64,000 nt of DNA from Hydra vulgaris (Eukaryota; Cnidaria; Hydrozoa; Anthoathecata; Hydridae): positions 46,825,001 through 46,889,000 of the forward strand of contig NC_088921.1 of assembly GCF_038396675.1 (NCBI RefSeq), in the 5' to 3' direction. The stretch's first letter is position 1, and every line of letters starts with the position of its first letter. The notes beneath the pieces are model-generated. The model was given only the letters and a program-made list of their open reading frames with translations, did not search any database and was not told the origin of the DNA. Of the stretch, positions 1-64,000 are shown in pieces. Position numbers and translations under genes: made by a program.

Positions 1-195
1 TTTATCGTGGGTTCAATGAAAAAAAGTATACTTAGTTTTATTTAAATTTAAGGACAATTTTTTTGCCTTAAACCATTCCGCTAGATTTAAAAATTCCTTG
101 TTTACTATTTTAAATAAAAGGTTGACATCTCCATTAGAATAAAATAAATTCGTTAATGATAATTAAATTTGTTAATAATAATAAAATAAGTTTAC
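1..195. other. AT-rich flank, no gene seen
   Basis: Low-complexity AT-rich sequence to the left of the truncated LINE. I see no coding potential. The LINE reading frame breaks off at about 196, just after the conserved CGVP of the reverse transcriptase. Confidence 0.5.
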
Positions 196-1120
196 GGAAC
201 ACCGCAAGTTATAGTAATCAGTTTTCCTGCTTCATGTGCTATGTATTGTTTTCTGTTGCTTAGATAACTTTTGAGCCATTCTAAATATGTGCTTTTAATT
301 CCATAACTTTCAAGTTTTTTTATAAAATGCTATGGTCTACTGTATCAAAGACTTTGCTAAGATCTATAAAAACTCCGAGGGTAAACTTACTTTCGTCAAA
401 TGCTTTAAATATATCGAGAACAATATTAATAATGGCATGGTCAGTTGAATACTCTGGCTGAAATCCAAACTGTTTATTATATAGAATACTATTTATATTT
501 AGAAAAGTTAAAATTTGGTTATACATAATTCGCTTTTAGATTTTCGAGAAGCAAGGAGAATTGAAATTGGTCTGTAATTTTCAGGATTAGAAATATCTCC
601 TGATTTGAAAATAGGCACGACCCTCGCAATTTTAAGTTTCTCCGGATAAATACTTAGTTTTAAAGATAGATTAAAAATATGTAAAAGAGGGATTGTTAAG
701 TATTTTATCGATTTTTTAATTACATAACTACTAATATTATCATACCTCACACTTTTGTTTAATTTTTAAAAGATATGCTGCATCTAAGAGTTCCTTTTCA
801 GTAATTTCATAATTATCCATCTTAGAGGTCTTATTAGGAGTAAAATATGACTCAAAGTTTACTTCAGTAACTTCTATTTTCGACGCTAAAGTGGAACCTA
901 CACTGACAAAATATTGATTAAGTGTTTCAAAGCAATTAAAGAATTATTTGTAATAGTTTTATTTTCAATGTTTAGATTTATAAGAAGACTATTTCCGTCA
1001 GTTTGTTTCGTGCCAATTACTTCCAATTATGTTCCAAGTATTTTTTGGATCATTTTTATGTTTTATTAAGCGCTCGGTATAGTAATATTTCTTTGACTTT
1101 TTAATAACCATCTCAAAAAC

Positions 1121-1230
1121 ACGTTTATAATATTTGCAATTAGTTTCATTATTGAAAGTTTTTTTTTGAGGAACCACGTTTATAATATTTGCAATTAGTT
1201 TCATTATTGAAAGTTTTTTTTTGAGGAACT
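1121..1230. repeat. 55-bp tandem duplication inside LINE linker
   Basis: A unit beginning ACGTTTATAATATTTGC occurs at 1121 and again at 1176, nearly identical over the whole unit. 55 is not a multiple of 3, so the duplication shifts the ORF2 reading frame. It therefore postdates the functional life of this LINE copy. Confidence 0.8.
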
Positions 1231-2132
1231 TATTATATTGTCGTTGCTTTTTCTTTGACGACTTTAGAATTCTAGGCGTTATCCATGGATTTAATGTTTT
1301 TTTTCCACACATTTTGTAACTACAGGAAAAGCCGTATTGTAAAGTTGTTATAATTTATCAATAAACTTATTGTAAGCCTTATCTGTGTGTTCAATATGGA
1401 GGAGGTCATCCCAATTTAAATCTGATAAAAGAGTATCAAAACTTTCATGGATTTTTCATTTATATTTCACGTATTTTTTTTAACTTTTTGTGCATAGATG
1501 TTATCCCTTTTTTGTGAGATAAGAAATACAGGGAAGTGATCTGAAATGTTGCATTTAAATATTCTTTTTTTGATTTTTTGATTTGAATTCATTGATGACT
1601 ATTTGATCTACAATTGCTGCGCTTTCTCTAGTCATTCTTGTAGGTTTATTAATTAGTGGAATATAGCCTTTCTGATATATGACGTTAAAGAAGTTATTAA
1701 TATTTGTATTTAAATGACTCATGTTCAGGTCAAGGTTAAAATCACCTACAAAATAAATGCTTTTATTTTTGCTTAATTTATTTTTAATTATGTTTTTAAT
1801 ATGATTTTCAACTTGTTTTATTGAGCCGGAAGGTATGTATAAAATGTGGATAATAATGTTTTTTGTGGTTTTATTTATTTTTTCCACACATAGTGATTCA
1901 CAATCATTAGTGGTTGAGCACAAATCTTTTTTTAGCTTGAATAATAAAGAATTACTTATAAATACACGCAAACCCCCTTCTTTCTTCCCAAATCCTCCAA
2001 TTTGATGAATCGCTTTATAATTTGGTTGCTGAAAATTTGTATTTGTCTCGATATATTCATCAGTACACCATGTCTCGCTGAGACTAATAATTTTAAAATT
2101 AAATTTAACCTTGCATAAAAATTGTTTAAGTA

Positions 2133-3051
2133 TAGTACTGGAATTATTATTATGGATTTTTAAGTTAACTATTTTAGTTTTTAAATAATAATCAAGTTTT
2201 TTACTTCAAAAATGATTATCACAGAAAAATATAGTCACAGATTATATATTCCAGGTATATTAAAGTTTTTAATACTTGGTTTGACCACCTTTAGAAGTTT
2301 TCAATGCTTTCACTCTCTTGGGCATGCCCATGATTAAAACACGGCATAATTTGGTAATTGCCACGTTGTGGAACCATACATGGATTAACCTATCTACGAG
2401 CTGCGATTTTGTAGTGATTGGAACTTTATGTATTTCGTCCATCAAAATATCCCATAAATTCTTAATTGGGTTCATATTTGGTGAATTCCCAAGCCATTTG
2501 AGTACAGAAAATTCATTCTCTAGGAGCCATGCCTTCGACAACTTGCCTGTATGGCATGGAGCACTATCCTGTTGAAAGATATAGTCCTTATCAGTAAACC
2601 AATCATGGATTTAAGGAACCAGACATTTCTTTAACACTTTTATATACTTTCTCTGGTTCATCATTGCCTCCACGATATGTAGACGGCTTGTTCCATAGAT
2701 AGATATCGCTCTCCATACAATGATCTTTGTAGAGAACTTTAATGTTTTCTTAAGACACTCAGCCTTGAACTCCTCTCCAGGCCTTCTTCTGACTGTCTGT
2801 ACCCTATCACCCAACACAGCAATTGTTGACTCATCTGAGAATACAACCAGAAATAAAAAAAATGTCTTATAAGTATCTCAGAAATCATAGTAAAAAAATT
2901 ACATTTATAGTCATGATTAACACCTACTGATATTAGTCAGAAAACAAGGTGAGACTGAATAAAATCATATAATAGAAAAATGTAAACTGAATAAAATCTT
3001 ATAAGAGGTTTATAATTATTCTAAAAATCCATAATAATAATTCCAGTACTG
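2133..3051 (-). mobile_element. Tc1-like DNA transposon nested in LINE
   Basis: Inverted repeats of at least 28 bp (2134-2161 and 3023-3050, both reading AGTACTGGAATTATTATTAT from the outside) bound this 919-bp element. TA dinucleotides flank it at 2131-2132 and 3052-3053, the target duplication expected for Tc1/mariner. The right end reads TACAGTACTGG and the left TATAGTACTGG, so the CAGT terminus typical of Tc1 is intact on one side. The interior codes for a degenerate transposase on the minus strand. The element is short of the usual 1.3-1.6 kb, so part of the transposase gene is missing. Confidence 0.9.
2269..2880 (-). pseudogene. Tc1-like transposase remnant
   Basis: Two minus-strand pieces match the catalytic half of Tc1 transposases. 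One (2817-2611) has KFSTKIIVWRAISIYGTSRLHIVE. The other (2541-2269) has FSVLKWLGNSPNMNPIKNLW and ends VLIMGMPKRVKALKTSKGGQTKY, the usual Tc1 C-terminus. The family motif is NSPDLNPIENLW, where the E is the third catalytic acid of DD34E. Here the codon is AAG, giving PIKNLW, so the catalytic E is replaced by K. The DNA-binding half is absent. The protein would be inactive. Confidence 0.8.
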
Positions 3052-3403
3052 TAATTCAAAATTTTTTGAAAAACTCCTTATATTTAACAGCAAAATTGAA
3101 AATGAATTTGCATCTAGTCCTTACATTATGTTTTCAGTTTTAGGGTCATAATATAAAGTGTTTATATTTTGAAATATTTTGTTTTTACTTAAAAAATAAA
3201 TATCCGGGTCAGAATGCTTATCTTGAAGTATCCTATTTTTATTTTGTAATGAATTAAATTCTGAGTTAAGTGTAACATTATCTTCATCCATAAGTAGGGT
3301 ATTTTTTATAAACTGTTAAATTGTTACTTTTCTGAAAAAAAAAAAAATAATAATAATAAGAAGAAGAAGAAAAAAAAAATTCTTACTATTAATGATAAAG
3401 TAA

Positions 3404-4237
3404 TTAAGCACTCGCTTTATTTTTCTTAAATTCTCTAACTATAAGTTTACCATATTTTATAGAAGAATATTTACCATTTTTTCTATGTATTTTCATTTCT
3501 TTTAAGAGTTTTTTCCTTATGACCATTGTTTCAAAAGAGAAGTCTTCGTTGATGTATATTCCTGATCCTTTAAGTCGATTAGATGGATATAGTACTTTTA
3601 TTTTGTCTTTGTAATGTAGAATTTTAACAACAATTGTTCTAGTTTTATTTTCTTCTTTTTTTTCCGACTCTGTGAGCCCTCTCGATATCAACGTTTCTAA
3701 TATTTAATTTGTTTCAAATAAAATTAATAATTTTTTTTTCCGTTTCATTCCAGGTTTCTTGATCGTTTTCGGAAAGCCCGTCGATGCGAAGATTATACCT
3801 AAAGAGTCTATCTTCTAGCTGTCGTAATTTATTCTTTTCCTCTTCACCAATACTGTTTTTGTTTTTAGTTTTCTTTTCTAATTTGCACGCCTTTTTTTCT
3901 CGGTCTTGAGTAACTGTTAGGCTTTCTTCGATATTTTTATTTGTCTTTTCTAGGATTCTCACTCTCTCGGTAATTTATTTAAGTTTAGTGTTTACCTTTT
4001 CGTTTTCTTTTTTTAAAGAATCGCAAATTCGTTTTGATTTATGTATTTCATTAAGTAGCTCATTTATTTTAACGTTATTATTTTTAGGTTACCACTGATA
4101 AGCTTAAAGATATCTTTCCTCTGTTTTGAAAACATTTTATGAAAAATATTCCGAACAACATTTGTTGATATTTGTGTTTCATCTGTATTCCCCGTTTCGT
4201 TAGATTTCTTTCGAACATCAATATTTTTTTTATCCAT
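3404..4237 (-). pseudogene. LINE ORF1 protein (coiled-coil, nucleic-acid-binding type), broken
   Basis: ORF1 of the LINE. It starts at the ATG at 4237-4235 (MDKKNIDVRKKS...). The N-terminal part is charged. The middle section, with ERVRILEKTNKN followed by LEDRLFRYNLRIDGLSEN at about 3962-3760, is a heptad-rich coiled coil leading into the typical LINE ORF1 motif (R.NLRIDG...ETW..TE). The C-terminal piece (3691-3404) contains GIYINEDFSFET and a basic tail, as in ORF1 C-terminal domains that bind RNA. At least two frame breaks lie between these parts, near 4080 and 3700. ORF1 proteins coat the element's RNA; this copy cannot make a full-length one. It lies about 110 bp upstream of ORF2. Confidence 0.7.
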
Positions 4238-4329
4238 TTTATAGTCTTTTTCTTTTTATTTTTTTTTAAAAAGTTACAAAAAATAATTATTTCCTCTGAA
4301 TAAAACAGCCTGCTTGCCGCAAAAAAACT

Positions 4330-4930
4330 TTTTTATGTCGTTAAACATGTCGTTAAATTTCTTTGACGTGATTAGGAATGAATTGAAAATTTGTTGTTGA
4401 TGTACGATCTAACTGAGGACTTTAGCACGTATCACTAATATATGCTAGATAAATTCTGTTACAGTAGACTTCTATGAAATCTTTTTAATGTTTGTATATG
4501 ATTTAGTTTCAGATTTTCTCCACTCGTCAAAGGATGCTTTGAAGTCAAATGTCTCAAAAGTTTGCAAGTGTTTTTCAAACTGTTTCAAACCTTTGCATGC
4601 GATGCATTTGTCATAGGCGCAATCATTTGTGTACGGTTCACAAACAAAATTTTTTATCCTTTTAAATCCTACTTTGACTGATGACTTTTTCTAAGCCGTG
4701 AGCCGATTTCTTTAATGCATCTAATGCAAATTGCATATTTTTATTTAAACTACAAACACAAGGATTATGCGAAAATTTTGTAACATATTTCACATTGCGT
4801 GTGCGCAGGCTGCAATGTCCAATTTTAACGTGGTGGAGCTTTTCCTTGAATAACTGGAAAGCTTCTTTTAGCGTATAATAAAAATTACTCGTCAGAATAT
4901 TGTTTGTTTTTCCTTTTGCTGGGTCACGTG
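4330..4930 (-). pseudogene. Fragment of an uncharacterised repeat-borne protein
   Basis: The minus strand reads, with frameshifts, as one protein-like stretch. It runs LKEAFQLFKEKL, then a region with SLRTRNVKYVTKFSHN and PCVCSLNKNMQFALDAL, then after a break CEPYTNDCAYDKCIACKG, LQTFETFDF and DEWRKSE. The R-P/T-R-N-V-K...CVC...NM pattern resembles a protein family repeated in cnidarian and arthropod genomes and suspected to come from a mobile element. I cannot name it. The stretch lies immediately upstream of the LINE ORF1 on the same strand and could be part of another element. Confidence 0.45.
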
Positions 4931-5159
4931 AGAAACTTCGTCTTTATTATAAAAGTTTACTACTATTGAAATGCAAACAATAATCCAATATTTTGAAAAT
5001 ATATAGTGCAAAACTTAATTGATTGAAAACCACAAAGAAATCTTGATTTTCGAATAAATTTTTAATTCCTTGAAATACACCATGCTGTTTTTTGAAAATG
5101 CAAATTACCCTGTCGACGGGTTAAACTATAATTGTAGGTTAATATGATATTTTTTAACG

Positions 5160-5464
5160 TTTTTTTTTTTTTTTTTTTTTACAGAGCAAAATTTTTATTA
5201 TAGAGTTTTTTATAAAACCTTGCCCAATAACCTAATATTATATCGATAATTAAACTTTTTTCATTTTTAAGTTCAGTGACGCTTGCAGATTTTTGCAGAC
5301 GTGTATTTGACATTTGATTTATTTTTAAAGTCCAAAAGTTTTATGATTAAGTCATATATTAATTCAAATAGTTAAAAGAGGAAGTAGCTGCTAACATTAA
5401 TTAAATTTAGAAACTTTGTTGAAATATTTTAACAGATTTTTTATGGTTTATATATATATGTATG

Positions 5465-5496
<32 letters not shown>

Positions 5497-5560
5497 GGTT
5501 ATATCATTGCAGGCATTACTTGTTGACTGTTACATTAAAAAATTTAACTATAGCAATGCA
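5160..5560. repeat. Non-coding gap with poly-T and (TA)n tract
   Basis: A run of T at 5160-5180 and a TA-rich microsatellite at about 5448-5498 (TATATATGTATG...). Otherwise plain AT-rich sequence with no gene. Confidence 0.6.
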
Positions 5561-6862
5561 TTGGGTTGGGGAATAAGTTCGTTCGATTTTTTTCAAAGAG
5601 GAGTATTTAAAAGATTTGTATGTTGTTGAGTGAAGTTTTGTATTTATAAGATAGTGCCTTTTCTGCTCTACAGAACTGAGTTATTTGTTTTTTCGAATAT
5701 TTTTAGTTTTTCCTATTTTCCACCCTTAGAAATTGAAATACCCAGGTGGAAAAAATTAGCATTTTTGACAACTACTTTTTTTTGCTTTTCATCGCGGTCA
5801 AAAAGCAGCTGAAGCCGCTCGCAACATATGCAACGTGTATAGAGAAGGTGTCATAGGTGAGTGCACAGCACAGAAATGGTTTTCCAAGTTCAAAAATGGC
5901 GACTTTGACCTCGATGATATACCTCGCAGCGGACAACCCACAGAATTCGATGAGGAGCATCTCAAAGCACTTTTTAAGGAAGATGGTCGCTAAACAAGTC
6001 ATGAATTGGCCGAAAAAATAAACTGTGATCATAAGACAATCCTCAATCATCTTCACTCAATGGGATTTTCTGAAGAGCTCAGAGCCTGGGTGCCTCACAA
6101 GCTTAACGAAGTCAACAAAGAAAATCGTCTTCAAATCGCTGCTCAACACCTTGCACGCCATCAAGCAACACGCGGCCACAAACAGCGCTTTTGTACCAAA
6201 TTGTCAAGGGAGATGAGAAATGGTGCCTGTACGTCAATATGAAGCAAATAAAGGAACGGGTAGCCCCAAGAGACACGTCGATACTGAGAGTCAAGCAAGA
6301 TCTCCACCCGAAAAAGACCATGATCTGCGTTTGGTGGGACTAGGGAAGCATGATACACTGTGAAATGCTTGAAAGGAAAGCAATGGTCAATAAGGAGCTC
6401 TACATTGCCCAACTGCGTCGCGTACATGAGGCTAAGCGACTGAAAAGACCTGACTGGCAAGGCCAAGTCATCTTACTCCACAACAACGCTAGACCCCATG
6501 TTGTACAAGTCGTCAAAACCGCACTCCAAGAGCTTGATTGGGAGGTTCTTCAACATCCACCGTACTCTCCGGACCTTGCGCCAACAGATTATCACATTTT
6601 CCGCTCCTTGTCAAATCAAATGAGGGGTGTTAACTTCGACGGCAAAGGGGACCTCAAAAACTGGCTCAACAACTTCTTCAACACCAGACCGGGCGATTTT
6701 TGGCGGAGCGGCATCAACAAATTGGTCGAGAGGTGGGAAGAAGGTTGTAAACAGTAACGGCGAATACATAACTGATTAATTTATTGTTATAATTATTATT
6801 TTTTGTTTAAATTTTTTGTTTAAATCTTTGAAAAAACTGAATGAACTTATTCCCCAACCCAA
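5561..6862 (+). mobile_element. Full-length mariner transposon
   Basis: Inverted repeats of about 39 bp with few mismatches. Both ends read TTGGGTTGGGGAATAAGTTC from the outside (start 5561; reverse complement ending 6862). The 1302-bp length is typical of mariner. A TA follows the right end; the left flank has CA, presumably a mutated TA. A single transposase gene with frame breaks lies between the ends. The moderate decay suggests an inactive but not very old copy. Confidence 0.9.
5780..6757 (+). pseudogene. mariner transposase (DD34D), inactivated
   Basis: The N-terminal helix-turn-helix region reads GQKAAEAARNICNVYREG then WFSKFKNGDFDLDDIPRSGQ and ELAEKINCDHKTILNHLHSMGF. The catalytic core has GDEKWCLYVN (first D), VILLHNNARPHVV and YSPDLAPTDYHIF (third D), and ends at the stop at 6755. 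In mariner the second motif is HDNARPH; here the D codon at 6482-6484 is AAC (N), removing the second catalytic acid. There is also an in-frame TAA after FKEDGR (about 5991), a frameshift near 6185 and a stop after CVWWD. The first codon is not clear because the N-terminus overlaps a T-rich stretch. Confidence 0.85.
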
Positions 6863-7439
6863 TATAAAAGTATCATACTCTTCAAACTATTTAAGAAGAT
6901 TTCAAAATTAATTAGCTCAGACATATTTTGCATTTCTGAGGTAATTTCACAGATATGAAAGCACAAAGAACTCCAAATCTATTAAATATAATACCTTTAC
7001 AACAACCTTTACGAATTAAAGCATGGTTAAACTTCAAATATAATGACAATTAAACGGTTACTTTTATTATTTTATTTTTTTTATTTTATTTATTGATGTA
7101 CGTTTCAATAATAATTTCCTGGGATTTGCTAAAACACAACAAGCAAAACCAAAAAAAGCTTAAATGCTTTGAGAAAAATTTAATCTTTTACTAAAAATCG
7201 TCTGTAGTAAAATGTTAATTCGTCTCAGTGAAAGGCTAAACCTTCTCAGGTTTAAAAAGGCTACTTGACATCGATGAACCGGCACTGATGATAATTTATT
7301 TCCACTTCATAAGAAAAAAAATGTAATCGAAACAGTCAAATCAATCTCTACAGAAAATGTGCACTCATATGAAGCTTTAGAAAAGAAAAGTCCAAATGCA
7401 AATAAAATTTATTTTTATACGAAACTTTGTTTAAATAGG
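6863..7439. other. AT-rich spacer, nothing recognised
   Basis: No convincing coding or structural signal between the mariner element and the hAT fragment. The region 7250-7440 may be the decayed upstream part of the following hAT fragment, but I could not read a continuous frame. Confidence 0.4.
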
Positions 7440-7670
7440 ACAGCAAACCTTTATAGGTGGTAGTCATCAAACGCAAAACAATATCCTAACAGAAACTTGC
7501 TAAAGTTTTCTTATTATTTACGGACGGCAGTGTAAATAGTGAAAAGCTATTTTCGGAAGTAGTACTATGTATTATTTATGACAAAAAGTGCAACCATTTG
7601 CCACCATCAAACGATGAAAAGGCTTTTATCGTAACTTACCATCTATAGATTTTAAGAAACAAATATGCTA
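7440..7670 (+). pseudogene. hAT transposase C-terminal fragment
   Basis: The plus strand reads, with stops and frameshifts, WW-SSNAKQYPNRNLLK, then SVNSEKLFSEV and IIYDKKCNHLPPSNDEKAF. This is the C-terminal dimerisation block of hAT transposases (WW..N...YP.L...A, S...SERLFS..G..Y...R..L.P...E.L). Only this end survives. The fragments on the other strand to its right (7740-8700) come from the middle of a similar transposase, so the original element has been inverted or two copies abut. Confidence 0.6.
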
Positions 7671-7739
7671 ATTATTTGTAATAATAAAAAATAAAAATAG
7701 TTATATGCATGCATTATTTATGCGTTTTTTTTACTACAA

Positions 7740-8700
7740 TCTAGTATTTGATATTGGGCCGAAAACCAACAGTAATAAAAGCAATCTTACTATACTTGCT
7801 TTTGTTTTGTTTCCAAAAGAACAAGTCGTGACCTCGCAGGGCCTCATTACACTTTATGTTTGCTAACTATCTTGACGATTGACCTTCAACAGTGTAGTTG
7901 TCTCATTATTAATTCCTTTATTTGAAAAAGATTTTATTCGATAAGAATTTAAAGCACTTCCTGTCAGCAGATTCACATTTGCATTTAACACAGTAGCTGC
8001 TTGTATTTCTCCTCATTGATTGAATGTATCCAAGTCTGACTGCAGAATTGCTTTAAACCTTCAACGTAGATCTCTTAGAAGGTTTGCTGTTAAAGTCTTG
8101 TTTGTAGGATGTTCTTGCGAAAGGCATTCTAAGTTGAATATAAATGGTAGAACCTGTGAAAGGGATTGGGTATCGGTTTAAAGAATACCTGTTTGTACTG
8201 TCAGGGCATTCAACGTTTTGGAAAATGTACTGGCAGAGATAATTCAGTTGGATCAAAATAAAAATGGGTGCCTTCATTATTTGTATCATGTTCAGACTCG
8301 TCAGATTCAGAGTCATCATGTTTTATAGCTGCGTGCTTTTCCTGTAATAGTCTAATAACTCTAACAATATTAGACCCATTGTCTAAAACAATCAATATAA
8401 CTTGATCTTTTCCAACACTCTAATGGCCAATACATTTTTTTAAACGTTCTGCAAACATATTACCCGTGTGCGAATGTTGGAGTACCGACAAATTTAGAAA
8501 AACATGTCATGTTTGATCGTGGTGATGTTATAGAAACATGCAGTTATTCCAAGGAATAATGCTGTGAGATTCTTCTTTGTCCAACCATCAAGACAAATGA
8601 TAATAGTTTTTTTTTTTAGGCAATCCACAACATCAAATCTAAATTTGGCTAACCCTAAAACACCACAAATTTGGCTACTGGAATTTCTATGCACTCTTAT
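7740..8700 (-). pseudogene. hAT transposase central fragment
   Basis: Minus-strand pieces, in order from the right: FDVVDCLKKKTIIICLDGWT with LTALFLGITACFYN (8694-8494), the first catalytic region of hAT (...DGWT...FLGIT..F). Next is IVLDNGSNIVRVIRLLQEKH followed by an acidic loop (8395-8250), the DN.SN.V.A motif with the next acid. Last is QEHPTNKTLTANLLRDLR with IQAATVLNANVN (about 8120-7960), the helical middle. Several frameshifts. Not functional. It is divergent from the hAT at 16.9-19.4 kb. Confidence 0.65.
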
Positions 8701-10160
8701 AGGCTAATTTATAACATTAAAAAATTGGTGAGCATTATTGAATTTAAAATACAATATTGTACAAATTTGTTATTAATTAACTAGAAATTCAAATTTTGGG
8801 TTATACTTTTTTATCATCTTTCAAAATGGCGGTTAATCTAGTAATGCCAGTGGGTAGCTGGTATTGAAAATCATTTCAATCACGTTATCCTAATGCAGTT
8901 GATGTTCATTTGATTCCGTTGGTCACTTGATTATTCGGCGTTCAAAGCACTCTTCTATTGTCTGGTTTTTTGTTTTTCCACTATTTCAAAAAGATATAAA
9001 ATCGTTATCATCAATTTTACGCTTTAAAAATTGTTTTTTTGCATCTCGTTTTTTTAATCTTTATTTAAATTTTTCTTTATATTTTGTGTGTCTCTTTATG
9101 TCTGATTATGCGCTACCAAGATACTAAAATTTTTTCCGACAAAAGTTGTGCCACACGCGCCATAATATTTCTTGTCCTGAACTGAACCTGGCATGTATAT
9201 ATTTCTGTTTATTTATCATGAATAAAAAAATTCCATATATAACTTTCATGTTTCCTACCAGCCAACAAACTTGATAAACATTTCTTTATTGATTGATTTA
9301 TAAGTCTTTAGAATCTGGTGGTGGATTGCTAGTTTAACATTTGCAATAACAGCAAAATAAGTGTTAATAAGTTGTCATAAAAAAAAATCGTTAAATTCTA
9401 CTTTTGCATTCAATAATTTTCCTTCGGTAATAATTTTTAATTTTTATTTTCGTTTCCTATGCTGATATTCAATTCTATTTAAGTTTTCGTTCTTCAAATA
9501 GTTCCTAATTTTAGTTTTCATTCACATTAACGAAATTGATTATTTTTACTTCTAATATTACTTAGCGTTAACTTAAATATCACTGATATTTTATATATGT
9601 GCATGCAAAATTTAATATCATTTTTCTTTCACTTTAGTATAAAATGAATATTAAGTTTATTAAACATCAACTTTATTTAGTTATTAAAGTCAGAACTTTA
9701 ATTGATAGAAATAAATTGCTTAAAAATTTAAATTTTTGATTACATTTTGGAAGTTACAACGTACTTCTAAATAATATAAAAGTATCCTGAAAATAATGGA
9801 AAATTTTATTTAAAAGTTAAAAATAAAACTTTATAATCATAATCGACAATGTGATTGTATTTAAACTGAAGAAGCAAGTTGGTTTGAAACAGATCTAATT
9901 ATTCTAGAAATATCAGAAGAGTGCTCCGTCGAGTCAACTTTTAACAACATAACAAATCAAAGCGAAAGAAAAACACCAGGAAGAAAATGTTTTAAATAAG
10001 AATAATCAAGCACCAGTATTAAAAGAAGAAAGAGAGAAAAAATGGGAGTGCAGCATACTTATGATGAGTTGATCTTATCTGCTGTAGTAAGTTCAAGGGG
10101 AAATCAATGCCACAGTCTGTGTTTTTCTTTCTAACAATTGGTTTTTTCTCCCAGTCAACC
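8701..10160. other. AT-rich intergenic region
   Basis: No gene recognised. A short plus-strand stretch at about 9880-10090 could be the decayed N-terminal part of the Transib transposase that becomes recognisable from about 10190, but I cannot align it with confidence. Confidence 0.4.
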
Positions 10161-10234
10161 CAATAGAGTAGTAAATATGATTAAAAATGAAAAGTCTATA
10201 ATAAAATTATCTCAAAAGAAGTATTGGCCTTGAT

Positions 10235-10408
10235 CAGTGGCGGCGTTAGGGTAGGGCCTGGTTGGGCGATGGTCCAGGGCGCCGAATATAAAGGGGCGAA
10301 ACTAATTGGTTATTTTACCCTTTGCCTTTTTTTTGAATGGGGTTAAATTGAGCTTGGGATGCCGTAGAAATCTCGCCCAGGACGCTGGTAGTGCTAAAAC
10401 CGGCACTG
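10235..10408. mobile_element. hAT-type MITE (174 bp) inside the Transib copy
   Basis: A GC-richer island bounded by imperfect inverted repeats (left CAGTGGCGGCGTTAG, right end in reverse complement CAGTGCCGGTTTTAG). It is flanked by an 8-bp near-perfect duplication, GCCTTGAT (10227-10234) and GTCTTGAT (10409-10416). An 8-bp duplication with CAGTG termini is typical of hAT elements. Removing it and one target copy restores the transposase reading EVLALMVSADLL, which confirms the boundaries. Confidence 0.85.
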
Positions 10409-11418
10409 GTCTTGATGGTTTCAGCTGATTTGTTACAAAGCTTATCTGAAAATAAAGATTGCAACTAAGGAAAGAAACACAAATATGTATCTTTTACATA
10501 GTAAGATTTTATTAGCAGGAAAAGAAAGCTATTCTGACGACATAATATTTAGTGAGCAAAATCTTGAAATTAACCTTAAAAGTCTTCTTGATTAAGCAAT
10601 AGCTTGTTTTTTTCAAACGGATTCAGTCATAACTCAAATTATGCAACTAGAGAGTGGCAATAAAACAAAAGGAAAATTTAGTTGTTGATGGGGGTTTGAT
10701 GGCGCATCTGCTCAAAGTGAATATAAGCAGAACTTTGACAATAATAGTTCGAAAGACTATAATTTATGATTAAATTAGAATCTTTCGAACTATTTTTGAA
10801 TATAATGATATTAATAAAAGTAAAAATATGTTTAGCTTCTCCAAAACAAATGAATTCTATTGCATGTAGCTCAATACCAACTTCAAATTCTAATATAGAT
10901 ATCATTAAATACCTATCTATCTAATATATAAATCTATCATTAAATATCTATCTAATCTAATACAGATACCATTAAATTCAGTCTTTCTTCATTTCATGCT
11001 CGGAAAAGGTGATCTGAATGTTTTTTACACATTCTTAATAAATAAGTAATAAACATTCAAAACACCTTTTTTTTAATAAATGTAAAATAAATTCTTAGTC
11101 AGTTTTACAAATTCGTGGTAATGCTGACTAAGAAGTTTGTGAGGAAAAAATACAAATCATACAAAATAAAATTATTTAGGAATTAGGCTTGAGAGTAGAT
11201 TTTTCTATGCAAGGTGGTTCTGGAACTTCAAATAATGGTAACACCACCAGACGAGCATTTAAACATTTTGATTTATTTTCTTCTATTACGGCATAGATAA
11301 AGGATTAATAGAACGCTTAGCAACCATTTTAAACATAATAAATTCAGGATTTGAGATTGATAAAATAAAGTTCATTGAGTATTGCAATAAGTAGCAATGC
11401 TTCATTGTGAAAAAACGT

Positions 11419-11636
11419 GCGGCCGTGGCGCAGAGATTAGAACCCTTGCTTTAGAAGCAGGAGATCCAGGCTCGAAATGGACTCTGAACATATATTTGCG
11501 TCACGGTAAAGAAGGAGGTATGAACTTCCTAGTTAAATGCACTTCCGCTGTGCTCTGTGACAAGACCGTTAGGTCTTCTTGGGGCACCTAAATAAAAAAA
11601 TAAAAAAATAAAAATAAATAAATAATAATAATTGGT
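11419..11636 (+). mobile_element. tRNA-derived SINE
   Basis: Starts GCGGCCGTGGCGCAG with an RNA polymerase III A box (TGGCGCAGAG) and a B box (about 11467-11477, GGCTCGAAATG, slightly degraded) about 35 bp later. An anticodon-like stem-loop lies between. A non-tRNA body of about 110 bp (AAGAAGGAGGTATGAACTTC...GGGGCACCTA) and an A-rich AATAAA-type tail follow. The same body occurs at 44.4-44.65 kb. Here it interrupts the decayed Transib transposase between its FIEYCNK and MPVSMHKL motifs. Confidence 0.85.
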
Positions 11637-12298
11637 TTTATGCCTGTATCTATGCATAAGCTATTGCTTCATAGTTCTGAAACAATTTCAAAGTTCTTGT
11701 TGCGAATCGGATTGTATTCAGAGGAAGCTCAAGGATCTAAAAATAAAGGTAACAAACAAACAAAAATTATCCCTCTCCTAATTTTAAGGTTTATAGATTT
11801 CTTTCGTTGTTTACCTTTTTTTACATTTTAGATTATTTTTCAGCAATTTGAATATATATTTTTTTACAAAATTGATTTTGGAATAGTTTTAACTTATTCC
11901 TGATCACTGTGATACAGTACGTAATGCGGTTGAACCAAAAATACAGTCTACTCGCTCATATATTTTTAATTATATATTACAATTAGTAATGTTTTTATTA
12001 GTATACACAACAATCAGAACAAACTGAAAATATTTACATGATTTTAGTCTAAAGTTAATGTTACACAAAGGACGCTAAAAAAGCTTTTTTAGTCGTTTGA
12101 TAAGAATAAGTAGTTCGGTAATTTATTTAGTTTTTATTTATTTGATCTATTTAGAGCTTATCGATTGATTTAAAAGGAATTAGCTTAATAAAATTAGCCG
12201 CTATTAATGAATATAGCGCTATATATTTTAACACTCTTGATTAAATGAAAGAGTGCATTTGTTTTGTTTTAAAGGTTAGAATCAGAAGTAAAACAACA

Positions 12299-16210
<3,912 letters not shown>

Positions 16211-16589
16211 TCTTTCTTAGTGAACTTTTTTGAATCACTGTCATAATCTTAAAAAAATTTAAACATTCTTCAGAACTTCGCAGTTGTAAATGTTCATTGA
16301 AATTAGAAACATTAAGAAAGTTAAACTGTGGTTATGAACATTTCTCTTTTATTTTTAAAAGTATTTTGTAGAAATGTGTTTTTGTTTTCATAAATTCATT
16401 TCTGTTGGTTGATACAAATATTCCTTATTGATATTTGTTTTAGGTTATTTTTTACTAAATATTTGTTTCTTATTATTTATTCATTATATTTTAATAAATT
16501 TTTTTATTGAGGTTCTTATTTTGAGAAATCTACTTTTTTAAAGTTGTTTTGGGTAATTTTAAATAAAACTAATATTAATTGTATTTGTT

Positions 16590-16690
16590 ATTAATCATTG
16601 AAAAATTATGAAATGATATTTAAGATATTGGAAGTATGCATTGAAAATGAAATGATATTTGAAATATTGGAAGTATGCACTGAAAGCGAT
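16590..16690. repeat. Short tandem duplication downstream of SOD
   Basis: The unit GAAATGATATTTAAGATATT plus GGAAGTATGCA and a short tail (about 39 bp) occurs twice in tandem with a few differences. It lies in the 3' flank of the SOD gene. Confidence 0.6.
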
Positions 16691-17119
16691 ATTTTATAAT
16701 AATCAAAAATTATTTTGAGAAGACTATTAGACTAGATCTGACAAAATACTTAATATTTAAAATTATAATTTTTAAAAGTATGATTTTTAAATGTTTATGT
16801 ATATTCTATGTGTGTATGCTTATTATTAGTCATATTATATTTAAAAACTGGTGTCACTCCTTTGATCACTACTTTGATTTGAGTGACACCATCCTTATCA
16901 ATAACCAGGAGCGAGACTAGGTTTTTTCAAAATGAGACGAGACCGAGACGAGAAGTTAGTACTTCTCGTGAGACCGAGAACGAGACGAAACGAGAAATTT
17001 AACAATTTTTGAAAACAAATTTATTAAAATCCAAGTAAAAAAAAAAAGTGTAAACATGGTTTTGACAAATAGACACAAATGGCATTTGTCAAATGTAAAT
17101 AACTTTTTCAAATATTAAT

Positions 17120-18984
17120 TCAGAATTTTTTTGTCAAACTTTTCCAACAAGACAAGATGTTTTCTCTGATTAAGATGATTTGTTCTACTTTTTCTGGGTG
17201 TAAGTTGTGTCTGGATGATCGGGCGACATTTCCACCTGAGCTAAAAACTCTCTCTGATTTAGTTGAACTGGCTGGATTAGCTAAAATTTGTCTAGTTAAT
17301 AAAGAGAGTTCTGGCAATGTATTTGAATGCAATTTCCACCAATCAAGAATCGGAAAGTCTTTTTTGGCATCAGGGAGATATTCATACTGGCACATTTCGC
17401 TCAAAATAGGATTTAGTTTAGATGTTGGCTCTTGTGATTCAAGTCTGACGTTTAACTTGCGCTTTAGTTTTGAATTAGGGGACAAATCTGCTGAAAGGAC
17501 TCTGGCAACAGGTTGGCACTCAACATAATCCTTAACCTGTGAGGCAAACCATTCTTTTGTTGTTTGATATTTTTTGAAGAGCTTCAAGTGAAGTCCCTTT
17601 AAAGCAGGATTTAAGTTGTTTGCTGCAGCACTCAATAAGTTTCCTGTGTGACAAAGAGGAAATCTTTTCGCAATGCAGCTTTTCAAATTTTTTGCATACA
17701 AGACACCGTAGCCATTTTTTCCATCCGTCTCAATAAATTGATCAATTATGTCATGGATTAAATAAAGAGAATCGGCAACAGTGTTATTGTTGGAATAGAC
17801 TTAGCCGACCACGTTTCTGTAGCTTCTTTAAGTGGTGCCAAAATTTCTACTGCTCCCTCGATTGATTTTCACTGTGATGCACTGATAGTCTTTGAAGAAA
17901 AAATATCTTCATTTGCACATAAGCTGATAATTGCACTCTTTAGATGTAGGACAGAAGCCATGCAATCCAGTTCACTATTCCATCTTGTGTCAACAGATTG
18001 GCGTAACTGTCTACAATTGATTCTTTGCGCGTCTGATTCTGATTCAAGCAACTCAGCTGCAACTGTTGACTGGTGAGTTAAAGAAGCCAAATATTTGCAT
18101 GTTTGCAACGCATCATCCATTCCAGCAGTCATTCCAAATGAGCCTCGAACTGCACATTGCAAAATATGATTGTTGCACAAGTATTGGTCAAGGCGCTTTG
18201 ACAATTTACTGCAAGTTTCATGTTTCTTGCCTGATCGTTCACGCAGTACATTGGCAAATCAGCAGGCAAGTTTAGTTCTTCTAAGAAAGAATCCAGCTTT
18301 CCTTCAATTAAGACACCTGTTTGTCTGCCTGGGAACTGTTGGATATGGGGTGTCCAGTAATGTATGGGGTCCAGTGATGTATTTATGATAATGATGGGGT
18401 GTCCAGTGATGTCTCCAATTTTCGTCAATAGCATGAAAAGTCCAAAAGATGTAGCTGTCCTGAGCTCTAGAAGTCCAAAGGTCAGAAGTAAATGCAGCAC
18501 TTTTTAGATTTGGCGTAATCTCAGTTATTATGCTCTTCATTCCAGCTTGAACTTCTCTTGACCGAATTGAAAGCTTTCTTGAATATGTTGTTCTGTGATG
18601 AAGGCTCAGTTTAGGGTTTGCAATGTCAAACAATTTCTTGAAACCTCTTCCTTCGACTGCTGAAAAGGATGCCAGATCAGTGCAAAAGTAATCCAGCATT
18701 GCAGAGTCAAACTGTTTTTGAATGGAATTGTCTTTGCCATATTTGGACTTTGTTTCAAGCATTTCAACCACGGTTCGTTGTTTCTTCTTAGGAGGAGTAA
18801 GAAGAGAGTCGTCAGTTTTTTCAAAATACTGAACGTAATCTTGGCTGTGTTTTTTTTCGAGGTGACGATGAAGTCCGCTTGTGTTTCCATCTTTTGTTTT
18901 CAAAGACTTTTTGTACGCCTTGCATTCAGCACCGTCACTTGTTTTTTGAAAATATCTCCAGATTTTGTTTTTTCTTAGTGACAT
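17120..18984 (-). pseudogene. hAT/ZBED transposase, broken
   Basis: Starts at the ATG at 18984 (MSLRKNKIWRYFQKTSDGAE). The BED zinc finger is ECKAYKKSLKTKDGNTSGLH followed by RHLEKKH. The usual C-x2-C is C-x2-Y here, because the second cysteine codon is TAC, so the finger is damaged. The catalytic region has FTSDLWTSRAQDSY and YCVNDQARNMKLAV. The helical middle has QSVDTRWNSELDCMASVL. The C-terminal dimerisation domain (17701-17120) has PILDWWKLHSNTLPELSLLT, RQILANPASSTKSERVFSSG and a basic end. The frame is broken near 18345-18405 by a small minisatellite (GGGGTGTCCAGTGATGT units), near 18130, and by a stop after TISASQ at about 17870. Six or more kilobases separate it from the divergent hAT fragments near 8 kb. 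Confidence 0.88.
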
Positions 18985-19038
18985 TTTTGATCGTTGAAAT
19001 GAGGCAAGAATATTTCTTTTGAATAAAAATTTCTTTTT

Positions 19039-19093
19039 GAATTCAACTTGACACATATTGTTCAATATGAACAATATGTGTCAAGTTGAATTC
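19039..19093. repeat. Perfect palindrome, 26-nt arms, 3-nt loop
   Basis: Arms 19039-19064 and 19068-19093 (beginning GAATTCAACTTGACACATAT) with loop ATA. It lies at the 5' flank of the hAT transposase gene inside the element. One of seven similar structures in this window. Confidence 0.95.
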
Positions 19094-19565
19094 CACTAGT
19101 AAACTAATGAAATTAAGTCGAAAGTGCACAATTTTATACAAAAAGTTTTTGTATTTAAAATCTAATTAAAAATATTTAAAATCTAATTAAAAATCTAAAT
19201 AAAAATCAAGGAGTCAAAATATTAATTAATTAAAAAAACAAACTATTAAGCATTTTGTAAAGTATAATAATTTTTAATTTGGAATAATATTTAAGTCTCG
19301 TCTTTCAACAATAATATAATATTTAATTTCTCGTTTCTCACGAGAAACGAGAACGAGACGAGATCTCGCTCATGGTTAGAAAAAATTAGACTTAAGAGGT
19401 TTTGATAGTAAGCCGACGATATATTACTAAGCATTTATTTTTACTTACTGCAATCAATAGAGTTATGAATTTTTTATTATTATTACTATCATTATTATTA
19501 TTACTATTATTATATGTATTATTATTATAATATTATTGCATGATTTAAAAAGGAAAATAAATATC

Positions 19566-19660
<95 letters not shown>
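19566..19660. repeat. (GTT)n trinucleotide repeat
   Basis: About 31 uninterrupted GTT units (AAC on the minus strand). The poly-Asn open frame over it on the minus strand is a repeat artefact. It is preceded by ATT-rich low-complexity sequence (19470-19540). Confidence 0.97.
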
Positions 19661-20352
19661 ATTTGCATGGTTGATAATTACGAATGATACAAATGAATTC
19701 ATATGATAAAATAAAGCGAATAAATGTTAAACCTTCAGTGTTGTTAATTATGAAGTAGTTATGTACAATGGCCAGACATATCTGGGCAAAATTATTTATA
19801 AAATAAAGTTAATTAACATAAAATAACAATTTGGTTCTAAAAAAAACAATTTGGTTCTAATAAAAGTGAAAATAATGATATCTTCAATGAACTCAACAAC
19901 TACTTTCTAAACATTAGTGCTGATCTTGCATCAATTCAATTCTTAAAAAACTATTTGAATAAGCTTCTTTAACAATATCTCATTGATCCTTAAACATCAA
20001 CGAATTAAAACAAAACGAACTCGAAATAGCAATCAAATCACTCAAAGAATCAAAATCTCAGGTATTGTAAGCGTCTCATGTGAAGTAGTACTAGATGTTT
20101 TCGGCGAGATACGTAGTCCTATTTTCCAAGTATTCATTTAATCATTTAAAACAGGAATTGCACCAGAAAAAAAAATATTTCTAAAATTGTACTATTATGT
20201 AAACCAGCAGAAACATACTTTTTAAACAACGATATAAAAATCTCATTTCTATTTGCACAACGGTCGTGCAAATAATCTCATTTTTCTTAGATTAGCTAGT
20301 GCATTTATAAAATGTTCCTCTTATAAAAATGTTTTAAATGCAACCTTTATAC

Positions 20353-20397
20353 ATAAAAACTTTCCTATCTTTTTCAAAAAGATAGGAAAGTTTTTAT
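20353..20397. repeat. Perfect palindrome, 22-nt arms, 1-nt loop
   Basis: Arms 20353-20374 and 20376-20397 (ATAAAAACTTTCCTATCTTT...) around a single C at 20375. Confidence 0.93.
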
Positions 20398-20490
20398 TTA
20401 TATTGTGTATTTATTTTAAAGAACAAAGATTTTGTTAAAATAAATACATAATAAAATTTGTAAATCTCAAAAAGATTTTATTTATTGATA

Positions 20491-21091
20491 ACACAGGTCA
20501 ACAAAAATTTTTTTTTTTTCTGGTGCCAAGCAAACAATTTGTTTTTTGTATAGCATTTCTCATTTTGATTTCAAATATGCAACTCTTTTTTTACCATTAG
20601 TTCAAGTTGTAAAGATATTTAGGTTCAAATCTTAAGTATTTAGGGTAAAGCCCCTAATATTGTCGAAAAAAAAGTTATTCAAAAGTATGTCAACCTGGGT
20701 CTCAAAAGAAGCGTATTTTCATAGAGATTTTAAAAATGTTATTCATTTGTAATAAAAATAAGTATTTTGTGTATTTTTGGTGAATAACATTCTGTTGACT
20801 TTTTTTTAAGAGTCTTTAACCTTTTTTTTACATAATTTTTTTGTCAATAAATTTCAAGGAAAAATATTTATGTTTTCTAAAATCTCTATGAAAATACGCT
20901 TCTTTTGAGACCCAGGTTGACATACTTTTGAATAACTTTTTTTTCGACAATATTAGGGACTTTACCCTAAATACTTAAGATTTGAACCTAAATATCTTTA
21001 TAACTTGACCTGATCAAAATGAGAAATGCTATACAAAAAACAAATTGTTTGCTCGGCACCAGAAAAAAATTTTTTTTTTGTTGACCTGTGT
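20491..21091. mobile_element. Foldback MITE with about 235-bp inverted arms
   Basis: Both ends read ACACAGGTCAACAAAAATTT from the outside. The arms (about 20491-20740 and 20845-21091) are long near-perfect inverted copies sharing blocks such as ATAGCATTTCTCATTTTGAT and CCTGGGTCTCAAAAGAAGCG. The centre of about 100 bp is unique. No coding capacity, so it must be mobilised in trans if at all. The target duplication is unclear (TA on the left, AA on the right). Confidence 0.85.
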
Positions 21092-21381
21092 AATTGGTGA
21101 ATATTTTACATTGTAGTTGAGAGAAGTAAAAAGCTAGAAATATGTTATACACAAGCTTAAAAGACAAGCTAACTTGGAAAACATCTACTTTTCGGTGTTC
21201 CACAAAATTGATATAAGTGAAAGTAATATTTTTTTTAAAAAATGCACAATTTTTAAGTTGATATACTTGATTATAAAAATTTGACTAATAAATTTTTCCC
21301 TTGTCGGTCTTTATTATTTTTTGTTTTCGGTTTAATGTTTAAAAATACCCAAATACTACTATGATAAAACGCATATTTTTA

Positions 21382-21684
21382 AAACAAAGAAACGAATTTT
21401 ATATAAGTATATGAGTTTATTGCAGTAAAATTTTTTTGAAAATTTCCGGAAAATTTGAGAAAATTTTTTACCCTAACTAGAAGCGAGTTTTTCAAAAATT
21501 ATTGTGGCAAAGAAACGAAATTATTTTGAAACAAAGAAACGAATTTTATATTAGTATATGAGTTTATTGCAGTAAAATTTTTTTGAATATTTCGCGAAAT
21601 TTTACTAAAAAATATCTGGAAACCATCCGGAAGTTTTCAACCCTAACTAGAACCGAGTTTTTCAAAAATTATTGTGGCAATGGA
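21382..21684. repeat. Two tandem copies of a 147-bp unit
   Basis: The unit AAACAAAGAAACGAATTTTA... ending TTCAAAAATTATTGTGGCAA starts at 21382 and 21529. The copies have diverged in the middle (CTAACTAGAAGCGAG against CTAACTAGAACCGAG). No coding potential. Confidence 0.75.
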
Positions 21685-22284
21685 TAATCAGTAATATGTT
21701 TACGCATCAAGTTGTCAAGTTAGCTTTAGAATGCAAATTTTTTAAAAATAGAATGCATATTAATTTGTCATTGCATCAATGTTGATGCATTTATACACCG
21801 TGTAATTTATTAACTATGAAATAAAGTTTTTCAAGTCAAAACTAATAGGACAACTGTTTTTATTAAATCAGTTACCGAAAGAAAGACACCTTACAGTTTT
21901 CTCACAAAATTACAAAAAAAGCGTCAAATTTACAAACGCCACAAGAAACATTTATAATTGAGATTGCCTAAAGTTTCTGCCCAATATCTCCTCTAAAAAC
22001 GCATTTACCTAAAATATTAAAATCGCTGAAAGCCGTTGCCCATAATTCAGTATTGATAAATAATTGGCTCCAAAACAAAAATATTTTTTTTGATGAGTTT
22101 GTATAATATCAAAAAAAAAAAAAAAAAAAGTAGTCTTAAAACACTCAAGTAATCAATACTTCGATTAATTATAGCGTTTATTTAGTAGCGTATAATTTTA
22201 TGTGTAGCTACGATGTATTGTATGAAACTATACTCATTGTATGAAAATTAATCATATTATATGGCATTAATTATATAATATTGC

Positions 22285-22345
22285 AATTGTGGCGCAGTAG
22301 TAAGAGCTGTTCTGGCTTAGAACCAATTGAAACTACCAGATGAGC
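22285..22345 (+). mobile_element. Degenerate tRNA-SINE head
   Basis: Reads ATTGTGGCGCAGTAGTAAGA followed by GCTGTTCTGGCTTAGAA. This matches the A-box half of the SINEs at 11.4 and 44.45 kb, but the B box and body are lost. Low-copy-quality remnant. Confidence 0.5.
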
Positions 22346-23473
22346 CACATTCGTAAGAAAAGTGTTTTAACTTTTTAGTAAAGGTTGTTAAAATTGTTAG
22401 ATAATAATAAATAGATAAAAACAACAACAGCATAATCATGAGCATCCATTCGAAATAATTATAAATAGTTTTTTTAGATTTCAACAATTCAAAATTTTTT
22501 TTTTTTTTTTTTACTTTTAATACTTTCACAACTACATACTGGTTACAATTTTTTACACAACTATAATTTAATCAAAATATATTTTCATTACAAAAGATAA
22601 TAATTAACAAGATACCGTACAAAAAAAAAAAATTAATAAAATAAAAAAAATTAAAACTTAAGAAGCATAGAATATATAAAGAAAGACTTGATAAGACTAT
22701 GTTGTTATAGGGAACTCGTACAATTACGTTGTTAAAATTATGCTATGTTGAAATAAAGGAAAATATATATTATGATTAATAAATAAAGGAGAAATACATA
22801 AACTTATCGTTTACGATATTAAATAAAAGTGACATTTATAGTAATGAAAAAAAAAAAAAAATTTCTAGCACTATCATAAAAAAAAACCATCAAGGATTTC
22901 TTTTATGTCAGTATAAATTAATTTATGTTTAGTCATTTTTCGAAACTAATTTTTAGCAATCTATAAATGCAATTAACAAACGGTTTGAAGTATCAACTTT
23001 AGGAATTTTTCTTATTTCAGAAATAAATTTAAACTTTTCTCTATTTGCTGTAGATGATTTAGAATATTTAAAATTGTTTATGATTTTTTGGAATATTCAA
23101 AATTGTTTATGATTATTTGTTTTTGGAATCTTTAAATATGTTTTGCGAGTCACTCGTAATTTAGAGACAGATTTTATAAACCTTAGTGCGGGTCAACCGT
23201 AAGGAAAGGTTTAAAAAAATTTGTATTTTGTATATTTAATTAGAGAACTAAAAATAATTTTTTTTATATAAATAAACATTAAAACTATAACATTTTTCGG
23301 CACTACTCAAGACAACAAAAAGCCTGCGAAAAATCCCACAATGCTGTATAAAAATGACGTAACAATCTCATGTGCGTCTTCTCATTTGTATAACGCTTCG
23401 GAGTGTGTTTCTGGGCGTGCTGTTTTTAACTAGTGTTTTTTATATAGTCAGTCTGATTTTATTCGGTTGAAAA
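22346..23473. other. Upstream region of the caprin gene
   Basis: AT-rich, with several A- and T-runs (22492-22513, 22620-22655, 22845-22862). No gene. The 5' leader of the caprin mRNA presumably begins in the last few hundred bases. A TTTTTTATATAG sequence at about 23437-23448 could serve as a splice or spliced-leader acceptor shortly before the ATG (inference only). Confidence 0.4.
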
Positions 23474-25764
23474 ATGCCAAGTATTTCTTCCAAATCTTCT
23501 CAATCTAACCCTCAAATTGGTAACATTGCAGAATTTCTCCAAGATCCATTGAAACATGCAGTTTCTGTTATGGAGAAAAAGTTAAGGAACTTGGAGAAAC
23601 GTAAGGTAAGACGAAATTTCCCACGTGGTTTGGATGTTACCGTTTTACAGCAAAATTTAAGCTTCGTAGTAGTATTGCATTGTTGGGATTTCTAATTTTA
23701 TAAAGATTGATACTATTGAAATAGTAAGCTTTCAACTTCTCTATAAACCTGTTATAAGTTAATGTCCTTTGTTGCGTTTTCTAATAATGTTTGATTGGTA
23801 GTCTTTCAAATTTTAAAACCTTACCTTATGAAGAGAGAGGTTCAAATATGACTATTTAGGTAAAAGAATTCAAATATTTGGAATTTTTGTAAAATCTATT
23901 TAAATCTATCAGTATACATTGAAGTATGAAATGTCTAATATTGTCTTTTTGAGATTTTCAAGTTCTAAAAGTAGTTAATATGTTTGATTCTGCAATACTA
24001 TTAAAGTTATTACACTGATTTTAGAAAATCATTCAAAGATATCTATATAAATGTTCATATACCGATGATGGGTGCTGCCACACTTTCTCCCCCTCCCCCA
24101 TTTTTATGATTGATTATAATGGATTACATTATATTCAATCAGAATTGCATCAAAAAATTGGTCTGAAAACTTGACGAAAGTACTCTAATGTAATGTTAAA
24201 GTTTTAAAAATTACTAATATTCACTTTCTTTATAGAAACATTTTAAGACTGTTTTCATTTAGAAATCAATCATTAAAAATTTTTTTTTAATTATGTAACC
24301 CAGTTTTAATAGGGATTGGTGCAATTAAATTTACATGCATCAACTGACAAATAGGGATTGGTGCAATTAAATGTACATACTTCTGGTAAGGGTTAGGGTC
24401 AGAGGTCAATTGGAAATAAATGCATTTTGCATTTTCAAAAAGTTTTGCATTAAGGTGTTGATAGAAAGCAAGCCTTTTTAATGTTATTTTTGAAAAAGAA
24501 ATTAATTGTAACCAAGTTTGAAAAAGGTAGCAAATGTTAGCATTTTTATTGTAGTTTGTTATATTTTATCATCAGATTAGAGTAATTTCCTCAAGTTTTC
24601 ATACCTTGTTTATATGATTCTATCATAATCATAAAAATAGGGTGGGGGATAAAAGTTAGCGCCGATAATGGTAGCATGTGATCATCTTTTATTATTTACA
24701 ACTTTGTTTAATGACCTGAATCAAGCCTTTTTAATGTTGTTTTTGAAAAAGAAATTAATCGTTACCAAGTTTGAAAAAGGTAGCAAATGTTAGCATTTTT
24801 ATTGTAGTTTGTTATATTTTATCATCAGATTAGAGTAATTTCCTCAAGTTTTCATACCTTGTTTATATGATTCTATCATAATCATAAAAATAGGGTGGGG
24901 GATGAAAGTTAGCGCCGATAATGGTAGCATGTGATCATCTTTTATTATTTACAACTTTGTTTAATGACCTGAGTCATGATTTTTTTTCTAATTTTTTATG
25001 ATTTTGTTGACAATTAATAATTTTTTTTAGTAAAATTACTGTTGCAGTATTTATCATTTTTTGAACAGCTTTCTCTATTTTTTACAGTTGTAGGTTTATT
25101 GCCATAATCCAGTTTCATGTAATTCCCTGATCATGTGCATTTGGATGCTATACAATCCTAAATCATAAAAAGACACCCATATCTACTTTATGTTCTAACT
25201 CATCTCATGTTTTCCTGTGTTAAAGCTAATACTGCTGTTCTAACTAATTTTTCAAACAATGTTGACTTCTACAATTAGAAACAACAATAAATGCATGTGC
25301 GGAAAGTACAGCTTTTAGTTACTGCTTCTAATTTTGGTATAATGAAATGCCAAATCTCACTCACAAATAAAAAAGAGTAAATTCGTAAAAGACAATTAAA
25401 TATATTCACTTGTACACGTATTAATGTACTGACATCTGGCATTTTTAATGTAGTTTTTTAAATTTTAGCATCATATTTTAGAGTACTTTACCCAGTTTTC
25501 AGACTATTTTTATATGATTTTAAATCAGATGTATTTTATTATAACCATAAAAATGTTAGGGGAAAGGTGGAGAAAGTTGAGTAGCGCCCAAATTCAGTGA
25601 GTTGTGCATACAAACTGATTAACTCTTGTGTGGCTGAGGCATGTTTGTTATAAAAACAACAGTTGTGTTATTTTAGTGAATTTTTAATCTTGTGTTTTAG
25701 ATTAAACTGCTGGAAACAAAGAAAAAAGCTGAAGGAGGAAATGAATTAAATGATGATCAAAAGG

Positions 25765-25807
<43 letters not shown>

Positions 25808-28800
25808 CAACCCCTAAAAAATTTTTGCATGTGTACACAAAAAAAGCAGGTGGTTAGAATATACATATTGTTTTTAATTTCTTGGTGCTAAGGTTGTTTT
25901 ACTGAGTTTTAATTTCTAAGCATTTTTAAAAGATGTTTTTTATTTTTGTTTTTGTTATTCAAATTGTTTTGCAATAAAATGTGTTTATAATTTAATTATT
26001 AAATTATAAACGCATTTTATAATTTAATGATGAAATTATAACACTTATTTAATTAAAGTGTTTATAATTTTTTATAATTTAATTTTTATTACTGGTTTAA
26101 TGTTTGCAAAAGAATGTTTCTACTTTTGTGACTTGAAAACTGTTTTCAAGAAACAAAAAATTATGGCGGTTTTACAAAAAATATTTATCTATTCAAAATT
26201 TTTATGATTTAAATAAAACTTTTTCCCTCACTTGTACTATCAACATATCACTTGTACTTGCACTATCTGATATTGTTACTGTACTGTGTGATAATCTATT
26301 TTTGACTTTCAGGAATGATCTTATAATTATTGTTTGCGAATGTTAAAATTCTTTTAAATTTAAAATTTTTTTTTTTATTTAAATTTCAAGATTATTTAAA
26401 TGAGATAAGAGAACAACATTAATTATGCTTATCTAAAAACAAATATAAGTAAACAAAGCCCATTCACAACATAGGATAAAACAATCATCATTTTTAGGTA
26501 CTTTTAAACAAAAGGTAAAAAGCAAATACTAAATCAAAATCTATATAAAAAGAATTCAATTACAAAATAAAACAAACTGAATGGATTTGGTTTTTTTGAA
26601 TTGAGATGGTTTACATTGTCATTGTATCATTAAAAAAAAGTTAACTAATATTCCCTATTCCCTAAAGTGCCGAGACGAATTATGTTTATTTTGTAAAAAA
26701 ACAGAAAATAAGTTTATTAAAATTGTTAAAAAAATTATTGAAATATTAACAAAAAATATTTGTTGTTTTGCCATTATACTTTTAGTCGAGAAGTTAATAT
26801 TAACTTCATAAATTTGCATAGTTCCATAGTCAAAATATCTGGTTTGAATAATATGTACTTACCACAGTTTTTAAAAGGATTTACACAGTTAAATAGTTTT
26901 TTCCCCTTTGATTTAAAAATGTTCGTGCTACATTAAACATTTTAGTTCAACTGGAGACTTGGCAAAAATAAAATTGTAATTAAATGAAGAATACTGCTTT
27001 TCTACTTTATTTTTATTTCCATAAAAATTTTTGTTTTCATTTACAGTGAAAACACACAAAAAAAGTATTTTAGGTTTTAAGATTTTATTAGCAGAACAAG
27101 TTTTTAACAAATATCAAGATTTTTCAAATCTTTATATCAATATCTTATCAATATCTTATATTTATAGTGCTAGCACTAGTTTTTTTTTTTGTTAAATTAA
27201 ATATAAATAAGACTTTTTAAGCTATACTTATTGATTGTATTATTTTTATTCAATTATTGTATGTTTTATAAAAGGCTTTAAATAGGCATTCTTTTACATA
27301 AAAATTTATTGCTAAAGAGAAAACCTCAGCATAACGTTTACAACTTGAGTTTAACTATTTAAAAGAATCTTTTTGGGTTGATTTTGTTTATTAATTACGA
27401 AAGCACATTAATCAGACCAGTATTTAAAAAATATATTAAAGAGCTAGAACTTACCTTCGAAAAGAGAAAAAAATGACATTAAAAGTTATAGTGCAAGATT
27501 TGACATGTATACAGGGGTGTACCCTTATCGTCCGGTGGCACAGGGCGACTCGTTTTCTCCAAGGGCGACCAAAATTTTAAAAAAATGCCTGGCAGTAGCC
27601 TCGCAGGATGACCAGACAGTTTGTTACTTATAAAAGTGTGTTTATTAATAAAACTATATTTTGATCTATAAAGATTTTATTCCTTGCAATTATTTAAAAG
27701 AAAACTCAAAAAAGTATTCAAAGTAGTTCAAGGGTTGAATAAAGCGATCGTGAAATGCAAAAACTGTGTGATTTGTTTTTTAAGGGCCGAATCGACTTGA
27801 ATTTGTTAGCGAAAAAGTTATAAAAAATAAAACAATAATGACTACAAAAGTAGTGTAAACATTCACCTTTTTTTGTTATTTGTCTTTTTTTAATAGTTAT
27901 TGTTCTTCTTTTCATTATAATTATTTTTTGGTTGCTATCTACATTATTACTTTTTGTTGTTTTTTTGTTTTATGCTTTATTTGTTTATTTTATTAAGGTG
28001 TCACTCCAATGACTAGTTTTTTACTATACGAGTGACAACAAACCTAATTTATAAAATTATAAATAAATCTGTAACTTTTTTTCAATTTTATGGTTAAATA
28101 AATGGATTTAAAAAAAAAAAAAACACTCTAGTAACTAACTGCATTATAGAAGTAATAAAACTTTAATAGTGTTATTACTTTTACAACGCACTTATAACTT
28201 TTATAATTCATTCTTTGTTCAAACAACATAAGTAATCCCAAATTTTAATTGAAGTAAAAAAGCATCCAAAAAAATAGAGTGGATATTCAAATAATATTTA
28301 AAACTTATTAAGGAACTTCAACAACTTTATAAAAACGTACTGTATAAAAATGTTATTAATAGTCAGTAAAAATGTGCATTAATTTTAGAATTAACTAATA
28401 AAAACTTTTTATTGGTTGATTTTAAAATTATTGCGCGTTTTTATGGACTATTAGTAAGGTTTTTCATAATGCTAAACTTTTTATAAAGTATGTTTTCATT
28501 AAGTTGTTTAAGTGTATTTCTAAAAGTCCCTGAAGTTTTTTATAATATTTTAAGATCCACTTTATTTTTTATAGATGCTTATCTACTTTGATTAAAATTT
28601 TGATTAATAATGTTTAAACAAAGAATGAACTTTAAAAGTTATAAGGGCTTTATATATGTAATAACACTATTATAGTTTTATTACTTTTATAATGCAGTTT
28701 GACTTAGGTGTTATTACTTTTGTAGTTGTAGGTTTATTGTTTTGTTTTTTATAGCTTTTTTGCAACAAACTTAAAATAATTTGCACCTTGGAAACAAAGT

Positions 28801-31800
28801 ACATGGCTTAGCATAAACTAAAATTTTTAAAGAGATCATTAATTTCCCCCCATGAAAAAATGCAAAAAAAAAAAACCTTCACACCGGACTACTAATTATC
28901 ATAGCGAACTCAAATAAGAAATAAAAACTGTTTCAGTTGCCTGCTAGGCGACTGGTGAAAAACCGGAGGGTATACCACTAGTATACCCACACAAGATTTG
29001 GCTTGTTGTGTTGTGTATACCCACACAATCAGAGTGAAAAACTTATACAAAAAGTACCCACATAAGTTGTGTGTACCCACCCAATCAGAGTGAAAAACTT
29101 ACACAAAAAGATTAATATAGTACAATGTTAAGTTGTGTATACCCACACAATCAGAATGAAAAACTTAAACAAAAAAGTTCATATAATACAATATTAAATA
29201 TATTAAAGGATCATTTTAAAGAATGTTTTTCTTATTAGCATTTTTTGTGTATATATGACCTTCATAATATTTTGGGCAACCACAAAAAGTGTAATAAATT
29301 GTTATGGTTACCATTACAAAAATTAAGTTTGATTTAAAATTTAGCTGAAAAGTTATTTGATCGTCCACTTTTTCGATATTTCTCATTTCAGCCTATCAGT
29401 GTTGATTGGCAACCTTTAAACAATAGTTTATAGTGCTGTGTAAAGTTTATTTTAACTGAATTTTTAAATATTGTTTCATTGCGTTTTAATTTCAAATTGA
29501 TCGATGTGTATGAACAGAAGGGTAGAACAGACTCCATTTTTTTCAGCATACTTATTTTTTTTGTTATTTGGTGTTTTGTAAAATCTAATTAATCGTTTGT
29601 GTCATGTTTTCAATCATGGTTATGCTGAAGTATTGTGCTAAGAGTTGAAGACAAATAACTCGCTAAATTGTATGTATGTTAGCAGTCACATCAGCATTTG
29701 CAGCAATTTAAGTTGCTGCAATTTTGTAACTTGACAACTTTTGCTTATCGCAGTCATTCAATGTTGATGGACATCTAGAATTTTATGTAATAAAGAAAAT
29801 ATAAATTATATCTCCTTTGATGTTTACATCAAATAAATATTCATAATTTCACACAGCTGCTGTTAGTAAACAAAACAATTTTTATAAAAGACTTTCTGAT
29901 AAATTTGTCATGCTATAAATATAATTTTTTATTAAAGGAAAATTTTGGTTAGTTAAGTATAAATTTTTTTTAACCATTGTTTATTAAATATAATATAATA
30001 ATATCTATCAAAATTGTTTTATAAATTTTTGTGTAGGGTAAGTGGCTGTTCAGGTCTTGTTATTAGATTTTATACAAAACAAAAACGCTTAATACTAATA
30101 AATGCAACTTAACTTAGCTTTGATATTTACATATAAATTTAAACAAGTTAAATTCCAATTTAATTAAATTAAAAAAATCAAATAGCATAATCTTTTTTTT
30201 GCATTATCAAAACTTAGTGTATTTAATAAATCTAATGAACTATTTTTAATAAAAGATTGTTAACAATTTGTTGGTAGATTTTATCAGTTACAAGTTATTC
30301 ATAAACACAAATTATGTCCATAAATCAAACTTATGCTATTAGAACTTCATTAATTAACAAGAAACAAAAGATTTTAAATCTGTTTGCAAAAAGAGTTATT
30401 TTGAATGAAAACACTTCTTTATTCAAAAATAAGTTATTCAATTGCTTTTACCTATTTTAATCTATGTGAAGAGAAGTACATTTTAAGATTTTTACATTAT
30501 GATTTAGTTGGCAGATAATAAGAAAAAAATTTCTTTAATAAGTATTGCAAAACTATTTTACATTCCTTTGAAACTAAGTTTCACATTCTGTTTTACTGTT
30601 TTACTTTTCTTTAAAACTATATTTTAATTTTCAAAATTATATTGCATTTAAAACCTTTTATTAAAAAAAAAAATCAAACAATGTTTCTTTTAACAAAAAA
30701 TTTACTGTTGTGGTTAAATGGTTTTTTTGACGACCCTATATTCTGAATAAACGTTTTATAAGATTTTTGCCTAATGTAAAACTGCCGAATATGTAAGCAA
30801 ATTGCCATTTTTTATGAAAAATTCGAGCAGCGTAATGCTTCTTAACAACACCTAGTTGTAGTCATGCTCTAAGGTTAGCAATGATTGAATTACACTTGAT
30901 TTTAATGTATATAGAGAATATAAGATTTTGACATTGTTTGATAAATGTACAATTAGTGACGCAACATGATTGTTTAGTGTTGCCAGCACACAAATTTAAC
31001 ATTTTGTAATTGGTAATTAAAAATATGTTACAACAAGTAAATATTTATAATTATGAGTGATCTGATCTTTTTAGCCATAACTGTAGGAAATGCCTTAGTA
31101 TGTAAATGCATTTTAGAAATATGTTTATTTATTTTATAGAAAGCATTGGAAAATTTGAAAGTTGTGGAAAATAGTCTTGATCTAGTAAAAGAACTAAGTA
31201 AAAATATGGCATATCTTGATGGAGAGGTTAGTTATTTTTTTCTAACTTTTTTAAAGCAATCATTGATATTTTATTTTCGCTTTTTCTAAATTTTCAAACT
31301 AATGTTTATTAGCCAGTTAGTGAGTTAATCTATTAAATTTTTATTGTATTGCTTGTTCTTTAGATTTTATTCAGGGATAATGTAATTCAGGATATATCAA
31401 TTAATTTATCAATATGAAATAAAATATTGTTTTTAATGTCTTTTTTGTTTATTGTTTATCTAGTATGATTAAAAGTCAAAAGTGAATAAACAATAAAATG
31501 TTTTGATTAAAGGGATCCTAAACTCCCAACACATGTTGTGTTCATATTAAAGTAAATGTTGAAAAAAAAGTTTGAACCAAGTTTTTTCTTATTAAAAATA
31601 AATAATAAATGCATACCAAAAAAAACTAATTTTGTTATTTTAGTCGAAGCTTGCCTTCTCCATTTACTCAATAACTCGGAGTCTTTAAATTATACGTCGC
31701 AATCTACAGACTTTAAATTCATAAAAGTTTTAGTATTTGACGTCACAGTAGACTTTAGACAAATGAAACTCTAGAAAATTTTCATTTATTTTATTCATTA

Positions 31801-34800
31801 GTTCATTATTTGTTAAGTTATTTATTTTCTACTTTTAACATGAAAAAAGATATTAAAAACCTTAAATATTTAATGCTGGTTTGTTGCTATAAATTGTTAT
31901 TGTGCTATATTTATTGTAAATAAATGATGAATACCTGTTATCTCAATCAAAATTTTGATAAAAAAATTATCATATTATTTACCCGTATAAAATCAGTAAC
32001 AGCATTTTTATTTGGTAAGACATTTTATCTGAATTTGCTTTGCATAAAGTTCAGGAAGTCAAACAAAAAACTTAGTTTAAATAATCATGTCAAAATATAT
32101 TTAAAACAAATGATTTTAATGACGGGGGTTCTCAAGTCTTTTTATAACAAAGGTAGGTAAAAAATAAATAATTAAATAAAAAGTTTAACATTAAATATCT
32201 TCTTTTTTTTAAAATTATCTTTCAACTGTAAATATTGAAATATTAACTTAAACTAAATTAGCTTATTATTTAGAACAACTAAGCAATAAATAAAAAGCCC
32301 CCAATATTTGTGTTGTTTATTTGATTATTGTTGTTTATGTTGATTATTTTCATCAGTATTTTTGTTAAATGTTAATTGTATAAATCAGGCATTTTTAAAA
32401 TTTTCAATATCAAAAATCAAAATATAATGATATTTCCTTTTTATCCATATCAAATTTAGCAATTTAAACTAAATCAGCGTAATTGAAAATTTTTTATAAT
32501 AAAAAAATTCATTTCATCAAATATCTCTAATTAACACTGTCAGTCAATGAAAGTAATTGTTAATAAATACTTTTTTTCGACGGGAAAACAAAAAGTGTCA
32601 TAGCATAAAAATGACCAGAGAAAATAAAAAATAGTTCCCATTGTTTAAATGAAAATAAGTAAGATTTAGAATATATAATATTGCGTTCTCTTGCACAAAA
32701 ACCGGAAACCATATATATAAGGTTCTATATAGTGTAAAATACTCGTACGAAAATCATAAGATTGGTAAGTAAAGGTTTAATATTTGTTTTGATTTAAAAA
32801 CAAAATATATATAAGTAAGATATGCAAGTTTAAAATTATTAAGAAATTTTAAACAATAAGTTGCTCCTATAAAATAAAAATAATTAATTTTTTTACTTTT
32901 TACAAAAAAATTTTTGTGATGTTTAAAAAAATAATACAAATAAATCTGTTTTGCTCTATGTTAAAAAATACTACAATTTACTTTTTAAATTAAAGTAAAA
33001 AAACTCAGCTTTGTTTAATAACATTTTTCATTTGTCAAGTCTACTGTGACTTCAAATACTAAAACTTTTATAATTAAACGCGCTTCATAGAAATCTCAAA
33101 AGTCTGTAGATTTGGCGAATAATTTAAAAACTTTGAATTTTTGAATAAAATCGAGAAGGCAAGCTTCGACTAAAATAAGATTAGTTTTTCTCAGTATGCT
33201 TTCATTATTTATTTTTAATCAAAAAAACTTGGTTCAAACTTTTTTTTTCAACATCTTTAATATGAACACAACATGTGTTACGAATTTAAGATTTCTTTAA
33301 ATTGTTGCGTTATTGATTTAAATACTGTATAATAAAATTTTAATGTTGTTAAAACTGTTAAATGCAAAGATATTAGTTATTAAAAAGTACAAGTTTTTGT
33401 TCATTTTGACAGAAAATGAGTAACGATTGGCTGCCCCCTTCCCCTTTTTGTTTTTTTATGTTTTAAGTTATAAAAATAGTATTAGCAACCTTAATTTTTT
33501 TTATAACCACAAAACAAGTTAAATTTACTAATTTAAAAAAAACAAACAAATCTAGAAGTGTTATTTTGTAAATGTATAGAGTAAAACCAGGTCAAACTGC
33601 ACACTAATCAATAAAAATTTAATAACTTTTATTTTTTTATTTTTTATTTTATTACATCGGTAATAAAAAACTATATACAAATATTGATATATATCTAAAA
33701 CCTTCTATATATAGATATAACTCTTAATAATTTTTCAAACAACATATCAAGAGAGTTGAGATTCCCTTAAGAACCCTTGTTATTAAATATATTTATATTC
33801 GATAATGTTATAGAGTATATTTATTCTTGATAGCAAGGGTATCTAAACTCCCTCAAAGTATTGTTTTAAAAAATTAATAATAAAGTTATATCCATATTAG
33901 TTTTTAATTGTAAAAAAAAATTTCTTTATAAGGATGTCATTTAAAGTTTGTAATAGTTAATTGTAATAATAATAAATGTATTAATTTAAAAAAATAATTG
34001 ATAGAATTTATTATTATAATAAACAAATTTAAATTTAAAAGTGGCACTAATATAAAACAAAGTTTAATGTAAGTAAAAAGTTTAATGTAAGTTTTTTTCT
34101 TCTTAACTTATATTGCTAACTTATTTTTCTATATATTGTTTAACTTTTATATTGCTAACTTATATTGCTAAATTTATAGTGCTAATATCAAATGTAATTG
34201 TCATTCAAACTTTTTTATGTAATCATCATTCAAAAGATTTCTTCACTTCATAAGATGTTTTTATAAAGTTAATTACTTTTGTCTTACCGCTTAAACAAAA
34301 TCTTTGACTTTATTAAAAATGAGAAAAAGTTACTCGACTGAAATGGCTTAAAATGTATGTAATAAGCGCTCCATTTTTATGCTTTAAAACAAGACCGGGA
34401 CTTCTTTCAAAGAAGTGCCATGCTCCATTGCAAAGTTAAGTTTAAAAGTTAGGTTTAGAAAGATTCGTGTTTTTCATTTTATTTTAAAAACCATTTTACG
34501 GTGATTTTTTAATTATAAATATTTGGATATCGACCTGACACTAACAAGTACTGGATGGAAAAGGATTTTATTAACCAAAATGTTAAACAGTACTGTTGTA
34601 ACATTTAATCATTTGTGATTTTTTTGATGTTTATATTTATACTGCTGTTTGCACAGAATTTGTTGCTATCTAAAAATTCAAACTATTAAATATGAGAAAT
34701 ATTGTCTCATTTAAATTCTTAAGAGATTGGCAAAATCTAACTGTAAGGGAGTAGTGATTGCAAGCAATAGTGATAGATCGAAACAGAAAAAAAAACCAAA

Positions 34801-37800
34801 ACAGAAATAAACAGAAATTTCAGGTACTCTCATTCGGTGCACAAACCAACGTTTTGGCAAATATTTTACCAAAACCGATACCGACATCAGCTAGTAAAAA
34901 TTAATTTCATTAGAAAGAGATATTTAAAAATAAAATTTTACATTTAGTTGTCTTATTATAATCATATTATGTAAGGATTGATTACACATGTATTATAAAT
35001 TGAGATTTAATTCATAAGTTGTCAATATAAGCGAATGTTAACAACTCACAGATTTTCTCTGCAAAATAAGTTTTTTTTTTATAGGTATTTTGTGAAAATT
35101 CTCAAAATTTTTGTGATAATTCTCTAAAATAACTGTTTTTCTAAATCAGATAAAAATTTAAAATCTTACAAATGTTTCGGTATGTTTTTCCACCAAAATT
35201 TCGGTATTTGTTCAAATTGAAATTTCAGTTGATCACTAACAAGCAATTTCTAGTTTGATCTTTAGTGATCTATGATATGGCTTACAACTAATAAAAAGTT
35301 CTTTTTACTTTATAGTTCTCTTTTCAGTATATTACATTTTGTATTCTTACAAAAACATTTTTGACATTTAAGTTTTTTAACAAATTAGTTTTTATTAAAC
35401 AAAGCTAATATAAGCATTAAAACATTATCAAACATCTGAGATATTCTTGATTACAAAAAATGCATTGATATTTCCAGATTTTTTCTGGGCATTTTTCTCC
35501 GAACAAAACTCTAAGTTTATTTGAATCATGTTTTACATTTTCTTTAGAATGATAATCTTTCATCTTCACCAATGTTTATATAATATTATGAAAAATCCTC
35601 AAGATTAAAGATCAATTTACCTCTTGATGATTTTTTAATAAATATTCACAATTAATTTAAAGTACTAATTTAAAAATAGTAAGCTTCCATTTAAATCCCA
35701 GGCCTTGTTGTGAGTTTTGTAATGTGTAATTAAAACCCTAATAAATGTAACTTTAACACAGCTTTGATATTTACATAGTTAAAATTGCGTCATTAGCATA
35801 TCTTGTGTTGTAATTAAATTTAATTTTAAACCAGGTTAAAAATCATTTCAACTAATAATAAAAATTTCTGATAAAATCTAAATTCGGTATTTGAAAAAGA
35901 TTATATTTCCTTATAATTTTTTTCTTAAAACAATCTTATTCTTAACATTTTGTTTCTTTATCATAAAAAAACATTTAACTACTTTATTTAATATATTTAA
36001 TATTTAAAATAATATTTTTAATAAAGATTATAATGTAATATTTAATATAATATTTTTATTAAAGATTATAAACAATTTATAGATATATTTTAGTTACCAA
36101 TAAGATGTTCATTAGTGTAATATGTTCATAAGAAAATTACGTCAAAATAACTTAATAGGAATTAATAAGAAACAAAAAATTTTAAATGCAATTGTGTATA
36201 TTTTGTGAGGTCCATAAATTACATCACACCTTTTTTTACCGTTTTCTACCCATTCACTCCTCATCTCAACATCATTACTCTATAATAACAAGTCCAGTAC
36301 TTTAGTCATTACAAAACCACCAACTGCTGCCCCCATCCCCTCCTCTTTTTTTTTCCCCCTCTTTAAGCATGACATAAGTCATGGACAATCCCTTAAAGAA
36401 ACAGATGGTATGTAACATCAGTTTCTTTAACAAAAAAATGTTAAATTTATTTTTTCATAACTTAATTTCCAAACAAACATTACTTAAAGATATTAAAAGG
36501 TAATTTAAATATTCCAAAATTAAAAAGTTTTTGCTCAAAAATAAAATTGTCCACACTAGTTAATAATTACACATTAGAGAAAATTAAACTCTTTATAAAC
36601 CATTTCATGTTTTGTTTAAATATAAATTTATACTTTATTTATTAGTCTTTTTTTTTTTGTTTTTTTTTTTATCTTGTATAGTAACTAAGTCAAAATTTCA
36701 GTAAAATTATTTGGCATTGATTAGAAAAATATACATAAAAAAAGAGGTTGATTTTTATAATTTACGATTTGGCTTTTTTTAATTTAAAATTAATAGAATT
36801 AACCTGGTAATTAGATAATATTTAAATAATTAACTATTTAAAAACTGTTTTTAAATTTATAAAAGTATTTGGTATTTATAACATTTATTTACATTATTTA
36901 TAAATGACTAATAGTTAGTTGTCCTCTAGGGGATGTTGCTTGATCAGTATTATTTTTATTTTTTATTATTAGGAATTGTCACTTTTGATCTGTTAACTAT
37001 ATTACACCTAAGTATACCATTAAATATTCAAAATTTTTAGTATACAAAGCACCTGAAAAGAGACCAAAAGAGAATCAAAATTACAGAAGCAGCACAGAGT
37101 GATCAATATGGAAAACAGTTAGTTCATCGTGTTGTCGAAGTACAAGCCATACTTAGTGATATGTCAGATTCTGTCCGACCTGATTTTTTAAATGGTGTTA
37201 ACAACGCATGTAAATTAACGAAAGATGATTTTGATAATCTTGATGTGTTCTATGAACTTGTTAATCCAAGTATTGATCCTTCTATTGAATTATCAAAAGT
37301 TAATAAATTATCAGTACGAGTTAAAGAAGCCACTGAACATTTGATAAAGGTTGTTGAAGGTAAAGAACTTCCGGCATTAGATAATGGTACAACTTACAAA
37401 GAACTGCAAGCACTTATATCACGTATTAAGTTAAGTGGATACTTTGAAAATGATAAAGTGAATGGTTCGGATGAAAATGTAAATCATATAGTTCATGAGT
37501 TAGCTGATTCTGAGCTACATGATGAAGATCATGAGGATCATGAAGACCATGAAAAAATTGATCACAAAGAAGCAGAAAATGAAGAAGAGGAAGTAATTAA
37601 GTTTGTAGCAGTGTTATAATTAAAAAGTTTTATGTACTGTTTAATTTTTTTATACTTTTAGGTTTATTTTATTATATAGTTAAAGAGATCCCTAAGTGCC
37701 AAGATCAGTGTTTATATCATAAATAACTATAAAAAAATAAGTTTCATGTTAATTAAACTTTCCAGAACAAGTTATTTAAAGTATAAATTATTAAGCAAAA

Positions 37801-40800
37801 AATTTATAATTTTTAACACAATTTTTTTTCACGAAGGTTAGTTCTGGTTCTTTGATTTTTTTTTTTTTTTTTAATATAATACTGGTCTGATTAATTTACT
37901 TTTGTAGTGAATAAACGACCTCAATACAGAAAAGTTCTTTTAAATAACTTAGACACTAGTTATAAACATTATGTTTGGGTTTTCCCTTTAGCAATTATTT
38001 TTTATGTAAAAGAATGCCTTTACATAACCTTTTATAAAATGAATTGAACTTTTGAAACCAAATAAAAATATCATGATCAACAAGTAAAGGCTTCAAATGT
38101 CTTAAATTTATTTTATTTTAAAACAAAACTAATATTAGTACTATAAATATAAGATATGTAAATTTAAATATTATACTGATTTTTGATTAAAACAAGCTAA
38201 TAAAATCTCAAAACTAAAAATAGTATATTTTCAACTTTAAGATTTAGTATTTTTTTTATAGATATTGTAAGAAATAGTAAAAGTACATTTGATTTCACGG
38301 TAAATAAAAAAGAAATATTTAAATGGAAATGAAAGTAAAACAAAGTATAAAAGTGGTTATCTTTGTTTAATTATTTTTACTGTCTCTAGTCGAACTTAAA
38401 TGTTTAATGTAGCACAAATGTTTTTTTTTGTGCTACATTAAACATTTAAGTTCGAAAACCCAATCTTATTGTAAATTGTTTAAAAAACTCTCAAGTGAGT
38501 ACATTTATTATTCAAACCAGATATTTTTTACAATAGAAAGAACTATGCAGATTTATGGAGTTAATGTTATCTCTCAACTGAAAGTATAATAGCAAAACAA
38601 CAAATATTTTTTGTTAATATCTCGATAAATAAATTGTTTTGGTAATTTTAATAAACTCAAAACTTATTTTCTAATGTTTTTTTATGAAATACACATAACT
38701 TGCTCGGCACTTAGGAGTCCCTTAAAGTAATAGTATGGTTGGTAGAGATTATAAGTATTGGTTTTGAAATCAAGCAATTTTAATTTGCCTGTCAAAATTT
38801 ACTGCCATATGTCTCTACCTATGTACCTAACTGTAACTATCCACTCTATTATGTAACTGTCGCACCATGTGCCTCTTTTATTACAAACATATGGCTTCAT
38901 TTCCTTAATATATACATAGAGAGAGATAAACTTAAAAGTAAAAGAATACAAAACTGCATAAGCAGTCAATTTATTACTTTCACTTTTTTTGAAGGGTTAA
39001 AAAATATTTGTTAATTAAAAGATTTTTAAACAATCTCCTTTCCAATAGATAAATGAAGTCACTTCTCCATTTGATGAGCAGTTGCCTGTATTGGATGGTG
39101 TTGATCTTCCTCCCGAAATTCAAAGGACTCCCAATGAAGAACACTTTAATTTCTTATCTGAATCAGAAATATTGGGTATGAAAATTTTTTTCTGTTATGA
39201 ATGCACTTTTTGTTAATAAATTTTTGTTTAAGTAATTTTTGTTTGTAAAAGATGTAATTAAAGTTTTTGTAAAACCTTCAATAATAAATCTTATAGTTAT
39301 TAAGTATTTAACTATAGGAGTTACTGCATACATACCTCACTACTGACAGTGAGGTATGTATGCAGTTTGACCCTCTCATTCTCTATTTCTTTTTAGCATG
39401 GAATTTCGTAAGTATAAAAAATCAATATGTTATGTAACATAGAAATGTTGAGTTAACTAAAAAAATTTTAATTTTTACTGTTTTAAAAAAAATGTGTGTT
39501 GGAAAGGAAAGGGGGGTTGAGTTTGTAAAAAGTAATGTGTGTGTACACAGAAAGAAAGGGGTGGGAGGTTGTTGAAAACCTTTTTTAAAAAAATTTGAAA
39601 CCTTTAGCATAAATTTTAACATATGTCAAAATTGAGCATTGTCTGGTAGCCTAAATTCACTGTTGATTCCATTGTGCTATTTTTGTTAAAATCTTGTTAA
39701 TTATTTTTGAATAAACTAGTTTTAACAATTATTTGGCATTACCAAATAAAAATATAGGTAAGAATGACTTGGCTGATAATTGGTTTTTGAGGAGGCAACC
39801 AACTAACTTTTTTCTTAACAATTTTTTATTAACTTTTAACTTACCAAATATCTAAATTTTTTCTTCAAATATTCAATAAAATAACTAGTCTTTATTAAAA
39901 TTAACAATAGATTTAAATTCTAAAAACAGTTTTGATTATAAAATAAAAATGAATATTAGAATATAATTTTAATTGTATGCATTTTATCAGTAATTTTATA
40001 ATTTTTTTATATAAGTTCATGGTGATGGTCAACAAGCGTCTTTAAACCCTGTCAGTCCTGAGTTTGTACCAAGAAATTTTCAGTTGCCTTCTGGTGAAGT
40101 TTATGAAAATGGTGTGGCTGATAATTCTGATGCTGGATGGGAGCAGGCTCCAGCGCAAGAGCCAGGTTGGCAATCTGGTAAGTATTTAATCTCACCTTTT
40201 TGCTAGTTGTTAGGTTTAGGTTTTTCGGGTTTTATATTTTAATGTAGTTTTATATCTGTAAGTAGTATTTTTTTGATGAGAAATTCAAATGTCACATTGT
40301 TCTTATATTTGTGTGGTAATCAAACATTTTAGTTGAAAATCAAAACTTCCATAGTGGTGGGGGTTTTAGAGGCAATCGTGGAAACAGAGGTGATCACCGT
40401 GGTGGACGTGGTTTTAGTGGTAGAGGTGGCAGAGGCAGTCGTGGCGGAAATGGCGCTGCTGGTGGAAATTTTCGTGGTGGAAATAAACAGGTACTATGGG
40501 TTTGGATTTAAGAATTTAACAAATTTGATTTTAATCATATTTTGTATAGTATATTAATATTATACATAAAAAAATATAATATATTAATATTTTATTTATC
40601 TTTTTTTGATTATAGTTAATTTGTATATATTAAATAATTTAGTATTATGTTTGTATAATATTTTAAGTTCATGGTTGTAGTTATTTAAAAGTTTTATTTA
40701 TACCGCAGGGTGTCTGCCAAATCAGGGAAATAAAAGCAAATAAAATAATAAACAAAAAAGAAATCAGGGGAAATTGGGTTGAATTTTGTAAAAGAAATGA

Positions 40801-41470
40801 GCAAAATTGGCTTTCATCAAGCTTACATAACTTAAGTAGATTGTACATAGTACAAGTAATATAAAATTTTATTCGGTAGATTGTTTTATAAACTTTTCTT
40901 AATACTTTAAATATGGGTTACTTTAAATATGGGTTATTAATATAGTAACTAATATAAAATTTTATTCGGTAGATTGTTTTATAAACTTTTCTTGGTACTT
41001 TAAATATGGATTAAATATTAATGTTTATATTTGTGCAATTAAACAGCAAGTTTCTGAAGTTAAGTTTTGGTAACTTATTAATTCGATCAGGGGGAAAAGG
41101 TGGATCAGGGAAAATTACGGAAATCCATCTCAAAATATTGACACCTTGTACTGATAAATGTAATTAAGTTTTGTCCTATATCATTTACCTTCAAAATCCT
41201 AGTTTACTTAAGATTAAGTAGCCATAGTTTTTTTTAACTACTCCTTTAACGTAATAAGTTTTGAAAATTTAAAGTGTAAAAAGTAAAATTCGTAAATAAA
41301 ATGTGTTATTTATTCCATGTTAGGATGGTCATCGTGGTGGAAATCGTGGCGGTCGCGGTGGTGAATTTCGTGGAGGAAACCGAGGAGGATTTAGAGGTGG
41401 CAATCGAGGAGGTCCCCGTGGTGCAGGACGTGGCGGAAGTCGTGAGAATAAACCTCAACAGCAGCAATAG
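23474..41470 (+). CDS. Caprin family cytoplasmic RNA-granule protein
   Basis: Eight coding exons: 23474-23605, 25701-25763, 31140-31226, 37041-37592, 39049-39175, 40016-40177, 40333-40490 and 41324-41470 (stop TAG). All have GT-AG introns with consistent phases, giving about 475 aa. Exons 1-4 encode the caprin homology region: a basic coiled coil (VMEKKLRNLEKRK), SLDLVKELSKNMAYLDGE, then LVHRVVEVQAILSDMSDSVR, DDFDNLDVFYELVNPS and EGKELPALDNGTTYKELQ. These match vertebrate Caprin-1 in order and spacing. The acidic tail of exon 4 is followed by EEHFNFLSESEIL (candidate G3BP-binding motif), SLNPVSPEFVPRNF (PAM2-like) and an RGG-rich C-terminus with about 20 RG/RGG units ending QQQQ. Caprins bind RNA and partners such as G3BP and FMRP in stress granules and neuronal granules and control translation. 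The protein is shorter than human Caprin-1 (709 aa). Reading through the exon 4 donor gives a stop at 37617-37619, a possible short isoform. Confidence 0.93.
24470..24975. repeat. 253-bp tandem duplication in caprin intron 1
   Basis: The segment beginning AAGCCTTTTTAATGTT at 24470 repeats at 24723 with only a few differences over 253 bp. This indicates a recent duplication. A shorter duplicated word AGGGATTGGTGCAATTAAAT occurs just upstream (about 24311 and 24352). Confidence 0.88.
25765..25803. repeat. Poly-T tract at the exon 2 donor
   Basis: About 38 T directly after the exon 2 splice donor (GTCTTTT). The donor itself lacks the usual GTAAGT or GTRAG consensus. Confidence 0.85.
26650..27490 (-). 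mobile_element. Repeat element copy A in caprin intron 2
   Basis: This segment is a diverged, inverted copy of 37683-38727. Both share an outer end of the type CCTAAGTGCCGAG (here CCCTAAAGTGCCGAGACG at about 26659), the inner words GTGCTACATTAAACATTT and CAAATATTTTTTGTT-like, and at the far end AGGCATTCTTTTACATAAAA. No coding capacity. A non-autonomous DNA element of about 0.85 kb is the simplest reading. Confidence 0.65.
27491..28130. other. Intronic, with possible element end
   Basis: A GC-richer patch at 27513-27610 (CAGGGGTGTACCCTTATCGT...GGCGACC) looks like a transposon terminus. A loosely similar inverted sequence (ACCGGAGGGTATACC) lies at about 28960-28977. The pair may bound an element of about 1.46 kb, but the match is too weak to call. 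Confidence 0.3.
28137..28699. mobile_element. Foldback MITE in caprin intron 2
   Basis: The outer ends read AACTGCATTATAGAAGTAAT (left) and, in reverse complement, AACTGCATTATAAAAGTAAT (right). The inverted similarity continues inward through TAATAGTGTTATTAC, TTCATTCTTTGTT and AAAGTGGAT-like words, so almost the whole 563 bp folds on itself. Moderately diverged, non-coding. Confidence 0.75.
28975..29190. repeat. Tandem repeat, about three diverged units
   Basis: The unit GTATACCCACACAATCAGAG followed by TGAAAAACTTATACAAAAAG occurs at about 29012, 29072 and 29135, with variable spacing and point changes. Function unknown; intronic. Confidence 0.75.
29191..31139. other. Remainder of caprin intron 2
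   Basis: AT-rich intronic sequence. Exon 3 follows at 31140. No further gene or bounded repeat recognised. Confidence 0.5.
31528..33279. mobile_element. Inverted-repeat element in caprin intron 3
   Basis: About 245-bp imperfect inverted repeats. The outer ends read AACACATGTTGTGTTCATAT from both sides. Inward they share GTTTGAACCAAGTTTTTT, TAGTCGAAGCTTGCCTTCTC, TTTAGTATTTGACGTCACAG and GACAAATGAAA-like blocks (31528-31770 and 33028-33279). The 1.25-kb interior has only short open frames and no recognised transposase. It is likely a non-autonomous DNA transposon. Confidence 0.8.
33280..37040. other. Remainder of caprin intron 3
   Basis: About 3.7 kb of AT-rich intron. A C-rich patch lies at 36300-36362 (CCCCCATCCCCTCCTC...CCCCCTC). 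I see no coding exon in it, and the flanking exons 3 and 4 join in phase without one. Confidence 0.5.
37683..38727 (+). mobile_element. Repeat element copy B in caprin intron 4
   Basis: Inverted ends GATCCCTAAGTGCCAAG (left) and, in reverse complement, GACTCCTAAGTGCCGAGCAAG-type (right, about 38700-38727). It is the inverted partner of copy A at 26650-27490. It contains the 29-nt-arm palindrome at 38390-38455, whereas copy A has a single arm only. No coding capacity. Confidence 0.7.
38390..38455. repeat. Perfect palindrome, 29-nt arms, 8-nt loop
   Basis: Arms 38390-38418 and 38427-38455 (TCGAACTTAAATGTTTAATG...) with loop TGTTTTTT. The related element copy A has only one such arm (about 26925-26953), so the second arm was added in copy B. 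Confidence 0.95.
39323..39366. repeat. Perfect palindrome, 19-nt arms, 6-nt loop
   Basis: Arms 39323-39341 and 39348-39366 (ACTGCATACATACCTCACT) with loop ACTGAC, in caprin intron 5. Confidence 0.93.
40858..41010. repeat. 93-bp tandem duplication in caprin intron 7
   Basis: AATATAAAATTTTATTCGGT and the following about 50 bp occur at 40858 and again at 40951, nearly identical. Non-coding. Confidence 0.8.
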
Positions 41471-42500
41471 GCAACCCTACATAAAATCTGAAATTGCAAG
41501 GCGTTATACAATCTGTTATAAAACATAGTGCAAAGCTAGCAGAGTAGCTTGGTGAGAATATTAAAATTCGTTTGCCGAAATGGCTGTATGTCAATAGATC
41601 TCATTCGTGAAAAAAGTATTCAACAGAGGAAATAATCAATAGGCGATACATTTGAGTTATCCGATGTTGTCCTTCGAGTAGTTTTGTACAATATTTTGGT
41701 GAACTATACGTCAGAAAGTATTTTGTTTATTTTAAAGCTGTTTGTAAAATATTTGATAGTGTTTTATACTTCATCTTTCCATCGACTTGATTCGAAAAAT
41801 TAATTAATTTTTTTTTTTTTCAAAAATAGTTTTGTTCTCTTTCAGTTGCGTTCTAGTAAGTTTTTTCAACCGACCGTCGTTTACTTTTAGCTGTTTTATT
41901 CAAATTCATCCATAAATTATATATTTTTGTTTTTGTTTTATCCTGTATCGCTTGAATCTCTCTAAAAAAGATATTTATTTTAAAGCTTTTTGTTCCGCAT
42001 TAATATTATTGTAAGATGGTGTAAGCATTGTCAGATAATCATTTTCAAGTAGAACGAAATTATTTTGTGTTGTATTACACGTTCAAAATAGCAATTAGCA
42101 TTTATCGTAAGGTTTTAACTATATTAAATAATTGTATATTTATTTACTAGTATTTAACCAGCTTGTGGCTTAGTTATTAAAGCGTTTTAAATGCTTATTA
42201 AATAGAACTATTTTATTTTCTAATAACATTTTGAGATATTTGTTTTATAACCGATAAAAAAAAAAATATTCTTTACTTAAAAATTGGAGCAGCAAAATTT
42301 GCATACATCTTCAATTCTGTTTTAGTTCTGATAGCTGTAATTTTATATATTTATAAAAATATATAATGTTAATTTCAGGTAACTCACACCCCAAGCAATT
42401 AACAAAAATGGTTCGACTTTAATGTTCGAATAAAGCGAATTCCCGTTACGGAAAGTTGTCAAAACTTGTAAAAACAATTTTAAATCAATAAAAGCTTAAT
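41471..42500 (+). other. Probable caprin 3' untranslated region
   Basis: Follows the TAG stop. It has no introns or coding potential that I can see and contains AATAAA-type signals at about 42487-42500. It converges on the piggyBac remnant to its right. The exact end cannot be set from sequence. Confidence 0.45.
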
Positions 42501-43044
42501 AAATCTGACCCTTGGGTATTTAGAAAACATCAGAAAAAATCAACAATATGTATAATGATTGGCTAATTCGTTTAAAAAGAGAAAACCAAATTTAAGTTAA
42601 TTTTTTGTTTTGTTTAAGGAATAAATATATTGCACATCTGCAACGTTATGCATCAAGGTTAAAATTTATTGAGAAGTATAAGTCTTGAAAACGATTATTT
42701 TTCTTCCTGTAGCACAGATGCAACATTTCACACATAAGGTTTGCATATCCTTTGCATTTAGGAAATTTACATCTGACACGTCCATCAGTTCAAGTTATTC
42801 AGTGCCCTACTCAATTTAGGCAAACTTCCTTTGGTGGCGCAAACCGAGATAACTTACTTTTTCTTTTGGCTTTTTTTTTTTAATTTCTTCTAATGTACCG
42901 TTGGGCGACCTCGTTTTATTGTATCTTTTTGTCCAACTTTCATTAAACAGAGACAATTCTTTCCGAAATTCAAAAAATCATTTTTTTCTTGGTAATTTTG
43001 ATTAGAATTTTATACTCTATTATAAAGAGTCCATGAGTTTGCTA

Positions 43045-43094
43045 ATGCGTCTTTTTTATCATTTCATTGGCATGAAATGATAAAAAAGACGCAT
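43045..43094. repeat. Perfect palindrome, 23-nt arms, 4-nt loop
   Basis: Arms 43045-43067 and 43072-43094 (ATGCGTCTTTTTTATCATTT...) with loop TGGC, inside the C-terminal part of the piggyBac pseudogene. One arm is the original coding sequence. Confidence 0.95.
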
Positions 43095-43896
43095 ATACCA
43101 TTTCTTGCTTTTTAATATAACTTTGTCTTTCAATTATACCATCCATCAAATTGACACCTCCCATGTGATGGTTGCACTCTTATTACAAATGGAAAGCTAA
43201 TGACTATTTTTTTTTTTTTTGTCGAAACGGTAAAATGGTTGTCAATGGTAGCTGGCCTGCATATGTGGACAACAGACAACTGCTTTATTGTTCTTCCAGA
43301 CCAAGGAGCTTATTTCTATTCCATTTACTTCTCCAACAAACTCATGGGATGTTCCTCGAGCATCTTTTTTAATTATTTTTTCTGTCGGAAATTTGCAATC
43401 AGGTATTCTATTGTGACGTACAGTACCTAAGCTTAAAATACCTTTTTTAGCTAGATATGCGAATAGAGTTAAAGATGTATAGTAATTATCAAAGTATAGT
43501 CTGTAGATTTGATTTGCTGGGATAATGGTAGATAATCTTTTCACAACATTTGCAGAAGCTCCAACATCTGGTTGATCTATTTCTGCTTTCTTGTTTTCTT
43601 GACCAGAATAAACTTCAAATTTATAAGCAAACCCACTAACTCCACAAATTACAAATAATTTAAAACCCCACTTGAATGGTTTCATTGGAATATACTGCTT
43701 CAAAAAATGACTAACTTTTGTGGAACATAACTGTTCGTCTACTGACAAATAACCATCCAAAGGAACCATAGAACTTTCTAAGTTGAGATGATCAATAAGT
43801 AGTCTAATTTTATGTAGTCCATGTGAAAGATTTCCTTGAGGTAAATACTTAGTGTTATCATTGGAATGAATAAACTGGCGAATTTTCTCAAATCTA

Positions 43897-44056
43897 TTAA
43901 CTGTAATACAATTTTTAAAACTGCTAATTTCAAACTCTGGGGACCAATATTAACTGTAATACAATTTTTAAAACTGCTAATTTCAAACTCTGGGGACCAA
44001 TATTAACTGTAATACAATTTTTAAAACTGCTAATTTCAAACTCTGGGGACCAATAT
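43897..44056. repeat. 53-bp unit, three tandem copies
   Basis: The unit containing AACTGTAATACAATTTTTAA and CTCTGGGGACCAATAT repeats with a 53-bp period three times, almost without differences. 53 is not a multiple of 3, so it disrupts the transposase frame. The identity of the copies indicates a recent event. Confidence 0.93.
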
Positions 44057-44433
44057 GATTATGTAGTCGTAATACTGATATGTAAATAATAATGCCTATA
44101 CATTGTCTCCGTTCTGATAGATTTAAATTTAATGGCTTACTAATGTTAGTCTGTATTGAGTATAAATTTGATTGATCGACAACCATTTGCAGCAAGCCAT
44201 CTGAAAAAAAGTATTAAAGATATTTATAGGTTGAACTCATGACAAGAAATTCACTTGGAAGACTATCATTTCCATTAAATTTAAGCTGATCATATATCAG
44301 GATTAAGTTCTTAATTTTCTATAGTATCTGCATCTATTTTTTTGCTAAATTTTTTGATTTTATATTATCTTCATCATGCTGGACATCTTCATCGCACTCA
44401 TGTTTGTCTTCATTATCCTCATCTTCATTTAAT

Positions 44434-44650
44434 ATTTGTAAATTTGCAGCCGTGGCGCAGTGGTTAGAGTTCTGGTTCAGAATCCAGAGGTCCCAGGTTC
44501 GATGCCAGCTCTAGCCATACAAGCGACATTGGTACGGAAGGAGGCGTGAACTTCTTGTTAAATGCTCTCTCGCGGTGCTCTGTGATAAGACCGTAAGGAC
44601 TTCTGGGAGCACCTAAAATAACTACAAAAAAAAAAAAAAAAAAAAAAAAA
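44434..44650 (+). mobile_element. tRNA-derived SINE with poly(A) tail
   Basis: The tRNA-like head GCAGCCGTGGCGCAGTGG (A box TGGCGCAGTGG) is followed by a B box GGTTCGATGCC at about 44492-44502, which fits the polymerase III consensus. The body matches the copy at 11.4 kb, and a tail of about 30 A ends at 44650. A probable target duplication TCTTCATTTAAT/TCTTCATTAAAT flanks it (44422-44433 and 44651-44662). It was inserted into the acidic N-terminal region of the piggyBac transposase and is less decayed than the other two copies. Confidence 0.9.
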
Positions 44651-45341
44651 TCTTCATTAAATGAATATTCGGGATCTATAAAAAAATCCTCATCAGAAAC
44701 ATCTTCATCTTCACTAATTTCACTTAAATGTTCTATGAAGTATTGTAAATCCTCCTTACTTAACAACTTCATTTGAACTTTGCTTGACATAAATTTAGCT
44801 AAAAAATATTTTTTAAAATTTTGATTTATTGACTAAATTCACACATACTACATACATAAGACAACATACATTTAGTACTACTCATAAAGAGAGAAAAAAG
44901 AAAAGATAACACTTAATAAGATAATAATTCTTATAATAAACAAAGACTAGAATGCATAAAGTATCATTTCTGCAACATACAAACTTAATATCATTACTCA
45001 CTATAACGTAAAATTCATAACAACAAATAATTTTTAAAATAAAGACCAACCTTAAGAAAAACGAAAATAAATTTATTTGTCCACAAAAGAACGCATTATC
45101 TACTTCAAAAATCACTAGAAAATTGAATAAAATTGTCAACTCGGAAAAATGTAATGTGACCAATTAAAACTCTTGCGTAGTGATTTTGAAAATATTATCC
45201 AAAAAAGTATGCGCACATTTTATTATATCCAAGTATAATAGAGCAACATCGTGCATTACTTAAAAACTGATTTTAAAAAAGCTTTATAAGTGATAAATAA
45301 GTATGTTGCATTTTTGCAACACTATGCATTTAAGGGTTAAA

Positions 45342-46588
45342 ATGCTATTTCAAACTTCACTTTATGTTGCCTCGATTTTATTAAAAAACACTCATTTTAA
45401 TCAGTCAATTCAAAAGACGTTAACTTGAAATATATTGATGCAAAATCCGTGAGATTTTTTACTTATGTTTGGGCATGCAACGTAAGGTTTGGACTTTGAT
45501 GTTTTCAAAGTACATCAAAATTTATAAAAATAATTTTACATCATGTAATAAAGAAACATTTTTTCAGGTTTTTAAATTTAAAAATGGTTAGAGCAAAATT
45601 TTGAAATGTCACTTCCTGGAATACAGTATAATAAACATTTCTTGAAAATTTGAAGTGATTTGCATTTTATTGCTTCACAAGGTATCATGTTTACAATCAG
45701 ACAATGTTTCGCAAAAGAAGATTAAATATTGTTGCCATTCCTATAAAATTATTTTTAGTTGTTCAATTTATCGAAAAATTAAGTTATATTATTTATACTA
45801 TTAAAAAATTATTTATATTATACTGTTTATATTATTTATCTACAATAAATCAAATAAGCTAAGTATCACTATATAAAATTCACTTTTTTTTTTCAATTTT
45901 AGGGAATTTTTGGTGGTGTACTTCAATTTTCATAAAATATTTGGTGGTGGTATAAGTCGAACTGTGGCTTATATGAGATATTAGTTCGAATTAAAGCAAT
46001 ATTTCTTTATTCAATGCCTAAGTATAATTATTAAAAATACACCATTATACCAATAAAAGTGAAAAATACTTCTTTGGAAGAAGTTATGTATTGTACTCAC
46101 GCTGTACAATTAGCAGGCGATCATATGACCTAGAACTTGGTAAATAATTTTTTTTGGATTATTATTTTTTATATTACCACCCAATTTTGTTCAATTAAAT
46201 GGCCGCTTGTTTTTTTGTACTTAGCTTACAGCAAAACAACAACAATTAAAAAGTTATCTATTTTCTTTAAAATTTAAAACATCTTGGTTTCCTTTGGGAT
46301 AATAAGAACAAAAATATGACGGCAACACTCCAAAAAACAAATGAACCTGTTATTTCGAAAAGGGCACAAGTCCAATTACTAAAACTTTTCAAAATCAACA
46401 AAAATATGATTTTTATTAAAATAATGTCTAGGCTGCTTAAGAAATTAAACATAGAAGTAGATAAATAAAGAACGTATATAACGTATGTACTTTTTATTTT
46501 TTATAAAAAAAACATAAATCATACAGAAATTTTTAATTCAAACTTATAAACTAACTGCTAAAAGTTTTGGACTTATGTCCTTTTCGAA
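45342..46588. other. Intergenic, nothing recognised
   Basis: AT-rich sequence without a gene or a repeat I can bound. A short block at 45901-45960 repeats the word TTTGGTGGTG twice. Confidence 0.45.
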
Positions 46589-47244
46589 ATGACAGGTTCA
46601 AATATAAATGAACGTATAACGCAATTTTTATCTGTTGCAAAAGTTCTAATAAGAAACGGAGTTCGCTTTCGCCAGCCTGCTACGATTATTTATTTATTTA
46701 ATTCCCTAGCTATTCCAACACTATTATACGGACTAGAACTGGGTGGTTGCAACAATAAGTTTCTACAGAATATTGATAAAGTTGGACGATCTGTCTTAAA
46801 ATATTTTTATTTTAAGACAGATCGTCCAACTTTATCAATATTAAATTTGATATTTCTAAGCATAATGAAAATCACCTCCATTCTTTTTTCAAAGTAGACT
46901 CTGTATCGAACATTCTTATTCATAACAAATTAAACTTGTTTATCAGGCTACTTAATGACCCCATATGTTACTCCATTATAATGACTCAGTTGCTGTGTAT
47001 AAATAATTAAAGTTTATATGTTGGTGAGATATGGCTAATATGCAAGCAATTTGGTATTAATATGCTGCAATGGATGATCGAGAGCAATAAAATTAAAACT
47101 GCACGCCCTAAGAAAGTGTTGGATGCCAATATTGTTGCAATTTTAAAACAATCTTTCCAATTATGGAATTTAAAGGAACAGAGACTTATATTTAGAACTT
47201 TGATGAAAGAGAAAATTCCAAGAACAATACAAGAACACACATAG
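46589..47244 (+). pseudogene. LINE ORF2 C-terminal fragment
   Basis: Reads SVAKVLIRNGVRFRQPATII then SLAIPTLLYGLELGGCNNKF and LQNIDKVGRSVLKYF, the region after the reverse transcriptase domain of CR1/L2-like LINEs (...P.LLYG.E.W...). A palindrome at 46769-46842 breaks the frame. A second piece (47062-47244) has WMIESNKIKTARPKKVLDAN and LKEQRLIFRTLMKEKI. No other part of this element is present nearby, and it differs from the LINE that starts at 47640. Confidence 0.65.
46769..46842. repeat. Perfect palindrome, 35-nt arms, 4-nt loop
   Basis: Arms 46769-46803 and 46808-46842 (AATATTGATAAAGTTGGACG...) with loop TTTT. The left arm is in-frame LINE coding sequence (NIDKVGRSVLK); the right arm is its exact inverse. 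It is the longest of the seven palindromes. Confidence 0.97.
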
Positions 47245-47639
47245 CATTTTCTTTTTTTGTTTTTTTTACCTACAATTTATTGAATTATTGGGTGTTTAAA
47301 AGAATATATATTATATATAATATTATTATTAAATGAATCGGTGAATGTTAAAAGGGTGGAAGTCCAATAATGTAAACTTTCGGGACACTAAAAAAAATTG
47401 CATTTTCCCCCGTAGTAAATTTTTGTTAATGGTTCAATAAGTTCATATCATCATAAGTTCATACCATCATTCAATAAGTTCATATCATCAGTTCTTGGTT
47501 ATTGTAACGAGCGGGCGTGTTTTTGCAAGTTGAAAATTTACTAAGATAAAAAAAATATAATAACTTTGGACAAAAAAATGTTTTATTATATTAACAAAAA
47601 ACTTTTAAATTAATAGTGGTAATAAATATTATTGATATT

Positions 47640-48142
47640 ATGGCAGTTACACTTGTGGAAATTAAAAAAACGATAAAAGACTTGTTTACAAACTACAAAG
47701 TAGAGACGCTGCGCTAAAGCAACAAGAAAGCAACTTTATAAGCATCGTTTGTGCAAACACCAAAATCTTAAACGAAAGATTAGACAAAGTAGAAAAAAAT
47801 ATTTTAGAGAACGCTAAAAAAGTATCAACACTTGCAACAGAAGTTGAAGAAATAAAGATTAGTCTAAATTTTCATGAGGAACTTATTGAAAAAAAAAAAA
47901 AAATGCGTTAGATATTTTCATAAAAAATAAAGCTAACCGTAATGGAATACAAATTAACAACACTGACCACAAAATGCCTCAAAGTTTAAGGGAAAAAACA
48001 TATATATTAACGAAGATTACTGCATAGAGACGAATAAAATAAGAAAGGAATTGCGTGAAAAAAATGAAAATAGAAAGAAAATTGGGAAAATTTGCTTACA
48101 TAACATACGACATGCTTATTGTACGCGAGTGAAAGACAAATA
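47640..48142 (+). pseudogene. LINE ORF1 protein, broken
   Basis: Begins MAVTLVEIKKTIKDLFTNYK and shifts frame almost at once. The second frame has a coiled coil (ILNERLDKVEKNILENAKKV, then STLATEVEEIK). The C-terminal end YINEDYCIETNKIRKELREK is the counterpart of YINEDFSFET in the first copy. The central RNLR motif region is deleted. It ends at the TAA at about 48140, about 100 bp before ORF2. Confidence 0.65.
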
Positions 48143-48242
48143 AAAAGTAATTTTCTACTTATTTTATTTGCGGTTTGTTTTAATTTTAATTTATTTTTTG
48201 AATACTTTTATTGATAATATATCAATAACGAAACCTTTTAAA

Positions 48243-50382
48243 ATGAATCCGAAAACGTCTGAATACGAAAGTCTTTTTGAAAAAATTTTAGATAAGGTTT
48301 TCAAAATAAATGATCAAAACACTTTTGATAAATATGACCTTGACAAAAACTTTATTGATAACTTTTTATTAATGTATATGGAAACACCTTACATGTTTCC
48401 AGATGAAATAAATAAGTATTTAAAAGATGAAAAACCTTATGAGAGCCTTTCTCTTGTTCATCTCAATATTAGAAGCGCTAAAGCAAATTTTGAAAACTTT
48501 AAAATATTCTTAGAGGAAAGCAATTTTACTTTTAATATTATTTGTTTAAGCTAAACATGGTTAACTGATGACAAAGTTAACGAAAGCACGCCTTTTCAAT
48601 TAAATAACTATGAAGGAGTGTATTTGCAGAAGAAATCGAAAAAAAGAGGCGGGGGTGTTGTATTTTACGTCAAAAATAGTTTGCGGTATAAATTACGAAA
48701 CGACCTATGCATATCTGATTACGACAGGGAATTTGTTTCTATTGAAATCATTAACAATAACTCTAAAAATACCTTAACATCATGCTGTTATAAATCGACA
48801 CAAACATCAACAGAAATATTCTCAAATCATCTTCAAAATATTATTTTGAAAAGCTCCCAAGAAAAAAAAAATTATTTATCCTAAGGCGGCATTTTTCTTT
48901 GGATAGCCAGGTTAACTTTAAAAGTGAGTTAGCCAATATTGACTGGTCAGATTTTGAATCCTCAAATGATACCAATTTAATGTATAATACGTTAATAGAT
49001 ATTTTTTTATTTCTTTATGATAAACACTTCCCCAAAGTAGTAAAAACAACTAAATTTAAAGACATAAATTCACGTTGGTTGAGTAAAGGTCTTAATAAAT
49101 CATCTAAGCGGAAACAACGATTATATATGAAGTACCTTTAAAAAAATGCGATAAAAAAAAATCGGAATACAAGAGTTATGCAAGTCTCTTTGAGAAAATT
49201 AAAAAGACCGCCAAAGCTAGTTATTATAATAAACTACTTGAAAAGTGTCAAACAGATTCTAGGAAAACATGGCAATTATTAAATGAAATTATTGGTAAAC
49301 CAAAAATTAACAAACCGCGCTTTCCTAAAACTATAAAAATCAACCATAAAACAATTAATGATGAAAACATCATTGCAAATGAGTTTAACAACTTCTTTGT
49401 TAATATAGGATTAAAACTTACGTCCCAAATTTCTAGTATAAATAAATCTTTTGATAAATATTTAGATCGTAATAAAAATGAATTGAATAACGAAAAACTA
49501 ACCATGTTAGAATTTGACAATGCTTTTAAAAGCCTAAAAAGAAACAAAGCAACCGGAATCGACGATATTAATAGCAACATAGTAATTAACTGCCAAAACG
49601 ATAGAAAGCTACTTAGGTAAACGTGTGCAATCTATATACTATGAATTTAATAAACTCTCTAATCCTTCTATATTAAAGTGTGGTGTTCCTCAGGGTTCAA
49701 TACTTAGGCCTTTGCTTTTTATAATCTATGTTAACGATCTCTATCGGGCATCAAAAAGAATTTTAACTAACTTTTTAATGTTTGGTGATGATAGCAACTT
49801 TTTTATCTCCGGATAAATTATAAACGAACTGTGCGTAGAAATGAATCAAGAATTAGAAAAAATTTCTGGATGGTTTAGAGCAAATAAACTTTCTATTAAC
49901 TCAAGTAAAACGAAGTTTTCTTTATTTCATCCTTCTTATAAAAAAAAGAAGTCGAACTTTCTCTTCCAAAATTGTTTATTGAAAATAGAGAAATAAGTAG
50001 GGATAATGTTCATAAATTTTTAGGTGTTTTTATTGATGAAAATCTAAATTGGTATAAATATACCGCCTATTTAGGTAGTAAAATATCTAAAAGTATCGGA
50101 GTAATATACCGATCAAGCTATTTATTGAAAAAACCGCTACTCAAACAAATCTACTATAGCTTTGTTCAAAGTTATTTAAAGTACGGTAATACCGCATGGG
50201 GTAGTACCTATAAAAGCAAACTAGAACCTCTCTATCGTAAACAGAAGCATGCTATACGAGTAATTAATTTTAAAAATAAAAAAGAACACACAATGCCTCT
50301 TTTTGAACAGATGTCTTTACTAACATTGTTTGAACTAAATATATATAATGTTCTAAGTCTTATGTATAATAGTATAATGTAA
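48243..50382 (+). pseudogene. LINE ORF2 (endonuclease + reverse transcriptase), broken
   Basis: Starts MNPKTSEYESLFEKILDKVF. The endonuclease begins LSLVHLNIRSAKANFENFKI. The conserved SETW motif reads S-stop-TW (TAA at 48552-48554), so the catalytic E codon itself has become a stop. GGGVVFYVKNSLRYKLRND follows. The linker has SRWLSKGLNKSSKRKQRLY, WQLLNEIIGKPK and ANEFNNFFVNIG. The reverse transcriptase starts LKRNKATGIDDINSNIV, then jumps by deletion to CGVPQGSILRPLLFIIYVND and the catalytic box FMFGDDSNFF (normally YADD). It ends with a thumb-like region (HKFLGVFIDENLNW, SYLKYGNTAWGSTYKSKL). Several frameshifts. Inactive. Confidence 0.85.
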
Positions 50383-50460
50383 AAAGTTCCTTCAATTTTC
50401 TATAGTCTTTATAAACAAAAGCTAGAGAATAAATACCTGTTAAATTTAAAGTTATGAATT

Positions 50461-51420
50461 AATTTTAAAATACAAAAATTTACTTTCTGATTTTTTCTAA
50501 ATTTGTTTCTAAATACTTTAATATATTAAATTATATATTAAAGTATATTAAAAAATTTTATATATTAAAAATATTATATAAATTAAAAATAAAAAAAAAT
50601 AATTTTTTTTTTGAAGATAAAAAACATTATCTTCTTCTTCAAAAAAAAGTTGTTAAACCATTAACGAAAATTTTCTACGATAGAAAATGCAGTTTTTTTT
50701 TAGTTTCTCGAAAGTTTACATAGTTGAGCTTACCCCCTTTTAACATTTACCAATTCAATTAATCTTTCAATAATAAGTAAAAAATGTTGTGTAATTTAAA
50801 ATTTTAAATATTATGAGAAAAAATAATCCAAAATCATTTCTCCATTTCCAGAACATCTTTTATTTTTCAACAATGTCGAAAAATGCAAAATGTCCTACGA
50901 AAAGCTATCGATCTGCACAGTTTTACTAAAAAGTTTAAGTTGAGAAGAATATAATTTAATAGTGGAGAATTTTCTTAAAATTTTGGGGTCCTTATGACAG
51001 GTTTTGAACCTCTAGCCACACCATTATATATTGCTTTTGCTGAAAACTGTTTAATGGTCTTTACAAAACACGGAAAATGGTTTTTACAAAAAGTGGAAAC
51101 TTAATCCCGAAATAAGTCAACATGAGTTGAACCAATTGCACATTCAATTACTTTCCAAATAAAAAGAATTAGAAATGAGACTTAAATATGAAACAACTTT
51201 TAATTAATTGCAATAACAGAATGTTGATTAGGAAATTAGAAAATTAAAGGAAATTTTTCAAGAATACTTGATATAATAAGATTGTTAGCAAAACAATACT
51301 TGAATACTCAATATAATTAGGTTCTTAGCAAAATTTGAAGTTTTGAGGTCATCGTGAAAGTGTTCATTAGGAAGAAATCAATTCAACGGAAAATAGAGTA
51401 AATCTTTTAGAGCTTGTTAA
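50461..51420. other. Intergenic, nothing recognised
   Basis: AT-rich. At about 50520-50585 there are repeated TATATTAAA words. No gene. Confidence 0.45.
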
Positions 51421-51424
51421 CTTG

Positions 51425-51514
51425 ATAGTAAAGTACGATCCAGTAAAGTACGATCCAGTAAAATACGATCCAGTAAAGTACGATCCAGTAAAGTACGATC
51501 CAGTAAAGTACGAT
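51425..51514. repeat. 15-bp minisatellite, about six units
   Basis: AGTAAAGTACGATCC repeated in near-perfect tandem. One frame reads as (VKYDP)n and runs into the hAT-like fragment that follows, but this is a repeat artefact, not a designed domain. Confidence 0.9.
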
Positions 51515-51574
51515 CCATTAATACTTAAGCACGCAGTAAAAATTAAGATAAAGATAAATACAGGATCTCCAATT

Positions 51575-51780
51575 TGTCGTCTAAGATTTAAAATGAATTT
51601 AGAGAGCTATGGGGAAGTGTTGTGAGAAAAACAATTGTTGATCGAATTAATCAAGCTAAATACTTTTGTGTAATATTTGACAGCACTTTAGATATTTTTC
51701 ACAAAGATCAAACTAGTCCTATTATTAGATATGTAGTTATTTTTTAAACCATTATTATGATTTAAACAAAATTAAAATAT
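51575..51780 (+). pseudogene. hAT-like (ZMYM1-type) transposase fragment
   Basis: With one frameshift the plus strand reads VRKTIVDRINQAKYF-like sequence followed by VIFDSTLDIFHKDQTSPIIR and YVVI. This is the first catalytic region of a large group of hAT-derived proteins (..YF...DST.D..H.DQ....IRYV). A short remnant only; the neighbouring minisatellites suggest local repeat instability. Confidence 0.6.
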
Positions 51781-52036
51781 GATGGATAAGATTTTTAAAA
51801 ATGCAGAAAACAGGCTTATGGTAATGCTGCCTTAATGGCAGGAAAGTACAGCAGTATTTAAACTCGTTTTAGATTAATAAATCAGAACGTAGAATTTATA
51901 GCATGTACAAATCAATTTTTAAAGCTGTCATGTATACACGCAGTTTCTGCTATTATCGATTCCAAAATATTTATTGGCAAAAATCGAAAATCAATTAACT
52001 ATTGAACAGTTGTTTTTATTATTTTCTTTTTTCACT

Positions 52037-52165
52037 CATTGATGAAATATTTTATGAAATATTTTATGAAATATTTTATGAAATATTTTATGAAATATTT
52101 TATGAAATATTTTATGAAATATTTTATGAAATATTTTATGAAATATTTTATGAAATATATTATAT
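52037..52165. repeat. 12-bp minisatellite, about eleven units
   Basis: TGAAATATTTTA repeated in tandem with almost no variation, ending in diverged units at about 52150-52180. One frame reads (EIFY)n, an artefact. Confidence 0.95.
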
Positions 52166-52329
52166 TAATGAAATATTTTACTATCGGTCACTAGTCTAGG
52201 TGTTAAACAGAGTGTAGAAACTCACTAGAGTGTTAGAGCAGAAGCAGCAACTATAATTAAAAAATTTTTTTCAAGCGCCTCGGAAAAATTGACATCTAAA
52301 AAATTAAGCAGTAAAACAATATCATATAC

Positions 52330-54260
52330 TAGAATATTATTCAAGTCAATTTTACGATTGCTTTAACGAGTTTAAAACGATGCCTATAATAAATAAGCCA
52401 ACAAAATTAACTCAAAACTGTTTTTCTGCGATCGACAATACTTTCACAAATAGCTGTAGTTATTCCACTTTTAAATCTGGTATTATTAGAAGTGACATTC
52501 CCAGTTTTTGCAATTTTCAAAAAAACAAAAGATATATTAAAAAAGGATTCTTACTTGAAAAAAAAAATCATTATTACCCGAGGAAAAAATATGTTTAAAC
52601 TAGAGTTGTCTTTTGTAAATTGTAACTGAGACATATGGTAATTACAGTTACAACAAAGTTTCAATTTGTACGATAAGCATTTTTATAAAAAATCAAGCCG
52701 TATTAAAACTAAAACACTTCTTAATCGATAAAAGAAATTAAACATAAATAAAGCAACAGGTTTTGATACTATTTCAGCTAGCATAACCAAAGATTGCTAT
52801 GGATTTATTAAAGAAGTTTATATAAGATATTTTCAACAAATGACTCAAAGCAGGTGTTTTTCCAGATAAACTGAATGTTGCAATGATTACAGCCATTTAA
52901 AAAAAAGGAGATAAAAGTTACAAATTATCGACCTATATCGCTGTTACCTGTTTTTTTTTAAAATCTTCGAGTGTATCATGTATAGATGGTTTTTTACATT
53001 TTTGAATGAAAGCAGTTTTCACTACTGTAACCAATATTGTTTTCGACCAAATTACTCTACGGAGCATGTACTTATACAATTAGGTGAAGTTATCAGCGGA
53101 GCATCTTTTCATAATAAGTTCACTTAAACTATATTCTTTGACTTGTAAAAAGCAATTGACGCCGTTAATCAGCAGATTTTACTGAAAAAACTAAAATATT
53201 ATGGAGTATGCTATGAATACCATAAATGTTTTACCAGTTACTCAACTGGTCGAAAACAGTCTATACCTTTAAATGACAGTTTACAGACAAAAAAAACTTA
53301 AAATATTATGTGCGGTTCCACAAGGATTCATCTTAGGTCCTCTACTATTTTTAATCTATATCAAAGATCTGTATAGAGCATCAAGTACTATGTCTACTAT
53401 CATTTTTTCAGACGACACCACTTTATTTTATTCTCACAGTAATATCATCTCTATATTTCAAGTAGCAAACAAAGAACTAGAACACATATTAAACTGGCTT
53501 AGCGCTAACAGCTTGACTTTAAACACTGACAAAACTAAGTTCTCCTTACTCCGATCTAAACAAAAGTTTTAATATATTCCTACATCCTTGCCAATGCTTT
53601 AAATAAAAAACATCAAATTTGAGCGCTCTTTCACAACAAATTACTTGATGTTTTAATATATGGAAACTTATCCTGGACAGTTCATACCAAGTATATACGC
53701 AATAAAATTTTGAGAAAAATTGATATTTTATGTTACATATCTTATGGCAATTATGTTTGGGTTAGCACAAACAAATCTAAACTTGAATGTCTCCTTAAGT
53801 AATAGAATTACTTATTTTCAAAATCATTTCACAAATGCTCATCCTCTTCTATAAAGCATGAGGTCTCCTAATATTTATAAAATAAGCATACTCAAAGTCA
53901 CTCAATTTATGTTCCAACTTCAGTTTAAAAAAACTCCAAAGATTTTCTAAAACATTTTTTCAAAAACATTAAACCGATGCAAAACTCAAACTTACAAGAT
54001 TCTTCATTTCGTATCGTGGCCCAATGTTATGGAATCATTTTACAAGCCTGAGTCGTAAACTTAAAGAAGCCAATACCGCTCAAAAAATTAAAAAGAACAT
54101 AATTGAATTTAATGCCAATCAAAATTCTTTACTTGATTTTTTGTAACAATACACTTTTATCTTTTTATTGATTAAAGGTAACTGATGATAAGATTTTTTC
54201 TTCTTCGTGTTCTCAAGTCATGTAACAACCATATATGATGAAATCTATTTGTATTTATAA
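52330..54260 (+). pseudogene. LINE ORF2 remnant (third CR1/L2-like copy)
   Basis: Pieces in order: MPIINKPTKLTQNCFSAIDN (end of endonuclease, 52380), then a region with FPDKLNVAMITAI and NYRPIS-like sequence (about 52855-52945). The reverse transcriptase continues FRPNYSTEHV-like at 53040, and VPQGFILGPLLFLIYIKDLY followed by TIIFSDDTTLFYSHSN (53305-53445), where the catalytic box is FSDD. LNWLSANSLTLNTDKTKFSL follows, then a decayed C-terminal part to about 54150. Many stops and frameshifts. The 5' end and ORF1 are missing. An ATAAAG-rich stretch at 54250-54280 may mark the tail. Confidence 0.8.
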
Positions 54261-55241
54261 ATAAAGTATTTATGTATTAAAAAATATTATAATACTTTTA
54301 AATATTTTATATGATGGAAATCAACTTGAATTGTAAATGGTTAAAATAAATAAAAGTTCAATTTCTTTTTTTTATCTTAATATATTTATAATATTATCTT
54401 AATTGATTTACCCGTCTTTTTGGAAATTAATAACGCGCATAAATGTCAGCAAATAAAATCGTTAAATGTTCATCAACGCCATATAAAACTAAACTCATTG
54501 CAAACTCATTTCATGGAACAAAGAGTAACAGCTAAAACAATTTGTGAAGAGTTGAAGGTATTGAATTAGCGTCGAGTTAATAGAAGAAAAAATATAAATA
54601 AAGAAAATTGAAGAGACCTGGAGCTTTTCTTAAAACAATTAGTATGAAGAGAAATGCTTTCTATGCATATAATTATAAAAAAAAATAAAAGAAAGTTTTG
54701 ATCTTGATCTGGATGTTCTTGCAAGAAAATATTCGTGTGTAATACCATGGTACCTACTAAATAAAGAATTTCAATATCATTGACTTTATTGACATTAATA
54801 AAGAAAAGTTTCATGTATATAAAAAAAAAATCCTGGTTTTTATGATTGTACTTGCACAACAAGAAGAAGCAAAACGTTGAAAAACCGACACACAAATCCT
54901 TCTTGATCTACTAAAATTTATTGAACAGTATAAGTTAAAAAATTCTGTCCACAGCATTGTAATATTGCTAAAATTTTAAATTAAAAAAAAATTTTAACAA
55001 TTTTTATCAGAGTCGCTAGTTGCAAAAGGAGCTTCTCCAATGGCCAAAAAAATTTTGGAAGGGGGCTGAAACGGAAATTAAAGGGAAATTTAATTTCCGT
55101 TTCAGGAAACGGAATTTAAAGGGGAAAGTTTAAACGGAAACAAAGAGGAAAGGCAGCCAGACTCAGAATTTGAATGAAAAAAAAAGGAAATTTTGTGAAA
55201 GTTGGGGACTATTGCCCCTCCGCCTCCTTCTTACGCCAGTG
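54261..55241. other. Intergenic, nothing recognised
   Basis: AT-rich. A G/A-rich patch with partial inverted and direct repeats of GGAAATTAAAGGGAAATTTA-type words lies at 55075-55150. No gene. The last 5 bp (CAGTG, 55237-55241) are the left copy of the Transib target duplication. Confidence 0.45.
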
Positions 55242-55280
55242 CACAGTGGGCCGGATATTAGACTTATGGTGGACAAAATC
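55242..55280 (+). repeat. Transib left terminus, RSS-like with 23-bp spacer
   Basis: Heptamer CACAGTG (55242-55248), identical to the V(D)J recombination-signal heptamer, then 23 bp, then GACAAAATC (55272-55280). If the A-rich block is read one base later as ACAAAATCA, the spacer is 24. It lies beyond the 3' end of the transposase gene. Confidence 0.85.
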
Positions 55281-55688
55281 ATTTTGATAATTTTTTTTTT
55301 ACTAAAGTCCTTTAAATGTCTAAATAAACACATAATAATAAAAAATATTCGTTTTTACTATAAATTTTAGTTAAATTATTGAATATACTGAAAATAATAG
55401 AAAAAACTTTAAAAAACGCGGGTTTGTAATTTTTTATATTTGAGTTCTCATAAAATGCTTATGAGGTTTTAATTATATTTTATGATGAAATATAAATTCT
55501 CTAGATTAATTATGGTAGTAATTAGTAAAATTCTAGTCTAAAGAATTACATTTTTTAATTTTTAAATCTATTACCCCCAAATTCTGAATAACATTATTTT
55601 AAGTTTTTTTGTACTATAGAGAAAAAAGGCTACTTGTAGGAAAAAGAAAACAAAGCTTGTACTAATTTATATATTACAGATCATTCAA

Positions 55689-57722
55689 TTACGGAGCTGA
55701 TTCTTTCAACAACTCAAGAACTTCACTGGGAAATTTATGCAAACTTTGATTGTTATTTAACTTTAGTTTTCTAAGAGATGTTATAACGGGATCACTGGAT
55801 ACAAGAAGCCTATTAATCAAATCTTGGTTTGTATCTTTTCTTGAAGTCTTTCTGCTAAAATGTTCCCGAAAGTTCTTGAAGTCTTTATTTCGCGCCTCAA
55901 GGGCATCTTTAGACATTATTCCGATTGGTAGAAATTGTCTTTCAATTATAGCATGACCATGAACCAAAATTTTGTGGACAGATTGTGACATATAGTACCA
56001 TGAATAATTGGATATATAAAGTTTTAGAGCGGTTATGCAAAAAACTTTAAACTTTATAGTATCTATTTCATATCCTGATGACAAAGTGACTAAAATAATA
56101 TAAAAATAATATATAAGAGTTTCATCAACTTTTAATATCTCGGCGGTTAATTTATAGTTTGCAAAAGCTCAGCGGGAAGTATTTCCGTCGTTACTAGTAC
56201 CTTAAAAATTAGAAAATTATATCTTATATTTAATATATTGTATGGATATATAATATATATTTTATATAATACAAAATTTGACTTACCCGAACCTCCACTT
56301 TTCGGAAAATCCACAACCAATCCTAATTGGTTCATAAAATCGGTCTGAATTCGGCACTTTACTTGCTCTACCGCTAATTTATCAGCTACGGCTCTAGCCT
56401 GCCATTTTCCGGTTTCCTTTTTATATCCAACATGAAGTATTAGTTCAAAAAAGTTTATCCAAGCGTGTAAACTAGATAAACCATATTTAAACTCTAAATT
56501 ATTGGTGTCTAAATTCATAACTTTCTCCAAGTTATTAATGTTTTTTGGAGATAAACCACAAACTGGACAACACTGTGTCGAGTTTGCCATAGTTGATAAA
56601 ATTGTTTGAATTTTACCATCTACCATGGTCAGCTCAATAAAACATTTTACAGCTAATTCTTTCCCAGCAAAAGTAATGTTAATAACATCACAGTTCTCAA
56701 TTTCGGAATCAATAGTTTTTTTTTCTTCTTCCACAACATTCTTAGTTTCCTTTTGAAAAGAAAATCTAACGGGTCGACAATATGCAGTTGATGACGGCTT
56801 TTCGTTTCTCCACACTACTACGTTTTTATTATTATAAAATCCGCTGAGTTCTAATAGTACTATGCAAGTCATAAATAAGCACTCTTCATTTTTTAGATTT
56901 CGTTCAATGTTTTCATTATGGCTAACCTGCTTGTAAACGCTTTGCCCTGTAGCACCATCAAACCCAGCTTTGCATCTAAATGTCAGTTTAGTTAGTTCTT
57001 CTAACATTGTTATTAGCACAGGAGCTTGTGCGTCACACAGTCTTTCAAGAGTGTGCATAAGAAGGTCTTTTAGCGGTATGTTTACGGCATACTCATCTAC
57101 ATAAACGTTTTTGGGATAACATTTAGATTTTGAAAACCGTATATCATTATATAAAGGATAAATGTGGCGGCCTTTTTCTTCTGCGCCATTTCGTAAAAGC
57201 TGGTATGTTGATTTTGATAAACCACCATCAACAACCAATGCTAGACCTTCATCCGGTGTGTACTTCATAAGATTTTTAACTGGTTTTTCATCTGAAATTT
57301 CGGCAATTTTTCTAGCAGTCTCGTACTTAAACTCATTTCTAAATTTTAATTTTGTTGCATGAAGTAATTCAGAGCCAGATAAACTGTTAATAACATTGTT
57401 AAGCTTTCTCTTTTTTTTTTTTGTTGCATGAGTTTTTAAAAGAGCAACAAGGTCTTCCAACGTCATTAACTGTAGAATTTAGAATGTACGTAAACTAAAA
57501 ATCTTGAGCTAACCATTTTTCATTGCTTTTTTCAAAGTAATTTGCATCATTATTTGCAGCTATCCACTTTTTACGATATACTTTTATAAAGTTTTTACAC
57601 TCACAATCGTTTAGTGTAATATCTACTGAAGATAGGAGAGTTAATACTGATGAAAAAAATGATTTATCATTAGGAAGTAGTTTGTTTTGTCTTATAAGTG
57701 TGTGAATCTCACCAATTTTCAT
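55689..57722 (-). pseudogene. Transib transposase (RAG1 core homologue), near-intact
   Basis: The cut-and-paste recombinase of the element and a homologue of the RAG1 core. From the N-terminus: MKIGEIHTLIRQNKLLPND (possible start 57722, after a TTTTAG that could be an acceptor), up to NEKWLAQDF-stop near 57495. The frame then resumes at MTLEDLVALLKTHATKKKKR (57466). Core motifs: EGLALVVDGGLSK, GFDGATGQSVYKQ (first catalytic D, codon 56957-56959), CRPVRFSFQKETK, IELTMVDGKIQ (second D, 56618-56620), CCPVCGLSP 17 residues later (zinc CxxC), YGLSSLHAWINFFE and LGLVVDFPKSGGSG. An 86-nt GT-AG intron (56286-56201) joins to TSNDGNTSR, then a TGA (56171-56169), then AFANYKLTAEILKVDE, SSGYEID, SQSVHKILVHG and LEARNKDFKNFREHFSRK (catalytic E, 55896-55898). 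The stop is just before 55689. All three acids and the spacing seen in RAG1 are kept. Only the TGA and the N-terminal junction break it. Confidence 0.92.
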
Positions 57723-58402
57723 ATTATAACTAAAATAAAAAACAAAAAAAGTATTATTCAAACAGTACAATGTGCATTGAATTGTATTGGAGAAAAATAA
57801 CATCTGTTATTGTTTGGTTGAATAAAAAACATGACGTTTCAAATAAGTATTTCGATTTCAAGCGAATAATACGATTTGAAACTCGTATTTTTAAAGTATC
57901 AAATAAACTCAAAATGGTAAATAATGGGCGATGTATACAGTTCTAATAGGTTATAGACATGTAGCATTTACTAGCTCAAGCACTCGATATAGGTTCTCGT
58001 AGGTTCCCTAACTTATCTGACACTTTTTGTACGAAATAAAAGTATTAAATATTATAAACTTACCTTGTTATAATAAAGCCAGTTTACAAATGTTTTATAA
58101 ACAATGACTTTTTCTATTTATTTTTTTCATAAAGCTATACAATTTAATAGTTAAAATAAATAAACTAATTGCGCATACACGTATTTTTTTTAAAGTTACT
58201 GTTAACAAAAGATATACACAAAAATAAAAAAAACTCGCGCTTTTTTAAAAAAATAAATAAAATTATTATACATGGAACCGCAATTGATTTTTGTGGTTTT
58301 GAAAGATACTATTAAACTCAAACAAATGTTTTAATTAGTCAGTAGAGTATTGCGATTATGTTTTATAATATGATTTTTGAAATAATAAACTTTCATTTTT
58401 GA

Positions 58403-58430
58403 GGTTTTGTCCACCACCTGGCCCACTGTG
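58403..58430 (-). repeat. Transib right terminus, RSS-like with 12-bp spacer
   Basis: Read inward on the minus strand: heptamer CACAGTG (58430-58424), then 12 bp (58423-58412), then GACAAAACC (58411-58403). With the one-base shift (ACAAAACCT) the spacer is 13. It lies upstream of the transposase gene. Confidence 0.85.
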
Positions 58431-58435
58431 CAGTG

Positions 58436-59600
58436 GCTTGTCTAAATTAAAGTTGTTAAAAATTATCTTTGTTTCACCAAAGAGGTATAATATAGCTGGA
58501 GGAAGAACAAAGTAAAATATTGTAAATTTTTAAAGAACAGTAAAATTAAAAAGTAAACCATCACATTCTACTAAAAAAAATCTTATAATATTATTTCGAA
58601 ACCTCCAAAGCATCTTCGGAAGCGTCCGTTTTAGTTAAGCTTTTTACTTTGTCATCTGTTTCAAAAATATTCCATTTTTACGGTGTTTTTTCAAAATATG
58701 CAAAAGACATGAAGGAAAAAATTTTAATAAGTTATCAAAACAATGCACAATTAACTTTATTTACATTCATTTTTTTTTTAATAAAAGATTAAACTAGGTA
58801 AAAGTTTTTTGTGAAAAAAAACCCGTATGATTTTAAAAGTAAACAAGCCTGGTAAAAATAGGTAATTTCTACATAAAGAATTCATTATGCAAATATAAAT
58901 GGTAACAAGTGAAAGTAACATGCTAAGTTAGATTATGAAAGATCTATAAGATCTTTCATTTGATATATAATAATTGATATTTAAAAATCTCCTTTGTGTT
59001 TAAAAAAGTAGCGCTAAATTATGCGTACACTTGTAAATCAAACTTTATATGGTCTTACTATTTTAAATCTAAGAAAATATACTATGAAATTTAAAATTTA
59101 TCGATGAATATTAATTTAGTTAAGAAAAGTAAAAAAAAATATTTTATTAACTTTTTGCTCTCACATTAGGGACAAAGGGACGAAATGTTAGGGGTTTTTT
59201 AATTAACACAAAAAGACTTTTGATAACAGACTTTATATAAATTTTTCAAATAACTTTTAAAAGTATATTTTGTATATTTTATACAATATTGTTCACTTTT
59301 TGAAATCAATTTCTTCTTTATCTTTGTTAACATGTCCACTTAATTTTTTTCACCTTAAAAATTGCATAAGTTTACTTCTAGTTGACCTTTAAAAGTTGAT
59401 TATAAATTCGGTATAAAAGTTCATCAGTTAATATTACTTTAATTAGCTAATTGTTTTAAATTGTGATTGTATTAGAACTATTCAAAATTTAAGCAACTCT
59501 GATTTCAAAATAATTAGTTTTAATTGAAATGTCATCAAATCAAGATAAGTAGCGAAAACTTTTTTAAATTTTCTTGTTGAAAATCCTGGTGTATAAAACA
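58436..59600. other. Intergenic, nothing recognised
   Basis: AT-rich. A small inverted repeat GAAAGATCTATAAGATCTTTC lies at about 58936. No gene seen. Confidence 0.45.
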
Positions 59601-60480
59601 AAACAATTTCTAAAAAGTTGCAGATTGCTTTGAGAACAGTGCAGAGCGTTGTGAAACGATTTAATGACACTGGTACAGTCAAAAGAAAATTAGGAAGTGG
59701 AAGAAAAAAAGTTTTTGCTCGACGAGATCTTGTTCTAAAAAGTGAAAGATACCAAAATATAAATAAAAATCCTGAGATTTCTGTTGGAACTTTATCAAAT
59801 AAATTTAAATAATTGCTTCCAATATACAAAGAGTAAAGCAAAACTGTGAATAAGGAACATCAAGAAAATTTTTTCCTTGTTATTCCTTCCCAAAAAAAGT
59901 TCCTTGTCGTAAAGAATAACAAGAATATGTTGTATTTCGTCGTTTAAAACTGCTCTATGAAAAACTATGTGCTAAAAAAGTCTTGTTTGATTATTAATGA
60001 TGAAATCTATTGTGCCGCATAAAGCCGATCTCTACCTGGACACCAATATTCTTATCAATTAATTGCAAAAAACTGAACTGCAAATATATTTGTATTTGGA
60101 ATTAAACTTTAAATTTGAATTTGAATTCAAAAATTCGCTAAAAAATTCTTAGTTTAACAAGCAACTTGTGAATGGGGTAAAATAAGCTCTTGTTTTGTTA
60201 CTACAAGAAACAATTAACGCCAAAATATACATCAAAGAATGGCTCAAGAAGCAATTTTTGCCAGGTTTTTTAAATATTATCCAAGAAATCAATTATTTTT
60301 GCCCAAATTAGCATTATGTCACACTACTTTAAACTAGTTTAGAAAATATAAAGGAAATTTTGATGAAAAATACTGCAATCCAACAAATTATCCCGAAATA
60401 CGTCCTATAGAAAAAGATTGGGGTGTTGTCAAAGAAATCTAGAATACAATGTAAAACATCCAAGACTTCAAAATAAATGG
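59600..60480 (+). pseudogene. Tc1/IS630-like transposase remnant
   Basis: The plus strand begins with a helix-turn-helix: IALRTVQSVVKRFNDTGTVK then GSGRKKVFARRDLVLKSER. The catalytic part is scattered over several frames: NDEIYCA (first acid region), TTRNNINAKIYIKEWLKKQF, FCPNLALCH-like sequence and NPTNYPEIRPIEKDWGVVK (third acid in RPIEKDW, at about 60405). The last motif fits the RPIERYW type found in a group of Tc1-like elements of invertebrates, distinct from the NPIENLW type at 2.1-3.1 kb. Multiple stops. No ends identified. Confidence 0.65.
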
Positions 60481-61860
60481 ATTAGAGATGAAAATGAAAT
60501 AATGAAATAATAGAAAGAGCTACCAAGAAAGTCCACCCCAAGACTGCTCAAAATACTGCTACGGCAATCAATGCACCATCATCTCCCACACTGCTTTCAT
60601 TAATTCTTATTTTAACAATTCCAGTCCAAGTCAGGAACCCTGTACTATCTGCCCCATGCTCTGCTACCTTGTAGAGTTTGCTTTTTAAAGCAAAGTATAC
60701 GATAAATAAACTCTGAGTTAAAATTCCCCAACCTCGGGGCTTTTGGTTGAGTGAAGGCTACAGATGGTATCTCAATAAAAATAATTATCTTGGGCAGATG
60801 TTAAGTCTATCTAGCACTTCATATGAGAATAATCCAGTTTTAACGAATCCTGCTTTCATACTTTCACAATCAAGTTCTTCAAGTTTATTCATTTCAGGTT
60901 CTTCAAGTTTATTCTTTTAGCCCGGGTCATGTAGATTTTACTTATATGAAACGGCATTGTATTCTTTTTTTTAATGACGAAATAAATAAATGAGACATTT
61001 AAGCAATGCTGGGAACTTGTCTATTGGAAAGTAGCTTTACGTCCTTTTCCACTTTCCTTGCAAGTTGTTGATTTTTTTTTCAACTGAGTTTTCATTGGTT
61101 AAAAATATGCAAAACCAAATGGCTTTTAAATATAAATAGCTGTAAATTGCGTGGAGTTCGGAAAAGGTGCAATAAACTTGATGCTGTTTTTTTCACACGA
61201 AGACAGTGCATATGTGTTTATATGTGATGACAAATAGTTTCCAATTAAAAAGTTTTTATAGGGATTTATTTTAGTTCAGACAACGATAAAGATTCAAACA
61301 ATCTATAAAACAATTGAAGTCAAATCATACACTTTTTGAACGGCTATAACGTGTTTCTTTTTTTGGTTCATTTTCTGTCCAAATTGCCCACATCGAATCT
61401 GCTTTGTAAACAATATATGAAGAAATTCTATGTCATTCTGCATTACCACAAAACATCAAAGATGTTGCAGACTTTGATAAATTAATTATACTCTCAGGAT
61501 ATTTTGATTCTCGCTTTGATATTACTAGTTTATCATCAGTTAAATTGTTTCATTGTAGCTCTAATTGTTTGATGGAGGAATGCCGGCCAACTCAAGAGTG
61601 ATATTATCAAAAAAGTTATTAATAACAACAGTACCTACTTCTTCTCTCTTTTTTTTAATGTTATTTTAATGATTTTACTTACTCAACACGAGTCCTGCCA
61701 ATTGCCCAATAAACATTCCTTCACTGGGCGGATAAGACTTGACAATACTGTGTAAATAATAACAGTCAACTGGGAATCCGAAAGAAGACATAAACATAGC
61801 ATAGTTTGCAAAAATTTCTTCTTTAATTTTGAGTTATATTGAACAACAATCTTGCCTTTA
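60481..61860. other. Intergenic, weak coding-like traces
   Basis: A plus-strand stretch at 61395-61590 reads TIYEEILCHSALPQNIKDVA then DFDKLIILSGYFDSRFDI without a stop, but I cannot match it to a family. It may belong to the Pipsqueak-type element or to an unrelated remnant. Tandem words TCAAGTTCTTCAAGTTTATT occur at about 60870-60915. Confidence 0.35.
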
Positions 61861-61869
61861 TATTGAATC

Positions 61870-62020
61870 TTGCTTTTATGTTGAAAAATGTTGAAATCTG
61901 TTTGTGTTAACTTACTACTTCTTACTTCATTTAAACATTTGGTGAATGTTTCGTTGTATATGGAATAAAACCACGGCTCCCAGCAACACGTTTATACGTT
62001 TTTGGCATGACCTCGTCTAT
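61870..62020 (-). pseudogene. Pipsqueak-type HTH fragment (pogo-like transposase N-terminus)
   Basis: On the minus strand an ATG at about 62009 begins MPKTYKRVAGSRGFIPYTT. After a frameshift it continues FTKCLNEVRSSKLTQTDFNI. This fits the PSQ helix-turn-helix (YT.E....AL..V..G..S...A...F.I) found at the N-terminus of many pogo/jerky-type transposases. The rest of the gene to the left (61690-61870) is too broken to read with confidence. Confidence 0.55.
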
Positions 62021-62138
62021 ATGTTATAAATATAATTTTTTGTTAGTATTTTATCCTAAAAGCAAAAATTGAAAAATTTTCTCAAACATAAATCAAAAAT
62101 ATAACATTGAAAATTATTTACAATGTTATACTTTTTTA

Positions 62139-62250
62139 AATGTTTTCGGATAAGAAGAATGTACTTCTTCCTATCTGAAAACATTCAGAAGATGCCCAAA
62201 ATACTCGATAATGTTTTCATCTTCTGAAAACATTCAGAAGATGAAAACAT
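62139..62250. repeat. Cluster of short-loop palindromes
   Basis: A perfect palindrome with 18-nt arms (62211-62228 and 62233-62250, ATGTTTTCATCTTCTGAA) and loop AACA. It is preceded by an imperfect one at about 62140-62182 (18 of 20 matching, ATGTTTTCGGATAAGAAGAA against its inverse). The block GAAAACATTCAGAAGATG occurs twice (62177 and 62226), so the two hairpins share an arm sequence. Confidence 0.85.
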
Positions 62251-62892
62251 CATAAATAGACACAAATACGGATTTGTTAAACTTTTAAATACTTTAGATC
62301 CAGCTATAGCAAGTTTGAGAGCATTCATGTTGGTCATGTAAACTAAGAGTATTAAAAAATTCTTTAATTTATTAGAAAGCAAGCCAACTAAAACAGTTTT
62401 ATTAAGTAAAGATTCTAAAGGCATATCTGAGAAACTATTCGAAAAAATGCCATTACCATTCATATTGACTAATCGAGTATTTTATTTTAATTGATTAAAG
62501 TCGTTTTAAAAAAATTCAGTTTAAATTTATTTTGAAAATGTTAAATAAAAAAGAAAATGTTTAAAAGCATTAAATATATTTAATAAAATATAAAATACAA
62601 AAATATTATAAAATAAATATTTATTATAATATATAATAGTTATATAAAAATACTGAATAAAATAAAAATACTTAAATTCAAAATGTATGTGTTTGAATAC
62701 ACCAATACATTTCGTATTCAAGTACATTTTTTGAGTATTATTTCTTAAGTATTATCTTCCATATATGTACAACATGCGTTTTTTTCAAAAATGGATTATT
62801 TCTTATATATTATTTTACTCTTTTATAAAAATGTTATTGTTGTTTCCTGAGTTATTAGACTTGAATTTTTTATTTGCATTGTTTGAATCGTA

Positions 62893-63003
62893 TATAAAAA
62901 TTGTTTAAAGCTATTTAATGCTTATTAAATGTTAAATGCGTAGACTATATAAAAATTGTTTAAAGCTCTTTACTGCTTATTAAATGTTAAATGCGTAGAC
63001 TAT
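62893..63003. repeat. 55-bp tandem duplication
   Basis: TATAAAAATTGTTTAAAGCT and the next 35 bp occur at 62893 and again at 62948, nearly identical. It lies in the 3' flank of the ankyrin gene. Confidence 0.85.
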
Positions 63004-63133
63004 ATAATATAATATATATATAAAAATGACTTTATATATAAAACTTACCATCAATTAACAGCTAAAAGCAACATAAGAAACATAAGCCTCAGTTACAAAC
63101 ACTCAGACATAAACGCAAATATATTTGAATCCT

Positions 63134-64000
63134 TTAATAAAGCTTTACAAGGAAGTCTTTAGAAGAGCATATACAATAGTCTAACAATAAAATTGTTTTT
63201 AAGTTAATGCACAGTTGAAAGGGAGTCACATTTAAATTTGTCTTAATAAATGGATTTCCACCGTGTTTAGTTAAAACATCAAGCATTTTTAAGCTCAACA
63301 TTGAATTGTCTTTTGATGTAGCAATCACTAAATGCATTGGTGACCAACCTGTATTAGAAACACTATTAGGACTAGCTCCATTTTCTAAAAGATAACGCAA
63401 CACCTCAAAGTTTCCACCTATTACTGCTGCATGCACCGGTGAAAATCCTTCGTCGTCAATCGAGTGTAGTGATGATCCATTTTTTATTAATATTTTTGTG
63501 CATTTAAGGCAACCTTTGTAGGCTGCTTCGTGTATTAAAGAGTCTTTTTTTCTAATTTCTGACATAATAATAAATTTTTTTTTAACTAATGTTTTAACTA
63601 ATTTGCATTCGTCCGATTTAATTGCTTGAAGTATTTGGTAGAATCTTTTTTCAGATTCGCTTACCTTTTTTGTGAATGGTACATAAAGAAGATTCTGGAG
63701 CCCTTCTTCAGAAAAATTTGAATTTGATCCGAAGTACTCCGTTTTGATTGGTTTAAGATGCTTACTTATTTTCGTAGAAGTTTTTTGAGCTTTTTCATTT
63801 TGAAACGGTATGTTGTGCGGATTCAAAAAGCTAAAGCGAGCCGTCATTGGAGTTTTTAGCTTAAGTGATTTTCTTGAAGTTAGCATTTCTGGATCAAGAG
63901 TTGTTTCTGTGAAGGCTCGCGACCGTCTTTTTCCATCTTCAGATGTGTTAACCCTATCTTCAATTATTTTGTTTGTCAAAATATCACTTTCAGAAATTTG
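63134..64000 (-). CDS. Ankyrin-repeat protein, C-terminal part (gene continues off the right edge)
   Basis: The minus-strand frame is open from the window end to a TAA at about 63134; the last base-pairs read QISESDILTNKIIEDR with no ATG. The gene is therefore 5'-incomplete here, or has an upstream exon outside. The first about 110 residues are polar and basic, without a recognised fold (SRAFTETTLDPEMLTSRKSL...). Ankyrin repeats follow: KKDSLIHEAAYKGCLKCTKI, EGFSPVHAAVIGGNFEVLRY, TGWSPMHLVIAT (with a longer finger before MLDVLTKHGGNPF) and NVTPFQLCI, about four repeats with the TPLHxAA signature partly relaxed. The stop closes a CICSSKDFLVKLY tail. Ankyrin repeats bind proteins; a specific role cannot be given. 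Codon use and the lack of breaks over 281 codons support a real host gene. Confidence 0.75.
   Translation of the reverse strand, partial: QISESDILTNKIIEDRVNTSEDGKRRSRAFTETTLDPEMLTSRKSLKLKTPMTARFSFLNPHNIPFQNEKAQKTSTKISKHLKPIKTEYFGSNSNFSEEGLQNLLYVPFTKKVSESEKRFYQILQAIKSDECKLVKTLVKKKFIIMSEIRKKDSLIHEAAYKGCLKCTKILIKNGSSLHSIDDEGFSPVHAAVIGGNFEVLRYLLENGASPNSVSNTGWSPMHLVIATSKDNSMLSLKMLDVLTKHGGNPFIKTNLNVTPFQLCINLKTILLLDYCICSSKDFLVKLY

Follow-up and report, generated by a model that had tools for sequence, protein, structure and literature searches.

Transib transposons with unequal, 12/23-like ends in the cnidarian Hydra vulgaris

Introduction

Transib transposons with one short and one long end, in the manner of the 12RSS/23RSS pairs of V(D)J recombination, have been published for insects. 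The available text of PMC8355894, citing Kapitonov and Jurka 2005, places ends that are 12/23-like to within 1 bp in Transib5 of Drosophila melanogaster and in Transib2, N1, N2 and N3 of Anopheles gambiae, and it describes such Transibs as the only known 12/23-asymmetric transposition besides V(D)J recombination. According to part of PMC9435367, the Transibs of subgroup I all have asymmetric ends and subgroup II contains both kinds; the same part names two Hydra Transibs, HvuTransib-7_HMp and HvuTransib-9_HMp. In strain AEP, an excerpt of PMC12220107 counts CMC-Transib among 14 putatively active groups of elements, all of them expressed, with CMC-Transib outside the top fifth. The accessible sections of PMC8355894 and PMC8289069 treat the origin of the 12/23 rule as unsettled.

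The window that we analysed, a stretch of 64,000 nucleotides of Hydra vulgaris DNA, contains an element of this already known kind, given that 12/23-like Transibs have been published for insects. Like Transib5, Transib2 and N1 to N3, it has a heptamer followed by a nonamer-like block, with spacers that deviate by at most 1 bp from 12 and 23; unlike them it has a cnidarian host and a GACAAAA block, and its asymmetry is documented over numerous copies and in several families, of which some are 12/21. The evidence that copies give for 12/23-type asymmetry is unusually strong here. HvuTransib-7_HMp and HvuTransib-9_HMp come from the same host group as the family described here (family A), a comparison made by name only, and family A may already be catalogued in Repbase.

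The element resembles HzTransib of Helicoverpa zea (PDB 6pqn) in transposase homology, in its DDE residues and in predicted fold. This closeness suggests that the Hydra families probably belong to subgroup II. Part of PMC8289069 describes the ends of HzTransib, unlike those found here, as symmetric and as bearing scant or no resemblance to the RSS nonamer. With the vertebrate RAG1/2 system the element shares CACAGTG, an A-rich block that at one of the two ends is displaced inwards by roughly a helical turn, and a RAG1-like fold; it differs from that system in that it has no frame of RAG2 length, in that its block is not the nonamer, and in that enforced pairing is here a hypothesis. ProtoRAG of amphioxus and AanRAGL of Aureococcus are alike in having asymmetric bipartite ends that start with CAC and 5-bp duplications, but they carry RAG2L and have spacers of 27/31 and 4/13 (PMC8289069 and PMC9435367, both in part).

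The element and its ends

The element, a member of family A, occupies positions 55242 to 58430 (3189 bp), with its transposase gene on the minus strand, and this copy is defective. It is flanked by a perfect 5-bp target-site duplication, CAGTG, at 55237 to 55241 and again at 58431 to 58435. The left end, 3' of the transposase gene, reads on the plus strand as the heptamer CACAGTG (55242 to 55248), a spacer of 23 bp (55249 to 55271) and the inner block GACAAAATC (55272 to 55280). The right end lies 5' of the gene and reads on the minus strand as CACAGTG (58424 to 58430), a spacer of 12 bp (58412 to 58423) and the inner block GACAAAACC (58403 to 58411). Both ends open with CACAGTGGGCC, and GACAAAA follows past 23 bp on the left and 12 bp on the right. 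CACAGTG is the exact V(D)J heptamer. Direct reading and a script agreed on the heptamers, the blocks and the duplication, all of which had been claimed in a preliminary description of this DNA. The pattern CACAGTGN{4,34}GGACAAAA matches the two element ends and nothing else in the window, whose GC content is 27%, and it has no match in 100 shuffles of the window.

The inner block is GACAAAA and not the RSS nonamer. The V(D)J nonamer ACAAAAACC was not found at 12 or 23 bp from the heptamer, the best match in the 12/23 register being 6 of 9. Alignment on GACAAAA gives spacers of 12 and 23 with 4 to 6 of 9 bases matching ACAAAAACC, and alignment on ACAAAA gives 13 and 24 with 6 to 7 of 9. The preliminary description had given 6 of 9 for the first register, which is right for the right end and one too many for the left end of the window copy (5 of 9); it had given 7 of 9 after a one-base shift for the right end only, a limit that was wrong because both ends reach this value. 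The difference of 11 bp between the ends is independent of the register; in families C and D, described below, the difference is 9 bp.

The transposase gene

The gene lies in three pieces on the minus strand. An N-terminal open frame (57495 to 57806) terminates at an in-frame stop beyond which the relative P0001, a 96% match, continues. The main frame (56147 to 57478) holds the first and second acidic residues of the DDE triad (in GFDGATG and TMVDGK) and matches HzTransib 6pqn with an E value of 4.8e-47; the C-terminal frame (55689 to 56168) holds the third (in EARNKDF) and matches HzTransib at 2.8e-38. These matches bear out the Transib identity first proposed. The main frame is in a different reading frame from the N-terminal part, with the switch at an A-run, and the C-terminal frame has a stop near its start, both read by eye; by eye, too, a short intron probably separates the main and C-terminal frames. 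Compared with P0001 and P0002, the gene of the window copy is broken, by an early stop, a frame change at the A-run and a stop close to the beginning of the last exon, the kinds of lesion being judged by eye. The broken copy is 96-97% identical to P0001, and 67% and 83% identical to P0002 over two main stretches.

The triad (GFDGA, TMVDGK, EARNKDF) aligns with D126, D225 and E436 of HzTransib, numbered as in the accessible part of PMC6941560; by our own count the PDB chain numbering is lower by 17. We found 13 relative proteins, of which the named ones are from Hydra vulgaris, and built a profile from 12 of them, excluding P0013, which is named as piggyBac-derived. This profile found HzTransib at 4.8e-146, amphioxus RAG1L at 1.5e-9 and RAG1 at 4e-6. 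An AlphaFold model of P0002 (mean pLDDT 69.7) has HzTransib as its closest solved fold and RAG1 as its second. Pfam gave nothing near the cut-off for the main frame, RAG1 (PF12940) below the cut-off for the C-terminal frame (E 0.02; 13.5 bits against 25) and no match at 0.01 for P0002 and P0004. On homology to the Transib/RAG1 core, the DDE triad and predicted fold, the element belongs to the Transib superfamily.

The N-terminal region carries a GRP motif in nine of the ten relatives that reach it, and GRKP in the tenth. In the profile match it is collinear with the nonamer-binding domain of RAG1, at about 5 bits, a score that is insignificant alone; a search for the RAG1 chain with the 60-residue N-terminal piece gave no match, and the confidence of the P0002 model is low in this region. 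Judged by frame length, the element has no RAG2-like second gene: besides the transposase pieces, no stop-to-stop frame of more than 78 amino acids overlaps it. Its content is one gene in 3.2 kb, with no RAG1L/RAG2L pair.

Copies of family A

We scored and listed 40 matches to the left end and 40 to the right end, and paired them within 20 kb. This gave 18 pairs, the other 22 of the 40 left ends having no listed partner; two of the 18 were dropped for lack of a locus, and the remaining 16 copies, among them the one in the window, were read. In 15 of these the left spacer is 23 bp and in one it is 28 bp; the right spacer is 12 bp in 15 and 16 bp in one. The 5-bp duplications are identical in 11 copies and have one mismatch in five, and a few family-A copies have point changes in the heptamer. 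The left inner block reads GACAAAATT in 14 of the 16.

With a class of 12 ± 1 and 23 ± 1 bp for the spacers, family A falls within it and is fixed; alignment of the block on ACAAAA would give 13/24. The preliminary description had called for a survey of copies. The spacer difference and the A-rich block both came through it, no paired copy having equal spacers, and the suggestion of 12/23-like ends in an animal outside the vertebrates is upheld in a cnidarian. We consider it probable that the element is a Hydra Transib whose unequal 12/23 ends are fixed in family A.

In the left half the copies are 0.6-1.6% away from the column majority. In the right half 13 of the 16 are 0.6-1.4% away, and three, which have other sequence in between, are not comparable. 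Such closeness to the majority suggests that family A moved recently, and the window copy would then be a defective member of a recently active cut-and-paste transposon.

Other families in the genome

The pattern CACAGTGGGCCN{2,30}GTGGACAAAA has 711 matches in the genome and its reversed control has none. Among the first 100 matches the spacer is 12 bp in 80, 23 in 17, 21 in two (both ends of the family-A type) and 11 in one. This pattern requires GTGGACAAAA and so passes over the 21-ends that read CTGGACAAAA. A looser pattern that takes both has 1794 matches, against 12 for its control. Of its first 100 matches one overlapping row was removed, and the remaining 99 have spacers of 12 bp (43), 21 (44), 23 (5), 11 (4) and 9, 14 and 22 (one each), and of the 8-38 bp that were admitted, the lengths 15-20 and everything beyond 23 are unrepresented.

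The ends sort into families A, A' and B, which are 12/23, and C, D and E, which are 12/21. The family-B copy that we read is 2999 bp long, with spacers of 23 and 12 and a GGCTG duplication on both sides, and a copy of family B from this genome is a 97-98% match to H. vulgaris P0002. One copy of family C (spacers 12 and 21, CAGGG on both sides) and one of family D (1960 bp, spacers 12 and 21, ACGCG on both sides) were also read; in another family-D copy, L093/L097, the partner end was not found. A fifth pair type, E, seen in the list only, has a 12-end reading GTGACTG with a 21-end reading AATTCACTTTTACTG or a near variant. All nine of the end types compared retain GACAAAA while their spacers differ, and in the A/B and C/D comparisons the spacers change in sequence but keep their length.

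For a Transib that carries a transposase gene, family C is present in unusually large numbers. It has 372 exact ends with a 21-bp spacer, and it departs in this from the one or a few copies that part of PMC4411706 gives as typical of autonomous Transibs. Its copies, L063 and L091 among them, are mostly 97-99% alike over 1.5 kb and those that are paired are mostly about 3.36 kb long; the copy that was read contains one frame change and is a 98-99% match to P0004.

A spacer of 11 bp marks a further end type (GGCCAGCTATG), which was seen at L099, where no other end appeared in the 1.7 kb that was followed, and also at G000:C1:35055734 and C1:35055803, in the same direction and 69 bp apart.

Pairing of short and long ends

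We took two ends as a facing pair if they lay within 15 kb, a distance at which a few pairs may join unrelated ends; the counts cover the places listed (the first 100 per listing) and thus part of the genome. Exact long ends number 52 in families A and A' together and 30 in family B, and among these 82 there is no long/long facing pair. Within the stretch that has listed 12-ends (100 of 146), 22 of 39 family-A long ends and 15 of 18 family-B long ends face an exact 12-end. For family C, 57 of the 21-ends were compared with the 100 listed ends, 43 of the 100 listed family-C ends being outside the compared range and excluded; the facing pairs were 48 of 12/21, six of 12/23 and none of like with like. 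The 99 ends of the looser list contain 32 facing 12/21 pairs and a single 12/12 pair (L084). Among the places listed, nearly all facing pairs combine a short with a long end. No exact partner was found for 63 of the 100 12-ends or for 34 of the 99 ends of the looser list; such ends could owe their state to mutation, truncation or unlisted partners.

The 12/12 pair at L084:1211-1526 is a palindrome of 316 bp bounded on both sides by a 12-type end, and its flanks, agatc and gatct, form inverted and not direct repeats. Its arm is similar to the 12-end of family D, and at full length it matches only itself among 40 candidates scored. It is possibly an aberrant product. The 100 listed 12-ends contain one facing 12/12 pair, C9:32696258-32704692, which we judged from positions alone to be a nested insertion, since a 23-end lies just past it, and set aside.

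Because the copies of a family inherit their ends together, the lack of like/like pairs does not by itself establish a rule, and for that reason the case for a 12/23-type pairing rule in Hydra Transibs is suggestive only.

Long ends that are neighbours in the same direction, and so do not face each other, were seen twice, on C6 and on C1; in the C6 case two family-A' 23-ends, G000:C6:6759843 and C6:6761666, are 1.8 kb apart. L087 has 539 bp between two ends with spacers of 23 and 18 and no matching duplication, which makes it uninformative on pairing, and it was rejected.

Relation of the long end to the short end

The long spacer of family B (23 bp) consists of the short spacer of family A (12 bp) interrupted after its position 8 by 11 further bases; all 12 of the 12 bases agree. 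Agreement of this degree was reached by 5e-5 of shuffles, a figure that overstates the significance because the whole long spacer was mixed, including the GGCC that is common to all ends. Within family B itself the long and the short spacer agree at 11 of 12 bases, and within families A, C and D the agreement is 10, 10 and 9 of 12 with inserts of 11, 9 and 9 bp. These observations suggest that the two ends may be versions of a single end, the long one carrying an insert of roughly a helical turn.

A possible pairing rule and its alternatives

One explanation of the unequal ends is that they are used as a pair. A dimer of the RAG1-like DDE transposase would nick beside CAC and leave hairpins on the flanks, nick-hairpin cleavage being reported for HzTransib and RAG in part of PMC6941560. 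The GRP-bearing N-terminal region, placed like the nonamer-binding domain of RAG1, would hold GACAAAA by means of a flexible linker. Synapsis would favour one short and one long end, as under the 12/23 rule but without RAG2, and it is proposed that this preference would follow from the spacing of the blocks, which lie about one helical turn apart between the two ends. We give a preference for mixed short/long pairs somewhat less than an even chance, and we advance only tentatively, as something that falls a little short of probable, the fuller claim that Hydra Transib transposases enforce RAG2-independent pairing of a short (12) with a long (21-23) end through a domain like the nonamer-binding domain of RAG1. 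Several findings count against this explanation: the difference is 9 bp in families C, D and E, variant spacers of 28, 16 and 21 occur, there is one 12/12 palindrome, many ends have no exact partner, the inner block differs from the RSS nonamer, and the N-terminal similarity to the nonamer-binding domain of RAG1 is insignificant alone. The available part of PMC7204232 predicts that unequal ends should matter rather little to invertebrate RAGL enzymes, which also counts against it.

If such an enforced rule is real, the 12/23 rule would have been present already in a RAG1-type transposase and inherited by V(D)J recombination. On this reading one insertion, roughly a helical turn in length, would have turned the short end into the long one, a step that the comparison of A with B still shows. 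A Hydra genome with several 12/23 or 12/21 Transib families offers a direct, RAG2-free test system for the origin of the 12/23 rule.

Alternatively, the unequal spacers may be real and inherited without being required, each end being read singly through its heptamer and nearby bases, and spacer length being a neutral or regulatory relic that arose, for example, because the 12-end is close to the promoter. This is a serious possibility, if somewhat short of an even one. It is in agreement with the co-inheritance of end types within families, with the position of the 12-end 5' of the transposase gene in families A, B, C and, apparently, D (by eye), with a difference of 11 bp in some families and 9 bp in others, and with the symmetric ends that most Transib families, HzTransib included, have according to the accessible text of PMC8289069. 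It sits less well with the retention of spacer length while spacer sequence changes (A/B, C/D), with the concentration of nearly all listed ends in two length classes, and with the want of any like/like family among the matches listed.

The caution that the 11-bp difference could be a private indel of the window copy did not survive: the family-A spacers do differ by a simple 11-bp block, but each spacer length is common to 15 of 16 copies and a like asymmetry recurs in other families, leaving this reading highly improbable. Equally hard to credit is an A-rich block that is mere AT-rich background, with 12/23 spacing by chance, for which the 27% GC of the window speaks and against which stand the control counts (0 against 711 and 12 against 1794), the empty shuffles and the presence of GACAAAA in nine end types with differing spacers.

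Other features of the window

The window also holds pieces of a hAT-like transposon with a BED zinc finger and a hAT dimerisation domain (17120-19080, minus strand) and a transposase fragment with a DDE_Tnp_1_7 domain (43242-43949, minus strand; E 2.4e-34), which we take to be probably of the piggyBac type. A frame with a Caprin-1 dimerisation domain (37041-37619, plus strand; E 6.3e-24) is probably an exon of a host gene, and a long Ile-Tyr open frame at 15256-15867 (plus strand) comes from a simple repeat.
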